This document shows, piece after piece, positions 1-64,000 of a stretch of DNA of 64,000 nt (within the stretch, counting starts at the first letter, position 1; each line of letters begins with the position of its first letter). This DNA is from Microbacterium profundi (GTDB taxonomy: Bacteria; Actinomycetota; Actinomycetes; Actinomycetales; Microbacteriaceae): positions 1,054,001 through 1,118,000 of the forward strand of contig NZ_JPSY01000001.1 in the NCBI RefSeq assembly GCF_000763375.1, given 5' to 3'. The position numbers and the translations under genes were made by a program. The notes beneath the pieces are model-generated. The model did no database searches and was not told where the DNA came from. It saw nothing but the letters and a program-made list of their open reading frames with translations.

Positions 1-19
1 GAGGGAACCATCTGCTTCG

Positions 20-79
20 CGGGTCGTTGAGCGAGCGGAGCGAGACGAAACGGGTTGAGCGACCGAAGGGAGTCGAAAC
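20..79. repeat. Interspersed repeat, family 1 (GTTGAGCGAGC type)
   Basis: The block starts with GTTGAGCGAGCGGAGCGAG, continues with ACGAAACGGGTTGAGCGACC and ends in GAGTCGAAAC. The same sequence recurs near 10857, 38744, 40165-40400 and 50762-50981. It lies just past the 3' end of recQ. I cannot see a transposase or other coding function in it. Confidence 0.8.
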
Positions 80-98
80 CACACCGACTCCGCAACCC

Positions 99-2177
<2,079 letters not shown>

Positions 2178-2255
2178 CCCTCCAGCGTAACGACCCCCGC
2201 GGACGCGGGCCGTCCTAGGGTGGGGATAACCAGCGGACGCGAAGGAGCAGCAGCC

Positions 2256-2582
2256 ATGACCGACGACACCACCGTCACCCGCAACGACGAAGCCTCTCGC
2301 TACGAGATCCATGTCGGCGACGTCCTCGCCGGTTTCGCGCAATTCGATCAGCGACCGGGCGAGATCCGCTTCGTGCACACCGAGGTCGATCCCGCGTTCC
2401 AGGGAAAGGGTCTGGCTTCGGTTCTCGCTGAACGCGCGCTGGCGGATGCCGCAGCATCCGCCGACACGATCGTGCCGTACTGCCCCTACATCGCGAAGTA
2501 CCTGAAGACCCACGAGGTCGAGGGCGCCGAGATCCGCTGGCCGAAGCTTCCGACCGACCCGGCGGATGCCACAGGCCGATGA
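2256..2582 (+). CDS. GNAT-like N-acetyltransferase, YjdJ type
   Basis: Small 108-residue protein of the YjdJ-type acetyltransferase family, which uses acetyl-CoA on an unknown substrate. The family pattern is visible: FVHTEVDPAFQGKGLASVL, in which QGKGLA is the acetyl-CoA pyrophosphate loop, and the C-terminal CPYIAKYL. The ATG at 2256 follows GAAGGAGCAGCAGCC, a good ribosome site, and a TAGGGT hexamer near 2215 is a plausible -10 box. The stop overlaps the start of the pirin gene as ATGA, so the two are probably co-transcribed. Substrate unknown. Confidence 0.85.
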   Translation: MTDDTTVTRNDEASRYEIHVGDVLAGFAQFDQRPGEIRFVHTEVDPAFQGKGLASVLAERALADAAASADTIVPYCPYIAKYLKTHEVEGAEIRWPKLPTDPADATGR

Positions 2583-3508
2583 TCGGCCGGCGCACCATCT
2601 CGCTCGAACCGCGTGAGGTGCCGCTCGGCGGCGTGCGCGGCATGAGCGTGCTGCGCACCTTGCCGAACCGCGACCTGCCGACGGTCGGCGCGTGGTGCTT
2701 CCTCGATCGCTTCGGGCCAGGGCCGGTGCGGATGCGCGTCGAACCGCATCCGCACATCGGGCTGCAGACCGTCACCTGGCCCCTCGTGGGCGACATGCGA
2801 CACCGAGACTCGGTCGACAGCGATGTGACGCTGAAGCGCGGACAGCTGAACCTCATGACGGCCGGGAATGGCATCTCGCATTCCGAGTACTCACTCGGCG
2901 AGGATCCGATCCCGCTCGACGCCCTACAGCTCTGGGTCGTGCTGCCGGAGTCGGCCAGGCATGGTGCGGGTGGGTTCGAGCAGCACACGTCACTTCCCAC
3001 GGTGGCGGTCCCGGCTTCCTCAGGTTCGGATGCCATAGCGACGGTCGTGCTCGGCGAGTTCGCGGGGGCACGCTCCCCCGCGACGGCCCATACGCCGATC
3101 GTCGGGGCGGAGATCGCGCTGGCCGCCGGGAGCCGCGTCGCGCTGCCGCTCGATGAGGCGTGGGAGCACGCGATCGTGCTGGTCGAGGGCGATGTCACGG
3201 TCGACGGGCGCGCGGTGGCGCGCAACGAGATGCTGTATCTCGGGGACGCGCGCTCGGACGTCTCCGTCTCGAGCGCCGAAGGCGGGCTGCTCTTCATCCT
3301 CGGCGGCGAGCCGTTCGAGGAGGACCTGGTGATGTGGTGGAACTTCGCCGGCCGCACCCACGATGAGATCGCTCAGGCGCGTGCCGATTGGGAGACACCG
3401 GATGCCGCATCCGCTCGCTTCGGGCACGTGGTGACCCACGGGACCGAGCGGATCCCCGCACCCGAACTGCCGAACGTGAGGTTGAAGCCGCGGCGGCGGA
3501 GGATCTGA
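2579..3508 (+). CDS. Pirin family protein
   Basis: 309-residue bicupin of the pirin family, metal-binding proteins of mostly unresolved role (some degrade quercetin). The N-terminal pirin cupin is clear: LPTVGAWCFLDRFGP, then EPHPHIGLQTVTW with the metal-ligand histidines HPH, then HRDSVDSDVTLKRGQLNLMTAG and GISHSEYS. The pirin C-terminal domain follows, with LLFILGGEPFEEDLVMWWNF near residue 250. The start overlaps the upstream acetyltransferase stop by four bases, implying coupled translation. Function beyond the fold cannot be read from the sequence. Confidence 0.93.
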   Translation: MIGRRTISLEPREVPLGGVRGMSVLRTLPNRDLPTVGAWCFLDRFGPGPVRMRVEPHPHIGLQTVTWPLVGDMRHRDSVDSDVTLKRGQLNLMTAGNGISHSEYSLGEDPIPLDALQLWVVLPESARHGAGGFEQHTSLPTVAVPASSGSDAIATVVLGEFAGARSPATAHTPIVGAEIALAAGSRVALPLDEAWEHAIVLVEGDVTVDGRAVARNEMLYLGDARSDVSVSSAEGGLLFILGGEPFEEDLVMWWNFAGRTHDEIAQARADWETPDAASARFGHVVTHGTERIPAPELPNVRLKPRRRRI

Positions 3509-3547
3509 GCACGCGCGCAAAGAATCGAATATAGCCTCGATATTTTC

Positions 3548-3576
3548 TTGCTATCTTCGATGGTATGTTCTAGACT
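3548..3576 (+). promoter_or_regulatory. Promoter of the DUF222-HNH gene, leaderless
   Basis: TTGCTA (3548-3553), a 17-base spacer and TAGACT (3571-3576). The ATG follows six bases after the -10 box, so the transcript probably begins at or next to the start codon. The surrounding AT-rich stretch with repeated TCGAATAT/TCGATATT stands out from the high-GC background. Confidence 0.65.
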
Positions 3577-3582
3577 CGAGGT

Positions 3583-5151
3583 ATGGCAACGATCAGCCCA
3601 CCGCGACCGGCACTCGAGGAATCCTTCGTGCGTCAAGGGGAGCTGCTCGACGGCTGGGTCGAGTTGGGCAAGCAGATCGGCGCCCTCGATGCGCAACGCG
3701 CTGAACTGTTGGCCGAGCGTCTCGACATGTTGGCGCAGGAGCGTTCGCTGGAACCGGGATCTGATGAGATCGCGTTCCGGTCGATGTGCGCAGAGTACGC
3801 GGCTGCCGGACACATTCCGCCGACCACGGCGGCCACTCACATCACCGACGCGTGGGCGTTGGCGCGCATGTTCCCAGAGACTCTGGCCTCGTTGGCGTCC
3901 GGGGCCATCAGCAAGCGGCATGCAGACGTCATCGTCGCCGCGGCTCCGAATGTGAGCGGCCATCCCGAGGCGGCACGATTGCGCGGTGAGTACGAACAAC
4001 AGGTTCTGCCTTTCGCAGAGAACGACACCGCCGCTCGCACGCGCACGCACGCGCGTGGCGTAGCCGCGGCGGTGCATCCGGAAGGAATGGAAGAGCAGCA
4101 TCGCCGGGCGCGGTCCGAGCGCACGGTCACCGTCAAGTCCGACGGCGACGGGATGGCGGTGCTCACCGCGATCCTGCCCGAGCTCCTCGCCTATGCCATC
4201 CATGACCGACTGACGGCGATGGCCGATGATGTCACTCATGCGCGGCCGGAAGGGCAGCGCCGACCCCGCCGGTCCGCGCTGGCGAAGATCCGGGCCGAGC
4301 GCGATGCCGCCCTCGCACAGCAGACGCCCTTCGATCCCGAACCGCCGATCGATCTCGAGAATGAGTTCCGGCATTCGATGGAGAAGCCTGCGCCGTGGGA
4401 GAAGGCAGCGGCAGAGCGTCCGACAGGCGACGCGGAGACCGTTCCCGCTGAAGGTCAGCACTTCGACGACTTCATCGGTGATGAGCACTTCGACGACGTG
4501 GCCCGCGACGACGACACAGTCCATGACTCCACGCCGATGCACGATGGCTACGGCGCGCTCGAATACGACACGCGCACCAAAGATCAGCTCCGCGCCGACA
4601 TCCTCGCCGACCTGCTGCTGACGACGACGCCCACCAGCGTCACCACCACAGCACTCGGATCCGTGAAGGCCACTGTTCAGATCACCATCAGCGCATCGAC
4701 GCTCGCGGGCGACGACGACGCGATGGCCGAGCTCACCGGTCACGGCCCCATGACTCCTGATGCCGCACGAATCCTGGCGGGTCGCGCCGGCAGTTGGGAT
4801 CGGGCGTTCCTCGACCCGCGAGGCATGGTCGTCGAGACCGACAACTATGTTCCGACCGCAGGGATGAAACGGTTCCTGCGCGCACGCGACCAGCATTGCC
4901 GCTTCCCCGGCTGCCGCGCGCCCGCACACCGTTGCCAGATCGACCACAACCACGACCACGCCAAGGGCGGGCCGACAGCACTGTGCAACCTGTGCCTGTT
5001 CTGCACCAGCCACCATCCGCTCAAGCATCCCGACGTCGATGCTCGCGATCGATGGACAGCGAAGCAGCTCGACGACGGCGTGATCCTGTGGACCAGCCCG
5101 CTCGGACGCACCTACACCGACGAAGCTCCGCTGCGCGTGATGTTCGTGTGA
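3583..5151 (+). CDS. DUF222 and HNH endonuclease domain protein
   Basis: 522-residue member of the actinobacterial DUF222/HNH family (the 13E12-repeat type), commonly present in many copies per genome. The DUF222 region spans roughly residues 20-360, with an acidic, variable stretch around 270-330. The C-terminal HNH domain has the zinc ligands and catalytic core: CRFPGCRAPAHRCQIDHNH, then NLCLFCTSHHPLKH. ATG 3583 has no Shine-Dalgarno but sits six bases after a TAGACT -10 box. A probable terminator lies at 5246. The substrate is not known for the family; mobility has been suggested but there is no sign of it here. Confidence 0.92.
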   Translation: MATISPPRPALEESFVRQGELLDGWVELGKQIGALDAQRAELLAERLDMLAQERSLEPGSDEIAFRSMCAEYAAAGHIPPTTAATHITDAWALARMFPETLASLASGAISKRHADVIVAAAPNVSGHPEAARLRGEYEQQVLPFAENDTAARTRTHARGVAAAVHPEGMEEQHRRARSERTVTVKSDGDGMAVLTAILPELLAYAIHDRLTAMADDVTHARPEGQRRPRRSALAKIRAERDAALAQQTPFDPEPPIDLENEFRHSMEKPAPWEKAAAERPTGDAETVPAEGQHFDDFIGDEHFDDVARDDDTVHDSTPMHDGYGALEYDTRTKDQLRADILADLLLTTTPTSVTTTALGSVKATVQITISASTLAGDDDAMAELTGHGPMTPDAARILAGRAGSWDRAFLDPRGMVVETDNYVPTAGMKRFLRARDQHCRFPGCRAPAHRCQIDHNHDHAKGGPTALCNLCLFCTSHHPLKHPDVDARDRWTAKQLDDGVILWTSPLGRTYTDEAPLRVMFV

Positions 5152-5245
5152 GGGCTAGTCTTCGGCGGGGTGGTCAGCCGATCGTGAATGCGCTGCCGGA
5201 TTACCGATGGAGCGTGCGCGAGGCAAGTCCGCGTGACCGACGACG

Positions 5246-5281
5246 AAGGGGCGTCCCGCGCATGTGCACGAGGCGCCCCTT
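5246..5281 (+). terminator. Hairpin terminator after the DUF222-HNH gene
   Basis: AAGGGGCG (5246-5253) pairs with CGCCCCTT (5274-5281) across a 20-base loop. Located about 95 bases after the stop codon. No long T run, as is usual in high-GC actinobacteria. Confidence 0.5.
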
Positions 5282-5292
5282 CCCATCCGGGC

Positions 5293-5356
5293 AGTAGCTC
5301 TACCGGCGAGTAGCTCTACCGGCGAGTAGCTCTACCGGCGAGTAGCTCTACTGCCG
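5293..5356. repeat. Four tandem copies of a 16-bp unit
   Basis: Unit AGTAGCTCTACCGGCG, three identical copies plus a fourth ending ACTGCCG. Each unit contains a small inverted motif (GTAG..CTAC). The array sits seven bases beyond the stop codon of the minus-strand protease gene, in the convergent region between two genes, so it may take part in transcript ending. Confidence 0.8.
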
Positions 5357-5362
5357 ATCTCT

Positions 5363-8300
5363 CTACCGTCCGGTGTCGACCGAGACGATCGTGCGCACTG
5401 CGGACTCGCCGTACTGCACGACGCCGAGGTACTTCGTGCCAGCGGCGAGGCCACTCCAGCTCAGCTCGTAGCTTGCAGCCTCTCCCTGTGTCACGGAGAG
5501 AGGGTTCGGCGTCGCCGTGAGCGCACCTTCGCCGCCCGGTGCCACGTCGGCGTAGGTCATGTCCCACGTCATCGGCGCGGTCGTCGAGTACACGTTCGCG
5601 ACGATCAGGTACGTGCCGGCCGTCGGGGTCGGCAGCGTCACCTGCTCATCGGCCGAGGCGGTCGCCGACTGCCAGCGCTCGTAGTAGCGCAGATCGTCCG
5701 GGCCGACCACGCGGTACACCGTCAGATCGAGGTCGCTTCCCTCGTCATCCGACGAGTCGAGATCGAACCGCGACAGCGTGGTGCCCTCCGGAACATCAAC
5801 GACCCACGAGACGTCCTTGTTCGCATCGCCTGAGCCCTCGTCGCCCGAATGCCCGTCGACGGGACGCGCGGGATCAGTGAGCAGCTGGAACGGCGTGAGA
5901 CCGGCGAGGTTGAGCGGCAGTTCGCCGTCCACCCCCGGAGTGATCTCGACGACCGTGCTGCCGTCAACACCGGTTCCGGCCGCCTCGGCCGGTGCATCCG
6001 CCGTCACGGGGAACACCGCGATCGGCGAGCGCACCGAGTTCGACTCACTCGACCAGGTGAGCGATCCGGTCGCCCACTGCTCGACCGGCGCGCTCTCGTT
6101 GTCGAACGTGACAGTGTACGTGGCCGTCTCACCGGCGCCGCCGAAACTCAGCGTCGAAGGCTCGACCGTCGCACTCACCCCCGGCACGTCGATGCTCGCC
6201 GTGAACGTGCCCGCCTCGGTCGACGTCACCGTGCGGGTGACCGTCTGCTCGCTGGCAAGGGTTCCGACCGAGATCGAGGCGAGATTGAGGTCGCTGCCGT
6301 CGATCGGCTCGATGCCGTCGAACTCCGCCAGACCCTTGCCCTCGATGAACGCCGCCCAATCCGCGACACCGTTGAGATACAGCATCCCCGGCTCGAAGAA
6401 GCGGCCAGGATCGACCTGCCCCGCACCCTGGGCGAACGGGTCGGTGCTCGCCGAGCCGTCGGCGTTGACCGTGTCGTAGGCGGTGGTCATCATCGCCGAC
6501 TTCACCTCGGCAGGCGTCGCGTTCGGACGCTCGCCGAGATACAGCGCACCGAGACCGGCGATGTGCGGCGACGCCATCGACGTGCCGGATAGGATGCCGA
6601 AGGTCGGAGCATCCTTGCGAGCATTGTTCGTCGCAGCGAGGATAGCCACGCCAGGAGCCGCGATATCCGGCTTCATGACATCGCTGCCGTCGGCGTGCAC
6701 CGGCCCGCGGCTGGAGAATCCGGCGATCTGAGGCACCGGAGTCACCTCATCCGTCGTGTTCTCGCCGACCAGCGAGATCGGCCGGTCGACGCCGCCCTGG
6801 ACATAGGCGAGAACCGCCTCGCGATGCGCCGATGCCAGGTGCACGGTCGGCACAGCGTGGAAGTCGTTGTCGAGCGAGTCGGCCTCGCCCGGAACGTTCA
6901 CGAGCACCATGCCGATGCCGCCCGCATCCTTCACGACCTGCGACTTCTCCGCACGTGCGTTGCTGCCGCGATCGCAGACGACGATGCGCCCGGAGGCCTT
7001 CGCAGGGTCGAGCGTTCCTGGCAGGCACAGCCGAGGATCGACCGCGCCGGCAACCGCGGCATCCGCGGCGTAAATCGACGGACCGGTCACGGTCTCACCG
7101 AACGGCACCGAGACGGATGCTCCGGCCTGAGCGAGACCGTCGAACACGACCGTCCCCTCCCAGGTCGGGATCGTGGATGCGGCGACCGAGGTGTACCACG
7201 GCGAGGCGTGGTCGGTGGTGACCGCATCGGGTCCGTCGTTTCCGGCGCTGACCGCCACGAACACGCCGGCCGCAGCGGCGTTCAGGAACGCGATGTCATC
7301 CGGGGCGAGCACCGTGGTCGCCGCTCCGCCGCCGATCGAGTAGTTGATCACGTCGACGCCGTCGGCGACGGCCTGATCGATCGCAGAGATGAGGTCGCTG
7401 AGCGCGCAGATGTCATCGTCGGTGACCGACGCGTCCGGACCGACGTAGCAGGCCTTGTACGCCGCGACCTTCGCCGCTGGCGCCACACCCGAGATCGTGC
7501 CCAGCCCGACGCCGTTCACCGCGGCGTCGACCCCGAAAGCGCCTGCCGCCGTGCTGGCGGTGTGCGACCCGTGCCCGTCACCGTCACGCGGGGAGAGGTA
7601 GTCGTACTGGAAGTCGAATCCCGCCGCCGTGGCACCGGCCGAGAAGTACTGCCCGCCGATCAGCTTGGTGGAGTAGTCGCGCTTGTCCCAGTCCTGGCCC
7701 TGCACGATCGCTCCGCGGAACTGACCGCCATCGGATTTGTCGAAGTACACGTACGAGCCGTCGCTGTACGGGTCGTTGCCGCTCTGCTTCTGCTTCTTGA
7801 GCTTGTCGCCCGCGAATGACGGATGCTCCGGCGCGATGCCCGTGTCGATCACGCCGACAACGACACCTTCGCCGGCGTTGTCCACGCCTCCGGTCTCGTC
7901 CCAGACACCGCCTGCACCCGCGGCGTCATCGCCGAGGCCCAGGAAGTCGGTGGAGGTCTGCGCGTCGGGATGACGGACCTCATCAGGGAACACCCCGAGC
8001 ACGTCCTTCGACGACCGCAATGCGTCGACCTGATCACTGGTGAGGTCGGCGCTGAAGCCGTTGAGCGTCACCTGGTAGGTCGCGTCGGTCGTGACGCCCT
8101 CTGCCTGCGCGAGCTTGCGCTGCTCGTTCGCGAGGTACGCGATGTACTTCTGCGAGTCAGCCGAACGGGCGTCGAGCTGCTTGCCCTGCTTCGGTTTGGT
8201 GCTGCGGAGGCCCTTCGTGTCTCCTTCGTAGGTGGCGAGCGGGTCGCCCTTCATCATGACGATGTAATGCCCTGGCGTGCCCTCCACAGGTGTGGGATGT

Positions 8301-8401
8301 GTCACCCCCTCGACGCTTGCGGAACTGGCTGTTGCCGAGGATCCGATGACGACTGCGGCCACTGTGACGGCCATCGCCAATCGGAAGGGTGATCGACCCA
8401 T
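5363..8401 (-). CDS. Secreted subtilisin-like serine protease (S8)
   Basis: 1012-residue exported protease. A signal peptide covers about residues 1-29 (hydrophobic AMAVTVAAVVIG, then SSATASSA). An I9 propeptide inhibitor domain follows (HYIVMMKGDPLATYEG to about 145). The peptidase domain holds the triad: D186 in VIDTGIAPEHPSF, H277 in GDGHGSHTA, S608 in LSGTSMASPHIAGL, with oxyanion N388 in SAGNDGP. A PA-type insert lies at about 440-540 (IVVCDRGSNARAEK). The rest is an Fn3-like and beta-rich tail; no LPXTG anchor, so it is probably released. The ATG is preceded by GGAGAG. Likely extracellular protein degradation; substrate unknown. Confidence 0.95.
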   Translation of the reverse strand: MGRSPFRLAMAVTVAAVVIGSSATASSASVEGVTHPTPVEGTPGHYIVMMKGDPLATYEGDTKGLRSTKPKQGKQLDARSADSQKYIAYLANEQRKLAQAEGVTTDATYQVTLNGFSADLTSDQVDALRSSKDVLGVFPDEVRHPDAQTSTDFLGLGDDAAGAGGVWDETGGVDNAGEGVVVGVIDTGIAPEHPSFAGDKLKKQKQSGNDPYSDGSYVYFDKSDGGQFRGAIVQGQDWDKRDYSTKLIGGQYFSAGATAAGFDFQYDYLSPRDGDGHGSHTASTAAGAFGVDAAVNGVGLGTISGVAPAAKVAAYKACYVGPDASVTDDDICALSDLISAIDQAVADGVDVINYSIGGGAATTVLAPDDIAFLNAAAAGVFVAVSAGNDGPDAVTTDHASPWYTSVAASTIPTWEGTVVFDGLAQAGASVSVPFGETVTGPSIYAADAAVAGAVDPRLCLPGTLDPAKASGRIVVCDRGSNARAEKSQVVKDAGGIGMVLVNVPGEADSLDNDFHAVPTVHLASAHREAVLAYVQGGVDRPISLVGENTTDEVTPVPQIAGFSSRGPVHADGSDVMKPDIAAPGVAILAATNNARKDAPTFGILSGTSMASPHIAGLGALYLGERPNATPAEVKSAMMTTAYDTVNADGSASTDPFAQGAGQVDPGRFFEPGMLYLNGVADWAAFIEGKGLAEFDGIEPIDGSDLNLASISVGTLASEQTVTRTVTSTEAGTFTASIDVPGVSATVEPSTLSFGGAGETATYTVTFDNESAPVEQWATGSLTWSSESNSVRSPIAVFPVTADAPAEAAGTGVDGSTVVEITPGVDGELPLNLAGLTPFQLLTDPARPVDGHSGDEGSGDANKDVSWVVDVPEGTTLSRFDLDSSDDEGSDLDLTVYRVVGPDDLRYYERWQSATASADEQVTLPTPTAGTYLIVANVYSTTAPMTWDMTYADVAPGGEGALTATPNPLSVTQGEAASYELSWSGLAAGTKYLGVVQYGESAVRTIVSVDTGR

Positions 8402-8779
8402 GTGTCTCTCCGATGGTCTGCGAACTGCGGCTACGTTGCCGCACAGTCGATCAACTTAGCGTCCGTGCACCGACCGCACCAGATGCCGATCTGGCGAAAG
8501 ATCTGCGAGAGATGGAGACGTTTGGAGAGCCGTATGGAGACGTTTGGAGAGCGCTCACACACGCTCTGGTGTGTGCAGACGCCCGAGATACCGGTCCGCG
8601 CGCAAAGGCGCGCGGCGGGTGTCCATGCGCGACACTCCGACGGTGACGGCGGTCGCGAGCGGTACGGTCCACGCCGCCGGATGGACGAGGAACGGTGCCG
8701 CGGCAGTCGAGGCGACGAGCGGCGCATCGCACGGTTGCCGGCGCGGCCGAGACCGCCCTGGCGCAAGTAGGCTGAAGAC
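8402..8779. other. Intergenic region with short tandem repeat and hairpins; no gene seen
   Basis: Contains two copies of ATGGAGACGTTTGGAGAGC (8512-8530 and 8534-8552), a hairpin CACACACG/..GTGTGTG near 8556-8575 and a stem CCGCGCGC/GCGCGCGG at 8596-8615. The overlapping open frames show no recognisable protein. I looked for a TPP riboswitch ahead of the transporter operon (CTGAGA and ACCTGATCTGG elements) and did not see one. Confidence 0.6.
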
Positions 8780-9322
8780 GTGGCGCGAACCCCTCCCCTG
8801 TCGACCAGAGTGCTGCTCGTGTGCGCGGCCATCGGCGTCGCGACCGGCATCGTCGGCGGGATCGCGGGAGTGCTGACGCCGTTCGTGCTGTTCACCGCTC
8901 CGTACGCGTACGGCCTGCTGCTCGGGGCCCACGTGCTGCCAGGAATCATCGCGCAGGAGGTGCTGCGTCAGCCGCTCGTCGCACTGATCACCCACGTGAT
9001 CGCGGCGCTCGTGTCCAGTGCTTTCAACCCTGCGTGGGCGCTGCGCTTCATCGGCACCGCACTGCTCTTCGGCGCGATCCAGGAGGGCGTCGCCGCCCTC
9101 ACCCGTTACCGGGTCTGGGGGGCATGGCGATTCTTCATCTCGGCGATGGTGATCGGCGTGATCGTCGCGGTCGTGGTCTTCTTCGTCGCGCATCTGGGAT
9201 CTCTGCCGCTGTGGGCGCAGATCGCGTACCTCGTGCTGTCCCTGCTGGGCCCGATCGCCTGGACCGCCATCGGACTCGCGGTCGGTTCGGCCCTGGGCAG
9301 AGCAGGCGTCGCGCACCGCTGA
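8780..9322 (+). CDS. ykoE: ECF transporter S component, YkoE type
   Basis: 180-residue membrane protein, probably the substrate-binding (S) subunit of an energy-coupling-factor importer. Five to six hydrophobic segments are visible (TRVLLVCAAIGVATGIVGGI; VLTPFVLFTAPYAYGLLLGA; VALITHVIAALVSSA; the last WTAIGLAVGSAL). The LLFGAIQEGVAALTRYRVW stretch is like the YkoE family, whose members take up thiamine precursors such as hydroxymethylpyrimidine. The GTG start lies six bases after a TAGGCT hexamer and has no Shine-Dalgarno. The ATPase and T-component genes follow, supporting the call. The vitamin specificity is inferred from family and order only. Confidence 0.8.
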   Translation: MARTPPLSTRVLLVCAAIGVATGIVGGIAGVLTPFVLFTAPYAYGLLLGAHVLPGIIAQEVLRQPLVALITHVIAALVSSAFNPAWALRFIGTALLFGAIQEGVAALTRYRVWGAWRFFISAMVIGVIVAVVVFFVAHLGSLPLWAQIAYLVLSLLGPIAWTAIGLAVGSALGRAGVAHR

Positions 9323-9414
9323 TCCCGAAGAGCCCAACACGGATGGCTCGATGGCGAATCAGGTAAGGCTCAGCTAAGTTAGAACGGTACGTTCCATCGA
9401 TCCGGGGTTCCGCC

Positions 9415-11703
9415 GTGCGCTCATCCGCGCCCCTTCTTCGCGTGCGTGATCTCACCCTCACGCACGCCGATGCCGCGCGCCCCTCCCCGAGCGACGTGAA
9501 CTTCGACATCGCGCCAGGCGAGGTCGTGCTGCTGCTGGGCCCTTCCGGTTCGGGCAAGTCGACGCTCACGCTCGCGCTGAACGGTCTGATCCCGCACGCC
9601 CTGCCCGCGACGATGACGGGCACGGTCGAAGCGGGCGGGATCGACACCGCGCGCTCGGACACCGCCACGCTCAGCACGCACGTGGCGATGGTGTTCCAGG
9701 ACCCCGACGCCCAGATCGTCACCGGCACCGTGTACGACGAGGTGGCCTTCGGACCGGAGAACCTGCTGCTTCCGCTGGACGAGGTGCGCGCTCGCGCAGA
9801 GGACGCCCTGCGCCGCGTCGGACTCTGGCAGCGTCGCGACGAGAACCCCGACCGTCTCTCCGGCGGCGGCCGCCAACGACTGGTGATCGCCTGCGCCCTC
9901 GCGATGGGATCGCCCCTCCTCGTGCTCGACGAGCCGACGGCCAACCTCGACCCGCAGGGCATCGAAGACGTCTACGCCGCACTCGCCGATGTGGTCGCGG
10001 CCGGTGACCGCGCGATCCTGCTCGTCGAGCACAACCTCGACGCCGCCATGGAATTCGTGACGCGCACGATCGTGCTCGATCAGGCGGGCACCGTCGCATT
10101 CGACGGTCCGGTCGACGAGATCCTCCGCGGGCACACGGAAGAGCTCGTCTCGATGGGCGTGTGGCTGCCGGCTGCGACGCTGACGGCACGGATGCTGCGC
10201 GAGCGCGGCATCCTGTCTCACGATGCGCCGCTGCCGCTGACGCCGGTTGAACTCGCGGAGATGTTGAGCGACCGCGTCTCCGACGGGACGTTGAGCGAGC
10301 CCATCCCCCGCGGGACGTTGAGCGAGCCCATCCCCCGCGGAACATTGAGCGACCCCATCCCCCGCGGAACGTTGAGCGAGCCCATCCCCCGCGGGACATT
10401 GAGCGAGCCCATCCCCCGCGGGACATTGAGCGAGCCCATCCCCCGCGGAACATTGAGCGACCCCATCCCCCGCGGAACGTTGAGCGAGCCCATCCCCCGC
10501 GGAACATTGAGCGACCGCGTCCCCCGCGGAACGTTGAGCGAGCCCATCCCCCGCGGAACGTTGAGCGAGCCCATCCCCCGCGGGACGTTGAGCGACCCCA
10601 TCCCCCGCGGAACGTTGAGCGAGCCCATCCCCCGCGGAACATTGAGCGACCGCGTCCCCCGCGGAACGTTGAGCGAGCCCATCCCCCGCGGAACGTTGAG
10701 CGAGCCCATCCCCCGCGGGACGTTGAGCGACCCCATCCCCCGCGGAACGTTGAGCGAGCCCATCCCCCGCGGGACATTGAGCGAGCCCATCCCCCGCGGG
10801 ACATTGAGCGAGCCCATCCCCCGCGGGACATTGAGCGAGCCCATCCCCCGCGGGACATTGAGCGAGCGCAGCGAGACGAAACGGGTTGAGCGAGCCGAAG
10901 GCGAGTCGAAACCTCCCCGACCGCCGGCCCCCCTCATCCGCGCCCGCGGACTCACCGTCACGCGCGGACGACGCGAGATCCTGCACGACATAGACCTCGA
11001 CATCGAGACCGGCAGCCTGACCGCGATCGTCGGGGCGAACGGCGCAGGCAAGACCACGCTCATCCAGGCGCTCGCCGGAGTCGTTCCTCCGCGGAAGCGC
11101 CAGGTGGACGTCGACGGTCTGGACCCTGCCACGGCCTCACCGCGCGATCTCGCCGCGCGCATCGGCTTCGTGTTCCAGAACCCGGAGCACCAGTTCATCG
11201 CGCACACCGTTTCTGACGAACTCGCGCACGGGCTCACCCTTCGACAGGCTCAGGGATCGCGAATGTCGAACGCGGAGATCGCGCAGCGCGTGCACGAGAT
11301 GCTCGTGCGCTTCGGGCTGGAGCACAAGGCGGACGTGCATCCGTTCCTGCTCTCGGGCGGCGAGAAGCGACGACTGTCGGTCGGCACCGCGCTGATCACC
11401 GGCCCCCGCGTGCTCGCACTCGACGAGCCGACATTCGGGCAGGATCGCGCACGAGCCACCGAGCTCCTCGCTCTTCTGAAGTCGCTGCGCCGCGAAGGCA
11501 CGACCATCGTGATCGTCACGCACGATCTGCAACTCGTCGCAGAACACTCCACGCACACCGTCGTGCTCTCGGACGGACGCGTGCACGCCACCGGCCGCAC
11601 CGACGACCTCTTCCGCGATGAGCAGGTCTTCGCCACCGCCGGGCTGCGGCTCCCCGCACTGCAGCGCATGCTCGCTTCCCATGCAGGGACGGCGGCGTCA
11701 TGA
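9415..11703 (+). CDS. ykoD: Fused double ATPase of the ECF transporter with 21-unit nonapeptide linker
   Basis: 762 residues: two complete ABC ATPase domains in one chain, as in YkoD. Domain 1 (about 5-245) has Walker A GPSGSGKST (42-50), signature LSGGGRQRL and Walker B LLVLDEPTANLD. Domain 2 (about 505-750) has GANGAGKTT, LSGGEKRRLSVG and VLALDEPTFGQD. Between them lie 21 perfect-frame copies of GTLSEPIPR (residues 291-479; some read DPIPR or DRVPR), followed by a copy of repeat family 1 read as LSERSETKRVERAEGESK. This linker is far longer than family members need. A family 2 repeat lies inside domain 2 (LRQAQGS near residue 610). GTG start; the stop overlaps the T-component start as ATGA. 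Confidence 0.93.
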   Translation: MRSSAPLLRVRDLTLTHADAARPSPSDVNFDIAPGEVVLLLGPSGSGKSTLTLALNGLIPHALPATMTGTVEAGGIDTARSDTATLSTHVAMVFQDPDAQIVTGTVYDEVAFGPENLLLPLDEVRARAEDALRRVGLWQRRDENPDRLSGGGRQRLVIACALAMGSPLLVLDEPTANLDPQGIEDVYAALADVVAAGDRAILLVEHNLDAAMEFVTRTIVLDQAGTVAFDGPVDEILRGHTEELVSMGVWLPAATLTARMLRERGILSHDAPLPLTPVELAEMLSDRVSDGTLSEPIPRGTLSEPIPRGTLSDPIPRGTLSEPIPRGTLSEPIPRGTLSEPIPRGTLSDPIPRGTLSEPIPRGTLSDRVPRGTLSEPIPRGTLSEPIPRGTLSDPIPRGTLSEPIPRGTLSDRVPRGTLSEPIPRGTLSEPIPRGTLSDPIPRGTLSEPIPRGTLSEPIPRGTLSEPIPRGTLSEPIPRGTLSERSETKRVERAEGESKPPRPPAPLIRARGLTVTRGRREILHDIDLDIETGSLTAIVGANGAGKTTLIQALAGVVPPRKRQVDVDGLDPATASPRDLAARIGFVFQNPEHQFIAHTVSDELAHGLTLRQAQGSRMSNAEIAQRVHEMLVRFGLEHKADVHPFLLSGGEKRRLSVGTALITGPRVLALDEPTFGQDRARATELLALLKSLRREGTTIVIVTHDLQLVAEHSTHTVVLSDGRVHATGRTDDLFRDEQVFATAGLRLPALQRMLASHAGTAAS
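10285..10851. repeat. Coding minisatellite: 21 tandem copies of a 27-bp unit
   Basis: Each unit is GGNACRTTGAGCGAGCCC followed by ATCCCCCGC, 27 bp, so every copy keeps the reading frame. Variants alter one codon (GAG to GAC) or three. Their order shows a higher-order period of five units: positions 5-9 and 10-14 both run E,E,D,E,R and 15-18 start the same series, indicating duplication of a 135-bp block. The array runs straight into a copy of repeat family 1 (10857), with which the unit shares TTGAGCGAGC, so it probably arose from it. Confidence 0.95.
10857..10912. repeat. Interspersed repeat, family 1, inside the ATPase gene
   Basis: TTGAGCGAGCGCAGCGAGAC, then GAAACGGGTTGAGCGAGCC and GAGTCGAAACC. 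It ends the 27-bp array and is translated as part of the inter-domain linker. Confidence 0.85.
11237..11256. repeat. Interspersed repeat, family 2, inside ATPase domain 2
   Basis: CCCTTCGACAGGCTCAGGGA, the reverse orientation of the 1988 copy. It is read as TLRQAQGS in the second ATPase domain, between HTVSDELAHG and the segment leading to the signature motif. Confidence 0.75.
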
Positions 11704-12518
11704 GCACCACCGTCATCGACCCGTATGCCGCGATGGTCAGGGCCTCGCGCCGCGAGTTCCTGTACGCACTGAACCCGCTGGGGAAGGTCGCCGCAGTCGC
11801 CCCCGCGATGATCCTGCTGGTCTTCGTGCGCGACCTCGCCACACCTGCTGCCTTACTCGTGCTCGCATATGCGCTGATCCTGATCGGCGCGCGGCTGACC
11901 TGGCGCCTCTTGCTGCTTCTGCTCGTCGTGATACCGGTCGCCATGCTCGTGATCGGCATCGGTTTCTCGCTGTGGGTGGATGCCGCGCTCGTCGACGACA
12001 CCGCATCGTTCCTGCGGATCGGCGGCTGGACCCTCTTCACCGGCGCGCTGGAAGTCGGGTTCGCCACCGCGCTGCGGCTCGGCGCCATCACCGCGCTCGC
12101 GCTGGTGGGCGGGCTCACCACGAGCGGTCCTGACCTGGTGCGCGCGAGCATCCAGCAGCTGCGGGTGCCATACCGCGTCGGCTACACGGCGCTCGCAGCC
12201 TTCCGGTTCGTGCCCCGGTTCGGGCACGAGCTCAGCGTGATCCGCGCCGCGCACCGCGTACGCGGGCATCACGGCGGTCGCGGCCCGTTCGCGCGCATCG
12301 CCAGGGGCTGGGGGTACATCGTGCCGCTGCTCGCCGGAGCGATCCGTCATGCCGAGCGAGTGGCCCTGGCCATGGATGCCCGCGCCTTCGGCGCGCATCC
12401 CACCCGCACTGAACGCCATCTCGTGCCCTTCCGCACACGCGACGTCGTGTTCATCGTCCTGCTTCTCGCAGCATCCGCCGCGATCTTCATCGTGCTCTTC
12501 CCCTGGCAACCCGCCTGA
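11700..12518 (+). CDS. ykoC: ECF transporter transmembrane (T) component, YkoC type
   Basis: 272-residue EcfT/CbiQ family membrane protein that couples the ATPases to the S component. The start is typical (NPLGKVAAVAPAMILLVFVRD), followed by hydrophobic segments at about 45-60, 70-95 and 115-140, and the cytoplasmic coupling region with the two short Ala-Arg motifs expected for the family (IRAAHRVRG, and AMDARAFG near 220). A final TM segment lies at FIVLLLAASAAIFIVLF. Its ATG overlaps the upstream stop. Together with 8780 and 9415 it completes a three-gene ECF importer operon. Confidence 0.9.
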   Translation: MSTTVIDPYAAMVRASRREFLYALNPLGKVAAVAPAMILLVFVRDLATPAALLVLAYALILIGARLTWRLLLLLLVVIPVAMLVIGIGFSLWVDAALVDDTASFLRIGGWTLFTGALEVGFATALRLGAITALALVGGLTTSGPDLVRASIQQLRVPYRVGYTALAAFRFVPRFGHELSVIRAAHRVRGHHGGRGPFARIARGWGYIVPLLAGAIRHAERVALAMDARAFGAHPTRTERHLVPFRTRDVVFIVLLLAASAAIFIVLFPWQPA

Positions 12519-12528
12519 AAGGCATCGC

Positions 12529-12636
12529 ATGGCATTCAGCAAGATGGTGGGGCCCGAGACGACTGTGCTCCTGCACCTCGAAGTGCTGCGCACCGAGCGG
12601 ATGCGCGTGTTCGAAGGAGAAAAGTGCCGGTTCTGA
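12529..12636 (+). CDS. Possible 35-residue small protein
   Basis: Short frame starting MAFSKMVGPETTVLLHLEV and ending FEGEKCRF, ten bases after the T-component stop. There is a weak possible ribosome site (GAAAGG). Its last codons lie in the left arm of the terminator hairpin, so the stop codon sits in the hairpin loop, an arrangement that could be coincidence. I do not recognise the protein. Confidence 0.25.
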   Translation: MAFSKMVGPETTVLLHLEVLRTERMRVFEGEKCRF

Positions 12637-12660
12637 CGCCGTGAAACCGGCACTTTCTCC
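12616..12660. terminator. Strong hairpin terminator after the ECF operon
   Basis: AAAGTGCCGGTT (12621-12632) pairs perfectly with AACCGGCACTTT (12645-12656), extended outward by GGAGA/TCTCC with one bulge. The T-rich right arm makes it a convincing intrinsic terminator on the plus strand. Confidence 0.8.
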
Positions 12661-12718
12661 TTTCGTCGCGCTGATCATTTCCGAGCCGACAGCGGGGTCG
12701 AAACGAGACCAGTACGGA

Positions 12719-12753
12719 CTACTCCGGTAGCAAGCGGTTTGTTACCGGAGTAG
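12719..12753 (-). terminator. Hairpin terminator after the acyl-CoA dehydrogenase gene
   Basis: CTACTCCGGTA (12719-12729) pairs with TACCGGAGTAG (12743-12753) across 13 bases. It lies eight bases past the stop codon of the minus-strand gene. Confidence 0.65.
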
Positions 12754-12760
12754 CCCGGCG

Positions 12761-13924
12761 TCAACGCTTGCCGACGATCTGACGCCCCACGAGGTCGCGC
12801 ATGATCTCGTTGGTGCCGCCGTAGATGCGGTGCACGCGGGCGTCGGTGAAGGCGCGGGCGATCGGATACTCCATGATGTAGCCGTAGCCGCCGTGCAGCT
12901 GCACGCCGGTGTCGAGCACCTCCCACTCGCGCTCGGTCGCCCAGAACTTGACCTTCGCGGCATCCTCAGCGGTGAGCTTCTTGTCCTTGTACGCGCGCAG
13001 CGCCTGGTCGATGTACGCCCACATCACCTCGGTGGTGGTGACCATGTCGGCGAGGCGGAAGCGGGTGTTCTGGAAGTCGGCGATGCGCTCGCCGAACGCC
13101 TCGCGGTCCTTCGTGTAGGCGATGGTCCAGGCGGTCGCAGCCTCGGCAGCCGCAGCGGCGGCGACACCGATCGAAAGTCGCTCGAGCGGCAGGTTCATCA
13201 TCAGCTGGATGAAGCCCTGCCCCTCCTTGCCGCTGATGAGGTTCTCGTCGGGGACGAACACGTCGGTGAAGCTGAGCTCTGCAGTGTCCCAGCCGTGGAA
13301 GCCCATCTTCTGGAGCTTCTTGCCCTGGTCGAAGCCCTCCATGCCCTTCTCAACGATCAGAAGGCTGAATGCGTCGGGGCGGTTGCCCTCGCCCGTCTTC
13401 ACGAATGTCACGACGATGTCGGCCGTCGTGCCGGATGAGATGAAGGTCTTGGCGCCGTTGAGGATGTAACCGCCATCGACCTTCTTGGCGTTGGTCTTGA
13501 TGCCGCGAAGATCGGAGCCTGCGCCGGGGTCGGTCATGGCGAGAGCGCCGAGCACCTCGCCGGTCGCCATGCGTGGGAGCCACTTCTCCTTCTGCTCCTG
13601 CGTGCCCATGTGCACGAGGTAGGGCACGGCCAGGTCGTCCTGGATGCCGAAGGCGCCGGCCAGCGAACCGGCACCGGATGCGATGACCTCTTCCATCACG
13701 ATGGTACGGAAGCGGTAGTCCTGCAGCATGCCGGCGCCGCCGAACTCCTCGGGGACCGAAAGCCCGATCAGGCCGGCCTCACCTGCGGCGAGCATGGTCT
13801 CGCGGTCGATCTCGCCCGCGGCATCCCACTTCTCGATGCTCTCATTGCTGACGTGGCGCTTGACGAAGTCCTTCACCAGGTCGCGGAAAGCCTCGTGGTC
13901 TTCTTCGTAGATTTCGCGTTCCAT
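12761..13924 (-). CDS. Acyl-CoA dehydrogenase family protein
   Basis: 387-residue flavoprotein of the acyl-CoA dehydrogenase family, introducing a trans-2,3 double bond into acyl-CoA. Visible hallmarks: ALAMTDPGAGSDLRGIKT (FAD/substrate region), NGAKTFISSG, RLSIGVAAAAAAEAATAW, and near the C-terminus LHGGYGYIMEYPIARAFTDARVHRIYGGTNEIMRD, in which the Y(I/G)GTxEI signature is intact. The ATG follows GGGAGGA at good distance, and TAGAAT upstream could be its -10 box. It stands alone, so the acyl substrate cannot be inferred. Confidence 0.95.
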   Translation of the reverse strand: MEREIYEEDHEAFRDLVKDFVKRHVSNESIEKWDAAGEIDRETMLAAGEAGLIGLSVPEEFGGAGMLQDYRFRTIVMEEVIASGAGSLAGAFGIQDDLAVPYLVHMGTQEQKEKWLPRMATGEVLGALAMTDPGAGSDLRGIKTNAKKVDGGYILNGAKTFISSGTTADIVVTFVKTGEGNRPDAFSLLIVEKGMEGFDQGKKLQKMGFHGWDTAELSFTDVFVPDENLISGKEGQGFIQLMMNLPLERLSIGVAAAAAAEAATAWTIAYTKDREAFGERIADFQNTRFRLADMVTTTEVMWAYIDQALRAYKDKKLTAEDAAKVKFWATEREWEVLDTGVQLHGGYGYIMEYPIARAFTDARVHRIYGGTNEIMRDLVGRQIVGKR

Positions 13925-14065
13925 GCCGTCCTCCCGAACGTGTCAGTGCGTCGTTGCTCCCGCGATTCTAGGGCGGAGAGCGGATGCCGTGACAGCTCGT
14001 TGTGAGAATGCATCCCGCCATGCGTGGGACTGCGTACCGCGTTTGTGGGAAGCCACAGAACCGGC

Positions 14066-14992
14066 TCAGTGCACGTAGTCGGGAGCCGCAGCGAGCCCGA
14101 AGAACTCCTCGAGCGTGTGGAAGCCGCCGTCATGGTAGGCCACCGCGAGTTGCGGCCCGACGAAGCGGAGGTGCCACGGTTCCGGCATGTAGCCGGTCCG
14201 GTCGCTCGCGCCACTCTCATAGCGGACGACGTAGCCGTACTCCCACGCATGCTCGGCCACCCAGGCGGCCTGCGCGGTGCTGCCGAACGCGTCGATCTCA
14301 CCGCAGGCATCGCCGCACGCGACGACGTCCACAGCCAGCCCGGTCTGATGCTCGCTGAAGCCTGCGCGCGCCGAGCCCTCGTCCGCACCCGCGACGCCCT
14401 CGGCCGCGACGAAACCGGAATAGGTCGAGACCTGCAGGTTGTACGAGCGATAGCCGTTGTTGATCCCGAGCACTCCCGCACCCGACGCGTCAGCTGTCTG
14501 CGCGAGTGCGCCCAGCGCATCGCGCGCATCCGTCCGAAGGCGATCGGATGGTGTCGTGGATGCGAGATCGACGCCGTCGAGGCTTGACGGCTCGAAACCC
14601 AGAGGCGCCAGCGGGCGGGTCTTGTTCACCACCACCCAGATGCGGGCTGGATCACTCAGCGAAATGCACGGCGCGTTTCCCGCGATCACGGCGTCTCGAA
14701 AGGCCATACCTCCGCCGAACGCCGCGATCGCCGCCTCGTCGGCGCCCGCCGCGAGCGCCTCGGCGACTGCCGCATCCGCACACGGGTCAGCCGCGATGAC
14801 GCCGCCGACATCCACACCAGGCAGTTGAGCCGCGACGGCCGGCGTGGGAGGAAGCTCGGCGTCCGCCGCGGCCGGCACATCGACGACGGCCCACAGCATC
14901 CCGAGCGCCGTCACGGCCAGGCCGATGGGCAGCGCGACGACCAGCACGCGCGACGGACGCGAGGCGTGCCGTGGGTGGTGGGCGCCGCTCAT
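14066..14992 (-). CDS. D-alanyl-D-alanine carboxypeptidase family protein (M15B, VanY-like)
   Basis: 308-residue membrane-anchored peptidase acting on cell-wall peptides. An uncleaved anchor (VLVVALPIGLAVTALGMLWAVV, about 16-37) precedes an extracellular domain. The M15 zinc site is clear: SEHQTGLAVDV (His and Asp ligands) and EPWHLRFVG (catalytic Glu-adjacent and His ligand); FVAAEGVAGADEGSARAG precedes it. The region around 75-115 (CADAAVAEAL) is not part of the catalytic fold. The start is six bases past CACAAT, and the gene diverges from the intein-bearing radical SAM gene. Confidence 0.88.
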   Translation of the reverse strand: MSGAHHPRHASRPSRVLVVALPIGLAVTALGMLWAVVDVPAAADAELPPTPAVAAQLPGVDVGGVIAADPCADAAVAEALAAGADEAAIAAFGGGMAFRDAVIAGNAPCISLSDPARIWVVVNKTRPLAPLGFEPSSLDGVDLASTTPSDRLRTDARDALGALAQTADASGAGVLGINNGYRSYNLQVSTYSGFVAAEGVAGADEGSARAGFSEHQTGLAVDVVACGDACGEIDAFGSTAQAAWVAEHAWEYGYVVRYESGASDRTGYMPEPWHLRFVGPQLAVAYHDGGFHTLEEFFGLAAAPDYVH

Positions 14993-15041
14993 GGTTCCAT
15001 TGTGCCCGCATCCACCGATCGAACATATATCTCACACGATC

Positions 15042-15070
15042 TTGACTTAACATCGTGCATTTGTTCGAAT
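15042..15070 (+). promoter_or_regulatory. Promoter of the radical SAM gene, leaderless
   Basis: TTGACT (15042-15047), exactly 17 bases, TCGAAT (15065-15070), then six bases to the ATG at 15077. This spacing fixes the start codon and suggests a transcript without a 5' leader. Confidence 0.7.
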
Positions 15071-15076
15071 GAGTTC

Positions 15077-16753
15077 ATGCGATGGCAGGGACAGACGATC
15101 GACGACGCGGATGACGCGGCGCTGCCGGGCATGGAGAACCGCACGGGTATCGTCCGCTCCGTGACGACGCCGGAGTTCGCGGGGATGACGTTCCACGAGG
15201 TGCTGGCGCGCTCCGCGCTGAATCACGTGCCCAGCGGCTCGCGTATGCCGTTCAGCTGGACGATCAATCCCTACCGCGGATGCAGTCATGCATGCGTGTA
15301 CTGCGTATCCCCCGACACGCTGGTGCTGTGCGCAGATGGACGGCAGCGTCGGATCGATGATCTCCTGGTCGGCGACGAGATCATCGGCACGGAGCGTCAA
15401 GGAAACTACCGCCGATATGTCCGCACACGAGTGCTCGCAAAGTGGGGTACTCAAAAGCCGGCCTATCGAGTCACCCTGGCAGACGGGACCGTGATCATTG
15501 CGAGCGGGGATCACCGATTTCTCACCGATCGTGGATGGAAGCACGTTGCGGATGCTGAGCGAGGCCAGCGCCCGCACCTCACCGCGAACAATAGGCTCAT
15601 GGGATTCGGCGCACAGGTCGCGCGTCCTGAGATCCTCCAACTCATCACTTCATCGATGACGGAGCTGCGGATTCCGCATGTAAGCGAGCCGCCGCGACCC
15701 AACGGCGTCTCTTGCGTCCGCGTTACAGGCGGACTTCCTCAGCGCCAAAGGTTCTTCGACCTCACGCAACCAGCCATTATGAGGAAGCTCGGCATTGAGG
15801 GGAGCGCCGTGAAGTCGGCATCCGACCTCCGAATCGTCGCGGTCGACGCACTCGGTGAGACGCGAGATCTTGTCGACATCACGACAGGAACTGGCGATTT
15901 CATCGCTAACGGAGTAATAAGTCACAATTGCTTCGCTCGCGGAACGCATGAGTACCTCGACCTCGACGGTGGTGGCGACTTCGATTCGCAGATCGTCGTG
16001 AAGACCAACGTCGCCGAAGTGCTCGCGAAAGAGCTGCGGAAAGGCAGCTGGCAGCACGAGAGCGTCGCGCTCGGCACGAACACCGATCCGTACCAACGTG
16101 CCGAAGGCCGTTACAAACTGATGCCCGACATCATCCGCGCCCTCGCGGAATCCGGCACCCCGTTCTCGATCCTCACCAAGGGAACGTTGATCCGGCGCGA
16201 CATCCCGATATTGAGGGATGCTGCGAAGCACGTGCCAATCGACATCCAGATGTCCATCGCAATGTACGACGACGCACTGCAGCACTCGATCGAGCCGGGA
16301 ACGCCTTCGACACAAGCGCGGCTCGACACCGTGCGCGCTCTGACTGATGCGGGGTTCCGCGTGGGCGTCTTCCTGATGCCCGTTCTGCCGCACCTCACCG
16401 ACTCGGTCGCGGCCATCGATCACGCGTTGCAGCGCATCGAGCAGACCGGCGCCGACCACGTCATCTACGGCGCCCTGCATCTGCGCGCCGGGGTCAAGCC
16501 CTGGTTCATGCAATGGCTCGGGCGCGAGCATCCGGAACTCATGTCGTCGTACCGCGAGCTGTATCCGGGCGCAGCGGCCGATGCTCCGAAGGCGTACCGG
16601 CAGTGGTTGGCGAAGCGGGTGCGTCCGCTGATCCGTGCGCACGGGCTCGAGGCGCGCCATTCAGACGACGACGCATACCCTGCTCGGCAGCTCACTCGGC
16701 CGACGCACTTGCGCACGACCGCCGCCGCTCAGCCTGCGCCAACTCTGTTCTGA
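15077..16753 (+). CDS. Rv2578c-type radical SAM protein interrupted by an intein
   Basis: 558-residue precursor; splicing would give 349 residues, close to the mycobacterial Rv2578c family. N-extein: MRW start, PGMENRTGIVRSV, FHEVLARSALNHVP, NPYRGCSHACVYC. C-extein: CFARGTHEYLDL, DFDSQIVVKTNVAEVL, LGTNTDPYQRAEG, ILTKGTLIRRD, ending APTLF. The radical SAM cluster motif CxxxCxxC is C69, C73 and then the junction cysteine. In the precursor that third cysteine is intein Cys76; after splicing C285 takes its place, so only the spliced protein has the native cluster sequence. Role of the enzyme family is unknown. Start fixed by the promoter at 15042. Confidence 0.93.
   Translation: MRWQGQTIDDADDAALPGMENRTGIVRSVTTPEFAGMTFHEVLARSALNHVPSGSRMPFSWTINPYRGCSHACVYCVSPDTLVLCADGRQRRIDDLLVGDEIIGTERQGNYRRYVRTRVLAKWGTQKPAYRVTLADGTVIIASGDHRFLTDRGWKHVADAERGQRPHLTANNRLMGFGAQVARPEILQLITSSMTELRIPHVSEPPRPNGVSCVRVTGGLPQRQRFFDLTQPAIMRKLGIEGSAVKSASDLRIVAVDALGETRDLVDITTGTGDFIANGVISHNCFARGTHEYLDLDGGGDFDSQIVVKTNVAEVLAKELRKGSWQHESVALGTNTDPYQRAEGRYKLMPDIIRALAESGTPFSILTKGTLIRRDIPILRDAAKHVPIDIQMSIAMYDDALQHSIEPGTPSTQARLDTVRALTDAGFRVGVFLMPVLPHLTDSVAAIDHALQRIEQTGADHVIYGALHLRAGVKPWFMQWLGREHPELMSSYRELYPGAAADAPKAYRQWLAKRVRPLIRAHGLEARHSDDDAYPARQLTRPTHLRTTAAAQPAPTLF
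15302..15928 (+). other. Mini-intein (209 residues)
   Basis: Begins with Cys76 of the precursor (CVSPDTLVLCADGRQRRIDD, block A) and ends VISHN before extein Cys285 (block G, with penultimate His and terminal Asn). Block B is IASGDHRFLTDRGW and block F is DLVDITTGTGDFIANG. At 209 residues there is no room for an active LAGLIDADG endonuclease, but the segment NRLMGFGAQ to SAVKSASDLR looks like the edges of a deleted one. Its codon choice is less GC-rich than the flanks (for example AAAGTGGGGTACTCAAAAG), consistent with horizontal acquisition. Confidence 0.92.
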
Positions 16754-16820
16754 CAACGCACTGTTCTGACGACCCCGTCGCGGTCAGGCCTGCCCCGGCT
16801 GGCACGTAGGCTCAGTGACT

Positions 16821-17360
16821 ATGGCAATCGGCGCGATGATCCACACGTTCACGGTGCAACTCGCCGATACGGACCGCGGCGTCTACGACGACCTCACGCT
16901 CCGCGTCGCACGGCATCCGTCCGAGACCGACGCATACATGGTGACCCGCACGCTCGCCTACTGCCTGGAGTACGTCGAGGGCATCGTCTTCGGCGCCGGC
17001 ATCTCGTCGACGGAAGAACCTGCGGTGCTCGTGCGCGATCTCACCGGCAAGGTCACCGTGTGGATCGAGGTCGGAGCCCCTGACGCCGAACGTCTGCACT
17101 ACGGCAGCAAGCTGGCCGACCGGATCGTCGTCTACACGCACCGCGATCCGATCAAGGTCATCGCACCATGGGCGGGCAAGCGCATCCACAACGCCGAGGC
17201 GATCGAGGTGTTCAGCTTCGACCCCGGCTTCGTCGATGCCGCGGCCGCGGTGCTCGAGCGACGCAACACCGTGACGCTGACTGTCACTGAGCAGCAGCTG
17301 TACCTCGACCTGAACGGGACCACTCTGAGCTCTGCGATCCACGTACGCGGCATCGACTGA
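16821..17360 (+). CDS. YaeQ family protein
   Basis: 179-residue member of the YaeQ family (a PD-(D/E)xK nuclease-like fold; biological role unsettled). Visible family pattern: ATG-AIGAMIHTFTVQLADTD, LRVARHPSETDAYMVTRTLAY, then WIEVGAPDAERLHYGSKLAD, VYTHR and a C-terminal beta region (VTLTVTEQQLYLDLNG). The ATG at 16821 aligns best with YaeQ; a GTG six bases earlier (16815) is also open. A TAGGCT hexamer lies eight bases before the ATG, suggesting a very short leader or none. A terminator-rich region separates it from the convergent helicase gene. Confidence 0.88.
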   Translation: MAIGAMIHTFTVQLADTDRGVYDDLTLRVARHPSETDAYMVTRTLAYCLEYVEGIVFGAGISSTEEPAVLVRDLTGKVTVWIEVGAPDAERLHYGSKLADRIVVYTHRDPIKVIAPWAGKRIHNAEAIEVFSFDPGFVDAAAAVLERRNTVTLTVTEQQLYLDLNGTTLSSAIHVRGID

Positions 17361-17470
17361 ACGGGCCGCTCACCGACCGGGATTGAGGTTGCCGATGGCG
17401 GGCGTTGCCTTTCGCAGCCGATCGCTCGACGGATGCACTGCCGGCGCTCGACGGCGTCAGTTTCCAGCGA

Positions 17471-17554
17471 TTCACAACTCCTCAAGAACAACGCAGAAGG
17501 GCCCCGGAATCAGCTTCCGGGGCCCCGATCCTCAGAATTCTGAGGAGTTGTGAA
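17471..17554. terminator. Nested bidirectional terminator
   Basis: An inner hairpin GGGCCCCGGAA (17499-17509)/TTCCGGGGCCC (17515-17525) is enclosed by a perfect 14-bp inverted repeat TTCACAACTCCTCA (17471-17484)/TGAGGAGTTGTGAA (17541-17554), which itself abuts the palindrome CCTCAGAATTCTGAGG. It ends 5 bases before the helicase stop codon region and serves both convergent genes. Confidence 0.75.
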
Positions 17555-17559
17555 CGGTG

Positions 17560-19872
17560 TTACGCGGTGATCTCGTCGTTGCTCGGCATGCGCCCGGTGA
17601 TCTCCTCGATGATGTCGTCACCGATCCGAGCGGATTCGAACGGTGCGTCGATCTCGGCGCGACCCAAGAGCTCGGTCATGCGACGCTGACGCTGACGCGT
17701 GATGAGCGTGACGACGCGTCCGGCACGGCCCGCACGCCCGGTGCGACCCGAGCGGTGCATGTAGGTCTTGTACTCGTCCGGCGCGTCCGCCTGGATCACC
17801 AGGTCGATGTCGTCGACGTGGATGCCGCGGGCTGCGACGTCGGTGGCGACCAGAACCGACACGCGACCAGAGGTCATGCGCTCGAGGTTGCGGGTGCGCT
17901 TGGCCTGATTGAGGTCACCGTGCAGCGCAGCCGCCGGGATCCCGGCGTCGTCGAACTGTTCGGCCAGCGTCTCCGCGTACGCACGGGTGCGGGCGAAGAC
18001 GAGAGTCTTGCCTGCGCGGTCGACCATCGACGTGAGGATCTCGGCCTTGTCGCGGTGCTCGATCACGAGCACGCGGTGGTCGATCGTGCCGGAGTCCTGG
18101 TCTTCGCCGGAGACCTCGTAGACGTCAGGATCCACGAGGAACTCGTCGACGAGGGCAGCGACCTCGCGGTCGAGCGTCGCCGAGAACAGCAGCTTCTGGC
18201 TGCCCTCCTGTGTGTGGCGGAGGATGCGCTGCACGGGCTCGACGAATCCGAGCTCGCACATGTGGTCGGCCTCGTCGAGTACCGCGATGCGGCAGTCGGA
18301 GAGGTCGAGCTTGCGCTGCTTGATCAGATCCTCGATGCGGCCGGGAGTGCCGATCACGATGTCGACGCCCTTCATCAGCGCGCCGACCTGGCGGCCCTGC
18401 GGGACGCCACCGTAGATCTGCGTGGTGAACAGGCCGACGCTGCGGGCGATCGGCTGGATCGTGCGGTCGATCTGCAGCGCGAGCTCACGCGTCGGGGCGA
18501 GGATGATCGCACGAGGCTTGCGGCCGTACTCGCGGCGCTTGCCCGCCTGCGACTTCAGCACGCGCTCGACGAGCGGGGCGCCGAAGGCGATGGTCTTGCC
18601 CGAGCCGGTGCGGCCACGGCCGAGCACGTCGCGACCCTCGAGAATCGACGGGATGGTCGCCGCCTGGATGGCGAACGGCGAAGACGCACCGAGCTCCTTC
18701 AGAACGTCGACGATGTTGGAGCCGATGCCGAGATCGGCGAACGTGACGCCATCGACTTCGGGAGCTGCGATCGTCTTCGCCTCGAGGCGCTCGTGCACGA
18801 CATCCTCGGTCTTCTCGAATTTCGATCCGCCGGTCGCTGAGCCTGTCGAAGCGTTCCAGTCGTCGCGACTCGCGCGCGGCTCGCTGCGGCGGTCGTCACG
18901 GCGGGGACCACGGTCATCACGGCGGGGTCCACGATCGTCACGACGGGGGCCGCGATCGTCACGACGGGGACCACGATCGTCACGGCGGGGGCCGCGATCG
19001 TCACGACGGGGACCACGGTCATCACGGCGCGCATCGTCACGGCGGGCATCGTCACGGCGGGGGCGGTCGCCCTGGTGGCGGGAACCGGTCGCCGAGCCCG
19101 TCGACGCGTCCCGCTGCGGACGCTCGCTGTTCACGCGAGGGCGGTCCTCGTAACGGGGGCGGCCATCCGTGCGCTCGCGGTCATCGCGACGCGGACGCTC
19201 GTCGTTGTAGCGCGGACGCTCGGCGGGTCGATCGCTGTTGAAGCGGGGACGATCGTTGTTGTAGCGGGGACGCTCGCCGCCGCGGTCATTGTTGAACCTC
19301 GGGCGGTCGCCCTGGTAGCGAGAACCAGTCGACGCACCGGCGTCCCGACGCGGACGCTCATCCTGACGCGCGCGGTCATCCCGACGCGGACGGTCATCGT
19401 TGAACCGAGGACGCTCAGCGCCACGATCGTTGTCGTACCGCGGACGCTCAGCGCCACGGTCGCTGTTGTACCGGGGACGGTCGTCGTTGAAGCGACGCCC
19501 ATCGGTGCGCGGACGCTCGCCCTGGTGGTGCGGCGTCTCGCGGCGACCCGACTCGGCGCGGCCGCGGATGCCGCGTGCCTCATCACGGCCGGCACGCTCC
19601 TGGTCGCTCCAGCGACGCTTCGGAGCGCCGCTGTCGGCCTCGGCCGGACGGTATCCGCGGTGGGTCGCGCTCTTGCTGCCCGGGCGGCGGTCGGCGCCGC
19701 GGTCAGAGGTCGACGTGGGGTGGCTCGACGCAGAGCGCTGTGCGCCGGCATCCGAACGTCCACCCTCTGGGCGACCGGCGTGACGGTCGTGGAACGAGGT
19801 CTTGTTCGCGCCGTAGCGCGGCTCGAAGTTGCGCGAGGGCCTGCCGCCCTGGGGCTTCTTGTTCTTGGGCAT
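17560..19872 (-). CDS. DEAD-box RNA helicase with long Arg/Asp-rich N-terminus
   Basis: 770 residues. The helicase core occupies roughly 375-760: VTFADLGIGSNIVDVLKELG (Q motif region), GRGRTGSGKTIAF (motif I), PTRELALQ, TPGRIED, VLDEADHMCELGF (motif II), SATLD (III), ATDVAARGIHVDDIDLVI (V) and HRSGRTGRAGRAG (VI). The first ~370 residues are low-complexity, dominated by RDD/RPRYND-type repeats, including six tandem copies of RRDDRGP, probably an RNA-binding tail. Start ATG 19872 follows AGAAGGA; an earlier GTG is possible. Two family 2-like repeats (18835, 19090) are read as NASTGSATGG and similar. Likely roles are RNA unwinding in ribosome assembly or cold adaptation. Confidence 0.93.
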   Translation of the reverse strand: MPKNKKPQGGRPSRNFEPRYGANKTSFHDRHAGRPEGGRSDAGAQRSASSHPTSTSDRGADRRPGSKSATHRGYRPAEADSGAPKRRWSDQERAGRDEARGIRGRAESGRRETPHHQGERPRTDGRRFNDDRPRYNSDRGAERPRYDNDRGAERPRFNDDRPRRDDRARQDERPRRDAGASTGSRYQGDRPRFNNDRGGERPRYNNDRPRFNSDRPAERPRYNDERPRRDDRERTDGRPRYEDRPRVNSERPQRDASTGSATGSRHQGDRPRRDDARRDDARRDDRGPRRDDRGPRRDDRGPRRDDRGPRRDDRGPRRDDRGPRRDDRRSEPRASRDDWNASTGSATGGSKFEKTEDVVHERLEAKTIAAPEVDGVTFADLGIGSNIVDVLKELGASSPFAIQAATIPSILEGRDVLGRGRTGSGKTIAFGAPLVERVLKSQAGKRREYGRKPRAIILAPTRELALQIDRTIQPIARSVGLFTTQIYGGVPQGRQVGALMKGVDIVIGTPGRIEDLIKQRKLDLSDCRIAVLDEADHMCELGFVEPVQRILRHTQEGSQKLLFSATLDREVAALVDEFLVDPDVYEVSGEDQDSGTIDHRVLVIEHRDKAEILTSMVDRAGKTLVFARTRAYAETLAEQFDDAGIPAAALHGDLNQAKRTRNLERMTSGRVSVLVATDVAARGIHVDDIDLVIQADAPDEYKTYMHRSGRTGRAGRAGRVVTLITRQRQRRMTELLGRAEIDAPFESARIGDDIIEEITGRMPSNDEITA
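18835..18853. repeat. Interspersed repeat, family 2, inside the DEAD-box helicase
   Basis: CGCTGAGCCTGTCGAAGCG, read as NASTGSATGG at the boundary between the low-complexity tail and the helicase core. A degenerate copy (GCCGAGCCCGTCGACGCG) lies near 19090. Confidence 0.75.
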
Positions 19873-20110
19873 GGGTGTGTCCTTCTGGGTTTTCTGCACC
19901 AAACAGCGCCGCGCTTAGCGCGCGGGGAAACCCGGACATCCGTCGGCCGGGGGCCATTCATGTGATGGTTAATGTGCGTCGATCGACGCTCACCATCGGC
20001 CCCTGGGCTCACACTTCCAACAGATAAACGCCCGCGCCATGCGCGGCTGCCCGAAGCCGACCGCACAAGTTTAGCCGATGCGCCTGAGAACACCCCCGTA
20101 CGATGAAGCC

Positions 20111-21007
20111 GTGACTTCGCAATCCCCCACCGGCATCCAGATCCACCTTCAGCGCGGCGCCGTCACGGCGCAGATCGCCCAGGTCGGGGCATCCCTCCGC
20201 GGGCTCACCGTCGGCGGCGTCGATCTCGTCAGCCGGTACCCCGAGAACATCCCGACGCCGTCGTGCTCCGGTGTGGTGCTGGCGCCTTGGCCGAACCGGG
20301 TGCGCGACGGCGTCTGGGACGACGGCGGCACCACGCAGCAGCTCTCGATCAGCGAGCCGAAGCTGCACAACGCCAGCCACGGACTGCTGCGCTTCACCGC
20401 CTACGAGATCGAGCAGACGGATGCCGCCGCCACCCTGCGCGCGACGATCCACCCGCAGACCGGCTTCCCCTACGAGATCGCGACGACGGTCACGTATGCG
20501 CTCACCGACGCCGGCATCGAGGTCACGCACACGCTGACGAACCGATCGGATGCTGCGGCACCCGCCGCACTCGGCACCCACCCGTTCGTCACGATCGGCG
20601 ATGCCGATCCGCACGACCTCGTGCTCACCGTGCCCGCCGCGACCCAGTTCGACGCCGACGAGCGGATGCTGCCCACCGGCACCTCCCCCGCACCGGCCGC
20701 ACTGCGCGAAGGAGTGCGCCTCGGCGACATCGCGCTCGACACCGGCTTCACCGACCTCACGCGGGATGCAGACGGGTTCGTACGCCACTGCCTCACCGCA
20801 CCAGACGGCCGCCGCGTCACCCTGCGCCAGGGCGAAGGCTTCGACTACGTGCAGGTGTACACGACCACGAATTACCCCGGCCATGATCTCGCGGTCGCCA
20901 TCGAGCCGATGACGGCCCCGGCCGACGCGTTGAACAGCGGTCTCGGCATCCGTCGCCTCGCCCCGGACGAGACGTGGAGGCTCACCTGGGGCGTCGAGCT
21001 CAGCTGA
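20111..21007 (+). CDS. Aldose 1-epimerase family protein
   Basis: 298-residue galactose mutarotase-like protein, interconverting sugar anomers (or acting on a hexose phosphate). Family features: LAPWPNRVRDGVWDD with the Asn/Arg of the active site, HNASHGLLRFTAYE (catalytic His region), ALGTHPFVTIGDADP, and a Glu-containing C-terminal segment AIEPMTAPADALNSG. GTG 20111 is preferred because TACGAT lies six bases upstream; an ATG at 20078 is in frame. The 3' end overlaps the convergent HelD gene by eight bases. Sugar specificity is unknown. Confidence 0.88.
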   Translation: MTSQSPTGIQIHLQRGAVTAQIAQVGASLRGLTVGGVDLVSRYPENIPTPSCSGVVLAPWPNRVRDGVWDDGGTTQQLSISEPKLHNASHGLLRFTAYEIEQTDAAATLRATIHPQTGFPYEIATTVTYALTDAGIEVTHTLTNRSDAAAPAALGTHPFVTIGDADPHDLVLTVPAATQFDADERMLPTGTSPAPAALREGVRLGDIALDTGFTDLTRDADGFVRHCLTAPDGRRVTLRQGEGFDYVQVYTTTNYPGHDLAVAIEPMTAPADALNSGLGIRRLAPDETWRLTWGVELS

Positions 21008-23138
21008 CGCGCAGCCGTCCCAGCTCCTGGGTGCAGCGCGTCAGCGCGACGTAGAGTCCGTTCCAGCCACGCGGCTCTGCGGCGATGCCGACGGCATCCA
21101 CGAGCAGAGTGGCGTCCCATTCCAGCCCCTTCGCGTCGGTCGCAGAGAGCACCGTCGCGTCCGGAAGAGCCGCGCGCAGCGCGGCGAGGCGGTCGAGAGG
21201 CGCCACGACTCCGACCGTTCCGCCGCTCCAACGCGCTGACAACTCCTCGAAGAGCAGCGCAGCCTCAGCGGCAAGATCGCTCTCGTCGACATCGCGTTCC
21301 CACGGTTCGATGCCGGACGCCCGCACGGCCCGAGGCGGTTCGTTCTCACTTCCGGCATTGCGCAGCACGGGAGCGGTGAGCGCCATGACCTCGAGCGGAG
21401 TGCGATAGCAGATCGTCAGGCCGGCCTCAGTCCACTTCTTGCCGAATGCCGCGTCGACCGCCTGCGCCCAGGTCGTGTGCCGGTGCGGCGCCTCTGCCTG
21501 ATCGATGTCGCCGACGGCCGTGATCGAACGCGAAGGACAGCGCCGCATCACCATCTGCCACTGCATCTCGGACAGCTCCTGCGCTTCGTCGATGACGACG
21601 TGCCCGTAGACCCAGTCGCGCTGCGAAGCAGCACGATCGGCGAGGAACTCACCCTGCGCCCGTCCGGATCCCTGGTCACCCAGCAGATCGGCGAGCGCGT
21701 CGATGAGCGGGATGTCGCTGCCGGCCCACCCGGTCGGCTCGCGGCGGACCGAGTCGCGCTCCGAGTCAGTGAGCTCCGGCGCCCACCGCCGCAGCAACGC
21801 GTCGTCGGCGAGCAGCCGGCGCAGCTCTGCCGTCGCATCCAGAGGCGGCCACCACTGGGCGAGCAGGTCAGCCAGGTCGCGGTCGATCGCGATCCGATCG
21901 CGCAACCGCTCGATGTCGTCCTCAGAGAGCAGTCCATCGACTTCGGCGCCCGTCGCGCCGGTCGCCGCAGCACGGTCATCGGAGCGCTCCAGCCCTGCGT
22001 CGACGTCGACGAGGATGTCCTCCAGGCCCTCCTCCATCCGCGCGAGCGTCTCTTCGCTGCGCTCGACGACGGCGTCGGTGAGCAGGCTGTGCACCTGCTC
22101 GAAGAAGACGGCCCGCGCCGCGTGGTACGAGCGTCCGGAAGTCGCAGAGGCGAGTACGCTCGCGATCCTCCGCCCGTCGAGCGTGTACTTCTCGCCCTCC
22201 CACACCAGCTCGAGTTCCCTCGGCTGCGGGACCAGCGACGCCGCATACTCCGACAGCGCCCGCTGCCAGAGCGCCCTGCCCTTGATCTCGGCGAGCACCC
22301 TCGGTTCATCACGCTCCACGCTGACGCCCGGCACCAGCGTGTCGCAGGTCGCGGAGACGACAGCCGTCTCACCGAGGCCCGGCAGCACCTGCGCGATATA
22401 GTCCAGGAACCGCATCGACGGGCCGAGTACCAGTACCCCCTGCGCAGCGAGGCGAGAGTGCGTGAAGAGAAGGTATGCGACCCGGTGCAGCGCCACCACG
22501 GTCTTGCCGGTGCCCGGTCCGCCCTGCACGACGAGCGGCCCGTGGGCGTCAGCGCGGATCACATCGTCCTGCTCACGCTGCAGCGTCGCCGCCGCCGTGC
22601 TCATGCGTCCGGTCCGGCGCTCGCCCAGCGCAGCGAGCAGTGCACCCTCTCCCACGAGCTCGCTGGCCACCGAGCCGTCGAGCGGCTCATCGTCGACGCC
22701 CACTACGGTGCGATCGCTCGTGCGGATGTGCCGGCGCTTCGCCTGCCCCTGAGGGTCCACCGCAGTCGCCGTGTAGAAGGCGCGCGCCGCCGGGGCGCGC
22801 CAGTCGATCACCAGAGGATCGTCATCCTCCGTGTCCGATGCGGGGATCCCCACCCGGCCCAGGTGCCTCACGGAATTGTCGAGCCCGTCGAGCCGCCCGA
22901 AGATCAGCCCCTGCTCGGCGTGCGACAGTTCTGCGCGACGCTGGGCCATCATGCGCATCCGCGTCTGCTGCACCGCATCCGCCGCAGGAGCCGCAAGGTC
23001 GGCATCGAGCTGCCGGAGGAGGTCGTCACGGCGCGTGAACGCCTCATCGAGGCTGACCTGTTCCTGCTCTACTGCTCTCTGGTTCGCGAGCTCGTCCTGG
23101 TCGGGCAGGGTGGTGAAGTCGTTCAGTGGCACTGACAC
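21000..23138 (-). CDS. helD: HelD-like RNA polymerase recycling ATPase/helicase
   Basis: 712-residue UvrD/Rep-like superfamily 1 ATPase of the HelD group, which in other bacteria pries stalled RNA polymerase from DNA and in some actinobacteria contributes to rifamycin tolerance. An N-terminal coiled-coil arm (about 10-80) precedes PLVIDWRAPAARAFY, typical of the group. Walker A GGPGTGKT is at 206-213, YGHVVIDEAQELSEMQW is the Walker B/motif II, GDIDQAEAPHR motif III, and AKGLEWDATLLVD motif V. GTG start; a second GTG six bases in is equally possible. I saw no rifamycin-associated promoter element upstream. Overlaps the epimerase 3' end. Confidence 0.88.
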   Translation of the reverse strand: MSVPLNDFTTLPDQDELANQRAVEQEQVSLDEAFTRRDDLLRQLDADLAAPAADAVQQTRMRMMAQRRAELSHAEQGLIFGRLDGLDNSVRHLGRVGIPASDTEDDDPLVIDWRAPAARAFYTATAVDPQGQAKRRHIRTSDRTVVGVDDEPLDGSVASELVGEGALLAALGERRTGRMSTAAATLQREQDDVIRADAHGPLVVQGGPGTGKTVVALHRVAYLLFTHSRLAAQGVLVLGPSMRFLDYIAQVLPGLGETAVVSATCDTLVPGVSVERDEPRVLAEIKGRALWQRALSEYAASLVPQPRELELVWEGEKYTLDGRRIASVLASATSGRSYHAARAVFFEQVHSLLTDAVVERSEETLARMEEGLEDILVDVDAGLERSDDRAAATGATGAEVDGLLSEDDIERLRDRIAIDRDLADLLAQWWPPLDATAELRRLLADDALLRRWAPELTDSERDSVRREPTGWAGSDIPLIDALADLLGDQGSGRAQGEFLADRAASQRDWVYGHVVIDEAQELSEMQWQMVMRRCPSRSITAVGDIDQAEAPHRHTTWAQAVDAAFGKKWTEAGLTICYRTPLEVMALTAPVLRNAGSENEPPRAVRASGIEPWERDVDESDLAAEAALLFEELSARWSGGTVGVVAPLDRLAALRAALPDATVLSATDAKGLEWDATLLVDAVGIAAEPRGWNGLYVALTRCTQELGRLRVS

Positions 23139-23267
23139 TCTCTCTGTGTGCGCGGTCTACGGCTCTGTGCGCTCGATCTGAGATCAGCGCACTCGTCGCT
23201 GAACAACACCCGGTCGCGGACTATTCCAACGGGACTGCAAGACCATGCGGCCTCGCAGCCCCACGGA

Positions 23268-26200
23268 TCAGCCTTGGTGCTCGCGCAGCTCGCGGCGGGT
23301 GAGCGGATGCTCGGACGCGTCGGTTTCGGACGCATCCCCTGCGGGAGCGTCGCCCCCTGTGTCAGGTCCAGCATCCGAATCGGGGGCCGTGCCACCGGCA
23401 TCCGGCCCCGCCTTGCGAGCCCGGCGACGCTCCTTCGCCCCCTCGACGAGGTTGTAGAGCGTCGGAAGCACGATCAGCGTCAGCACGGTCGAGGAGACCA
23501 GGCCGCCGATCACGACGATCGCGAGCGGCTGCGAGATGAACCCGCCCTGCCCGGTGATCCCCAGTGCCATCGGAGTGAGGGCGAAGATGGTCGCGAGCGC
23601 CGTCATGAGGATCGGGCGCAGACGCTTCTCGCCTCCGGCCATCACCGCGTCACGCGTCGACAGACCCTTCTCCCGGTACTGGTTCACCAGGTCGACGAGC
23701 ACAATGGCGTTCGTCACCACGATGCCGATCAGCATCAGCACGCCGATCAAGGATGCGACGCCCAGCGGCACGCCCGTGATGATCTGCAGCAGGATCGCAC
23801 CGGTCGCCGCGAACGGCACAGAGACCAGCAGCAGCAGCGGCTGGCGCAGCGACTTGAAGGTCGCGACCATCACGACGTAGACGATCAGGATCGCGGCGAG
23901 CATCGCGAGCCCCAGCTGCGAGAACGAATCAGCCTGCTGCGACGCGACGCCGCCGACTTCGGCCGAGGCGCCGTCCGGCAGGTCGACCGCCTCGAGCGCG
24001 GCCGTGACCGATGCGGTCGCGGTCGCGAGGTTGTCCGACGCCGGCGGCACCGTGATCGTCGCGGTTCGGCGGCCCTGCTCGGTGGTGATCGAGGTCGGTC
24101 CCTCGCGCTGCTCGACGAGCGCGATGTCCTGCAGCGTGATGATCCCGCGCGGGCTGGGGATGGCCAGCGAACGCAGCGCATCGATCGTCGCCGGCGGCTC
24201 GGTAGCGGCGATGTACACCGTGAGGGCGGTGTCATCCAGCTCGACGGATCCGACCTGCTGCGGGCGCATCGTGCCCGAGACCAGCGTTCCCACTGCGACC
24301 TCCGAGAGCCCGTTGTCGGACGCCGCCTGTCGATCGACGACCACAGCGATGTAGGGCAGCGATGCGGCGAGGTTGTCGGTGACCGCGCCGATGCCGTCGC
24401 GTCCGTCAAGTTCTTCGGTGACTGCTGAGGTCGCCTCGGCCAGAGCCTCGGCGCTCGGCGCCGTGACGTTCACCTCGATGTCGCTCGATCCGAACCCTGC
24501 GGCGGCGTTCACGCTGATGTCGCCGACGTCTTCCAGTCCGTCGACAGCATCGAGCACATCGGCGCGAAGCTGCTCCTGATCGACATCCGCCGACGTCATG
24601 ATCGAATAGGTCACCCCGGCTCCACCGGAGAAGGCGTCCATGAGTGACGAGCCGCTCGAACCGATCGACACCTGCACGTTCTCGATGCCCTCGACGCCGT
24701 CCAGCGCATCCTCGACGACGGCTGCCGCCGCATCCTTCGTCTCGAGGCTCGCCGTCGGACCGAGGTCCTGCGTGACGGTCATGGTGTTCTGGCCTGTGTC
24801 GCTGAGGAAGTTGATCTTCATCAGCGGCGCGGCGGCGAGCGTGCCACCGAGCACCACGACGGCGAGGATCACCGTGACGGCCGAGTGCTTCAGGGTCCAG
24901 CCGAGGATCGGACGGTACAGCTTCTGCAACGGCGTCGGCGGAGCATCCTGATGCTCCGGGTCGATCACGTTCCCGTTCTCGTCGCGCAGTTCCTTGCCTG
25001 GACGCAGGAACCAGTACGCCAGCACCGGGACGATCGTCAGCGCCACGAGCAGCGATGCGACCATCGCGATCGTCACCGTCATCGCGAACGGACGGAACAG
25101 CTCGCCGACCATGTCGCCGACGAAGACGATCGGCAGGAAGACCGCGACGGTGGTGATGGTGGATGCCGTGATGGCAGAGGCCACCTCACGCACCGCGAGG
25201 CGGATCGCATCGCCCTTGTCGGCATCGCCCACGTAGTGCCGCTTGATGTTCTCGATCACGACGATGGAGTCGTCGACGACACGACCGATCGCGATGGTGA
25301 GGGCGCCGAGGGTGAGGATGTTCAGCGAGTATCCGAACGCCTGCAGCCCGATGAAGGTGATCAGCACACTGGTCGGGATCGAGATCGCCGTGACCAGCGT
25401 CGAACGGATCGACAGCAGGAAGACGAGGATGACGATCACGGCGAAGACGAGCCCGAGCAGGCCCTCGGTGGCGAGTGTCTCGATCGACTGCACGATGAAC
25501 GGCGCCTGGTCGAAGACGACGGTGAACTTCGCGTCGGGGAAGGTCTTCTGCAGCTCGTCGAGCTCGGCGATCACGCCGTCGGACACCTCGACCGTGTTCG
25601 CCGAGGGAAGCTTGGTGATCGAGATCGAGAGCGCGTCCTCGCCGTTCACGCGTGACAGCGACGACACCGGGTCGGACTCCAACGCCACGGTCGAGATGTC
25701 GGCGATCGTGGCATCCGTGCCCACCAACGGCAACGCGGCGATGTCGTCGACCGAGGTGATCTTGGCGCCGGTCTGAACTGTCAGCGTCTGACCGGCCTCG
25801 GTGATGTCGCCACCGGGGAAGAGCGTGCCGTTCTGCTGCAGTGCATCGCGGATCGCCTGGCTGCTCACGCCGGCCGCCGCGAGCTTGGCGTTGTCCGGCG
25901 TGATCGTGATGCGCTGCCCGATGCCGCCGACGATCTGTGCGGCATTGACACCGTCGACGTCTTCGAGGTCGGGGATCGCGACATTCTCCAGGTCGGCCTG
26001 AGCCGTCTCGGCGTCATCGAATCCGGTCACTGCGACCTGGATCACCGGGAAGTCGTCGATCGAGACCGACAGCACCTGCGGCTCGACCTCTTCAGGCAGC
26101 TGCGAGGAGATGCGGTTGATCGCCTGCTGCATCTTCTGCTCGGCGGTGGCGAGGTTCTCGCCGTAGGTGAGGGTGGCCTGGATGATCGACGAGTTCGTCG

Positions 26201-26456
26201 CGCTCGTCGCACTCGTGGACTCCAAGCCGGGAACGCCCTGGATCGCCGTCTCGATCGGCGTGGAGACATCGTTCTCGACGACCTCGGGTGATGCACCGGG
26301 GTAGGTCGTCATGACGATGAGCGACGGCAGCTCGAGCGAGGGGATGAGCTCCTGCTTGAGGTTCGTCAACGCGAGGCCGCCGAACACGGCGGCCACGATC
26401 GTGATGAGAGCGATCAGCGCGCGGTTGCGCAGGCTGAGGATGGCGAGTTTCGACAC
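23268..26456 (-). CDS. RND efflux permease (HAE1 family)
   Basis: 1062-residue proton-driven multidrug or lipid exporter of the AcrB/SwrC type. The N-terminal TM1 (RNRALIALITIVAAVFGGLAL) precedes a first periplasmic-type loop starting PSLELPSLIVMTTYPGASPEVVE. TM2-6 hold ALTIAIGRVVDDSIVVIENIKRH (relay aspartates in TM4), and TM8-12 include GIVVTNAIVLVDLVNQYREKG and RPILMTALATIFALTPMALG. The Gly/Asp/Thr-rich tail (after 1015) is likely disordered. No adaptor or outer-membrane channel gene is near, as expected for a Gram-positive. It lies 19 bases downstream of the TetR gene on the same strand. Confidence 0.94.
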   Translation of the reverse strand: MSKLAILSLRNRALIALITIVAAVFGGLALTNLKQELIPSLELPSLIVMTTYPGASPEVVENDVSTPIETAIQGVPGLESTSATSATNSSIIQATLTYGENLATAEQKMQQAINRISSQLPEEVEPQVLSVSIDDFPVIQVAVTGFDDAETAQADLENVAIPDLEDVDGVNAAQIVGGIGQRITITPDNAKLAAAGVSSQAIRDALQQNGTLFPGGDITEAGQTLTVQTGAKITSVDDIAALPLVGTDATIADISTVALESDPVSSLSRVNGEDALSISITKLPSANTVEVSDGVIAELDELQKTFPDAKFTVVFDQAPFIVQSIETLATEGLLGLVFAVIVILVFLLSIRSTLVTAISIPTSVLITFIGLQAFGYSLNILTLGALTIAIGRVVDDSIVVIENIKRHYVGDADKGDAIRLAVREVASAITASTITTVAVFLPIVFVGDMVGELFRPFAMTVTIAMVASLLVALTIVPVLAYWFLRPGKELRDENGNVIDPEHQDAPPTPLQKLYRPILGWTLKHSAVTVILAVVVLGGTLAAAPLMKINFLSDTGQNTMTVTQDLGPTASLETKDAAAAVVEDALDGVEGIENVQVSIGSSGSSLMDAFSGGAGVTYSIMTSADVDQEQLRADVLDAVDGLEDVGDISVNAAAGFGSSDIEVNVTAPSAEALAEATSAVTEELDGRDGIGAVTDNLAASLPYIAVVVDRQAASDNGLSEVAVGTLVSGTMRPQQVGSVELDDTALTVYIAATEPPATIDALRSLAIPSPRGIITLQDIALVEQREGPTSITTEQGRRTATITVPPASDNLATATASVTAALEAVDLPDGASAEVGGVASQQADSFSQLGLAMLAAILIVYVVMVATFKSLRQPLLLLVSVPFAATGAILLQIITGVPLGVASLIGVLMLIGIVVTNAIVLVDLVNQYREKGLSTRDAVMAGGEKRLRPILMTALATIFALTPMALGITGQGGFISQPLAIVVIGGLVSSTVLTLIVLPTLYNLVEGAKERRRARKAGPDAGGTAPDSDAGPDTGGDAPAGDASETDASEHPLTRRELREHQG

Positions 26457-26475
26457 GGTGATCTCTCGGTTGTCT

Positions 26476-27066
26476 CTATGCGGTGGACTGCGGTGAAGGG
26501 GATGCTGCGGCGTCGGCGGTCCCGAAGATGCTGATGAGCGCCGCCTCGATGAAGCGCTGATCGAGCGGGTTCTCGTGGATCTGTGCGTGCCAGAGTACGC
26601 CGTCGATGAAAACGGCTGCGGCCTGCGCGCGGTCGATTCCGTGAACGGGGGCGAAGATCCCGACGAGTTCGTCCGACCACTGCTGTGCGAGCTCTCGCAG
26701 CCTCGGGTCGTGCACGGCCGCAGTGACGACGGCGCGATCGGCCTGGACTGCCGTCGCGTCGGCGAGGGCGGTGTGGATCAGTTCAGCCAGCAGGGCGGGG
26801 GTCGCGCCGCGCTCGGTGATGACCGCACGGATCTCCGTCATCCGCTCGGCCACGTGAGTGGCGAGCAGCTGGAGCGCGGCGTCTCGGAGGTCGTCGAGAG
26901 TCGCGAAGTACTGGGTCGTCGCACCGAGCGGAACATCGGCGCGGGCGGCGACCATGCGGTGGGTGATCGCGTCGACGCCGACCTCGGTGATGAGCTCGGC
27001 CGCAGCGGTGATGATGGCGAGTCGTCGCGTCTCGGGGTCGCGCCGGCGGCGGACTGCTTCAGCCAT
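26476..27066 (-). CDS. TetR family transcriptional regulator of the efflux operon
   Basis: 196 residues. The helix-turn-helix is at about 10-60: RRRRDPETRRLAIITAAAEL, then VGVDAITHRMVAARADVPLGATTQYF, the TetR recognition pattern. The C-terminal two-thirds is helical and variable, as expected for ligand binding. ATG 27066 is chosen because AGGGGAG precedes it; an upstream in-frame ATG at 27093 overlaps the operator. It precedes the RND pump in one operon and probably represses it until a pump substrate binds. An inverted TGTACA pair lies just upstream. Confidence 0.92.
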   Translation of the reverse strand: MAEAVRRRRDPETRRLAIITAAAELITEVGVDAITHRMVAARADVPLGATTQYFATLDDLRDAALQLLATHVAERMTEIRAVITERGATPALLAELIHTALADATAVQADRAVVTAAVHDPRLRELAQQWSDELVGIFAPVHGIDRAQAAAVFIDGVLWHAQIHENPLDQRFIEAALISIFGTADAAASPSPQSTA

Positions 27067-27086
27067 GGCTCTCCCCTCTGGACTGC

Positions 27087-27106
27087 TGTACATGTACTTT
27101 TGTACA
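27087..27106. promoter_or_regulatory. Probable TetR operator
   Basis: TGTACATGTACTTTTGTACA, two TGTACA half-sites 14 bases apart, about 20 bases upstream of the TetR start. AT-rich against a GC-rich background. Likely autoregulatory; inferred from position and symmetry. Confidence 0.6.
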
Positions 27107-27172
27107 TTCTCGCATTTGTGAGGATGCTGAGCGCGGCTCAGGACGTCGTCGGGCGACCGACGCCGTCCGAGC

Positions 27173-27532
27173 TCAGAGCGCCGCGCCGATGGCGAGGCCC
27201 ACGAGTGCCGCGATCACGGATGCCGCGAACGTGCCGATGAGGTGCAGCACGGACGCGGGTCGCTCGCCGTCCTTCCATAGGGCGATCGTGTCGAGCATCG
27301 CCGTGCTGAAGGTGGTGTAGCCGCCGAGCAGTCCCGCGCCTATCACGAACGCGGCATCCGGCAGCGCCGCGGTGACGACGCCGAGCACGAACGACCCGGT
27401 GATGTTCACGATGACGATGCCCCAGGGGAAGCGGCGACCGGCGAAGCGGCTGACCCCGACGTCAGCGGCGTACCGCAGCACCGCGCCGACACCGCCGGCC
27501 ACGGACGCGAACAGGAAGATGAGCGGAGTCAT
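27173..27532 (-). CDS. crcB: Fluoride ion channel CrcB/Fluc, subunit 2
   Basis: 119-residue four-TM fluoride exporter. Family motifs: GGVGAVLRYAAD in TM1, WGIVIVNITGSFVLG in TM2 (Asn of the pore), GAGLLGGYTTFSTAMLDT (Gly-Gly-x-Thr-Thr-Phe-Ser, the Na+ site and Phe box). ATG 27532 overlaps the stop of the upstream paralogue by four bases. Paired genes of this size typically make an antiparallel heterodimer, removing fluoride by passive channel flow. Confidence 0.92.
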   Translation of the reverse strand: MTPLIFLFASVAGGVGAVLRYAADVGVSRFAGRRFPWGIVIVNITGSFVLGVVTAALPDAAFVIGAGLLGGYTTFSTAMLDTIALWKDGERPASVLHLIGTFAASVIAALVGLAIGAAL

Positions 27533-27897
27533 CGGGCGTCCCTCGACTTGGCGATACGCATCCCGAGAACAGCGACTGCGACGCCGAGCGTCAGGGTGAG
27601 GATCGCGTACAGCCCTGCGAGCAACGGCGACTGAGCCCACAGCTGCACCGTGCCGACCGCGAAGGCGCTGTAAGTGGTGAAGCCGCCGAGGATGCCGGCG
27701 CCGAGGAACGTACGCATGTCCGAGTCGCCGGGAAGACGAACGGCGAGGATGCCGATCAACAGCGCACCGATGAGGTTCACCGCGAGGGTCGCGACAGGCA
27801 AGCCCCCGGCATCCGGGATCGACAGCGCCATCCCGAGCCGCACCGCGGTGCCGATCGTTCCGCCGAGCACGACGAGAAGCAGCCGACGGAGAGTCAC
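27529..27897 (-). CDS. crcB: Fluoride ion channel CrcB/Fluc, subunit 1
   Basis: 122-residue partner of the previous gene: GGTIGTAVRLGMAL in TM1, LAVNLIGALLIG in TM2 (pore Asn), GILGGFTTYSAFAVGTVQ with the Thr-Thr-Tyr-Ser variant of the Phe box. GTG start, six bases after TAGAGT, so probably leaderless. No fluoride riboswitch is visible in the 92 bases upstream. The divergent FAD/Rieske gene begins at 27990. Confidence 0.92.
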   Translation of the reverse strand: MTLRRLLLVVLGGTIGTAVRLGMALSIPDAGGLPVATLAVNLIGALLIGILAVRLPGDSDMRTFLGAGILGGFTTYSAFAVGTVQLWAQSPLLAGLYAILTLTLGVAVAVLGMRIAKSRDAR

Positions 27898-27989
27898 GCG
27901 GCCACTCTAGCCCCGACATCGCATGTCCGCGGACGATGGGATTGTCAAGGCTGTTCCGGGTGTCTCCCGAGCGGCGTTGACTGAGCGAC

Positions 27990-29516
27990 ATGAAGCCGCT
28001 GTGGAAGATCGAACCCACCGCCTCGCTCGGATCGCCGTTCGAGCCCGGTGCGCGACATGACGTGGTCGTCGTCGGCGCAGGGCTCACCGGACTGTCGACC
28101 GCCGTCATGCTCGCCCGCAAGGGTCTCGACGTCGCCGTGATCGATGCGGGCGAAGTCGGCGAACTCACGACGGGCGCGAACACCGGAAAACTCACCCTGC
28201 TCCAGGGGCAGACGCTCGCGGGCATCCGCCGCCACCATCCGATCGGGCTCGTGAGGGCATACGTGGATGCCAACCGCGCCGGCATGCAGTGGCTGACCGA
28301 GTTCGCCGACGACGCCGGGGTCGGGTACACCCGGTGCACGGATCACACGTACGCGCAGGCCCCCGGCGGCCTCGACGCCGTCAGGGCCCAGCACTTCGCT
28401 GCGCGGGAAGCGGGATTGGCGACGCGGATCCTCCCGCCCGCCGAGCTGCCGGAGGCCCCGTTTCCGATCGTCGGCGCCGTCGCACTCGAAGATCAGGTGA
28501 TGATCGACCCGATGCTCGTGGCTCAGGCTCTCGCCCGGGAACTGCTGGCCTCAGGTGGGGCACTGCACACCGGCATCCGCGCCACCGGCGCCCACGCCCT
28601 CCCAGAGCCACGGGTCGAGACCCCCGTCGGGCCGCTGTTCGCGCGCCACATCCTCCTCGCGACGGGCACGCCGATCATCGACCGCGGCCTCTACTTCGCG
28701 AAGACCCGCGGCCTCAGGTCGTACTGCGTCGCATTCCGCGTGCCAGGGGACGTGCTCGAGGGAACATTCATCTCCGTGGACGGCCCGAATCGGTCGCTCC
28801 GTCCGATCTCGAACGCCGACGGCCCTGCGGCCGCGGCACAGCTCATCGTCGGCGGGAACGGGCATCCGGTCGGACGCTCGGATGGTGAGACAGCGGCGAT
28901 CGAGGATCTTGTGGCATGGACCCGCGAGTACTTCCCCGATGCCGAGGAGATCCGCCGGTGGTCGGCACAGGATTACGAGTCGCACAACCTCATCCCGTTC
29001 GTCGGCGCGATGCCGCGGGGTCTCGGCCGCATCCGGTTCGCCACGGGCTACGCCAAGTGGGGACTGTCGAATGCGCCGGCCGCCGCACTGCGTCTCACCG
29101 CGGAGATCCTCGGCACCGACCGGCACGACCGACCGCGTTGGATGACCGCGATCGGCACGCGGCTGACCATGCCCGCCGACATCGCGCGCGGAACGGCCGA
29201 GGGCGGCCGGGTCGCAGCTGCGGCCGCATCGGGATGGTCTCGCGCAGAATCGCGCTCTGTGCCGGTTCCTCGGCCGGCAGAGGGCAGTGGTGTCGTGGCC
29301 AACCGCGCGGGACTTCCGGTGGCGGTGTCGACGGTGGGGAGTGTCACGCGCGCCGTCTCGGCGGTGTGCACGCATCTCGGCGGCGTGCTCGACTGGAACG
29401 ACGCCGAGTGCACGTGGGACTGCCCGCTGCACGCCTCGCGCTTCGCACCGGACGGCACCCGTATCGAGGGTCCAGCGCTGAAGGATCTGAAACTGCTGCC
29501 TCGTGAGGGCAGCTGA
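27990..29516 (+). CDS. FAD-dependent oxidoreductase with C-terminal Rieske domain
   Basis: 508 residues. An N-terminal DAO-type FAD fold (VVVGAGLTGLSTAVMLARKG, about 25-45) runs to about 400, with GLYFAKTRGLRSYCVAF and RWSAQDYESHNLIPFVG typical of glycine-oxidase-like proteins. The C-terminal Rieske 2Fe-2S domain (about 430-505) has the ligands in CTHLGG and CPLHASRF. A Rieske domain fused to an amine-oxidase-type flavoprotein is known in Bacillus and actinobacteria; the substrate is unknown. Stands between divergent fluoride channels and a convergent nitroreductase gene. Confidence 0.9.
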   Translation: MKPLWKIEPTASLGSPFEPGARHDVVVVGAGLTGLSTAVMLARKGLDVAVIDAGEVGELTTGANTGKLTLLQGQTLAGIRRHHPIGLVRAYVDANRAGMQWLTEFADDAGVGYTRCTDHTYAQAPGGLDAVRAQHFAAREAGLATRILPPAELPEAPFPIVGAVALEDQVMIDPMLVAQALARELLASGGALHTGIRATGAHALPEPRVETPVGPLFARHILLATGTPIIDRGLYFAKTRGLRSYCVAFRVPGDVLEGTFISVDGPNRSLRPISNADGPAAAAQLIVGGNGHPVGRSDGETAAIEDLVAWTREYFPDAEEIRRWSAQDYESHNLIPFVGAMPRGLGRIRFATGYAKWGLSNAPAAALRLTAEILGTDRHDRPRWMTAIGTRLTMPADIARGTAEGGRVAAAAASGWSRAESRSVPVPRPAEGSGVVANRAGLPVAVSTVGSVTRAVSAVCTHLGGVLDWNDAECTWDCPLHASRFAPDGTRIEGPALKDLKLLPREGS

Positions 29517-29538
29517 CGGGTTCCGGTAGCGGCGCGGA

Positions 29539-30351
29539 TCAGCTCTCGTGCCGGAGCCGTACGCCGTCCCACCCCTCCTGCGGCGTCTCGCAGTTCTCGC
29601 GATAGACGTACTGCGAGGGGTGCTTGCGCTCGCTGCTCGACCAGTCGATGGCCGGGCGACGCTGCTCGGGCGGCAGGTAGCCCAGGCGGTACACGGCCAT
29701 CAGCTCCAGGTCATCCGGCACGTGCAGGAGGCGGACGATCTCGTCCCACCGACCCGGCACCTCCATCGGGAACGAGATGAACTGGATACCCATGCCGAGT
29801 TCGACCGTGGTGAGCCAGACGTTCTCCATCGCCGCGCCCATGCTGAACACCGAGTAGAACGACGACAGCTGTCCAGGGCGGTACTCGCTGCGGTCCAGCA
29901 TCACGCCCAGCAGCAGCGGGGAACCCGCGACGAGCTTCCGGTTCTCCGCGCCCAGTGTCTTGGGCACGCCGAAGGTGTTCATGAGGGTCTGCCCCCGCTT
30001 CGTGAAGACCTGACCGGTGAAGGGGCGCAGCGGCGCCGGCAGCTTGTCGAACAGCATCCCGCTGCGCTTCTGCTCCATCTCGGCCTTGCTGAAGCGGAAG
30101 TACGGCTTGTACCGCTCGAAGAACGTGCCGTTCGACATCGCCTCGGTCATGCTCTCCCCCGAGATGCGCGCGATCTCATCGATCGTCTCGCGGCTCTCGA
30201 TCACGACGAACCGCCAGGGCTGGCTGTTCAACTGCGACGGCGCACGCCCCGCGGCCTCCAACAGGATCCGCTGATGCTCCTCTGAGACGGGATCGGGCAG
30301 GAACGGCCCGTTCGTGGTCTTGCGGCGGCGGATGGCGTCGAGCAGTTCCAT
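29539..30351 (-). CDS. Nitroreductase family protein
   Basis: 270-residue FMN-dependent oxidoreductase of the nitroreductase fold. N-terminus [17 protein letters not shown] carries the Arg/Lys FMN-phosphate contacts, [19 protein letters not shown] is the signature flavin loop, and [19 protein letters not shown] the dimer helix. ATG 30351 lies four bases after the stop of the small membrane protein gene, so they are co-transcribed. The electron acceptor cannot be named. Confidence 0.9.
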
Positions 30352-30355
30352 GCGA

Positions 30356-30730
30356 TCACTTCCGGTCGGAGGCTCGGAGCGAGCGCACGACGCTCGCGAC
30401 GAAGAAAGGGGCTGCCGCGAGCGCGACGAGCGGATGCCGGCGGCTGTGCGTCGGCACGTATGCGATCGCGGCGAGCGGCACGATGGACGGTACGAGCGCC
30501 AGCGCGGCATACCGGCTCGCGCGCCGCGGCCTGCCCCAGCACGCCGTGCTGAGCGCCGCGGCGACGGCCGTGCACGTCGTGATGTAGAGCGCATGGTGCA
30601 GCCATCGGAATCTGCGAGTGTCGACGAACCTCACTGCGACGGCCAGTCCCAGTGCGCAGTTCGCCGCGTAGCCGAGTGCCGCTGCCCCGAACAGCGGCGC
30701 CGTGTTCGTGGTGGTCGAGCGGCCGGGCAT
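30356..30730 (-). CDS. Small integral membrane protein, unknown function
   Basis: 124 residues with about four hydrophobic segments ([70 protein letters not shown]) and a basic tail SLRASDRK. No family recognised. Precedes the nitroreductase by four bases in the same direction, which suggests a shared role but gives no function. Confidence 0.75.
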
Positions 30731-30761
30731 GCATAGACCCTACGCCCGGCATCCGTGTGGC

Positions 30762-31574
30762 CTACAGATTCGCCTCGGCGTAGATGCGCAGCGCGTCGCG
30801 GACGAACTCCGCCCCTCGCGTGCCGCCGTCGGCGGTGGCGTAGTTGGCTCCGAACCGCGGATCGGCGACGTACATCTCACCGAGTCCGGTCACGTAGCCC
30901 TTGACGTCGCTGCCCGATGCGGATGCCGGAGTCCCCGGCACGCTCGTCAGCCATTCGACGTGGCGCTGGGCGAGTAGCTGTGCTTCGTCGGATGCCGGGT
31001 CGGCCCCGCTCTCCGCGGCGGCGATCCAGTCGCGTCCGAGATCGGACACGAGCTGCTGCCATTCGGCACGCTCGGACTTCGAGAGTCCTCGCCACCAGCG
31101 GTCGCTGTCGGCGTACGCCTTCTTTCCCCAACGGTCCTCGACCTCGTCCTTGTACTGGGTGTGATCGAAGCCGTCGAACATGTTCTCGGCCATGAGGGGT
31201 CCTCCTTCTTTCAATGTGCTGATCGTGGTCTCGACCGACGCGATCTGCCGCGCCAGCCTCTTCTGCTCCTCGCGCAGATACGCGAGGTGCGTCTCGAGAG
31301 CGGATGCCTCCGCCGCCGCCCCGGTCCCTGAGCCTGTCGAAGGGTCCGTCGAGGCTTCGAGGGCCTCGGCGATCTGGGGCAGCCCGAGTCCGAGGGCGCG
31401 CAGCAGCAGAATCCGCTGCAGCCGGACGAGCGCGCTCTGGTCGTAGTGCCGGTAGCCGTTGTGCGCGATGCGCGACGGCGTCAGCAGACCGATGTCGTCA
31501 TAGTGACGAAGCGTTCTGCTCGTCGTTCCGGCGTGGCGTGCGATCTCTTGGATCGACCAGTCCTGCGTGTCCAC
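30762..31574 (-). CDS. MerR family regulator with TipAS antibiotic-binding domain
   Basis: 270 residues. The MerR winged helix-turn-helix (about 5-75: SIQEIARHAGTTSRTLRHYDDIGLL, then YDQSALVRLQRILLLRALG) is followed by a coiled coil and a TipAS domain (about 145-270), which in Streptomyces TipA binds thiopeptide antibiotics. The segment STDPSTGSGTGAAAE in the linker is a family 2 repeat read in frame. GTG start after GGGAGGA. A perfect palindrome lies upstream (31614). It may autoregulate, as TipA does; the inducer is unknown. Confidence 0.9.
   Translation of the reverse strand: MDTQDWSIQEIARHAGTTSRTLRHYDDIGLLTPSRIAHNGYRHYDQSALVRLQRILLLRALGLGLPQIAEALEASTDPSTGSGTGAAAEASALETHLAYLREEQKRLARQIASVETTISTLKEGGPLMAENMFDGFDHTQYKDEVEDRWGKKAYADSDRWWRGLSKSERAEWQQLVSDLGRDWIAAAESGADPASDEAQLLAQRHVEWLTSVPGTPASASGSDVKGYVTGLGEMYVADPRFGANYATADGGTRGAEFVRDALRIYAEANL
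31325..31344. repeat. Interspersed repeat, family 2, inside the MerR gene
   Basis: TCCCTGAGCCTGTCGAAGGG, read as DPSTGSG in the linker between DNA-binding and TipAS domains. Confidence 0.75.
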
Positions 31575-31613
31575 GGCATCCTCCCTTTCGTGTCGATATG
31601 ACCAGCGTAAAAG

Positions 31614-31628
31614 TTGACGTCACGTCAA
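31614..31628. promoter_or_regulatory. Probable MerR operator
   Basis: TTGACGTCACGTCAA, a perfect inverted repeat about 40 bases upstream of the MerR-type gene, between it and the divergent PadR operon. AT content rises around it. Most likely the autoregulatory site of the TipA-like regulator. Confidence 0.6.
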
Positions 31629-31643
31629 TGTCAACCACATCTC

Positions 31644-31695
31644 TTGACAAACTCGCGATATATCGTGTTATTCTCTTCACACGCGATATATCGCG
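31644..31695 (+). promoter_or_regulatory. Promoter with two PadR-type operators
   Basis: TTGACA (31644-31649), 18-base spacer and TTATTC (31668-31673). Two copies of CGCGATATATCG occur: 31654-31665, inside the promoter spacer, and 31682-31695, just after the -10 box. Both flank the RNA polymerase contact region. The downstream operon encodes a PadR repressor, so autorepression is likely. Confidence 0.75.
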
Positions 31696-31719
31696 ACTAA
31701 TCCAACCTCAGGAGAGAAC

Positions 31720-32559
31720 ATGACCGAGAAGTGGCTCATCGCCCCCGGCGAGGAACGCGTCATCGACATCGCTCAGGCGACCCGGCTCAAGGTCGGCCTC
31801 GTCGGCGGACAGGTGGACGTCATCGCCCACGACGAACCAGGCATCCGCATCGAGGTGCACGGTGTCACAACCAAAGATCTCCGCATCGAATCCAACGGCG
31901 ACGAGATCGAGATCGACCACCCGCAGCTGGGCTGGGACAACTTCCTCGAGGTGTTCCGCAACTTCGGCTCGGGCGGTCCCCGCGCAGAGGTCAGCGTCGC
32001 CGTCCCCCGCAGCATCGCACTGAACCTCGGTGTCGTCAGCGCGGGCGCGCTCATCTCGGGCCTCACCAACGACGCGCGGCTGAACACCGTCTCCGGCGAC
32101 CTCATCGTCGACACCCACACGGGCGACCTGACCGTGAACTCGGTCTCCGGCGACGTGCAGGTGCGTGGGCTGACCGGCTCCGCGAACGCGAACAGCGTCT
32201 CGGGCGACGTCGCGATCACCGGTTCGGTGCGCAAGGCGACGGTCGACACCGTCTCCGGCGCGATCCTGGTGGATGCTGCGGGTGCTGTGAACACCATCAA
32301 CCTGAACACCGTCGCCGGCAACAGTACGATCCGCCTCGAGGAGACGCTGCCGGCCAACTACGTGGCTCGTTCCATGAGCGGACGGATGCTGATCGACGGC
32401 GTCGACCGCGGAAACTCCGGCCCGACCAACTACACCGGCTCGACCGGCGAGCTCGCCGGCTCATTCGTCGACGTGCGCACCAACTCGGTCTCGGGCGACA
32501 TCACCGTGCTCCGTCAGCCCATCATCACTGCGGCCGACGACGAGGAGTGGGACTCATGA
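31720..32559 (+). CDS. DUF4097 family beta-strand repeat protein
   Basis: 279 residues, nearly all short beta repeats: the pattern T-V-S-G-D recurs about every 20 residues (NTVSGDLIVDTHTGD, NSVSGDVQVRGLTG, NSVSGDVAITGSV, DTVSGAILVDAAG). No signal peptide or TM segment. The family forms a beta-helix-like adhesin fold of unknown role. ATG after AGGAGAG. Stop overlaps the PadR start (ATGA), so the two are translated together; such pairs are common in actinobacteria. Confidence 0.88.
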   Translation: MTEKWLIAPGEERVIDIAQATRLKVGLVGGQVDVIAHDEPGIRIEVHGVTTKDLRIESNGDEIEIDHPQLGWDNFLEVFRNFGSGGPRAEVSVAVPRSIALNLGVVSAGALISGLTNDARLNTVSGDLIVDTHTGDLTVNSVSGDVQVRGLTGSANANSVSGDVAITGSVRKATVDTVSGAILVDAAGAVNTINLNTVAGNSTIRLEETLPANYVARSMSGRMLIDGVDRGNSGPTNYTGSTGELAGSFVDVRTNSVSGDITVLRQPIITAADDEEWDS

Positions 32560-33194
32560 CCCCGGCCGTCTTCTCTCACGGTGACCTGCGCCTGTACCTG
32601 CTGTCGCTGCTCGCCGAGGCGCCGCAGCACGGCTACGGCATCATCCAGGCGCTCACCGATCGCACAGGCGGCACCTACACGCCCAGCGCCGGCACCATCT
32701 ACCCGCGGCTCGCGAAACTCGAGGAGGAGGGGCTGGTCTCCAAGACTGTCGACGGTCGCACGACGATCTACTCGATCACGGATGCCGGTCGCGCAGAACT
32801 CACCGGCCGCGAGGGCGACCTCGCAGGCATCGAGTCCGATCTCGCCGACTCGGTGCGCCTGATCGCCAACGAGGTGCGTCAGAGCGTGCAGGACGCCATG
32901 AAGAGCCTGCGCGCCGACCTCGCCGCTGCGGCCAACGACGAGCGGACTGCGGCGAAGGGCCGCCCTCGGCCGACATCGTCTTCACTGCCGGATGATCGTG
33001 TGACGAGCCGTGAGGAGCTGCATCGCGCAGACGCGTCGATCAACGCGTTCCGCGCGCGAGTGCGCACCGATCTGCGCACGCATGTCGCTCGAGGCGGCGT
33101 GCTCTCGGCATCCACCGTCACCGACCTGGATGCCGCGCTGGATGCCGCGGCCCGCGCCGTCACGCAGGCTCTGAACTCCCCGTCAGCTGAGTGA
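32556..33194 (+). CDS. PadR family transcriptional regulator
   Basis: 212 residues. The PadR winged helix covers about 8-90: GDLRLYLLSLLAEAPQHGYGIIQAL, then SAGTIYPRLAKLEEEGLVSK and TTIYSITDAGRAEL. The C-terminal half is a long helical region (about 100-212) larger than in small PadR proteins. Starts by four-base overlap with the DUF4097 gene. Likely represses its own operon at the CGCGATATATCG sites near 31654 and 31682. Confidence 0.9.
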   Translation: MTPAVFSHGDLRLYLLSLLAEAPQHGYGIIQALTDRTGGTYTPSAGTIYPRLAKLEEEGLVSKTVDGRTTIYSITDAGRAELTGREGDLAGIESDLADSVRLIANEVRQSVQDAMKSLRADLAAAANDERTAAKGRPRPTSSSLPDDRVTSREELHRADASINAFRARVRTDLRTHVARGGVLSASTVTDLDAALDAAARAVTQALNSPSAE

Positions 33195-33196
33195 CG

Positions 33197-33739
33197 CTAC
33201 TCGGTCCAGATCTCCTGCTGATCGTCGGGGACCGACTCCTCGAGCGGCACCACCAGCACTGAACGATGCTGACGGTGGGCGAGACGCGCGGCGACGGATC
33301 CGGTGAAGAACTCGCGGATCGACTCGCCGAGACCGCGCTTGCGCGTGCCGACCACGATGAGCTGCGCGTCGATCTTGTTCGCGAGCTGCTTGATCGCAAG
33401 GGCCGGGTCGCCGACGAGCTGCCGCGCGGCCCAGGTGAGGCCCTTGCCGTCGAGTTCAGCGGCCGCAGCGGCCTGGACCTCTTCGAATTCGGCGGCGCCG
33501 GCCTCGATGTTCAGGTCGATCGGCGCGGAATGCACGTAACCGTCCGGATCCTCGTATGTGACGAACCGAGTGACGTCCACGTGGGCGACGACGAGCGGTG
33601 CGCTGAGGAGGCTCGCGTAACGCGCGGCCTCCTGCAGCACGTGCACGGCCTGCCCCGGCTGCATGCCGACGATCACGGCCTTCTGCAGCGCGGCGTTCTG
33701 GGCCGTTTCGTCGGACGGGGAGGAGGCTGCATCTGTCAT
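33197..33739 (-). CDS. Universal stress protein
   Basis: 180-residue UspA-family nucleotide-binding protein. The N-terminal tail (MTDAASSPSDETAQN) precedes KAVIVGMQPGQAVHVL, the first strand and helix; the ATP-binding signature near the C-terminus is GTRKRGLGESIREFFTGSVAARLAHRQHRSVLVVP. ATG 33739 chosen as the first with typical alignment; longer frames to 33757 exist. Ends two bases from the PadR stop in convergent arrangement. Role in stress survival is a family inference. Confidence 0.88.
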   Translation of the reverse strand: MTDAASSPSDETAQNAALQKAVIVGMQPGQAVHVLQEAARYASLLSAPLVVAHVDVTRFVTYEDPDGYVHSAPIDLNIEAGAAEFEEVQAAAAAELDGKGLTWAARQLVGDPALAIKQLANKIDAQLIVVGTRKRGLGESIREFFTGSVAARLAHRQHRSVLVVPLEESVPDDQQEIWTE

Positions 33740-33888
33740 GTGAATCGTTCCCTTCACGTGCCGGCGAAGGCCAGCGCACCTGGCCCTCGTGCTATTCTGA
33801 ATGCTACTCTTACCGGCCGCACGCCGGTGTCGTGAAACGCGTCGGGCACCTGATTGCCCGCGTCCTAACTCGTAAGGGGGTCTCGCGC

Positions 33889-34074
33889 ATGGGCCGTGGC
33901 CGTCAAAAGGCGAAACACACCAAGATCGCCCGCGAACTCAAGGCGTACAGTCCGTCTTTGAACACTTCAGCGCTTGAGCGCGAGCTTGCTCATCCGACGG
34001 ATGAAGACGCTTACGTCGACAAGTGGGCTGATGATTACGCCGACGAAGACGAAGACGAACTAGAGAAGGCCTGA
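33889..34074 (+). CDS. DUF3073 domain protein
   Basis: 61 residues, starting MGRGRQKAKHTKIARELKAY and ending with a very acidic tail (DEDEDELEKA). This is the conserved actinobacterial DUF3073 family; function unknown. The ATG follows AAGGGGG at a good distance, so longer frames from 33832 are unlikely. TATTCT near 33792 may be the promoter. A clear terminator follows at 34088. Confidence 0.92.
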   Translation: MGRGRQKAKHTKIARELKAYSPSLNTSALERELAHPTDEDAYVDKWADDYADEDEDELEKA

Positions 34075-34087
34075 CCGCCTGATCTGA

Positions 34088-34116
34088 CAACCCCCGTACG
34101 CCGTGCGGGGGTTTTG
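34088..34116 (+). terminator. Intrinsic terminator after the DUF3073 gene
   Basis: AACCCCCGTAC/..GTGCGGGGGTTTT: a G-C stem (CCCCCG/CGGGGG) with a T run at the right end, 14 bases past the stop codon. Confidence 0.8.
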
Positions 34117-34152
34117 TCGTGCCCGGAACCGGGCCCGATGAGACAGCGCTCC

Positions 34153-35469
34153 TCACCAGCGCCCGTGCCGACGCTCCCAGGCGTCCTCGATCGTCTGCCG
34201 CCGACCGGCGATCAACCCGAACGGGATGGCGACGACGAGTACGGCGCCGATGATCAGCAATGGCACCAGCCAGTCGCCCGTCTGATCGTGCACGATGCCG
34301 AGCAGGAGCGGGAACGCAGCCGCACCGATGTAACCGGCGCTCTGCACGAAGCTGCTCAGGGCGACCGCCGTCTCGGGTGTGCGCGCGCGTACGCTGATCA
34401 GCACCAGCGCCAGCGGGAAGAGCACCCCGACGACGCCGAACAGCGCCACCCACAGCCCCACGAGGGCGATCGACGGCAGCATGATGAGCCCGGCAAGGCC
34501 CAGGATCCCGCAGACGACGGCGACGAGGAAAAGGGGCCTGGTCGCCTGGAATCGGACGACCAGCACCGGCACGACGAGCGACGCGGGCAGGCCCATGAAC
34601 GCGAACAGTGAGAGCAGCAGCCCGGCGGCGGATGCCGTCACCCCCGTCCGGTCGATGAGAATGGTCGGCAGCCACGCGAAGGAGACGTAGGCCATCGTCG
34701 ACGAGGTGCCGAAGACGACCGCGATCGCCCAGGCCAGAGGCAGACGGGCGAGCCGTGCGAACACTCGCGAGTTCGCCGGAGCGACGGCGATCGGGCCGGT
34801 GACGAGGGTCGCAGGCTCAGGTGCCTCGGCATCCGATGTCGACGTCTCGCGCATCGGACGATCTTCGCGAGTGGCCGCAACCGGCACGCCCTCGGTGCGC
34901 CCGCGCAGCAGCATGAGCATCCACGGGATGCTGCCGGCGAGCGCGAACACGCCCCACATCGCCAGCGAGAAACGCCATCCTGCGGCATCCGCCACCGGCA
35001 CGGCGACCAACGGCGGGACGAACGTCGACAGCGCCATCGCCGTCGTGTACAGCGTCATCATCATGCCGAGCCGGTCGGGGAAATACTTCTTCACCAGCGG
35101 CGGCAGGAGGATGTTCCCCATCCCGACTCCGGCGAAGATCAGCGCGGTCGAGAGCAGCAGCGTGATCGCGTCGACCGAGAATCCGCGCAGCACGAGGCCG
35201 GCGGCGATCGCGATCAGAGCGATCACCGTCACCCGTTCGAGCCCCAGCCGGCGCTCGAACAGCGGTGTCAGCAACCCGAAGATCGCGAAGCACACCGGCG
35301 GCGCTGTACCGATGAGCCCGACCACGGCCGACGAGACCGGAAAGTCCGCCGCCACGTGATCGAACAGCGGTGACAGTGACGCCACGGCCGAGCGCAGCGA
35401 GAAGGCGCACAGCACAATACCGAGCACTGCGAGCGCCCGACCGTGCCAGAGCGGGCGCGACGCGGTCAC
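34153..35469 (-). CDS. MFS transporter, CynX/NimT-like
   Basis: 438-residue major facilitator carrier with 12 predicted TM segments. The opening RALAVLGIVLCAFSLRSAVASLSPLFDHVAADFP is characteristic of the cyanate/2-nitroimidazole group. The central loop (about 185-225) contains charged, variable residues. It overlaps the stop of purF by four bases, so it may be cotranscribed with purM-purF. The substrate is not deducible. Confidence 0.88.
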   Translation of the reverse strand: MTASRPLWHGRALAVLGIVLCAFSLRSAVASLSPLFDHVAADFPVSSAVVGLIGTAPPVCFAIFGLLTPLFERRLGLERVTVIALIAIAAGLVLRGFSVDAITLLLSTALIFAGVGMGNILLPPLVKKYFPDRLGMMMTLYTTAMALSTFVPPLVAVPVADAAGWRFSLAMWGVFALAGSIPWMLMLLRGRTEGVPVAATREDRPMRETSTSDAEAPEPATLVTGPIAVAPANSRVFARLARLPLAWAIAVVFGTSSTMAYVSFAWLPTILIDRTGVTASAAGLLLSLFAFMGLPASLVVPVLVVRFQATRPLFLVAVVCGILGLAGLIMLPSIALVGLWVALFGVVGVLFPLALVLISVRARTPETAVALSSFVQSAGYIGAAAFPLLLGIVHDQTGDWLVPLLIIGAVLVVAIPFGLIAGRRQTIEDAWERRHGRW

Positions 35470-36923
35470 GACGACTGTGAGCTCTCGACCCAGGACAGGT
35501 ACTCGTCGGTGACGGTGCCCGTGACGTAGCGGCCGTCGAAGCAGCTCATGTCGAGGTCGGTGACGTCAGAGCCCTCGATGATCGCGGCCTTCAGGTCCTC
35601 GACCTCCTGGTACACCAGGTGGTCGGCACCGAGCTCGGCGGCGATCTCGGGGATCGTGCGGTCGTGGGCGATCAGCTCGTGCTTGGAGGGCATGTTGATG
35701 CCGTAGACGTGCGGGTACCGCACCGGCGGTGCGGCCGAGGCGAACGTCACGGAGAGGGCGCCGGCATCCCGCGCCATCTGGATGATCTGCTTGCTCGTCG
35801 TGCCGCGCACGATCGAATCGTCGATCAGCAGCACGTTCTTGCCCTGGAACTCGGTCGACATCGCGTTGAGCTTCTGGCGCACGCTCTTCTTGCGCACCGC
35901 CTGGCCCGGCATGATGAAGGTGCGTCCGACGTAGCGGTTCTTGTAGAAGCCCTCGCGGTACTCGATGCCGAGCTTGCGGGCGACCTCCATCGCCGACGGT
36001 CGCGCGGAGTCGGGGATGGGCATGACGACGTCGATCTTCTCGCGCGGCACGTGCTTGGCGATCGTGTCGGCGAGACGCTCCCCCATCCGCAGACGCGACT
36101 CGTACACGGCGATGCCGTTCATCGTCGAGTCGGGGCGGGCGAGGTACACGTACTCGAAAGCGCAGGGCGTGAGCGTCGGGTTCTCGGCGCACTGCCTGCT
36201 GAAGAGCTCGCCCTGGTCGGTGATGAAGACGGCCTCACCGGGAGCGACCTCGCGGACGACCTCGTAGTCGCCGTTCTCGAGCACCAGCGACTCGCTGGTG
36301 ACGACCCACTCGTCGTGCTCGGCGCCGTCACGGCGCCCGAGGATCAGCGGACGGATGCCGTATGGATCACGGAACGCCAGCAGACCGTAGCCCGCGATCA
36401 CGGCGATCACCGCGTACGCGCCCTCGATGCGCTCGTGGGTGCGGCTGACGGCTTCGAAGATGCGCTCTGGCTCGAGGTCGACGTCGCTCGTCGTCGCCTG
36501 CAGCTCACCGGCGAGCACGTTCAGCAGCAGCTCGGTGTCGCTGGAGGAGTTCAGGTGCCGACGGTCGCGCTTGGCCATGTCGGCGGTGAGCTCACGCGTG
36601 TTGGTGAGATTGCCGTTGTGGATGAGGACGATGCCGTACGGCGCGTTCACGTAGAACGGCTGCGCCTCCTCCTCGCTGGATGCGGTGCCCTTGGTCGCGT
36701 AGCGCACGTGACCGAGGCCCACGTTGCCGAGGAGGGAGCGCATGTCGCGGGTGCGGAAGGCTTCGCGCACCATGCCCTCTGCCTTGATCGTGTGCATGAC
36801 GCCGTTGGGCTCTGCAGTGGAGATGCCGGTGGCATCCTGCCCGCGGTGCTGCAGCAGGAGGAGCGCATCGTAGATGTCCTGGTTGACCGGGCCGCCAGCG
36901 ACCACTCCGACGATTCCGCACAT
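35466..36923 (-). CDS. purF: Amidophosphoribosyltransferase
   Basis: 485 residues. First committed step of purine synthesis: PRPP plus glutamine to phosphoribosylamine. The mature N-terminus begins MCGIVGVVAGG, with nucleophile Cys2 directly after Met, so there is no propeptide; LLLQHRGQDATGIS follows. The phosphoribosyltransferase site is NVLLIDDSIVRGTTSKQII near residue 350. Six bases downstream of purM on the same strand. Full length. Confidence 0.97.
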   Translation of the reverse strand: MCGIVGVVAGGPVNQDIYDALLLLQHRGQDATGISTAEPNGVMHTIKAEGMVREAFRTRDMRSLLGNVGLGHVRYATKGTASSEEEAQPFYVNAPYGIVLIHNGNLTNTRELTADMAKRDRRHLNSSSDTELLLNVLAGELQATTSDVDLEPERIFEAVSRTHERIEGAYAVIAVIAGYGLLAFRDPYGIRPLILGRRDGAEHDEWVVTSESLVLENGDYEVVREVAPGEAVFITDQGELFSRQCAENPTLTPCAFEYVYLARPDSTMNGIAVYESRLRMGERLADTIAKHVPREKIDVVMPIPDSARPSAMEVARKLGIEYREGFYKNRYVGRTFIMPGQAVRKKSVRQKLNAMSTEFQGKNVLLIDDSIVRGTTSKQIIQMARDAGALSVTFASAAPPVRYPHVYGINMPSKHELIAHDRTIPEIAAELGADHLVYQEVEDLKAAIIEGSDVTDLDMSCFDGRYVTGTVTDEYLSWVESSQSS

Positions 36924-36929
36924 GGGGTA

Positions 36930-38048
36930 TTACTCTGCTCCATCCGCGTATGCGCCGACGAGACGCACCGCACCACCGTCGACGCCCTTGGCGCCTTCTT
37001 CGAATTCTCCGGCCGGGCGTGCCCCCGTACCGACGGTCGCGACCTGCCACGCGTGGATTCCCTCTGCGGCGAGCGCGGTGATCGCGGCATCCTTCTGACG
37101 CTGATCGATCACCGCGAGGAAGCCGATGCCGAGGTTCCAGGTGCCCTCGGTCGACTCGAGGCCAGTGCCGGAGATGTCGCTGAGCACGCGGAAGATCGGG
37201 CTCGGCGACCAGGTCGCACGGTCGACCTCGGCCCAGCTGCCCACCGGGAGCACACGGGCGAGGTTCGCGGCGATGCCGCCGCCGGTGACGTGGCTGAGCG
37301 AGTGGATGCTGCCGTCGGAGAGCGTCTCGATCAGACGCAGCAGCGGGAGCGTGTACAGCCTGGTCGGCTCGAGCAGCGCCTCGCCCCAGGTGGTGCCGAG
37401 GTCGGCGGCGTCGTCGCCGTAGCCGATGCCGGCGCCGGTGATGATGTGCCGCACGAGCGAGTAGCCGTTGGAGTGCAGACCGCTCGATGCGAGAGCCAGC
37501 ACGACGTCGCCGTCCTGAACGCGGTCCGCGCCGAGCACGGCATCCGCCTCGACGATCCCGGTGGCGGCGCCTGCGACGTCGTAGTCGCCGGGGCCGAGCA
37601 GGCCAGGGTGCTCTGCGGTCTCGCCGCCGACCAGCGCCGTGCCGGTGGCGGTGCACGCGTCGGCGATGCCGCGGACGATGTCGGCGATGCGCTCGGGGAC
37701 GACCTTGCCGCACGCGATGTAGTCGGTCATGAACAGCGGCTTCGCCCCCACCACGACGATGTCGTCGACGACCATCCCGACCAGGTCCTGCCCGATCGTG
37801 TCGTGCTTGTCGATCGCCTGCGCGATCGCGACCTTGGTGCCGACGCCGTCGGTGCTGGTCGCGAGCAGCGGCTTGGTGTAGCCGAGCAGAGCGGAGGCAT
37901 CGAACAGTCCGGCGAATCCGCCGAATCCGCCGAGCACTTCTGGGCCGTGCGTAGCGCGCACGGAGGACTTCATCAGCTCGACGGCACGATCACCTGCAGC
38001 AGTGTCGACGCCGGCTTCGGAATAGGGATTGGTGGGGGAGGCAGCCAC
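36930..38048 (-). CDS. purM: Phosphoribosylformylglycinamidine cyclo-ligase
   Basis: 372 residues. Makes AIR from FGAM with ATP. Family signatures: MAASPTNPYSEAGVDTAAGD, GGFGGFAGLF, TSTDGVGTKVAIA, GMVVDDIVVVGAKPLFMTDYIACG, LVGGETAEHPG and GLHSNGYSLVR. GTG start, six bases after TAGTCT (probably leaderless). First gene of a purM-purF-(MFS) unit; a Gly-Ala-rich C-terminus is usual for actinobacteria. Confidence 0.97.
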   Translation of the reverse strand: MAASPTNPYSEAGVDTAAGDRAVELMKSSVRATHGPEVLGGFGGFAGLFDASALLGYTKPLLATSTDGVGTKVAIAQAIDKHDTIGQDLVGMVVDDIVVVGAKPLFMTDYIACGKVVPERIADIVRGIADACTATGTALVGGETAEHPGLLGPGDYDVAGAATGIVEADAVLGADRVQDGDVVLALASSGLHSNGYSLVRHIITGAGIGYGDDAADLGTTWGEALLEPTRLYTLPLLRLIETLSDGSIHSLSHVTGGGIAANLARVLPVGSWAEVDRATWSPSPIFRVLSDISGTGLESTEGTWNLGIGFLAVIDQRQKDAAITALAAEGIHAWQVATVGTGARPAGEFEEGAKGVDGGAVRLVGAYADGAE

Positions 38049-38109
38049 ACCACAAGACTACCGGTGACCGAGCCTGCGATTCTCCGCGCGACCTCCATAG
38101 GATGGGGCC

Positions 38110-38715
38110 ATGGCCGAGAAGCCGCAGTGGTTGATACGCGAGGACGCCGGGATGCCGACGCTCGTCGCGCTCGCCCTCAGGCAGATGCTCGGGATCCGGG
38201 AGCCGGAGGGCCTGCCGAGCCTGCGCGACCTGCAGGTGCGCGCACCGGATGCCGCCGACGCCAGCGCCCCGCTAGAAGCGCAGTGGCGCGACTACTGGGA
38301 CATGGCGGTGGAGCCGCGTGCGCACCCCGCAGAGGGCCCGCTGGAGCTCGTCGACGGGTTCGACACCCTCGTCGCTCTGCCCGCCACCGGAGCCGAGGAA
38401 CTGCGCGAAGCGATCACTCCGCTCGCGGCATCCGCGCTGCAATACGCCCGCGATGCCCACAAGCGGTATCTGGGAACGATGAAGACGGCCACCGGGGGCG
38501 GCGCGTACCGCGCCTATGCGAGCGCGATCGCCGAGTTCGAGCGCGAGATCGGCCGCCGCGCGCACTCGTTCGAGCTGAACGTGCAGGTGCTGCCGTTCTC
38601 GCAACGAGGGATCTGGTGGATCGGCGCACTCACGGTCGCCGTCACGGATGGGCTCAGACGCGACGTGGTCGCATTCGACGCCGCCATCCGGCCGATCATC
38701 GCCGAGCTCGCCTGA
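38110..38715 (+). CDS. Hypothetical protein, 201 residues
   Basis: Starts MAEKPQWLIREDAGMPTLVA, ATG six bases after TAGGAT. No membrane segment or recognised motif; alternating hydrophobic stretches (FELNVQVLPFSQRGIWWIGALTVAVTD at about 157-183) suggest a mixed alpha/beta fold. Codon use fits the neighbours. Probably a conserved actinobacterial protein; I do not recognise its family. Confidence 0.75.
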   Translation: MAEKPQWLIREDAGMPTLVALALRQMLGIREPEGLPSLRDLQVRAPDAADASAPLEAQWRDYWDMAVEPRAHPAEGPLELVDGFDTLVALPATGAEELREAITPLAASALQYARDAHKRYLGTMKTATGGGAYRAYASAIAEFEREIGRRAHSFELNVQVLPFSQRGIWWIGALTVAVTDGLRRDVVAFDAAIRPIIAELA

Positions 38716-38743
38716 CTTGATCCGACAAGGCGACGCCCCGGGG

Positions 38744-38801
38744 CGTTGAGCGAGCGTCAGCGAGACGAAACGCGTTGAGCGAGCGTCAGCGAGTCGAAAC
38801 G
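38744..38801. repeat. Interspersed repeat, family 1
   Basis: Two direct half-copies: GTTGAGCGAGCGTCAGCGAG, then ACGAAACGCGTTGAGCGAGC, then GTCGAAACG. Intergenic between the hypothetical gene and the small membrane protein, both ending near it. Confidence 0.8.
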
Positions 38802-38808
38802 AGTACGG

Positions 38809-39123
38809 TCAGTCCGCCGCGATGATCGTCTCGCGGTCGACGCGCACGACACGGTCGTGGCGACGGGCGAAACGCTCCAGGACGATCGCGGCGACGCCAC
38901 CGAGAGCGAGGCCGATCGGCACCGTCCACAGCAGTGCGAATCCGAACACCTGACTGGGCGGGTAGACGACGTCGAGCGCCTGAGACGGCTCGTAGCCTCC
39001 GACCATGGTCAGGATGCCGGCGGCGATGATCCCGAGCACGACTCCGATGCCCATGAACACGCCGTAGCGGGGCACCCGCCTGACGGTCGCCTCGACGGTC
39101 TCGTGAGAATCGGTGGAGGACAT
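38809..39123 (-). CDS. Small membrane protein, two TM segments
   Basis: 104 residues: a charged N-terminus (MSSTDSHETVEATVRRVPRY), TM1 GVFMGIGVVLGIIAAGILTMV, a short loop, TM2 FGFALLWTVPIGLALGGVAAIVL and a basic tail. No known family. The ATG at 39123 is preferred; an in-frame start at 39165 would add 14 residues and overlap the siderophore protein stop. Confidence 0.75.
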   Translation of the reverse strand: MSSTDSHETVEATVRRVPRYGVFMGIGVVLGIIAAGILTMVGGYEPSQALDVVYPPSQVFGFALLWTVPIGLALGGVAAIVLERFARRHDRVVRVDRETIIAAD

Positions 39124-39161
39124 GCATCCATTATCCCACTGTTCCGGCCCTCGCGGGAGCG

Positions 39162-39992
39162 TCACACCTGCCCGACGGCCTCGCGCTTCTCCGCCTGGAA
39201 CGCGTCTTCGCGGCGGCCATAGGCCCAGTACGCGGACAGCGAGAGCTGCGTGCGCTCCACTCCGCGCTCATCGGTGAGGAACGGGCGAAGCTGCTTCATC
39301 GCGCCGCGCTCGCCGTGCGCGAAGATCTGCACCCGACCCGAACGCCACTCGAGAGCTCGCACGGCGTCGATGAGCTCGGTGGTCGTCCCGGCCTCACGAT
39401 CACCGCGGTGCAGCCAGCGCACCTCGATCCCCTCCGGAACGGTCAGCGCGAGATGCTCGGCCTCGTCCTGCACCTCGAGCAGCACCGTGCCGACAGCATC
39501 CGCCGGCATCGCCTCGAGCGCCGCCGAGATCGCAGGGATCGCCGATTCGTCGCCGACGAGCAGATGCCAGTCCGCTGTCGCGTCTGGTGCGTAGCCGCCG
39601 CCGATACCGCCGAGAACCACCGGATCGCCCGGCTTGGCGCTCGCCGCCCACTGCCCCGCCACCCCCTCGTCGCCGTGCGTGACGAAGTCGATCCAGATCT
39701 GTCCACGGTCGAGGTCGAAACGGCGGATCGAATAGGTGCGCACCGACGGCAGCAGTTCGACGGGCAGCCTCTCCCGCAGCTCCTCCATGTCGTACGGCGG
39801 CGTCAGGTTCGCCTCCGCCGGCGCGAACTGCATCTTCGTGTAGGCGTCGGTGAAGCCCTTGTCCTCGACAGCCGCGATGCCAGGTCCGCCGGCGATGATG
39901 CGCACCAGGTGGGGTGTCAGCCGGATGGAATCGATGACCTCGAGCACGATCTGAGGACGGGGGCGCCGCTGAGGACGATCGGTGGTTGTCAT
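39162..39992 (-). CDS. Siderophore-interacting protein (ferric-siderophore reductase)
   Basis: 276 residues with an N-terminal FAD-binding domain (RTYSIRRFDLDRGQIWIDFVTHGDEGVAGQWA holds the RxYSxR flavin motif) and a C-terminal SIP domain (VGDESAIPAISAALEAMP). Such enzymes reduce Fe(III)-siderophores with NAD(P)H and release iron in the cytoplasm. The ATG has GGGGAGGA upstream, which lies inside the 3' end of a broken gene (39996-40170) on the same strand, so it may have been the second gene of an operon. Confidence 0.92.
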   Translation of the reverse strand: MTTTDRPQRRPRPQIVLEVIDSIRLTPHLVRIIAGGPGIAAVEDKGFTDAYTKMQFAPAEANLTPPYDMEELRERLPVELLPSVRTYSIRRFDLDRGQIWIDFVTHGDEGVAGQWAASAKPGDPVVLGGIGGGYAPDATADWHLLVGDESAIPAISAALEAMPADAVGTVLLEVQDEAEHLALTVPEGIEVRWLHRGDREAGTTTELIDAVRALEWRSGRVQIFAHGERGAMKQLRPFLTDERGVERTQLSLSAYWAYGRREDAFQAEKREAVGQV

Positions 39993-39995
39993 GAG

Positions 39996-40170
39996 TCAAT
40001 CCTCCCCGATGGCGGCGGACGCGGCATCCCGACGCCGCTTGACGACGACACCGGTGCCGACACCCGCGCCGACCACGAGCAGCCACGCCCAGATCGGGAA
40101 CCCTCCGGTCTCCGCCGAGATGGTGGCCCCGCGGCGTAGCGCAGGGCGGTGGCGCCCAGTCGCTGAGCGA
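39996..40170 (-). pseudogene. 3' remnant of a membrane protein gene cut off by repeats
   Basis: Reading the minus strand gives TISAETGGFPIWAWLLVVGA, a TM segment followed by KRRRDAASAAIGED and a stop, three bases before the start of the siderophore-interacting protein gene. No start codon or recognisable upstream domain exists in frame: beyond 40140 the sequence dissolves into family 1 repeats. A C-terminal TM plus basic tail is typical of surface-anchored proteins, and the neighbour suggests an iron or heme role, but this is inference. Confidence 0.4.
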
Positions 40171-40520
40171 CCAGCTCCCGCGGCCCGAAACGGGCTGAGC
40201 GGAAAGCTCCCGCGGGTCGTTGAGCGAGCGCAGCGAGACGAAACGGGCTGAGCGACCAGCTCCCGCGGCCCGAAACGGGCTGAGCGACCAGCTCCCGCGG
40301 GTCGTTGAGCGAGCGCAGCGAGACGAAACGGGCTGAGCGACCGAAGGGAGTCGAAGCCTCTCCGACGGCGTTTCGTCTCGCCTGCGGCTCGCTCAACGCG
40401 TTTCGTCTCCGGGGGCTGCGCCGCCTGCGCTCAACGACCCGCGATACCGGGGGCTGCGCCGCCTGCGCTCAACGACCCGCGATACCGGGGGCTGCGCCGC
40501 CTGCGCTCAACGACCCGCGA
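40165..40520. repeat. Compound array of family 1 repeats and a 38-bp tandem repeat
   Basis: Several copies of GTTGAGCGAGCGCAGCGAG and GCTGAGCGACCAGCTCCCGC in tandem (40165-40410), followed by about 2.9 copies of a 38-bp unit starting GGGGGCTGCGCCGCCTGCG (40411, 40449, 40487). No open frame is plausible. It sits between a truncated membrane gene and the sterol-carrier gene. Confidence 0.9.
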
Positions 40521-40531
40521 GTGTGCGACCG

Positions 40532-40900
40532 CTACGGACGCAAGGGCATCAGATCCGACAGATCTGCGCGCGTGCCGGATGCCTGCACGCGACCTGCGGC
40601 GACGACCTCTTCCCAGGTCTCGACACCCGTGGCGAGATCGATCCAGGTCGCGGCATCCATCTCGATGACATTCGGCGGCGTGCCTCGAGTATGGCGGGGA
40701 CCCTGCACGACCTGCACCGCGCCGAACGGCGGCACCCGCACCTCGACGCTGTTGCCAGGCGCCTTCTCATCGAGCAGCTGCAGCAGGTAGCGCACGGCCG
40801 TCGCGAGCGCGGTGCGCGCTGGCTTCGTGTCCGCGGTGCGGGACACGCGCACAGCATCCAGCGCGTCGCGCCCGTCGCTCACATCGATCTTCCTGGCCAC
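40532..40900 (-). CDS. Sterol carrier family protein
   Basis: 122-residue actinobacterial SCP-like protein. Features: ARTALATAVRYLLQLLDEKAPGNSVEVRVPPFGAVQVV, then PPNVIEMDAATWIDLATG, the hydrophobic-pocket region of the SCP2-type fold. GTG start, six bases after TAGGCT. Divergent from the NUDIX gene with only 71 bases between. Ligand unknown. Confidence 0.85.
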   Translation of the reverse strand: MARKIDVSDGRDALDAVRVSRTADTKPARTALATAVRYLLQLLDEKAPGNSVEVRVPPFGAVQVVQGPRHTRGTPPNVIEMDAATWIDLATGVETWEEVVAAGRVQASGTRADLSDLMPLRP

Positions 40901-40971
40901 GGGATCAGCCTACGACGACGCGCGCGGCGGGCAGCGGCCACGCTCTTCGGGCGCCGCGTATGCTCGAAAGG

Positions 40972-41649
40972 ATGAGTGTCTCGCAGCATCCGGAGGGCGC
41001 CCGCGCCGCGTTGCTCGCCGCCGCGCGGTCCGACAGCTGGGGCATCCTGCCGCAGCTCGCCGATCCGCACACGGCTCGAGAGTCCGCCGTCCTGATCCTG
41101 TTCGGAGTGCTCGACAGCACTCCGGCCCCGGTGATCGATGCGGCAGTCGCGAAGGATCTCGACGTGCTGCTCCAGCGACGCGCATCGACTCTGTCATCGC
41201 ATCCTGGCCAGGTGTCCTTCCCCGGCGGAGGGCGCGAAACGGCCGATGCGGACTTCGTCGCCACCGCGCTGCGCGAAGCGGTAGAAGAGACCGGCCTCGA
41301 CCCGGACGGGGTAGAGATCCTCGGAGTACTCCCCGAACTCCCCCTCGCAGCCAGCAACCACCTCGTCACGCCGGTGCTGGGCTGGTGGACGAAGCCGTCG
41401 AAGGTCGCCGCCGTCGACCATGCCGAGACCGTCGAGGTGTTCCGTGTGCCGGTCGCGCAGCTGCTCGACCCCGCGACGCGCTTCACCTCGGTCATCACCC
41501 GCGACGGGTTCCGCTTCAGCGGACCGGCGTTCGACGTCGATGGCACGATCGTGTGGGGATTCACGGCGATGGTGCTCGACCGCCTGTTCGACACCTGCGG
41601 GTGGACCGTGCCATGGGATGAGAGCGACGAACGTCCTGTGACCGTCTGA
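40972..41649 (+). CDS. NUDIX hydrolase, CoA pyrophosphatase type
   Basis: 225 residues. The NUDIX box (GX5EX7REUXEEXGU) is present: GGGRETADADFVATALREAVEETGLD, preceded by LSSHPGQVSFPGG, the extra motif of CoA/NADH pyrophosphatases. ATG 40972 has a TATGCT hexamer seven bases upstream and may be leaderless, though GAAAGG could serve as a ribosome site. Followed by purD 31 bases later in the same direction. Confidence 0.9.
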   Translation: MSVSQHPEGARAALLAAARSDSWGILPQLADPHTARESAVLILFGVLDSTPAPVIDAAVAKDLDVLLQRRASTLSSHPGQVSFPGGGRETADADFVATALREAVEETGLDPDGVEILGVLPELPLAASNHLVTPVLGWWTKPSKVAAVDHAETVEVFRVPVAQLLDPATRFTSVITRDGFRFSGPAFDVDGTIVWGFTAMVLDRLFDTCGWTVPWDESDERPVTV

Positions 41650-41680
41650 CGGGGCTCGACCGGCTCGGTAGTCTGGACGG

Positions 41681-42973
41681 GTGAAGATCCTCGTCCTCGG
41701 TTCCGGTGCCCGTGAGCACGCGATCATCCTCGCCCTGAAGGCAGAGTCAGAGCAGGCGGGCGGTGCGAAGCACGAGATCGTCGCCGCGCCGGGCAACGCG
41801 GGGATCGCGCAGGATGCCGCGCTCGCCACCGTGGACCAGCTCGACGGCGGCGCGGTCACGACCTTCGCGAACGAGAACGGGATCGACCTCGTCGTCATCG
41901 GCCCGGAGGCTCCACTCGTCGCCGGTGTCGCGGATGCACTGCGCGAACGCGGCATCCCGGTGTTCGGCCCCGGCAGGGCCGCCGCGCAGCTGGAGGGCTC
42001 GAAGGCCTTCGCGAAGCGCGTGATGGAAGCGGCATCAGTGCCGACCGGACGCGCCGTGCGCGCAGCATCCGTCTCCGACGTCGAGAAGGCGTTCGACGAT
42101 CTGGGCGCACCGTACGTCGTGAAGGCCGATGGCCTCGCGGCCGGCAAGGGCGTCATCGTCACGTCGGACCGCGCCGAGGCACTCACCCACGCATCGCACT
42201 ACCTTCCGCAGGGACCGGTGCTGATCGAGGAATTCCTCTCAGGTCCCGAGGTGTCGCTGTTCTTCCTCTCCGACGGTGACACCGTGCGCGCACTCAGCCC
42301 TGCACAGGACTTCAAGCGCGCCTTCGACGGCGACGAAGGCCCCAACACCGGCGGCATGGGCGCGTATTCGCCACTGCCGTGGCTCGACGAGCAGTTCGGC
42401 AGCGAGCAGGCTTTCGTGCAGCAGGTCACCGACCAGGTCGCGCTGCCGGTGATCCGCCAGCTGGATGCCGAGGGCACACCGTTCATCGGGCTCCTCTACG
42501 CGGGACTCATCCTCACCGACAAGGGCATCAAGGTCATCGAGTTCAATGCCCGCTTCGGCGATCCTGAGACCCAGGTCGTGCTGCCGCGTCTGGTGACCCC
42601 GCTGTCCGAGTTGCTGTTCGCCGCGGCATCCGGAACTCTCGAAGACCAGCCGGACCCCGTGTTCTCGGGCGACGTCGCGATCACCGTCGTGCTCGCGAGC
42701 GAGGGCTATCCCGAGGCGCCGCAGACCGGCCGCCAGATCTCAGGGCTGTCGGATGCCGCGAGCGTCGAGGGCGTGCGGATCGTCCACGCAGCCACCGCCG
42801 GACCGGATGCTCCAGGCGGCGATCTGCTCGCCACCGGAGGCCGCGTGCTGAACGTGGTCGCCGTCGGATCAGACTTCGCCGTGGCCCGCACCCAGGCCTA
42901 CGACGCGATCGGCCGCATCGGCCTGGACGGTGCGCACTTCCGCAGCGACATCGCCGCCCGCGTCGCGGAGTAG
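41681..42973 (+). CDS. purD: Phosphoribosylamine-glycine ligase
   Basis: 430 residues, an ATP-grasp ligase: phosphoribosylamine plus glycine to GAR. Hallmarks: MKILVLGSGAREHAI at the N-terminus, VVIGPEAPLVAGVADAL, GSKAFAKRVM, VVKADGLAAGKGV, GPEVSLFFLSDG, DEGPNTGGMGAYSP and EFNARFGDPETQV. GTG start, six bases after TAGTCT. Full length with normal C-terminus. Confidence 0.97.
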   Translation: MKILVLGSGAREHAIILALKAESEQAGGAKHEIVAAPGNAGIAQDAALATVDQLDGGAVTTFANENGIDLVVIGPEAPLVAGVADALRERGIPVFGPGRAAAQLEGSKAFAKRVMEAASVPTGRAVRAASVSDVEKAFDDLGAPYVVKADGLAAGKGVIVTSDRAEALTHASHYLPQGPVLIEEFLSGPEVSLFFLSDGDTVRALSPAQDFKRAFDGDEGPNTGGMGAYSPLPWLDEQFGSEQAFVQQVTDQVALPVIRQLDAEGTPFIGLLYAGLILTDKGIKVIEFNARFGDPETQVVLPRLVTPLSELLFAAASGTLEDQPDPVFSGDVAITVVLASEGYPEAPQTGRQISGLSDAASVEGVRIVHAATAGPDAPGGDLLATGGRVLNVVAVGSDFAVARTQAYDAIGRIGLDGAHFRSDIAARVAE

Positions 42974-43060
42974 CACGCGGACCGGGCTCGCCCGCGCGAG
43001 GCTTCGACCTCAGTCGGCGAGGCTGAAGCTCTGCGGCAGGATCTCGGGGCTCAGCGCGAG

Positions 43061-43303
43061 CTATCGATCGTGCCCGTGCAGCAACGCAGCGACCGAGATG
43101 TCTTCATCGAGCTGAGGCCAGTGGATTCCTTCGCCTTCACCGATCAGGCGCCAGTCCGAACGCTGGGTCGGGCTCGCGGCAGAGAGTAGCGGGAACCAAC
43201 TCAGCGGGGCGCTGACAGTGCGACCGTCCTTCACCCGCACGCGCACCTCTTCGTCGTCAACCACCACATCGATAACGACAGCGCCATCAACGGAAGTGCT
43301 CAT
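43061..43303 (-). CDS. DUF2442 domain protein
   Basis: 80 residues: VKDGRTVSAPLSWFPLL, the conserved tract of DUF2442, and GEGIHWPQLDEDISVAALL. Family function unknown; many members pair with DUF4160 proteins in suspected toxin-antitoxin modules, but no such partner is visible here. Its ATG overlaps the MFS stop upstream by four bases, so it is likely part of that transcript. Confidence 0.88.
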   Translation of the reverse strand: MSTSVDGAVVIDVVVDDEEVRVRVKDGRTVSAPLSWFPLLSAASPTQRSDWRLIGEGEGIHWPQLDEDISVAALLHGHDR

Positions 43304-44850
43304 GCCACGCCTCCTCGATCTGTTCGCGATGCCCGCGACGCGCGCGCGGCCAGGTGCTTCGGCCGACGCAGCACCAGCATGGCGGCGACGCCCAGCAGGA
43401 TGACGGCCGCGGGCAGCAGCATGGTCTGCGCCATCGCATCCGCGAACGGCCCGGCGACAGCATCCGGCATCTGACCCCCACCGAATCCACCCGTGGCATC
43501 CGAAGCGCCGGGCAGGTTCGTCTCGAGGCGGTTCTGCATGAATGCGGCGATCGCGGCCGAGCCGAGAACCGAGCCCACTGTGCGCATCGTGTTGTAGATG
43601 CCCGAACCTGCGCCGGCCTGACGCGGCGGCAGGTCACGGGTGGCAGTCGTGGCGAGCGGACCCCACATACCCGCGTTGCCGAACCCGAGGATCAGCGACG
43701 GGACCAGCAACCAGCCGATAGGGATCTCGGTGTTCATCATCGTGGCGAACAGGAACAGCGAGATCGATACGAGCAGCAGCCCCGGCACGAGCATGAGGCG
43801 CGGGTCGATCCGATCGAGCAGCTTGCCGGCGAACGGGGAGATGACGCCGGCAGCGATCGCCATCGGAATCAGCAACAGGGCGGATTCGGTCGGAGTCAGC
43901 CCGCGAGCGAGCTGCAGGAAGAACATCAGCGGCAGCCCCTGCGCGGTCACCGTGAATCCGACGATCGCGATCGTGATGTTCGACCAGGCGAAGTTGCGGT
44001 TGCGGAACAGCTCCAGCGGGACGAGGGGCTCGTTCTTCGTGCGCGACTGGTACCAGAGGAAGAGCACCAGCACGACGACGCCGGTGATGATCAGGCTCCA
44101 CACCGAGATCGGACCCCAGATGACGCCCCAGTCGTACGCCTCCGCCTCCTGCAGTCCGAAGACGATGAGGAACAGGGCGATCGCGCTGAGGAAGACGCCT
44201 GGCACGTCGAAGCGGTGCTTGTGCGTCTGCAGCTTCGGCACGAGGATGCACGCCAGGATGAACCCGATGACACCGACCGGCAGGTTGATGAAGAAGATCC
44301 ATTCCCAGCCGAGACCGTCGACGAGGAATCCGCCGGCGAGCGGCCCGACGAGCATGGCGACGCCGGATGCTGCGCCCCACAGCCCCATCGCCGCGCCGCG
44401 GCGCTCCGGCGGGAAGGTGCGGGTGATGACCGCCATCGTCTGCGGCGTCAGCAGCGCCGCACCGAGTCCCTGAACGGCGCGAGCCCAGATGAGGCCGTCC
44501 AATGTCGTCGACAGACCGCACCACAGCGAGGCGAGCGTGAACACTGCGAGGCCGATGAGGTAGAGGTTCTTCGGTCCGAAGCGGTCGCCCAGCCGTCCGG
44601 TGATCAGCAGCGGCACCGCATAGGCGAGCAGGTAGGCACTCGTCACCCACACGACGCGGTCGAGACTGTTCGAGGTCGGATCCAGCGCTTCCTTGATCGC
44701 AGGGTTCGCGACCCCGACGATGGTCGTGTCGACGAGGATCATGAAGAATCCGATGACCATCGCCCAAAGGGCCGGCCATGGGCTGCTCGGACGCTGCCCG
44801 GTGGCGTAGGTGCCGGTGGAAGGGCCGGAGGATGCCGAGGAGTCAGTCAC
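43300..44850 (-). CDS. MFS drug transporter, DHA2 (14-TM) family
   Basis: 516 residues, EmrB/QacA-like proton antiporter. The DHA2 signature is visible: IGFFMILVDTTIVGVANPAI in TM1 (with the membrane-embedded Asp), GRLGDRFGPKNLYLIGL (motif A), and WIFFINLPVGVIGF after TM6. Tail of about 40 residues is basic. GTG start six bases after TAGCGT. Substrate unknown; probably multidrug efflux. Co-transcribed with the DUF2442 gene. Confidence 0.92.
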   Translation of the reverse strand: MTDSSASSGPSTGTYATGQRPSSPWPALWAMVIGFFMILVDTTIVGVANPAIKEALDPTSNSLDRVVWVTSAYLLAYAVPLLITGRLGDRFGPKNLYLIGLAVFTLASLWCGLSTTLDGLIWARAVQGLGAALLTPQTMAVITRTFPPERRGAAMGLWGAASGVAMLVGPLAGGFLVDGLGWEWIFFINLPVGVIGFILACILVPKLQTHKHRFDVPGVFLSAIALFLIVFGLQEAEAYDWGVIWGPISVWSLIITGVVVLVLFLWYQSRTKNEPLVPLELFRNRNFAWSNITIAIVGFTVTAQGLPLMFFLQLARGLTPTESALLLIPMAIAAGVISPFAGKLLDRIDPRLMLVPGLLLVSISLFLFATMMNTEIPIGWLLVPSLILGFGNAGMWGPLATTATRDLPPRQAGAGSGIYNTMRTVGSVLGSAAIAAFMQNRLETNLPGASDATGGFGGGQMPDAVAGPFADAMAQTMLLPAAVILLGVAAMLVLRRPKHLAARASRASRTDRGGVA

Positions 44851-44936
44851 CCGGCAACGCTACACCCGGCCTCCGACACCGAGGCTCCGTGGATCAGGCG
44901 CCGACACACGCGGACTCCGCCAGGGATAATGGGCGG

Positions 44937-45797
44937 ATGAGCGATGCACTGAACATCCCCGGCTGGCGTCACCTCTACTCGGGAAAGGTCCGCGACCTCT
45001 ACGCATCGCAGGATCCCGCCGACACCCGCATCCTCGTCGTCGCGAGCGACCGGGTCAGCGCGTTCGACTTCGTGCTCTCCCCCGGCATCCCTGATAAGGG
45101 TGCGCTGCTGACAACGCTCAGCCGATGGTGGTTCGCCCAGCTCGACTTCCCGAATCATCTTGCAGAGGGCGAGATTCCGGATGCTGTCGCCGACCGCGCC
45201 ATGCTCGCGCAGTCGCTGGAGATGCTGCCGATCGAGTGCGTCGTCCGCGGATACATCACCGGCACCGGATGGGCCGAGTACCAGCAGAGCGGAACCGTGT
45301 GCGGCATCCCGCTGCCCTCGGGGCTCGAGAACGGCGACCGTCTTCCCAAGCCGCTGTTCACCCCCGCGTACAAGGCACCGATGGGCGAGCACGACGAGAA
45401 CATCACCTTCGAACGCGTCGTCGAACTGGTCGGCGCCGAGCGCGCGACCGAACTGCGCGACACCTCGCTCGCGATCTACGCGAAGGCAGCGGCGATCGCC
45501 GAGCAGCACGGGCTGATCCTCGCGGACACCAAGTTCGAGTTCGGAACGGATGCCGACGGCATCCTGCGCCTGGCCGACGAGGTGCTCACGAGCGACTCGT
45601 CGCGCTATTGGGATGCTGCGACATGGGAGTCCGGAACGACCCCGACCGAGCGCATGGCGAGCTTCGACAAGCAGATCGTCCGCGACTGGCTGGCATCGAA
45701 CTGGGACAAGCAGGGCGAGCCGCCCGCGCTGCCGGACGAGATCGTCGAGCGCACGGCCGACCGTTACCGCGAACTCATCGAACGCCTTACGGCGTGA
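44937..45797 (+). CDS. purC: SAICAR synthase
   Basis: 286 residues: CAIR plus aspartate to SAICAR. Visible: HLYSGKVRDLYASQD (GKxR-type ATP contact), VVASDRVSAFDFVL, YITGTGWAEYQQSG, KFEFGTDADGILRLADEVLT and SSRYWDAATWESG. ATG six bases after GATAAT at 44925, a strong -10 box, so the transcript is probably leaderless. A family 2 repeat follows the stop. Confidence 0.97.
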   Translation: MSDALNIPGWRHLYSGKVRDLYASQDPADTRILVVASDRVSAFDFVLSPGIPDKGALLTTLSRWWFAQLDFPNHLAEGEIPDAVADRAMLAQSLEMLPIECVVRGYITGTGWAEYQQSGTVCGIPLPSGLENGDRLPKPLFTPAYKAPMGEHDENITFERVVELVGAERATELRDTSLAIYAKAAAIAEQHGLILADTKFEFGTDADGILRLADEVLTSDSSRYWDAATWESGTTPTERMASFDKQIVRDWLASNWDKQGEPPALPDEIVERTADRYRELIERLTA

Positions 45798-45806
45798 CAC
45801 TCCGGT

Positions 45807-45825
45807 CGCTGAGCTTGTCGAAGCG
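45807..45825. repeat. Interspersed repeat, family 2
   Basis: CGCTGAGCTTGTCGAAGCG, one base different from the copies inside recQ and the helicase. Here it lies between two convergent genes, where its inverted symmetry (CGCT..AGCG) could help end transcription. Confidence 0.7.
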
Positions 45826-46218
45826 TCAGGGCGCGGCGACCCGCACGTCGGTGTGAATGAAATCGTCACCTTTGAACAGCAGGGGCTCGTCACGCGCCAT
45901 CGCGAGCGCGTAGCTGAAGCAGTCGCCGAAGTTGAGCTTCGCTGGATGCTTCGATCCTCGCCCATAGCGCGCGTGAGCCTCGCTCGCGATGCGGGCCTGG
46001 CGAGCGTCGAAGGGCACGACCTCAGAGGGGCCCCGGTCAAGAAAATCTCGGAGGTCGTTCAGTGCATCGACGCCGAGACGCGCCCGAACGACGATCTCCG
46101 ACTCCAACAGTGTCGATGCGGAGATCGCGATGCCCTCTTCACGAATCAACTGAATGAACCGGGGCGCCTCGGGCTCCTTCAGCGCGATGGCCAGCAGCGC
46201 CGACGTGTCGACGATCAT
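45826..46218 (-). CDS. vapC: VapC-type PIN-domain toxin
   Basis: 130-residue type II toxin, an RNase. PIN residues: IVDTSALLAIALKEPEA (first Asp), Glu in ESEIVV near residue 41, GDCFSYALAMA (third acidic site) and a following Asp. Overlaps the antitoxin gene by four bases, the usual order antitoxin then toxin. Intact length, no disruption seen. Confidence 0.93.
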   Translation of the reverse strand: MIVDTSALLAIALKEPEAPRFIQLIREEGIAISASTLLESEIVVRARLGVDALNDLRDFLDRGPSEVVPFDARQARIASEAHARYGRGSKHPAKLNFGDCFSYALAMARDEPLLFKGDDFIHTDVRVAAP

Positions 46219-46478
46219 CGCGGTAGGCCGAGCTCGTCGTACATGTCATCCATGATCTCTTCATACGTTGGTCCGATCGGCGTGTGGGACTGAAGCCTCT
46301 TCAGCGCCGCGTCGAATTCTTCGCGTCGTCGCTGCTCCGCGCCTTCCGCCGCCTCGCCCATTTCTTCCAGCCTTCGCCGCACAGCATCCTCAACCGCACT
46401 CGTCTGACTCTGCCCGGTGAGCTCGGCGAGCCGGCGCACCATCTCGTGCACCCGTTCGTTCTTGATGTTGAGGCTCAT
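46215..46478 (-). CDS. vapB: VapB-type antitoxin
   Basis: 87 residues of the PSK/VapB type: SLNIKNERVHEMVRRLAELTGQSQTSAVEDAVRRRLEE is the ribbon-helix-helix DNA-binding segment; the acidic C-terminus (EEIMDDMYDELG) binds the toxin. ATG 46478 follows GGGGAG; an ATG three codons up is possible. Upstream are two copies of CTTTCTACC (46496, 46514) that could be operator half-sites. Divergent from uracil permease. Confidence 0.92.
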   Translation of the reverse strand: MSLNIKNERVHEMVRRLAELTGQSQTSAVEDAVRRRLEEMGEAAEGAEQRRREEFDAALKRLQSHTPIGPTYEEIMDDMYDELGLPR

Positions 46479-46619
46479 ACTCCCCATTTTCGCATCTTTC
46501 TACCATCACCACCACCTTTCTACCCTCGGCCTCCGACGTCGCCGCCTCGTGCGACTCGATAGTGTTTCTCCAGCATCCCCACCCCGATTCCCCCTCACCC
46601 CGATTTCCGAGGAGCCCCC

Positions 46620-47960
46620 ATGCCCGTGTGGAAGATCCATGGCGACGGCCACACCGTCGCCCCCGGTGCAGTCGTCAAGCCCGAAGAGCGCCTGAACTGG
46701 CCCGCCACCTTCGCGATCGGCGCGCAGCACATCGTCGCGATGTTCGGCGCGACGTTCCTGGTGCCGATCATCACCGGCTTCCCGGTGTCGACGACGCTGC
46801 TGTTCTCGGGCCTCGGCACCCTGCTCTTCCTGCTGATCACGCGGAACCGCCTGCCCAGCTACCTGGGTTCGTCTTTCGCGTTCCTCGCCCCGATCACCGC
46901 GATCAATGCAGGGCAGGCGCTGGAGACCGCTCAGCAGATCACCCAAGCCCTCGTCGGTGTGCTCGTCGTCGGTGTGCTGCTCGCCGGCATCGGTTTTCTC
47001 GTGCAGGCCGTGGGCGTCGGGTGGATCGACCGGTTCATGCCTCCCGTCGTCGCAGGCTCCATCGTCGCTCTGATCGGCTTCAACCTCGCACCCGCCGCGT
47101 GGAACAACTTCACGCTGCAGCCCGAGCTCGCCTCTGTGACGCTCATCGCGGTAGTGCTGTTCAGCGTGCTGTTCCGCGGGTTCCTCGGGCGCATCTCGAT
47201 CTTCCTGGGCGTGATCGTCGGATATGTCGTGGCGATCTTCACCGGGCAGGTCTCGTTCGAAGGCGTCGCCGACGCGGCGTGGATCGGCCTGCCTGACTTC
47301 CACCTCGCCGCGGTCACCGACCCCATGGCGTGGGCCTTCGTGCCGATGTTCCTCCCGGTCGCGCTCGTGCTCATCGCCGAGAACGTCGGGCACGTGCGTG
47401 GCGTCGCGACCATGACGAACGACCCGTCGATCAACAAGCACACCGGGCGCGCCCTCATCGCCGACGGCCTCGCCACCACGCTCGCCGGCGGCTTCGGCGG
47501 CTCGGCCACCACGACGTACGGCGAGAACATCGGCGTAATGGCCGCCACCCGCGTCTACTCCACCGCCGCGTACTGGGTGGCCGGCTTCGCCGCGATCCTG
47601 CTGGCCTTCTCGCCGAAGATCGGCGTGATCTTCAACACCATCCCGCCCGGAGTTCTCGGCGGCGTGACCACCGCGCTCTACGGCCTGATCGGCGTCATCG
47701 GCATCAAGATCTGGGTCGACAACCGCGTCGACTTCTCCCGCCCGGTCAACCAATACACCGTCGCGATCTCGTTCGTCATGGCGGTCGGCGGGTTCGCGAT
47801 GCAGTGGGGCGCGTTCCAACTCGGCGCCATCGTGATCGGCACGGTCGCGGCCCTGCTGGTCTATCACGTCGGCAACGCGATCGCCCGTGCGCGCAAGACC
47901 GGAGCAGATGACGGCGGCCCCATCCCGGCCGTCGGCCCGCTGGGCGGCGACCCGGAGTAG
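46620..47960 (+). CDS. Uracil/xanthine permease, NCS2 family
   Basis: 446-residue nucleobase:cation symporter. TM-rich throughout: RLNWPATFAIGAQHIVAMFGATFLVPIITGFP, SYLGSSFAFLAPI, then the signature GGFGGSATTTYGENIGVMAATRVYSTA near the middle, a match to UraA-type carriers (catalytic Glu in TYGEN). ATG follows GAGGAGCC. The C-terminal tail (KTGADDGGP) is soluble. Imports uracil or a related base; stands divergent from VapBC. Confidence 0.92.
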   Translation: MPVWKIHGDGHTVAPGAVVKPEERLNWPATFAIGAQHIVAMFGATFLVPIITGFPVSTTLLFSGLGTLLFLLITRNRLPSYLGSSFAFLAPITAINAGQALETAQQITQALVGVLVVGVLLAGIGFLVQAVGVGWIDRFMPPVVAGSIVALIGFNLAPAAWNNFTLQPELASVTLIAVVLFSVLFRGFLGRISIFLGVIVGYVVAIFTGQVSFEGVADAAWIGLPDFHLAAVTDPMAWAFVPMFLPVALVLIAENVGHVRGVATMTNDPSINKHTGRALIADGLATTLAGGFGGSATTTYGENIGVMAATRVYSTAAYWVAGFAAILLAFSPKIGVIFNTIPPGVLGGVTTALYGLIGVIGIKIWVDNRVDFSRPVNQYTVAISFVMAVGGFAMQWGAFQLGAIVIGTVAALLVYHVGNAIARARKTGADDGGPIPAVGPLGGDPE

Positions 47961-47982
47961 ACGCTCGGCGCGTCACACCTGT

Positions 47983-48045
47983 CGGAGGTTGTCACGCACG
48001 TCGGAGGTTCTGATCGAAAGCCTCCGACCGGCGTGACAACCTCCG
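47983..48045. repeat. Long imperfect hairpin of two nested inverted repeats
   Basis: CGGAGGTTGTCACGC (47983-47997) pairs with GCGTGACAACCTCCG (48031-48045), and an inner GTCGGAGG../..CCTCCGAC pairs within it. The 63-bp structure lies 22 bases after the permease stop and could act as a terminator or be an interspersed element. Confidence 0.65.
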
Positions 48046-48136
48046 CAGTGCGTAACATCAGGGCGGGCTGATGCGGCGCAGGCCCGGATCTCCTCCCATC
48101 GGGGAGATCTCCTCCGGTTCGAGGCGGATGCCGCGC

Positions 48137-49849
48137 TCAGCCGATACGGCCGATCGCAGCATCAGCGGCGATCGCCTCCCCGACGGATGCCGCGTGCACC
48201 AGCGCGCCGGCACGATGTGCGCTGACCTGCGTCTCCATCTTCATCGCGTCGAGCACGGCGACGGCATCCCCCTCCTCGACGGAAGCTCCGTCATCCACGA
48301 GCCACCGCACCAGCGTGCCGGGAGCCTGCGCCCGCAACTCGGCGGGATCAACGGATGCCGCAGCATCCACCGGCACGGCCGCACCTGCGAACCCTCGCAG
48401 CAACCCCACGGGCACTCCGAGCATCACGCGACGCCCGTCGATCTCGACGGGGAAGCGCTGCAGCGCAGCATCCTCGACGGGCGCCGGTCGCAGCTGCGGC
48501 TCCAGCCGCGGCAACAGGGTGCTCTCGATCCACTGCGTGTGCACGGCGAACGTCGCGCTCTGGAACTCCGGCTCGTCGACGGCCAGGCGATCGAACGGGA
48601 TGACGGTCGCCGGCCCCTCGACCGACAGCTCACGCAGGGCACGGCGCGCGCGCACCAGCGCGGCATCCCGCGAATCCGCATGCACGACGAGCTTCGCGAT
48701 CATCGAATCGAACGCCGACTGCACGGCATCCCCCGCTTCGATCCCGCTGTCCCACCGCACGCCTGGTCCGCCGGGAATCCGCAGAGTCGACACCTCACCG
48801 GGGCTGGGCAGGAACCCGCGACCGGGATCCTCCGCGTTGATCCGGAACTCGAACGCATGCCCCCGCGGCTCGGGCGTCGAACGGACAGACGGCCCGTCCC
48901 CGAACGCGATCCGGAACTGCTCGGCCACCAGGTCGACACCCGTGACCTCCTCGGTCACCGGATGCTCGACCTGCAGCCGCGTGTTCACCTCGAGGAACGA
49001 GATCGTGCCGTCCGCGGCGAGCAGGAACTCGACGGTTCCCGCCCCGCGGTAAGAGACCTCGGCGCAGATCCGGCGCGCGGCGTCGTGGATCTCGGCGCGC
49101 TGCGCAGCGGTCAGCCCGGGCGCCGGAGCCTCTTCGATCAGCTTCTGATTGCGTCGCTGCATCGAGCAGTCGCGGTCGCCGACGACCACGATCTCACCCT
49201 GGCCGTCGCCGAGCACCTGCACCTCGATGTGCCGCGGGCTCTCGAGGAAACGCTCCACGAAGCACTCCCCTCGCCCGAACGCCACGATCGCCTCGCGGGT
49301 CGCGGCGTCGAACGCCTCTGCCACCTCCGACAGCTCGCGGACGACCTTCAGCCCGCGTCCTCCGCCTCCGAACGCGGCCTTGATCGCGATCGGCAGCCCA
49401 TGCTCCTCGGCGAACGCGACGGCTTCGGCCGGCCCTGAGAGCGGCTGATCCGTGCCTGCCGCGAGCGGTGCGTTCACCCTCTGCGCGATGCGCCGTGCGG
49501 TCATCTTGTCGCCGAGCGCGTCGATGCTCGCAGGCGTCGGTCCGACCCAGACCAATCCTGCGCCCTCGACCGCGCGGGCGAATTCCGCGCTCTCCGAGAG
49601 GAATCCATAGCCAGGGTGCACGGCATCCGCCCCGCTGTCGGCGGCAGCACGCAGCAACGCGGCGATCGAGAGGTACGTGTCGGCGGCGGTCGTACCTCCG
49701 AGCCCCACCGCCTCGTCGGCCAGACGCACGTGCAGCGCGTCGGCATCCTGATCGGCGTACACGGCGACCGAGGCGTAGCCGGCCTCGGCGCATGCGCGGA
49801 TCACGCGCACCGCGATCTCGCCGCGATTGGCGATCAGCACCTTCTTCAT
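48137..49849 (-). CDS. Biotin carboxylase with C-terminal biotin carrier domain
   Basis: 570 residues. The biotin carboxylase part (1-450) begins MKKVLIANRGEIAVRVIRAC, with IKAAFGGGGRGLKVVREL (ATP loop), EVQVLGDGQGEIVVVGDRDCSMQRRNQK and FLEVNTRLQVEHPVTEEVTG. The C-terminal carrier domain ends with VLDAMKMETQVSAH, where the Lys of AMKM is biotinylated. Overlaps the upstream pxpBC gene by four bases. A BC-BCCP fusion downstream of pxp genes is a common arrangement in actinobacteria; its carboxylase partner is not next to it. Confidence 0.94.
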   Translation of the reverse strand: MKKVLIANRGEIAVRVIRACAEAGYASVAVYADQDADALHVRLADEAVGLGGTTAADTYLSIAALLRAAADSGADAVHPGYGFLSESAEFARAVEGAGLVWVGPTPASIDALGDKMTARRIAQRVNAPLAAGTDQPLSGPAEAVAFAEEHGLPIAIKAAFGGGGRGLKVVRELSEVAEAFDAATREAIVAFGRGECFVERFLESPRHIEVQVLGDGQGEIVVVGDRDCSMQRRNQKLIEEAPAPGLTAAQRAEIHDAARRICAEVSYRGAGTVEFLLAADGTISFLEVNTRLQVEHPVTEEVTGVDLVAEQFRIAFGDGPSVRSTPEPRGHAFEFRINAEDPGRGFLPSPGEVSTLRIPGGPGVRWDSGIEAGDAVQSAFDSMIAKLVVHADSRDAALVRARRALRELSVEGPATVIPFDRLAVDEPEFQSATFAVHTQWIESTLLPRLEPQLRPAPVEDAALQRFPVEIDGRRVMLGVPVGLLRGFAGAAVPVDAAASVDPAELRAQAPGTLVRWLVDDGASVEEGDAVAVLDAMKMETQVSAHRAGALVHAASVGEAIAADAAIGRIG

Positions 49850-51591
49850 GACAGTCCTTCTTCGTTGCGGGGAGTGCGGAAACGGATGCGCGCACCCGGC
49901 GGCAACTGGGCGGCGAGATCAAGGCAGCGATCGGTCAGGGCGCCGATGATCGGGTACCCGCCGGTGAGTGGATGATCCGGCAGGAACAGCACCGGCTGCC
50001 CGTCGGGCGGCACCTGGATCGCGCCGGTCACGGCGCCCTCACTGGGCAATTCGCCCTGTGTCGCGCGCTCGAGCGGCACATCGCCCTGCAGTCGGATGCC
50101 GACCCGATCGGACCGCGGCGTGACCAGCCACTCCTGCGTCGTCAGGGCCACGAGAGCGGATGCCGTGAACCAGTCGTCCCGCGGGCCGAGCGTGATGTCG
50201 AGCTCGACGAGATCGCCGGGTGCCGGCAGTTCGCGCGGAGTGGCGACGGGATCGACCGCGTGGACGCCCGCGTCGCCGACCGCGACGATCGCACCCGCCG
50301 CGAGCGGGTCTGGCCCGAGGCCCGCGAGCGTGTCGCTGGCTCGGCTGCCGAGAGCGGATGCTGCAGCAAGCCCACCCCGTACGCCGACGACGTAGCGCAG
50401 GCCATGCGTCGGGTGGCCAAGGGTGAGCTCGTCGCCGTCGACGGTGGCGAAGGGCGCACCGTGGGGGATGCTGCGGGTGAGGCGCTCGGCGTCCGTCAGG
50501 GTGAGCTCGCCGATCGCGCCGTTGACGGCCGCGACGCCGTCGCCGTGGAAGCGGAGGGTCAGGCCGCCGACGCTCTCGAGCACCGCGGCATCCGATGCGT
50601 TGCCCACTGCCCGGTTGGCATCGCGCAGCGCCGTGCGGTCGGCGGCCCCGGATGCCGAGACTCCGAGTGCCGCGTGTCCGGGCCGACCGGCATCCTGCAC
50701 CAGCAACTGCAGGGAAGCCCGCACGATCTCGACCAAAGGAGATTGCGGGTCGGAAGAGCGAGGCTTCGACTCGTCGCTGCTGCGTTTCGACTCGCCTACG
50801 GCTCGCTCAACGACCACCTCGCTCAACCCGTTTCGTCTCGCCTCCGGCTCGCTCAACGCCCCGCGGAGTTCAGCGCCTGCATGGGACTCTGTCTGCGGGG
50901 AACCTTGGTGCGGGTCGTTGAGCGACGACGGCGAAGCCTGAGGAGACGAAACGGGTTGAGCGACCGGAGGGAATCGAAGCCCCTCCCGCCCCGCCCGCTC
51001 GAACCGAACCAGCGCCCCAGGCGACAGCAGCGCCGGCGGGTCGCGGTCGATGTCCCACATCACGGCATCCGTGCGCCCGATCAGCTGCCAGCCACCGGGG
51101 CTCTCCCGCGGGTAGACGCCGGTGAACGCTCCGGCGAGCGCGACCGACCCCGCCGGCACCCTGGTGCGCGGCGACGAACGACGCGGCACGTCGAACAGCG
51201 GATCCCCGCTCACGACGTAGCCGAACCCGGGCGCGAAGCCCGAGAACGCGACCTGCCAGTCGGCCGCGAGGTGCCGGTTCACGAGCTCCTCGGCGGACAC
51301 CCCCAGCAGCGACGCGGCTTCCGCGAGATCCTCGCCGTCGTAGTGCACCGGCACGGTGACCTCGCGGGTGTGCGGCACGTGCTCGGCGTCCACCGGCGTC
51401 GCCGAGAGCACCTCGGCGAGCGCGGCAGCCGACGTGCGCAGCGGATCGAACCGCACGAGCACCGTGCGGGCGCCGGGGATGCGCTCGACGATGCCGGGCA
51501 CGCCGTCCCAGGCAAGGTTCAGCCGCATGGCTTCGTCGAGGCCCTTCGCCTCGACGAGCAGAGTGCGGTCGGATGCTGTGAGGATGCGCAT
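49846..51591 (-). CDS. pxpBC: 5-oxoprolinase subunits B and C fused, with repeat-derived linker
   Basis: 581 residues. PxpB (KipI-like) spans about 1-200, with DWQVAFSGFAPGFGYVVSGDPLFDVPRRSSPRTRVPAGSV. PxpC (KipA-like) spans about 288-575, with VQDAGRPGHAALGVSASGAADRTALRDANRAVGN and LPDHPLTGGYPIIGALTDRCLD. Together with PxpA they hydrolyse 5-oxoproline to glutamate. The 77-residue linker (about 203-280) is encoded by inverted copies of repeat family 1 (50762-50981) and has no counterpart in separate subunits. It shares one base with the DUF1445 stop upstream. Confidence 0.92.
   Translation of the reverse strand: MRILTASDRTLLVEAKGLDEAMRLNLAWDGVPGIVERIPGARTVLVRFDPLRTSAAALAEVLSATPVDAEHVPHTREVTVPVHYDGEDLAEAASLLGVSAEELVNRHLAADWQVAFSGFAPGFGYVVSGDPLFDVPRRSSPRTRVPAGSVALAGAFTGVYPRESPGGWQLIGRTDAVMWDIDRDPPALLSPGALVRFERAGREGLRFPPVAQPVSSPQASPSSLNDPHQGSPQTESHAGAELRGALSEPEARRNGLSEVVVERAVGESKRSSDESKPRSSDPQSPLVEIVRASLQLLVQDAGRPGHAALGVSASGAADRTALRDANRAVGNASDAAVLESVGGLTLRFHGDGVAAVNGAIGELTLTDAERLTRSIPHGAPFATVDGDELTLGHPTHGLRYVVGVRGGLAAASALGSRASDTLAGLGPDPLAAGAIVAVGDAGVHAVDPVATPRELPAPGDLVELDITLGPRDDWFTASALVALTTQEWLVTPRSDRVGIRLQGDVPLERATQGELPSEGAVTGAIQVPPDGQPVLFLPDHPLTGGYPIIGALTDRCLDLAAQLPPGARIRFRTPRNEEGLS
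50762..50981. repeat. Inverted copies of family 1 repeat inside pxpBC
   Basis: Left part reads TTTCGACTCGCCTACGGCTC, GCTCAACG.., TTTCGTCTCGCCTCCGGCTC; right part reads GTCGTTGAGCGACGACGGCG and ACGAAACGGGTTGAGCGACC. The two halves are in opposite orientation around about 50880. Translated as the low-complexity linker between the two enzyme domains. Confidence 0.85.
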
Positions 51592-52130
51592 CAGACGATG
51601 TACTCCGCATCCGGCACGTCGGTGATGAACATGTAGCCGGGTGCATGCGTGACCGCGAACGGCGGCTTGGACGCCATGATCGCCGCCTGCGGGGTGACAC
51701 CGCAGGCCCAGAACACCGGGATCTCCCCCTCACGCACCTCCGGTGCGTCACCGAAGTCAGGACGCGAGAGGTCGGCGATGCCGACGAGATCCGGATGCTC
51801 GTCCCACGCCTCCGTCGCGTCGTTCACCTCGGATGTCAGTTCGCCGTCGCGCCAGATCCGGTAACGGCCGACGTCGGTGCGGATGTCGCTGCCTGGTGCC
51901 ATCACCGACTCCACCTGCCCCTGCTCGATGACTTCGAGCACCGGGCACGGCTTCGGATTGCGCTGCGCATAGAGCAGTGTCTCGAACGCCCAATCCGCCG
52001 GCACCGCGATGAGGTTCGCCTGCGTGAGACCGGCCGCGACACCGCTGGTCGGCACCGCACGTCCCGCACGGTAGTCGCCACGCGCCGCCCGCGCGGTCGC
52101 GAGCTGATCGGAAGAAGCAAGCACGCCCAT
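51591..52130 (-). CDS. DUF1445 (YcsI-like hydro-lyase family) protein, apparently internally deleted
   Basis: 179 residues against about 260 in typical family members. The N-terminal half is normal ([53 protein letters not shown]), then after TEAW (residue 109) the sequence jumps to [19 protein letters not shown] and the normal C-terminus ([30 protein letters not shown]). Roughly 80 residues that include the conserved IGCSF..VPMYRT core of the family appear to be missing without a frameshift (junction near 51803). Function is unlikely unless the fold tolerates it. Sits one base after pxpA and overlaps pxpBC. Confidence 0.75.
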
Positions 52131-52131
52131 C

Positions 52132-52896
52132 TCAGACTCCGGCGAACGGTGCGATCGTGATGCCTGCTGCCTGCAGCATCCGCTTCGTCTCCGCCGCCAT
52201 CTCGATCGAGCCGGGGCTGTCGCCGTGCACGCAGATCGATTGCGCGTCGACACGCACGTCCGAACCGTCGATCGCGCGGATCACACCGTCGGACGCGAGT
52301 CGCACCATGCGCTCGGCGACCGCGGCGGGGTCGTGCAGCACGGCGCCGTCCTGGGTGCGCGAGACGAGCTGCCCGTCCGGCATGTACGCGCGATCGGCGA
52401 AGGCCTCGGAGGCGACGGCGAGTCCGGCCTTCGCTGCCACTTCGAGCACGACGCCGCCCGCGAGGCCGAGCAGCACGAGGCTCGGATCGATCGCCTTGAT
52501 CGCCGCGACCACGTCGGCGGACTGCCGCTCGTCTCGGGCGATCGTGTTGTACAGCGCACCGTGCGGCTTGACGTATGAGACCTTGCCGCCGACCGAAGAG
52601 GCCAGGCCGATGAGCGCGCCGAGCTGGTACTCGACGTGCGCCTGCAGCGTCGGGGAGTCGATCTCGACGTTCGTGCGGCCGAAGTTCTCGTAATCGCGGT
52701 AACCGGGGTGGGCGCCGATCACGACGCTGCTTCGCACCGCAGCATCCAGAGTCTCGCGGATGCCCTCCGGGCTGCCCGCGTGGAACCCGCACGACACGTT
52801 CGCGCTCGTGACGATCTCGAGCATCGCGACGTCGTCGCTGACTATGCGGTCGGGGACGTTCTCGCCGAGGTCGGAGTTCAGGTCGATGGTGGGCAT
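52132..52896 (-). CDS. pxpA: 5-oxoprolinase subunit A (LamB/YcsF)
   Basis: 254 residues. Family hallmarks in order: [93 protein letters not shown] 52896 chosen as the family start; an upstream in-frame ATG at 53040 lies in the NRAMP gene. The operon order NRAMP, pxpA, DUF1445, pxpBC matches the Bacillus ycsG/ycsF/ycsI/kipI/kipA set. Confidence 0.95.
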
Positions 52897-52898
52897 GG

Positions 52899-54197
52899 TC
52901 ACGCTCCGGTTCCGAGGAAGGCGAAGATGGGGCCGACCGAGACGATGCCCATGTACCAGGTGAGCAGCGTCACCAGTGTGCCGGCGATCAGCAGCACCAG
53001 CGGGTACTTCTTCGTGCCGAGCAGGTCGCGGCGGAACCATCCGATGTACATGAATACCGTAAGGCCGATCGGGAGGATGAGTCCGTTGAAGCCGCCGACG
53101 AAGACCAGGATCGCCGCGGGTGCGGTGCCGATCGACAGGTACACGATCAGAGAGACGACGATGAACGCCACCGTGGCGATCTGCAGCGACCAGCCGCCGA
53201 GGAAGCGCTTGTGGAACGACGACAGGAATGTCGCCGACGTGTACGCGGCGCCGATGACCGAACTGAGGGCGGCCGCCCAGAAGATCGCACCGAAGATGCG
53301 CAGACCCGCGTCACCCAGCACAGACCCGAAGGCCTGACCCGCGGGGTTGGCGGCCTGGCTGGACAGGTCGAGGGCGACACCGGATGCGACGACGCCGAGG
53401 ATCGCGAGGAACAGCACGTAGCGCATGATGCCGGTGATCAGGATGCCGTTGGCCGCTGCCCGCATGACCGGGCCCGCGTACTCGGGACCGGTGTGGCCGG
53501 AGTCGAGGTAGCGGTGCGCGCCGGAATAGGTGATGTAGCCGCCGACGGTGCCGCCGACGATCGTGGTGATGGTGGCGAAGTTCAGCTCGTCCGGAACGAA
53601 CGTCTGACGCAGCGCGTCGCCGATCGGCGGCTGGGCGATGATCGCGACGACGACCGTCATGACGATCATGCCGATGCCGAGGATCACCAGCACGATGTCC
53701 ATCACCTTGCCGGCCTTCTTGATCAGGAAGATCACGATCGCCAGGGCCCCGGTGAGCAGGCCGCCGATCTTGGGGTCGATGCCCAGCAGCGCGTTCAGCC
53801 CCAGGCCGCCACCGGCGATGTTGCCGATGTTGAACGCGAGACCGCCGATCACGACGAGGACCGCGATCACGTGTCCGGAGAACGGGATGGCCGAGTTCGC
53901 GAGCTCGCCCGCGCGCTTGCCGGACGAGGTGATCATGCGCCAGACGTTGAGCTGAACGGCGATGTCGATGAGCACCGAGACGAGGATGGCGAAGGCGAAC
54001 GCCGCTCCCATCGATGCGGTGAAGGTGGCGGTCTGTGTGATGAATCCGGGACCGATGGCGCTGGTGGCCATCAGGAAGATCGCGCCGATGACGGCGCTGC
54101 GGCCGACGCGCTTCTTCACCGCGGCGAGCTTGGCGGCGGTTTCGGGATCGGTCTGGGCGTCAGTCGGGGACTGCTCGGACATGAAGGGGGTTCCCAT
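52899..54197 (-). CDS. NRAMP-family transporter, YcsG type
   Basis: 432-residue membrane protein with about 11 TM segments. The conserved DPGN-like region in TM1 is replaced by [14 protein letters not shown], as in the YcsG branch, so metal transport is not certain; the branch may carry the 5-oxoproline-related substrate. Later segments include [16 protein letters not shown] in TM6. Start: ATG 54197 or 54182 (MSEQSPTD) are both plausible; no ribosome site decides it. First gene of the 5-oxoprolinase operon. Confidence 0.85.
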
Positions 54198-54247
54198 CGT
54201 CTTCGGCGGGTGTCGGGTGACACCGAGTGTAGAACGGATTGGGACTG

Positions 54248-54260
54248 ATTGTTCAACAAT
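54248..54260. promoter_or_regulatory. Probable GntR operator
   Basis: ATTGTTCAACAAT, a perfect palindrome of 13 bp in the 113-bp gap between the divergent GntR gene and the NRAMP-pxp operon. Its AT content stands out. Placement fits repression of the operon by the adjacent regulator. Confidence 0.6.
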
Positions 54261-54310
54261 TTTGTTTCCGGGATGCTACGCGCAGGGTCCCACCCGCTTA
54301 GCATGAAGGC

Positions 54311-54949
54311 GTGAACCATCAGGGAGCGCTGGCGGATGTGCTGCGTCAGAGCATCATCAACGGCGATTTCGCGCCGGGGGCCCGCCTCTCAGAGGCGGCG
54401 CTGGCCGAGCGGTTCGAGGTCTCGCGCAACACGTTGCGGGAGGCGTTCCGCGTGCTGGCGGAACAGGGGCTCATCGAGCACATCCCGCACCGTGGCGTCT
54501 CGGTGGCTGCGCCGTCGATCGCCGATGTCGTCGACATCTACCGCGCCCGCCGCGTGATCGAGTGCTCGGCGCTCCGGCAGTCGGAGCCCGAGCATCCCGC
54601 CGTGCAGTTGATGCGCGCTGCTCTCGCCGAGGCCGAGAAGCATCTCCTCACGGAGGAGTGGCACCGCGTGGGCAGCGCGAACATGGCCTTCCACGACGCG
54701 ATCGTCGCGCTCGCGGACAGTCCGCGACTCGCCCGCACATATCGTGACGTCGCGGCGGAGCTTCGACTCGTGTTCCTCGAGATCGACGACCCCCGCGCAC
54801 TGCACGAGCCGTTCGTGCGCAAGAATCGCGTCGTGCTCAAGACGCTTCTCGAAGAGGGTCCGCGTGTGGCGGCCGACGCGCTTGAGAGCTACCTCATCTC
54901 GTCGGAACGCACCGTTCTCGGAGCGTTCGCGCGCATGGGCCGCGGCTAG
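54311..54949 (+). CDS. GntR family regulator, FadR/FCD type
   Basis: 212 residues. Winged helix-turn-helix (about 8-70): ADVLRQSIINGDFAPGARLSEAALAERFEVSRNTLREAFRVLAEQGLIEH. FCD effector domain after residue 85, with VDIYRARRVIECSAL, AFHDAIVALADSPRLA and a His-containing metal or ligand pocket. GTG six bases after TAGCAT. Divergent from the NRAMP/5-oxoprolinase genes and probably their regulator. Confidence 0.9.
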   Translation: MNHQGALADVLRQSIINGDFAPGARLSEAALAERFEVSRNTLREAFRVLAEQGLIEHIPHRGVSVAAPSIADVVDIYRARRVIECSALRQSEPEHPAVQLMRAALAEAEKHLLTEEWHRVGSANMAFHDAIVALADSPRLARTYRDVAAELRLVFLEIDDPRALHEPFVRKNRVVLKTLLEEGPRVAADALESYLISSERTVLGAFARMGRG

Positions 54950-54988
54950 CGCGGGATACTTTCCGATCGGCGTTGGTTTCCACGGACA

Positions 54989-55289
54989 TGAATGAAAAAC
55001 TTGCCGCGGCAACTTCGATGGGGCCGTCTCCCTGCTGGTCGCCGACCTCGACGCCATGACCGCGTTCTATCGCGACGTCGTCACGCTCCAGGTGCAGGAT
55101 GCTGCGGGTGACGCGGTGACGCTCGGGCGGGCCGGAACACCGCTGGTGATCCTCCGCCACGCGCCGACGCTGCGGCATGCAAGTCCGGGCTCGGCAGGAC
55201 TGTTCCACACGGCGATCGTGTTCGAGTCGCAGGCAGCACTCGCCGGAGCCCTGGGCAACGGCATCGAACTGTACTGGGACCGCGACTGA
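54989..55289 (+). pseudogene. Broken VOC-family (glyoxalase/bleomycin resistance) gene
   Basis: MNEKLAAATSMG reads in one frame; the following VSLLVADLDAMTAFYRDVVTLQ, DAVTLGRAGTPLVILRHAP and GLFHTAIVFESQAALAGAL read in the next, so one base seems lost near 55020. The C-terminus ends abruptly: AGAL is followed directly by GNGIELYWDRD and the stop, whereas VOC proteins of this type have about 30 residues between. A frameshift plus an internal deletion leave no functional protein. Confidence 0.6.
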
Positions 55290-55578
55290 TACAGCGGTCG
55301 CCACCGTGTGCCGCGGCGGTTGCCATAATCGCATCCACAGCGCGGGGGGTCTCCGCCTTAAATGCGAGATGATTCATACCCGGAGCCCTGCGGTCGTGTG
55401 GCAACCTGCTCACGTTCGGTGACGTCGTAAACGTTACATAGGCGCCGCCTGCTGCCCACGACTCTCCCTCAGCCCACTTGCCCTCGCGCACAAAGTCCAA
55501 TTCGCGGAGCAACCAACCCCCTTCGGCGAGGGACCCCGCATCTGCGATCCAGATCTCCACATGATGAATTCCCGCCAC
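55290..55578 (-). pseudogene. Truncated second VOC-family gene
   Basis: The minus strand reads MAGIHHVEIWIADAGSLAEG, LLRELDFVREGKWAEGESWA, GAYVTFTTSPNVS, HDRRAPGMNHLAFKAETPRAVDAIMATAAAHG, a normal first 90 residues of a VOC protein; after about 55305 the family sequence stops and the frame runs on into unrelated residues. Its lost end abuts the end of the other VOC pseudogene, so one deletion may have removed both. Confidence 0.55.
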
Positions 55579-55634
55579 GCTTCAAGTCTCCCAGTTTGGG
55601 CTGGCGACATCGGACACGCCGGCACTCAGACCTG

Positions 55635-55873
55635 TCAGAGAACGAGGCGTCGATACTCAGCTCGGGCCTTAATCGCGTGGATGATCTCAACCTCTCCGTC
55701 ATCCCAGAGCAGCACGACGATCTCGAGCAATCGCCCTGAGGCATCCAACCCGAAGCGCAATTCGCGCTGCGGGTTCTCGTCGTCCAAAGCGCCACCCGCG
55801 AGTACCGATCGCGCGGCCGCCTTCGCGTCCTCGTCGCTGATTCCGTGCTTGCGTGCAGATGGGAGGCGATCAC
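55635..55873 (-). pseudogene. Frameshifted toxin gene of a toxin-antitoxin pair
   Basis: GTG 55873 overlaps the antitoxin stop as GTGTGA, the usual operon junction. It reads VIASHLHA and then must shift frame near 55850 to continue as KHGISDEDAKAAARSVLAGG, then LDDENPQRELRFGLDASGRL, LEIVVLLWDDGEVEIIHAIK and ARAEYRRLVL with a stop at 55635. That second part is a good match to the widespread small toxin family with H-G-I/V-S and I-H-A-M/I-K motifs. The shifted frame has no start codon of its own. A single-base deletion (GCAAAG to GCAAG) is the simplest explanation. Confidence 0.55.
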
Positions 55874-56130
55874 ACGTGCGCCCACGCTCGCACAGCAGCC
55901 CGTATTGCCGCCGAGCGATCCAGGCCCTCGCGATCGGCGCGCGCCATAAGCTCAGTCAGTTCCGCGTCAGAGAACCGCGTCGGCACCACCTGCGACGCGC
56001 GCTCGGCCCGCGGTGGACGCCCCCACCGCTTCTGCAGTTCGTCGACGTCATAACCGGCCTCGGCTTCGTCAGCCCACGCCTGTACCTGTTCGTCGGAGAC
56101 TTCGCGCCCCTGGATCATCCGCTTTCCCAT
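55870..56130 (-). CDS. Ribbon-helix-helix antitoxin
   Basis: 86 residues: MGKRMIQGREVSDEQVQAWA, then AEAGYDVDELQKRWGRPPRA, and the C-terminal DNA-binding RHH segment VVPTRFSDAELTELMARADREGLDRSAAIRAAVRAW. ATG 56130 is the more likely start; one at 56154 exists. Intact, though its toxin appears broken, so it may persist as an orphan antitoxin or addiction remnant. Confidence 0.75.
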   Translation of the reverse strand: MGKRMIQGREVSDEQVQAWADEAEAGYDVDELQKRWGRPPRAERASQVVPTRFSDAELTELMARADREGLDRSAAIRAAVRAWAHV

Positions 56131-56159
56131 GGACTCAGCGCTCAAGGCTCGCACACGTC

Positions 56160-56256
56160 TGCCGAAAACGATCGTTTACGGCGCGATCCCGACATCGGGC
56201 TCGGAACGGTTGCCGCAAACGCTCGTCATAGCCACCAAACGGCAAGGGTTTCCGGC
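56160..56256. repeat. Interspersed ~100-bp repeat, family 3, copy A
   Basis: Starts TGCCGAAAACGATCGTTTAC (a palindrome), has TTGCCGCAAACG at 56210 and ends GGGTTTCCGG. The same order of motifs, with 59340 and 60747 in the reverse orientation, recurs three more times in this stretch. Non-coding. Confidence 0.65.
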
Positions 56257-56310
56257 TGATCGTGTGAAGACGCGCTGAGCACCTTACGCACGTGGCAAGG
56301 CGACGGCAGT

Positions 56311-56338
56311 TGTCTCGTAACCCATGGGATTCGAGACA
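56311..56338. repeat. Palindrome with CCCATGGG core, left flank of the DUF4143 gene
   Basis: TGTCTCG..CGAGACA arms enclose TAACCCATGGGATT. A related palindrome occurs at 57866-57913 on the other side of the ATPase gene. Confidence 0.7.
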
Positions 56339-56402
56339 GTTGCCCGCCTCGTGGGATCGGCTGATGCACACGAGTGTTGAGGACCTGCTGCGCGGGGCGT
56401 TC

Positions 56403-57674
56403 TCAGGAGGTGAGCAACGCGAGCGGGACAACCGCCACGCCATCCTGTCGACGATAGGCGTGGGCGCCCGTGTTGATGACGACGAGGTCGACGATCTGGT
56501 CGGGGAGCGACTCCTTCAGCCAGAGCAAGTGGCGAACGTCGTGGTCGGTGATCGCGGATTTTAGCTTCACCTCAACACCGACAGCTTCTGCGTGTCCTCG
56601 GTGGATGATGAAGTCAATCTCGTGCCGCCCATCATGGTCACGGAAGTGAGACACCTGCGCGTCGTTCGCTGCCGCATAGGTCTGGAGGCTGAGGGCGACG
56701 AGTGCTTCGAAGAAATCGCCGAGGCGAGTTCGATCCCGGTTGTTGGTCACCGGTTGGGCGGCCGACAACAGTTTGACCTCATTGAGATTGAGTAGGCGCG
56801 CGGAGAGTGCCGGATCTGCGAGAAAGTGCTTCGGCGCGAGGGCAGTTCGTGACAGGAGCTTTTGGCTGGGTGACCAGGCGTCGACTTGGTCGAGCAGATA
56901 GAGGCTGCTGAGGACGTCGCGGTAGGCGATCGACGTCTTCTTCGTCGGTCCAGTTGGTACACCTGGGTCGAGACTGGCACCGATCTTCGCGAACGTGGTT
57001 GCGGAGGCCGTGGCCGCGGCGTAACCCCGCAACCAGCCGCGCAGCAGTTCAGGCCGACGGATGCGGTGCCCCTGTTCCGTGAAGTCATGAGTGATGACTC
57101 GCTCGATGTAGTCATCCAGCCAAACTCCGCGGGCACGATCACTCATTTGCCGGGGTTGCGGGAATCCTGAGGTGACGATTTCGCGGACGTAGTCGCGCAG
57201 TTCGACGTCACTGGACCCGTGGATGTCCGGGACGTCTGCGCTGAGCAGATCGCGGACTCGGATGGTGGGTATTTCCAAGTTACGTTCCGCGATGGAGAGA
57301 GGTCGCATCCGGAATCTGATGATGCGGCCGGCGCCTGAGTGGAGATGGGTGCCAACGGGGGCCGCGCTGCCGGCCAAGATGAACCGTTCGCCGGTCGAGT
57401 CACTGTCGACAAGGCGGCGGACACGGTCCCAGACCTCGGGGACATGTTGCCATTCATCGATGAGGACGGGAGTGTCTACTCGGTTCAAGTGCTTTGGATC
57501 CGCTTGGATCAACTCCCGCATTTCGGGGAGATCCAAATCAAGAATTGTCTTCGCTCGCTGCCTCCCGGTGGAGGTCTTCCCGATCGCGCGAGCTCCATCG
57601 ATAGAGATTGCAGCGAACGAAGGAAAAAGCTCGTCGATTGAGTCATCGATGATCCGTCTCTTGTACCCATCCAT
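56403..57674 (-). CDS. ATPase with DUF4143 domain
   Basis: 423 residues. The N-terminal AAA-type domain has Walker A AISIDGARAIGKTST, LILDLPE-like TILDLDLPEMRELIQADP, VDTPVLIDEWQHVPEVWDRVRRLVDS (Walker B, DEWQ) and RFILAGSAAPVG (sensor). The C-terminal DUF4143 domain starts about 200 (LLRGWLRGYAAATAS) and ends with a restriction-like fold, FRDHDGRHEIDFIIHRGHAEAVGVEVKLKSAITDHD. Flanking palindromes and lower GC suggest a horizontally acquired gene. The family is suspected in nuclease or partner-binding roles; function is unproven. Confidence 0.9.
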   Translation of the reverse strand: MDGYKRRIIDDSIDELFPSFAAISIDGARAIGKTSTGRQRAKTILDLDLPEMRELIQADPKHLNRVDTPVLIDEWQHVPEVWDRVRRLVDSDSTGERFILAGSAAPVGTHLHSGAGRIIRFRMRPLSIAERNLEIPTIRVRDLLSADVPDIHGSSDVELRDYVREIVTSGFPQPRQMSDRARGVWLDDYIERVITHDFTEQGHRIRRPELLRGWLRGYAAATASATTFAKIGASLDPGVPTGPTKKTSIAYRDVLSSLYLLDQVDAWSPSQKLLSRTALAPKHFLADPALSARLLNLNEVKLLSAAQPVTNNRDRTRLGDFFEALVALSLQTYAAANDAQVSHFRDHDGRHEIDFIIHRGHAEAVGVEVKLKSAITDHDVRHLLWLKESLPDQIVDLVVINTGAHAYRRQDGVAVVPLALLTS

Positions 57675-57700
57675 TGTGATGATCTCCTGCCCACCTCAAC

Positions 57701-57792
57701 TAGTACACCATTTTGATCGTTTCCAAGCTACCATTATGGGCACGCTTAGTCCACCGTTTTGAGCCTTCCTGGTACACCACTTTGATCTCTCT
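57701..57792. repeat. Four direct repeats with a 23-bp period upstream of the DUF4143 gene
   Basis: Units begin at 57701 (TAGTACACCATTTTGATCG), 57724 (degenerate, CAAGCTACCATTATGGGC), 57747 (TAGTCCACCGTTTTGAGCC) and 57770 (TGGTACACCACTTTGATCT). The common core is TACACCATTTTGATC. Located 27 bases before the start codon. Spacing of two helical turns suggests iterated protein binding sites. Confidence 0.65.
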
Positions 57793-57865
57793 CCAGCCAT
57801 AAACGACTGCGACAACTCGACGCCTCAAGTGAACCGCGTCGGCCGACTGCGTGTCTCGCAACCAA

Positions 57866-57913
57866 GGTGTCTCGAAACCCATGGGTTATGAGGCAGATAG
57901 GTTACGAGACACC
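57866..57913. repeat. Inverted repeat with CCCATGGG core, right flank of the DUF4143 gene
   Basis: GGTGTCTCG and CGAGACACC arms, 48 bp overall, with the inner palindrome AACCCATGGGTT (57875-57887). A partial direct copy GTGTCTCGCAACC lies at 57851. Shares its CTCG..CCCATGGG..CGAG plan with 56311. Confidence 0.7.
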
Positions 57914-58076
57914 TCGACGAGCTGAAATCACGGACCGATTGAGGAAGTCCACAAAGCGCTGGGGAGTTGTTCGTTCCGGACCTTCCGACGTAATCGTGAT
58001 CGACGCATCCAACGTCGAGAGCAGTTATCCGGCGCTCCGCCGAATACCTACCACACGCGTTTCGGCGCGGTTAAGT
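57914..58076. other. Gene-free stretch between the palindrome and family 3 copy B
   Basis: No frame here shows a recognisable domain. Together with the repeats on both sides (57675-58219) it forms 545 bases without a supported gene. Base composition is less GC-rich than the rest of the window. Confidence 0.6.
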
Positions 58077-58170
58077 TTCGGTGGGGGGTTTCGGCGGCTC
58101 ACGCTTCGGCGTGTCGCGCACTTGATCGTCATCGTCGGCGTGAGCGCCGGAATCGATCGTTTACGGCAGC
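58077..58170. repeat. Interspersed repeat, family 3, copy B (partial)
   Basis: Ends GCCGGAATCGATCGTTTACG GCAGC (58146-58170), with TTTCGGCGGCTC near 58089 in place of the outer motif. Orientation like copies C and D. Confidence 0.5.
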
Positions 58171-58219
58171 TACCGACACTGACCGAACGACCGCGCTGGG
58201 TTCGTGCGAGGCTGTAACC

Positions 58220-58651
58220 ATGAAGCCGGTCATTCGTCGGGCCGAGGAAAGCGACCTCGATTTCTTGCACCACCACGACCACCACCCGACGGCCGAAGCG
58301 CTCGTGCGCGCCGTCTCGGACGGCCGTGTACTGGTTCTTGACGATCACGGAACCCTGAAGGGCTGGCTTCGGTGGACGCTATTTTGGGACGAGCATCCCT
58401 TCCTGAACATGATCTACGTACTGGCAGAGCATCGCGGGATCGGGTTCGGAAGTCTGCTGCTGGACGTCTGGGAGCGCGAGATGAAGAACAGCCAATACAC
58501 GCGAGCGCTCATCTCAACCGCCGCGGACGAGCGTTCTCAACATCTCTACCGGCGGCGGGGGTATAGCGACGCCGGTGTGCTGTTATTGCCCGGCGAGGTA
58601 GCTGAACTGCTGTTTTCGAAGGACCTGACTCTGCCCGCCCAGGATTCGTAG
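58220..58651 (+). CDS. GNAT family N-acetyltransferase
   Basis: 143 residues. GNAT core: MKPVIRRAEESDLDFL at the N-terminus and HRGIGFGSLLLDVWEREMK (motif A, R/Q-x-x-G-x-G/A), then RGYSDAGVLLLPG. A histidine-rich stretch (LHHHDHHPT) near residue 17 is unusual. ATG six bases after GAGGCT, a weak -10-like hexamer. First of four plus-strand genes separated by family 3 repeats. Confidence 0.88.
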   Translation: MKPVIRRAEESDLDFLHHHDHHPTAEALVRAVSDGRVLVLDDHGTLKGWLRWTLFWDEHPFLNMIYVLAEHRGIGFGSLLLDVWEREMKNSQYTRALISTAADERSQHLYRRRGYSDAGVLLLPGEVAELLFSKDLTLPAQDS

Positions 58652-58699
58652 CCGGCCAGCATCCGGTCTCGATGAGTCATGCGACGCTAAGCTCACCGC

Positions 58700-59341
58700 G
58701 TGCCCCTAGTTGCATTGGATCTCGACGGAACTCTCATCGACCAGGTACGGGCTGCCCGACTCTGGGCTGAGGAGTTCGGCGCGCAGTGGCACCTACCTGG
58801 CGATGCAATTGCGTCGGTGGCCTCTGCGTTGGGCCAACGGGGCCCGAAGGATCTCGTCTTCGAGCGCATCGTCGAGGAATGGTCATTGCCCCTGTCGGGT
58901 GCTTCGCTGTGGGCCGCATATCGGGCTCGGATGCCGCATCTCGTACGGTGCTCACCGGAAGACAAGGAAGCACTCACGGACCTTCGAGCTGCAGGCTGGA
59001 CTCTCGGGATCGTCACGAACGGCATGGCCGATAACCAGGAGGGCAAGATCCGTGCGTCCGGGCTCGCCGCCCTGGTCGACGGGTGGGTCGTTTCCAGCGA
59101 AGCCGGGGTGCGCAAGCCCGACTCAAGGATCTTCGAGCTGCTGGCTCAGCGCGTCGATTGCGAACTCGATGGATGGATGATCGGCGACAGCCTCGAACAC
59201 GATGTCCTCGGCGGAGCGACAGCCGGGCTGCGCACGGCGTGGATCGCCCCTCTAGACACTGAAGCACCGGCCGGGAGTCCAGCGTTCAACATCCGCCAAC
59301 CGAGCGTTGCTCACGCAGTAGCCAAGATTCTGTCGGTCTAA
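58700..59341 (+). CDS. HAD family hydrolase
   Basis: 213 residues. Motif I VALDLDGTLIDQ, motif II GIVTNGMADNQEGK, motif III via KPDSRIFELLAQR, motif IV MIGDSLEHDVLGGATAGLRTAWI. Cap domain between about 15 and 90. A phosphatase-like function is likely; substrate unknown. GTG six bases after TAAGCT. Ends at the start of family 3 copy C. Confidence 0.9.
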   Translation: MPLVALDLDGTLIDQVRAARLWAEEFGAQWHLPGDAIASVASALGQRGPKDLVFERIVEEWSLPLSGASLWAAYRARMPHLVRCSPEDKEALTDLRAAGWTLGIVTNGMADNQEGKIRASGLAALVDGWVVSSEAGVRKPDSRIFELLAQRVDCELDGWMIGDSLEHDVLGGATAGLRTAWIAPLDTEAPAGSPAFNIRQPSVAHAVAKILSV

Positions 59342-59442
59342 AGCTGCCGGAAACGTCCGCCGAAAGCCAATTCTGGTTCACGTTTGCGGCAATCGGGAAC
59401 CGAGGCTGACCGGCCATCTGCCAGAAACGATCGTTTTCGGCA
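59340..59442. repeat. Interspersed repeat, family 3, copy C
   Basis: AAAGCTGCCGGAAACGTCCG at the left, CGTTTGCGGCAATCGG in the middle, CAGAAACGATCGTTTTCGGC at the right (59421-59441). It lies directly after the HAD gene stop and 36 bases before the SDR start. Confidence 0.65.
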
Positions 59443-59478
59443 TACCGTCGAGCACACCTCGATCAGTATCCTGGCCGT

Positions 59479-60285
59479 GTGCCCGTGTTCGAGCGTTTCA
59501 GCGATCGCCTCGCAGTCATCACCGGGGCTGCATCCGGAATTGGGCTGGATCTGATGCTGGCGCTTGTGCAACGTGGCGTTCACGTCGCTGCGTGTGATCT
59601 TGATCAGCGTAAGCTTCAGTCCGCGGTTCGTCGTGCTCAGCGCCTCGCCTCGAAGGTGCGAGTTACCGCGCATATGTGTGATGTGTCGGATCGCGCTGCG
59701 GTGAAGGGCCTTCAGCACGAGGTCGCACGTGAACACGGCACGGACCATATCCATCTCCTGTTCAATAATGCGGGCGCTATCGGCGGGATGTCTTTCGTGA
59801 CCGCGCCGCCGGAGGAGTGGGAGCGCACTTTCGCAGTGTCATGGTCGGGCACCTATAACTGCACACGAGAGTTCCTGCCCATGCTTCTCGCCGCCGATCA
59901 GGGTGTGGTCGTGAACACGGCGTCGGTGAACGCCGTCTGGGCGAGTCTTGGTCCTCGCACCCCTCACTCTGCCTACTCTTCGGCGAAGTTCGCAGTGCGG
60001 GGGTTCACCGAGTCGCTCATTGTCGATTTCCAGCGGAATGCACCTCATCTTTCCGCAGTGCTCGTCCTGGCGGGTCATGTGAGAACGGGCATGCCTGCGC
60101 CGCCGCGCACCTGGAAACGCGCGCTTGGCGGTCTCTTTGCGGAGTATGAGCCGGCGACGAGCGAAGCAGCGGCGAATACGATTCTTCGCGCTATCGAACA
60201 CGGATCGTGGCGAGTGATCATCGGTGATGACGCGGCCGCAATCGATGAGCGCGTGCGGGCCGATCCCTGGAACGTGTACGACTAG
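59479..60285 (+). CDS. Short-chain dehydrogenase/reductase
   Basis: 268 residues, Rossmann fold. VITGAASGIGLDLML gives the TGxxxGIG cofactor loop; LLFNNAGAIGG the NNAG motif; VNTASVNAVWASLGPRTPHSAYSSAKFAVRGF the catalytic Ser..YxxxK. D41/R43 in CDLDQRK hints at NAD rather than NADP but this is uncertain. GTG six bases after TATCCT. Substrate unknown. Confidence 0.9.
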   Translation: MPVFERFSDRLAVITGAASGIGLDLMLALVQRGVHVAACDLDQRKLQSAVRRAQRLASKVRVTAHMCDVSDRAAVKGLQHEVAREHGTDHIHLLFNNAGAIGGMSFVTAPPEEWERTFAVSWSGTYNCTREFLPMLLAADQGVVVNTASVNAVWASLGPRTPHSAYSSAKFAVRGFTESLIVDFQRNAPHLSAVLVLAGHVRTGMPAPPRTWKRALGGLFAEYEPATSEAAANTILRAIEHGSWRVIIGDDAAAIDERVRADPWNVYD

Positions 60286-60346
60286 GACTGGGCCACGCCG
60301 CACCGTCGATCGCGTCGGGAGCGACCCTGCGCAGTACGGTGAACGT

Positions 60347-60736
60347 GTGCCTTCCGGTCGCAGATTCCCTCCCGCTGCACGGTCGGCCGCGGCCCGCGCG
60401 AGGTATGCCAAGCGAAGAAAGCAACGGCTGGCTCGAGCGGACAACGACCTCACGCCCGCGCAGTGGGCCAGCCTTCGCGATGCATGGGGCGGCTGCGCTT
60501 ACTGCCAGGGGTCGAACGCTGCCTTGCAGCGCGACTGCATCATGCCGATCTCTCGCGGTGGCCGCTACACCCTCGAAAACGTGGTCCCGGCCTGCGCGTC
60601 GTGTAACGCGAGCAAACACAACGGCGAGGTCACCGCGTGGCTTCGTCGAAAGAAGTTGGACGAGCGGACCTTCCTCGTCCGCCACGCAAAGATCCTGAAT
60701 GAACTCCTGTCTGCAGACGAGCACAACGACGCATGA
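60347..60736 (+). CDS. HNH endonuclease
   Basis: 129 residues. A basic N-terminus (RFPPAARSAAARARYAKRRKQRLARADND) precedes the HNH core: CAYCQGSNAALQRDCIMPISRGGRYTLENVVPACASCNASKHNG, with two CxxC zinc pairs. GTG six bases after TACGGT. A small stand-alone HNH nuclease amid repeats could be a mobility or restriction function, not demonstrable here. Confidence 0.85.
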   Translation: MPSGRRFPPAARSAAARARYAKRRKQRLARADNDLTPAQWASLRDAWGGCAYCQGSNAALQRDCIMPISRGGRYTLENVVPACASCNASKHNGEVTAWLRRKKLDERTFLVRHAKILNELLSADEHNDA

Positions 60737-60746
60737 TCACGTGCGC

Positions 60747-60842
60747 CGAAAGCTGCCGCCGAAAAGGGGTAATGGCCTGCGTTAGCGGCAGCCGATTCGG
60801 GCCGCCTCGCCTACCCGCGCCGGAAACGATCGTTTCTGGCCG
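60747..60842. repeat. Interspersed repeat, family 3, copy D
   Basis: CGAAAGCTGCCGCCGAAAAG at the left, GTTAGCGGCAGCC in the middle, CGGAAACGATCGTTTCTGGC at the right. Begins ten bases after the HNH stop. Confidence 0.65.
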
Positions 60843-60940
60843 GACGGCGACGGCATGCGGAAGATCAGTCTGCGATACCCGACCGGGTTTGGGTCGGGCG
60901 TACGCTGATGGTCTCGATCGCAGACGACAGGACGCCGACC

Positions 60941-61621
60941 ATGGGTGACTCGGCACAGAGGCCGCGCAGTTCGCTCCTCTACGTGGAGGATGACGCCGAC
61001 ATCGCTGCGCTGACCGTCGAAGTGCTGGAAGACGTGTACGACGTCGAGCATGCCTCGGACGGCGAGACCGCGCTCCGTTTCGCGCTGAGCAGGCGATACG
61101 ACGCCATGCTCGTCGATCGACGGCTCCCCGGCATGGACGGCGTCGATTTTATCCGTGCCGTGCGCACCGCGCACATCACGACCCCCATCCTGATGCTGAC
61201 CGCGCTCGGTACCGTGGACGATCGTGTCACGGGGCTGGACGGCGGAGCGAACGACTACCTGGTGAAGCCCTTCGATTATGACGAGCTGCTGGCGCGCCTT
61301 CGGGCGCTGCGGCGCGCGTTCCGCGCTGAGGGGGTGCGTCGGCGCCTCGGCGAGTGGGTGTTCACGCCGGACGCCCAGGCCGCGTACGATCCATCGGGAA
61401 TCCGAGTGGCGCTGACGGCGACGGAGAGCGCGCTCCTGGAGCTGTTGAGCACCAGCCCCGAGCACGTGTTCAGTCGGGACGAGATCCTCCGCGCCGTGTT
61501 CCATGAAGGAGACACGACGAGTTCGGTGGATACGTATGTGCACTATGTGCGGCGCAAGACGACTCCCGACATGATCGAGACCGTCCGCGCGCGCGGCTAC
61601 CGTGCGGGAACACCGTCATGA
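60941..61621 (+). CDS. Response regulator, OmpR/PhoB type
   Basis: 226 residues. Receiver domain: YVEDDADIAALTVEVL (acidic pocket), DAMLVDRRLPGMDGVDFIRAV (phosphorylated Asp), TALGTVDD (Thr) and VKPFDYDEL (Lys). C-terminal winged helix about 125-224, including SRDEILRAVFHEGDTTSSVDTYVHYVRRK. ATG 60941 is preferred over 60908 since AGGA lies upstream and a TACGCT at 60901 would place the transcript start after 60908. The stop overlaps the kinase start (ATGA). Confidence 0.92.
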   Translation: MGDSAQRPRSSLLYVEDDADIAALTVEVLEDVYDVEHASDGETALRFALSRRYDAMLVDRRLPGMDGVDFIRAVRTAHITTPILMLTALGTVDDRVTGLDGGANDYLVKPFDYDELLARLRALRRAFRAEGVRRRLGEWVFTPDAQAAYDPSGIRVALTATESALLELLSTSPEHVFSRDEILRAVFHEGDTTSSVDTYVHYVRRKTTPDMIETVRARGYRAGTPS

Positions 61622-62595
61622 GCGACGCCGATACGAGGCGGGTGCGACGCGCAGCGCTGTCCATCGGGCTCTGGGTCGGGATCTCGTCCGGGGTGATCGT
61701 CGCGATCGGCATCGGAGTGCTGATCGCCGTGGTGCTCTCCACGTCACGCCGCGAAGGCGAGGAGCACGGCGGCGGCTGGGTCGGCGGTCCCGCCGGGACG
61801 AGAGACGACTTCATCGTCGACATCGACGTGGTCGTGCCGACCGTGATCATCCTCGGGTTGATCGGCGTGGTGCTGCTCGGGGTGGTCGCCGCGGTCGCCG
61901 CGCGACGGTCGGTCCGCCCGCTCGGGGAGGCGCTGCGTCGGCAGCGGAACTTCGTGGCCGACGCGAGTCACGAGCTCCGCACGCCACTGACGACACTGAC
62001 AAGCCGCGTCCAGGTACTGCAACGCCGTCACGATCGCGGCGAAGATATCGGGGCGGGCCTCACCGACCTCCGGCACGATGCGGACATGATGGCCGACGTA
62101 CTCAACGATCTGCTGATCGCTGCGGAGGGGGAATCGATTCCCGATGGGAACGCGGACGTTGCGACAGCGGCAGCCGCAGCCGTAGCCGCGGTGACGACGA
62201 GCGCACAGGACTCCGAGGTCTCGCTCACGATCACGGTGGATCAGGAGGCGGAGGTGCAGCTGCCGGTCGTCACGCTCGTCCGCATCCTGGTCGCGCTGCT
62301 CGACAACGCAGTGCAGCACTCCCCCGCCCGCGGCACTGTCTCGATCCACATCGGGAGAGACCTCCGGAACGTGACGGTGCGCGTGATCGACGAGGGCTCC
62401 GGGATCGAGGGCATCTCCCCGGACCAGGTCTTCGAGCGGTTCGCGCGTCCGCGCGAGAGTGGACGCCCCCGCAGCTTCGGTCTCGGTCTCTCACTCGTGC
62501 GGGATGTCGCCCGCCGTGCCGGCGGTTCCATCGAGGTCGAACGATCGACGACATCCGGCACGACCTTCCTGCTCACACTGCCGGCTCATCCCTGA
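61618..62595 (+). CDS. Sensor histidine kinase
   Basis: 325 residues. Two TM segments (LWVGISSGVIVAIGIGVLIAVVL and TVIILGLIGVVLLGVVAAVAA) around a short, acidic extracellular loop of about 35 residues. HisKA: FVADASHELRTPLTTLTSRV, phosphoacceptor His in SHELRTP. HATPase: ALLDNAVQHSP (N box), VIDEGSGIEG (G1), GLGLSLVRDVARRAGG (G2). Partner of the preceding regulator. Signal unknown; downstream convergent flavin-transfer genes may be under its control. Confidence 0.93.
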   Translation: MSDADTRRVRRAALSIGLWVGISSGVIVAIGIGVLIAVVLSTSRREGEEHGGGWVGGPAGTRDDFIVDIDVVVPTVIILGLIGVVLLGVVAAVAARRSVRPLGEALRRQRNFVADASHELRTPLTTLTSRVQVLQRRHDRGEDIGAGLTDLRHDADMMADVLNDLLIAAEGESIPDGNADVATAAAAAVAAVTTSAQDSEVSLTITVDQEAEVQLPVVTLVRILVALLDNAVQHSPARGTVSIHIGRDLRNVTVRVIDEGSGIEGISPDQVFERFARPRESGRPRSFGLGLSLVRDVARRAGGSIEVERSTTSGTTFLLTLPAHP

Positions 62596-63425
62596 ACGAG
62601 TGCGCATCCCCCGATCGGCTGCGCACCGGCCGTCGTCGTCTGCACATCAACCATCGTGGTGCCGAGCCAGCGGGTCACCCGACGATCATCGTCGACGACG
62701 ATGCCGGTGCGGGATCCCGCGGCCGCAATCCACGAGCGGTCCGCTGGACCGGCCACCACAGCAGCGGTCGCCCAGACGTCCGCCTGTGTGAGACCGTCGG
62801 CCACGATCGTGGCCGACGCGACACCCGTCGCGGGGCGGCCGGTGCGCGGATCGAGGATGTGATGCCCGCGCTCCGCCGTCCCTGAGGTCGCCACCGCGCC
62901 GTTCACCACGTCGATCACCGCGATTATCTGGCTACGGTCGTGCGGGTCGGCGATTCCCACCTGCCATCGCCAGTCGACTCCCGCCGCCGTGAACAGCTGC
63001 AGGTCTCCGCCGGCGTTGATCCCGACCGCGGTCGCAGCTGACAGCAGCGGCTCGAGGTGCCGACGGCTCGCTGCTTCCACGGCCCAGCCCTTCACGTATC
63101 CGGTCGGGTCGAACCATCCGCGCCACCGGGCGGAGAACAGTCCGCCGGTGTCCTGTTCGGCGCGTTCGCAGGCATCTGCGACCAGCGACATCCTGCTGTC
63201 CGCATCCGCGATAGCGAGCTCACTGCGGCGAATGCGACTGATGTCGGAATCGGCGCGATACGTCGAGAACACCCGATCGATCTCGCGCAGTTCGTCGAAG
63301 CATGCTTGCACAGCCCGGTCGGCGCCCGCGTCGGTCGTCTCCTCCGGGCCGATCAGGTGGATGCTCATCGGGATGCCCATGATCTCTTCGACCCAGGCCC
63401 GCGTCCCCTCATTCGCGGTACGCAT
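62586..63425 (-). CDS. apbE: FAD:protein FMN transferase
   Basis: 279 residues. Attaches FMN to a Thr/Ser in target proteins. Family features: MGIPMSIHLIG, FDPTGYVKGWAVEAA (K in GYxKG-like position), INAGGDLQLF, ATSGTAERGHHILDPRTGRPATG and TIVADGLTQADVWATAAVV. No signal peptide seen. Overlaps the upstream FMN-binding protein gene, which is its probable substrate. Ends ten bases inside the kinase gene 3' end, convergent. Confidence 0.94.
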   Translation of the reverse strand: MRTANEGTRAWVEEIMGIPMSIHLIGPEETTDAGADRAVQACFDELREIDRVFSTYRADSDISRIRRSELAIADADSRMSLVADACERAEQDTGGLFSARWRGWFDPTGYVKGWAVEAASRRHLEPLLSAATAVGINAGGDLQLFTAAGVDWRWQVGIADPHDRSQIIAVIDVVNGAVATSGTAERGHHILDPRTGRPATGVASATIVADGLTQADVWATAAVVAGPADRSWIAAAGSRTGIVVDDDRRVTRWLGTTMVDVQTTTAGAQPIGGCALVQG

Positions 63426-63922
63426 CAGCTCTGCGCCTGGTCGATCGCGCTCTGCAGCGACGAGAGATAGCCATCGCTCGTGTAGGTGGCGCCGGACACC
63501 ATCTGGATCTTCGAGCTCTGAGCCTGGATCGTCTCCGAGACGAGCCTCGGGATCGCGGTGCCGTTGATCTGCCGATCCCGGCCGTTGCTGTTCGGGTAGT
63601 CGACCGCCTGCGCATCCGTTATCCGTCCGCCCGAGACGGTGATCTGCACCTGCACCGGCCCGTAGCGAGTCTGCGACGATGTGCCGGTGTAGGTTCCGTC
63701 GGCGAGGCCGGTGGCAGACGTGGTTCCCGAGTTCGAAGACGTGGTTCCTGAGCTCGACGTGGTTCCCGAGCCGCTCGCGCCGGTGTCGGCGGTCGTCGAC
63801 GAACTGCCCGCTGTCGCCGCACTGGCGTCGGTCGGGGTGACCGCCTCCAGAGACGTTCGGTAGCTGAACAGCAGCACGAGGCCGCTGACGGTCGCGAGCA
63901 GCGTGTAGAGGATCTTCTTCAT
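63425..63922 (-). CDS. FMN-binding domain lipoprotein-like membrane protein
   Basis: 165 residues. N-terminal membrane segment MKKILYTLLATVSGLVLLFSY, then a Ser/Thr/Gly-rich linker (about 35-75), then an FMN-binding domain with YGPVQVQITVSGGRITDAQAV and near the end QMVSGATYTSDGYLSSLQSA: the Thr in SGAT is the flavinylation site used by ApbE. Electron carrier facing the outside. Stop and apbE start share one base. Confidence 0.92.
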   Translation of the reverse strand: MKKILYTLLATVSGLVLLFSYRTSLEAVTPTDASAATAGSSSTTADTGASGSGTTSSSGTTSSNSGTTSATGLADGTYTGTSSQTRYGPVQVQITVSGGRITDAQAVDYPNSNGRDRQINGTAIPRLVSETIQAQSSKIQMVSGATYTSDGYLSSLQSAIDQAQS

Positions 63923-63936
63923 GGCCGTCTCCCTGC

Positions 63937-64000
63937 TCAGATAGTGAACGATTCGGAATGGATGCGATGGGCGGGGAACCCGGCGTCAACCAGGTCGCGC
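63937..64000 (-). CDS. 3' end of a ferric-reductase/flavodoxin-reductase-like gene (partial)
   Basis: The last 20 codons, RDLVDAGFPAHRIHSESFTI then stop, are typical of the C-terminus of ferredoxin-NADP reductase-type domains. The rest lies beyond the window edge. With the FMN-binding protein (14 bases on) and apbE it forms a three-gene flavin electron-transfer operon. Confidence 0.7.
   Translation of the reverse strand, partial: RDLVDAGFPAHRIHSESFTI

What the first reader, a model, noticed from the sequence alone, without database searches (positions are those of the whole stretch)
15302..15928. Mini-intein inserted exactly at the third cysteine of a radical SAM cluster motif
The radical SAM CxxxCxxC of an Rv2578c-type protein is C69, C73, C76 in the precursor, but C76 is the intein's own first residue; after splicing C285 replaces it. 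Splicing chemistry therefore consumes and restores a cluster ligand, so iron-sulfur assembly and splicing could influence each other (thiol redox could gate splicing). The intein is 209 residues, with remnants of a lost homing endonuclease. The same gene has a leaderless promoter.
Basis: partly seen in the sequence, partly recalled or inferred. Interest (0 to 1): 0.8.

Follow-up and report, generated by a model that had tools for sequence, protein, structure and literature searches.

The report
Shrunken intein at an iron-sulfur cysteine
A self-removing protein insert sits exactly at one of the three cysteines expected to hold the iron-sulfur cluster of a bacterial enzyme; inserts of this class are already catalogued, but the same cysteine carries inserts in several other enzyme families of the superfamily, which makes redox control of the splicing worth testing.

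Summary
Window 15077-16753 (+) encodes a 558-residue Rv2578c-family radical SAM protein with a 209-residue class 1 intein (C76-N284), inserted exactly before the third cysteine of CxxxCxxC (C69, C73, C76; C285 replaces C76 after splicing). As a kind it is known: NCBIfam has a model for it (NF038136), and this protein exceeds its cut-off. In the genus set 27 of 95 genomes with the gene are interrupted, 22 by a full-length insert. The window's copy is a recent deletion derivative: relative P0002 keeps both LAGLIDADG motifs, which lie in the two in-frame segments (95 and 41 residues) missing here; otherwise the two inteins differ at 2 of 209 residues. Beyond the finding, the same third cysteine carries inteins, both junctions seen, in four further radical SAM families (PA0069, AmmeMemoRadiSam, NrdG2, Tes) and probably in the spore-photoproduct-lyase family; these inteins fall into at least three groups by sequence. 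A review describes a redox trap in Pyrococcus abyssi MoaA. Redox gating here is plausible (C73/C76 is an inherited CxxC) but unshown. The promoter looks leaderless and overlaps a conserved LexA-like box, half-degenerate here; it belongs to the host gene.

The parts
15077..16753 (+). Rv2578c-family radical SAM protein gene, precursor of 558 aa plus stop
   Evidence: ORF; NF038135 498.6 bits, cut-off 430; NF038136 765.1 bits, cut-off 700
15077..15301 (+). N-extein, residues 1-75, ending ...CSHACVY
15281..15283 (+). C69, first cysteine of CxxxCxxC
   Evidence: invariant in 42 aligned sequences
15293..15295 (+). C73, second motif cysteine; position -3 to the intein, so C73-x-x-C76 is a CxxC pair
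   Evidence: invariant
15302..15928 (+). intein, 209 aa, C76 to N284
15302..15304 (+). C76 = intein Cys1; stands as third CxxxCxxC cysteine in the precursor
15503..15514 (+). block B 'SGDH' (SxxH where the usual motif is TxxH), S143-H146
   Evidence: invariant in 42 aligned sequences; position checked
15611..15625 (+). AQVAR island; relative to P0002, 95 residues are missing before it and 41 after it
   Evidence: DNA comparison with L025
15611..15832 (+). remnant of the homing endonuclease region; both LAGLIDADG-like motifs of P0002/P0003 are absent
15833..15928 (+). intein blocks F and G, ...DITTGTGDFIANGVISHN
15929..15931 (+). C285, +1 nucleophile; becomes third motif cysteine after splicing
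15929..16750 (+). C-extein, residues 285-558
15042..15047 (+). -35-like TTGACT
   Evidence: position conserved upstream of relatives; not called by the sigma-70 scan
15053..15068 (+). LexA/SOS-like box TCGTGCATTTGTTCGA (2 mismatches to TCGAAC-N4-GTTCGA, both in the left half; consensus recalled)
   Evidence: upstream of recA in the same genome lies TCGAATATGTGTTCGA
15065..15070 (+). -10-like TCGAAT, 6 nt before ATG (leaderless arrangement)

Best explanation
A deletion-shortened class 1 intein whose ancestors homed, by a LAGLIDADG endonuclease, into the DNA that encodes the radical SAM motif of Rv2578c-family genes. The full-length form is scattered among Microbacterium-like actinobacteria; in this strain two in-frame segments with both endonuclease motifs are gone, so it should no longer home but should still splice, because the enzyme needs exact removal to regain its third motif cysteine. 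Expected chemistry: C76 makes a thioester with Y75, C285 takes over the N-extein, N284 cyclises, and C69-C73-C285 then hold the [4Fe-4S] cluster. Shown by sequence: place, splice motifs, missing segments, relatives at the same site. Inferred: that it splices, that endonuclease activity is gone, that the cluster forms only after splicing. The C73-x-x-C76 pair could form a disulfide that blocks the first step under oxidation, as reported for P. abyssi MoaA; I rate that as a built-in susceptibility rather than a selected switch.
For: Intein-specific family model above cut-off. Splice residues invariant in 42 aligned sequences. P0002 and M. murale P0003 keep both LAGLIDADG-like motifs; ours lacks exactly those segments, in frame. 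Outside the missing segments our intein differs from P0002's at 2 of 209 residues (133, 139), so no sign of decay. Against L025 (taken as M. murale: its contig length equals that of P0003's contig) dN/dS is 0.098 and 0.090 in the splicing halves, 0.061 in the endonuclease remnant, 0.037 and 0.061 in the exteins (much of that time may precede the deletion). Insertion is patchy: 27 of 95 genomes with a match in the genus set (99 searched), 4 of 58 in the family set (80 searched), 11 of 49 in the class set (118 searched); ours is counted in all three and one genus member in two. On an extein tree of 44 genus genes the filled/empty label needs at least 10 changes, 6 of them forced by well-supported branches.
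Against: No splicing was measured. PF14890 stays just under its cut-off. Block B has SxxH instead of TxxH, though all 42 aligned sequences share it. The tree rows were not a random draw: the interrupted genes of the genus set were fetched (L034 left out for its internal stop), but of the empty ones only those with the best match scores plus a partial one (L058); the label is somewhat more clustered than in shuffles (mean 14.2), so the count of 10 is illustrative. dS of 1.55 in the endonuclease remnant is near saturation.
Confidence: 0.88

Rival explanations
1. Redox-gated splicing: oxidation joins C73 and C76 in a disulfide, holds the precursor inactive but reducible, and spares the oxygen-labile cluster until conditions are reducing. 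The intein would be kept partly because it is useful.
For: The CxxC pair is invariant in 42 aligned sequences. A review describes such a Cys1/N-extein disulfide in MoaA (PMC10663303, passage). M. smegmatis DnaBi1 shows that an intein can be a thiol switch (PMC6195587, passages). The host gene carries a LexA-like box, so it may be made when DNA is being damaged.
Against: C73 is conserved because it belongs to the cluster motif, so its conservation says nothing about a switch. Most homologues in the genus, family and class sets lack the intein, so the enzyme does not need it. The two other cysteines inside our intein are not conserved: C85 varies among C, M, A, T, K, L and R, C213 is Ala in P0003. 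PMC6195587 itself says that redox inhibition is not universal among inteins.
Confidence: 0.2
2. Cluster gating: the precursor, which still reads CxxxCxxC, binds iron or a cluster through C69, C73 and C76; that ties up the splicing nucleophile, so iron status would set the splicing rate.
For: The linear motif C69-x3-C73-x2-C76 is intact in the precursor. Metal inhibition of intein splicing is in print for mycobacterial DnaB and zinc (PMC7360933, title and start of abstract seen in the listing).
Against: In the precursor C76 should sit in the intein active site, not in the radical SAM barrel; no structure could be predicted, so no geometry supports it.
Confidence: 0.08
3. Dead insertion: the deletion left an intein that no longer splices, and the gene is on its way out.
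For: The deletion looks recent (2 of 209 remaining residues differ from full-length P0002).
Against: The open frame has no stop or frameshift and the splice residues are intact. Four other short forms in the genus set (154-160 residues, all with the C-junction in frame) show that endonuclease-free forms occur repeatedly.
Confidence: 0.07

Closest known systems
NCBIfam NF038136 rSAM_Rv_intein (intein-containing Rv2578c family radical SAM protein)
   Same: Same host family, homologous intein, same site; above the model's cut-off
   Different: 112 of the 120 relatives listed (the window's own protein among the 120) are 675-728 aa long, i.e. full-length; ours lacks both LAGLIDADG-like motifs (lengths counted)
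Pyrococcus abyssi MoaA intein (Callahan et al. 2011; known here from a passage of PMC10663303; the paper itself is not held)
   Same: Radical SAM host (by recalled knowledge); Cys1 of the intein can pair with an N-extein cysteine; oxygen-sensitive enzyme
   Different: Different family and domain of life; redox trapping is reported there and only possible here. That the MoaA intein sits at the third CxxxCxxC cysteine is my inference, not checked by a call
NCBIfam NF045703 rSAM_Tes_intein (tetraether lipid synthase)
   Same: Intein at the third CxxxCxxC cysteine (NRCNLSCWY/C...SN/CFFY in L118 and L119)
   Different: Intein not detectably related to ours (best BLAST E 1.6 between the groups); archaeal, 439-451 aa
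Inteins of PA0069 (NF033668), AmmeMemoRadiSam (TIGR04337) and NrdG2 (TIGR02495) radical SAM proteins
   Same: Same cysteine
   Different: PA0069 inteins are homologous to Rv2578c ones (best pair 56% identity); AmmeMemo and NrdG2 inteins form another group (best pair 26% identity, E about 1e-34) without a significant hit to Rv2578c inteins
Mycobacterium tuberculosis RecA and SufB inteins
   Same: RecA mini-intein 2imz_A is the best solved-structure hit (E 4.1e-5); SufB is an iron-sulfur scaffold protein whose intein is oxidant-sensitive (PMC6195587, passage)
   Different: Other hosts and sites; SufB not compared by sequence here

Membership tests
Class 1 intein | Cys1 plus block A at the N-junction | tested here: met
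   C76-VSPDTLVLCADG; TIGR01445 27.9 bits against cut-off 24.5
Class 1 intein | Block B TxxH | tested here: inconclusive
   SGDH: His invariant, Ser instead of Thr, in all 42 aligned sequences
Class 1 intein | Block G His-Asn and +1 Cys/Ser/Thr | tested here: met
   H283, N284, C285 invariant in 42
Class 1 intein | Hint fold | not testable with these tools
   Structure prediction switched off; only sequence similarity to solved inteins, and PF14890 just under its cut-off
Class 1 intein | Actual splicing | not testable with these tools
   Needs expression
Mini-intein derived from a LAGLIDADG intein | No LAGLIDADG motifs, homologous full-length form exists | tested here: met
   P0002 and P0003 keep YLAGMIRGDG and FLAGIFDAEG; both absent here
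Rv2578c radical SAM family | Family model above cut-off, CxxxCxxC | tested here: met
   NF038135 498.6 bits, cut-off 430; C69, C73, C76/C285
Redox-trap intein (MoaA type) | N-extein cysteine close to Cys1 | tested here: met
   C73 at -3; distance in space not tested
Redox-trap intein (MoaA type) | Oxidant-reversible block of splicing | not testable with these tools
   Needs biochemistry
LexA/SOS regulon | LexA box in the promoter | tested here: met
   34 of 40 upstream regions have at most 3 of 12 mismatches at -25 to -23; 36 of 40 within 80 nt, against 160 of 2000 random 80-nt windows of the same loci. The 40 are those of 58 loci with an MRW-type start and 80 nt of upstream DNA. Ours has 2 mismatches, both in the left half
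LexA/SOS regulon | LexA binding or damage induction | not testable with these tools
   Needs biochemistry

The most novel reading that the evidence does not exclude
The third cysteine of the radical SAM motif is a convergent intein hot spot: unrelated intein lineages have settled there in at least five radical SAM families (six with the half-seen spore-photoproduct-lyase case, seven if MoaA has the same site), and because the motif is CxxC up to that point each arrival brings its own thiol switch between the splicing nucleophile and the neighbouring cluster ligand, so that activation of an oxygen-labile enzyme is tied to redox state.
Probability: 0.2. Interest if true: 0.8.

Novelty: new member of a known kind. 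Interest (0 to 1): 0.45.

Why it matters
If splicing is redox-gated here, the nucleophile, its disulfide partner and the metal ligands would be one three-cysteine motif, and the same test could be run across several enzyme families. Even if it is not, the set gives several settlements at one residue for asking why inteins sit there, and the window's copy is a fresh case of endonuclease loss with a near-identical full-length relative. The conserved LexA-like box also bears on a question that a 2026 paper calls speculative, whether Rv2578c proteins act in DNA repair (PMC12924846, passages).

Tried and rejected
Rejected: 'ordinary extension without intein blocks' (splice residues invariant, uninterrupted relatives in the genus). 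Not supported: phage or plasmid carriage of this intein; no match at E 1e-5 among 50,697 phage and 72,556 plasmid records, and no confirmed relative in one viral-contig scan with a single-protein query. Not supported: a conserved thiol partner inside the intein. From the pattern scan L068 is a normal MoaA without an intein, and L070, L080 and L099 do not look like radical SAM proteins.

Limits of the cross-family claim. The pattern scan looked only at the third cysteine, with Tyr before it, a block A shape, and a middle base other than A in the third codon of the motif (to keep most Rv2578c out); it cannot say that cysteines 1 and 2 are avoided. Evidence not conditioned on the third cysteine is smaller: the 39 interrupted Rv2578c loci, Tes L118 and L119, and G503, whose AmmeMemo match breaks around model positions 81-86, like the preselected G294 at 85-89 (G503 not read as sequence). 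In one search, 34 of 81 genomes had a match and only these two show a break, 78 of 80 genomes had an NrdG2 match and in the listed part only the preselected G293 shows one (the list was cut). In nine intein-bearing genomes 45 intein N-terminal matches were listed; I read 36 (the other nine were the preselected ones) plus one. By motif and by eye only L147 among the 36 is a radical SAM protein, and it is the already counted L088 gene; several matches begin inside the intein, so their exact junctions were not read. The tree of intein N-terminal regions (55 rows, 123 columns) sets Rv2578c+PA0069 (100/99), Tes (100/98) and, less firmly, AmmeMemo+NrdG2 (92/72) apart, but the AU test does not reject one clade of all radical SAM inteins (p 0.097), and AmmeMemo and Tes inteins do match each other (E 2.6e-18). 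The MoaA intein was found by no call.

Led nowhere: papers with 'intein' and 'Rv2578c' (none); 'Rv2578c' and 'LexA' (none). That Rv2578c of M. tuberculosis is in a published SOS-box list is recalled, not read.

Full report
WHAT IS THERE. The gene runs from ATG 15077 to 16753 on the + strand, between a VanY-type carboxypeptidase gene (14066-14992, -) and a YaeQ gene (16815-17360, +). Its 558-residue product scores above the cut-offs of NF038135 (Rv2578c radical SAM family) and of NF038136, NCBI's own model for intein-containing members. The intein is C76 to N284, codons 15302-15928. In the precursor the motif still reads C69-x3-C73-x2-C76, but C76 is intein residue 1; after splicing C285 follows Y75 and completes CSHACVYC. 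In an alignment of 42 sequences (ours plus 41 of the 120 proteins listed) C69, C73, C76, H146, D267, H283, N284 and C285 do not vary.

HOW IT BECAME SHORT. P0002 (693 aa, 98% identity over the best-aligned 49%) and P0003 of Microbacterium murale (92%) keep two motifs, YLAGMIRGDG and FLAGIFDAEG. Against P0002 our intein lacks 95 residues, keeps the five-residue island AQVAR, then lacks 41 more; both motifs lie in the missing parts (DNA comparison with L025). Whether that is two deletions or one complex event cannot be told without P0002's DNA. The remaining 209 residues differ from P0002 at two places; dN/dS against L025 is 0.06-0.10 in the intein segments. Four other genus members have shorter forms of 154-160 residues; they stand at different places of the extein tree, so endonuclease loss has probably happened more than once.

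HOW COMMON. By match length, 27 of 95 genomes with a match in the genus set (99 searched) are interrupted: 22 full-length, 4 short, and ours. In the family set 4 of 58 (80 searched), ours included; in the class set 11 of 49 (118 searched), ours and one genus member included. I read 39 interrupted loci: all break at the third cysteine, and 38 show the C-junction in the same frame; L034 has an in-frame TAG. A different kind of break, about 10 kb in G270, is not at this site. On an extein tree of 44 genus genes (26 filled, 18 empty) the label changes at least 10 times (6 forced by well-supported branches; shuffled mean 14.2), and near-identical exteins differ in state (L037 filled, L058 empty, the latter a partial gene). 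The empty rows were mostly the best-scoring ones, so this is a picture, not an estimate.

THE SAME CYSTEINE ELSEWHERE. One scan of the genome collection (84,980 species) for C-x3-C-x-Y-[C plus intein block A], built to leave out most Rv2578c, gave 56 loci. By N-extein 42 are AmmeMemoRadiSam-type, 5 NrdG2, 3 PA0069, 1 Rv2578c, 1 spore-photoproduct-lyase family, 1 a MoaA, 3 apparently not radical SAM (my reading). Ten of the 56 were checked with NCBIfam: four AmmeMemo (TIGR04337), two NrdG2 (TIGR02495) and two PA0069 (NF033668) exceed their cut-offs; the lyase-family one (L067, open frame of 209 residues) scores 133 against 437.55; the MoaA (L068) is a normal one without intein. Of the 52 that look like radical SAM inteins 36 show the matching C-junction in the same open frame (30 AmmeMemo, 3 NrdG2, 2 PA0069, 1 Rv2578c); of the other 16, 12 run into the end of the locus and 4 stop early (L067, L083, L090, L113). 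Independently of that pattern, tetraether lipid synthase Tes carries an intein at the third cysteine in 2 of 148 genomes searched.

HOW MANY ARRIVALS. The best PA0069/Rv2578c intein pair is 56% identical, so they share an origin. AmmeMemo and NrdG2 inteins match each other (26%, E about 1e-34) better than either matches the 30 non-radical-SAM inteins compared. Tes inteins match non-radical-SAM inteins better (up to 113 bits) than AmmeMemo ones (83 bits, E 2.6e-18). Rv2578c inteins have no significant hit in the AmmeMemo, NrdG2 or Tes groups. Three groups therefore look separate. A tree of the N-terminal regions agrees but is weak: the AU test does not reject a single clade (p 0.097).

MECHANISM. 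Most likely standard class 1 splicing of a homing relic. The site fits the general rule that inteins lie at conserved C/S/T positions, near active sites (PMC3359363, passages). A redox switch is possible because an intein at this cysteine always has another cysteine three residues before it. A review describes such a trap in MoaA of P. abyssi, where oxidation blocks the first step (PMC10663303, passage); the original paper is not held. Nothing here shows that it operates in this protein, and most relatives in the three genome sets do without the intein.

PROMOTER. TTGACT-17-TCGAAT-6-ATG, no Shine-Dalgarno-like sequence by eye: leaderless is a fair reading, though the sigma-70 scan did not call it. 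The majority upstream block is TCGAAC-N4-GTTCGAAT, which fits the actinobacterial LexA box as I recall it; upstream of recA in the same genome lies TCGAATATGTGTTCGA. Of 58 loci, 40 had an MRW-type start and 80 nt upstream: 34 of these 40 have at most 3 of 12 mismatches at -25 to -23, and 36 somewhere in the 80 nt, against 160 of 2000 random windows of the same loci, promoters not excluded. Filled and empty genes share it, so it belongs to the host gene. Ours has two mismatches, both in the left half.

NOVELTY. The intein is a shortened new member of a catalogued class. I found no paper in the held library on radical SAM inteins at this cysteine (searches), apart from MoaA in a review; most subscription journals are not held.

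Intein difference 2 of 209 (not 204), cysteine 85 (not 84), families with both junctions five including Rv2578c (not six), promoter box counted at its fixed place.

Noticed in passing
window 15053-15068; upstream of relatives: LexA/SOS-like box overlapping the promoter of the Rv2578c-family gene, conserved with and without the intein.
   Followed up: yes
L059, L060 (G270:C5:268713-279685): An Rv2578c-family gene split by about 10 kb, with model positions 125-129 matched on both sides, as an integrated element might leave; a Streptomyces phage is known to integrate in this gene family (PMC12924846, passages).
   Followed up: no
L161:2131-5238 (-): Archaeal NuoB-like protein with an intein directly before the Cys of 'IAMGA/C-SITGGLY', by recalled knowledge a ligand of cluster N2: another iron-sulfur ligand used as +1 residue. 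Family not confirmed by a model.
   Followed up: partly
L034 (G019:C61): Full-length intein-containing Rv2578c gene with one in-frame TAG.
   Followed up: no
L076, L078, L079, L088, L102, L105: AmmeMemoRadiSam-type genes with shortened inteins (175-206 aa) at the same cysteine, so short forms recur there too.
   Followed up: partly
L083, L090, L113: AmmeMemo-type open frames that stop inside the intein away from the locus end: decayed copies or sequencing errors.
   Followed up: no
L067:2113-2739 (+): Rubrobacter spore-photoproduct-lyase-family N-half followed by an intein start at the third cysteine; the frame stops 96 residues into the intein.
   Followed up: partly
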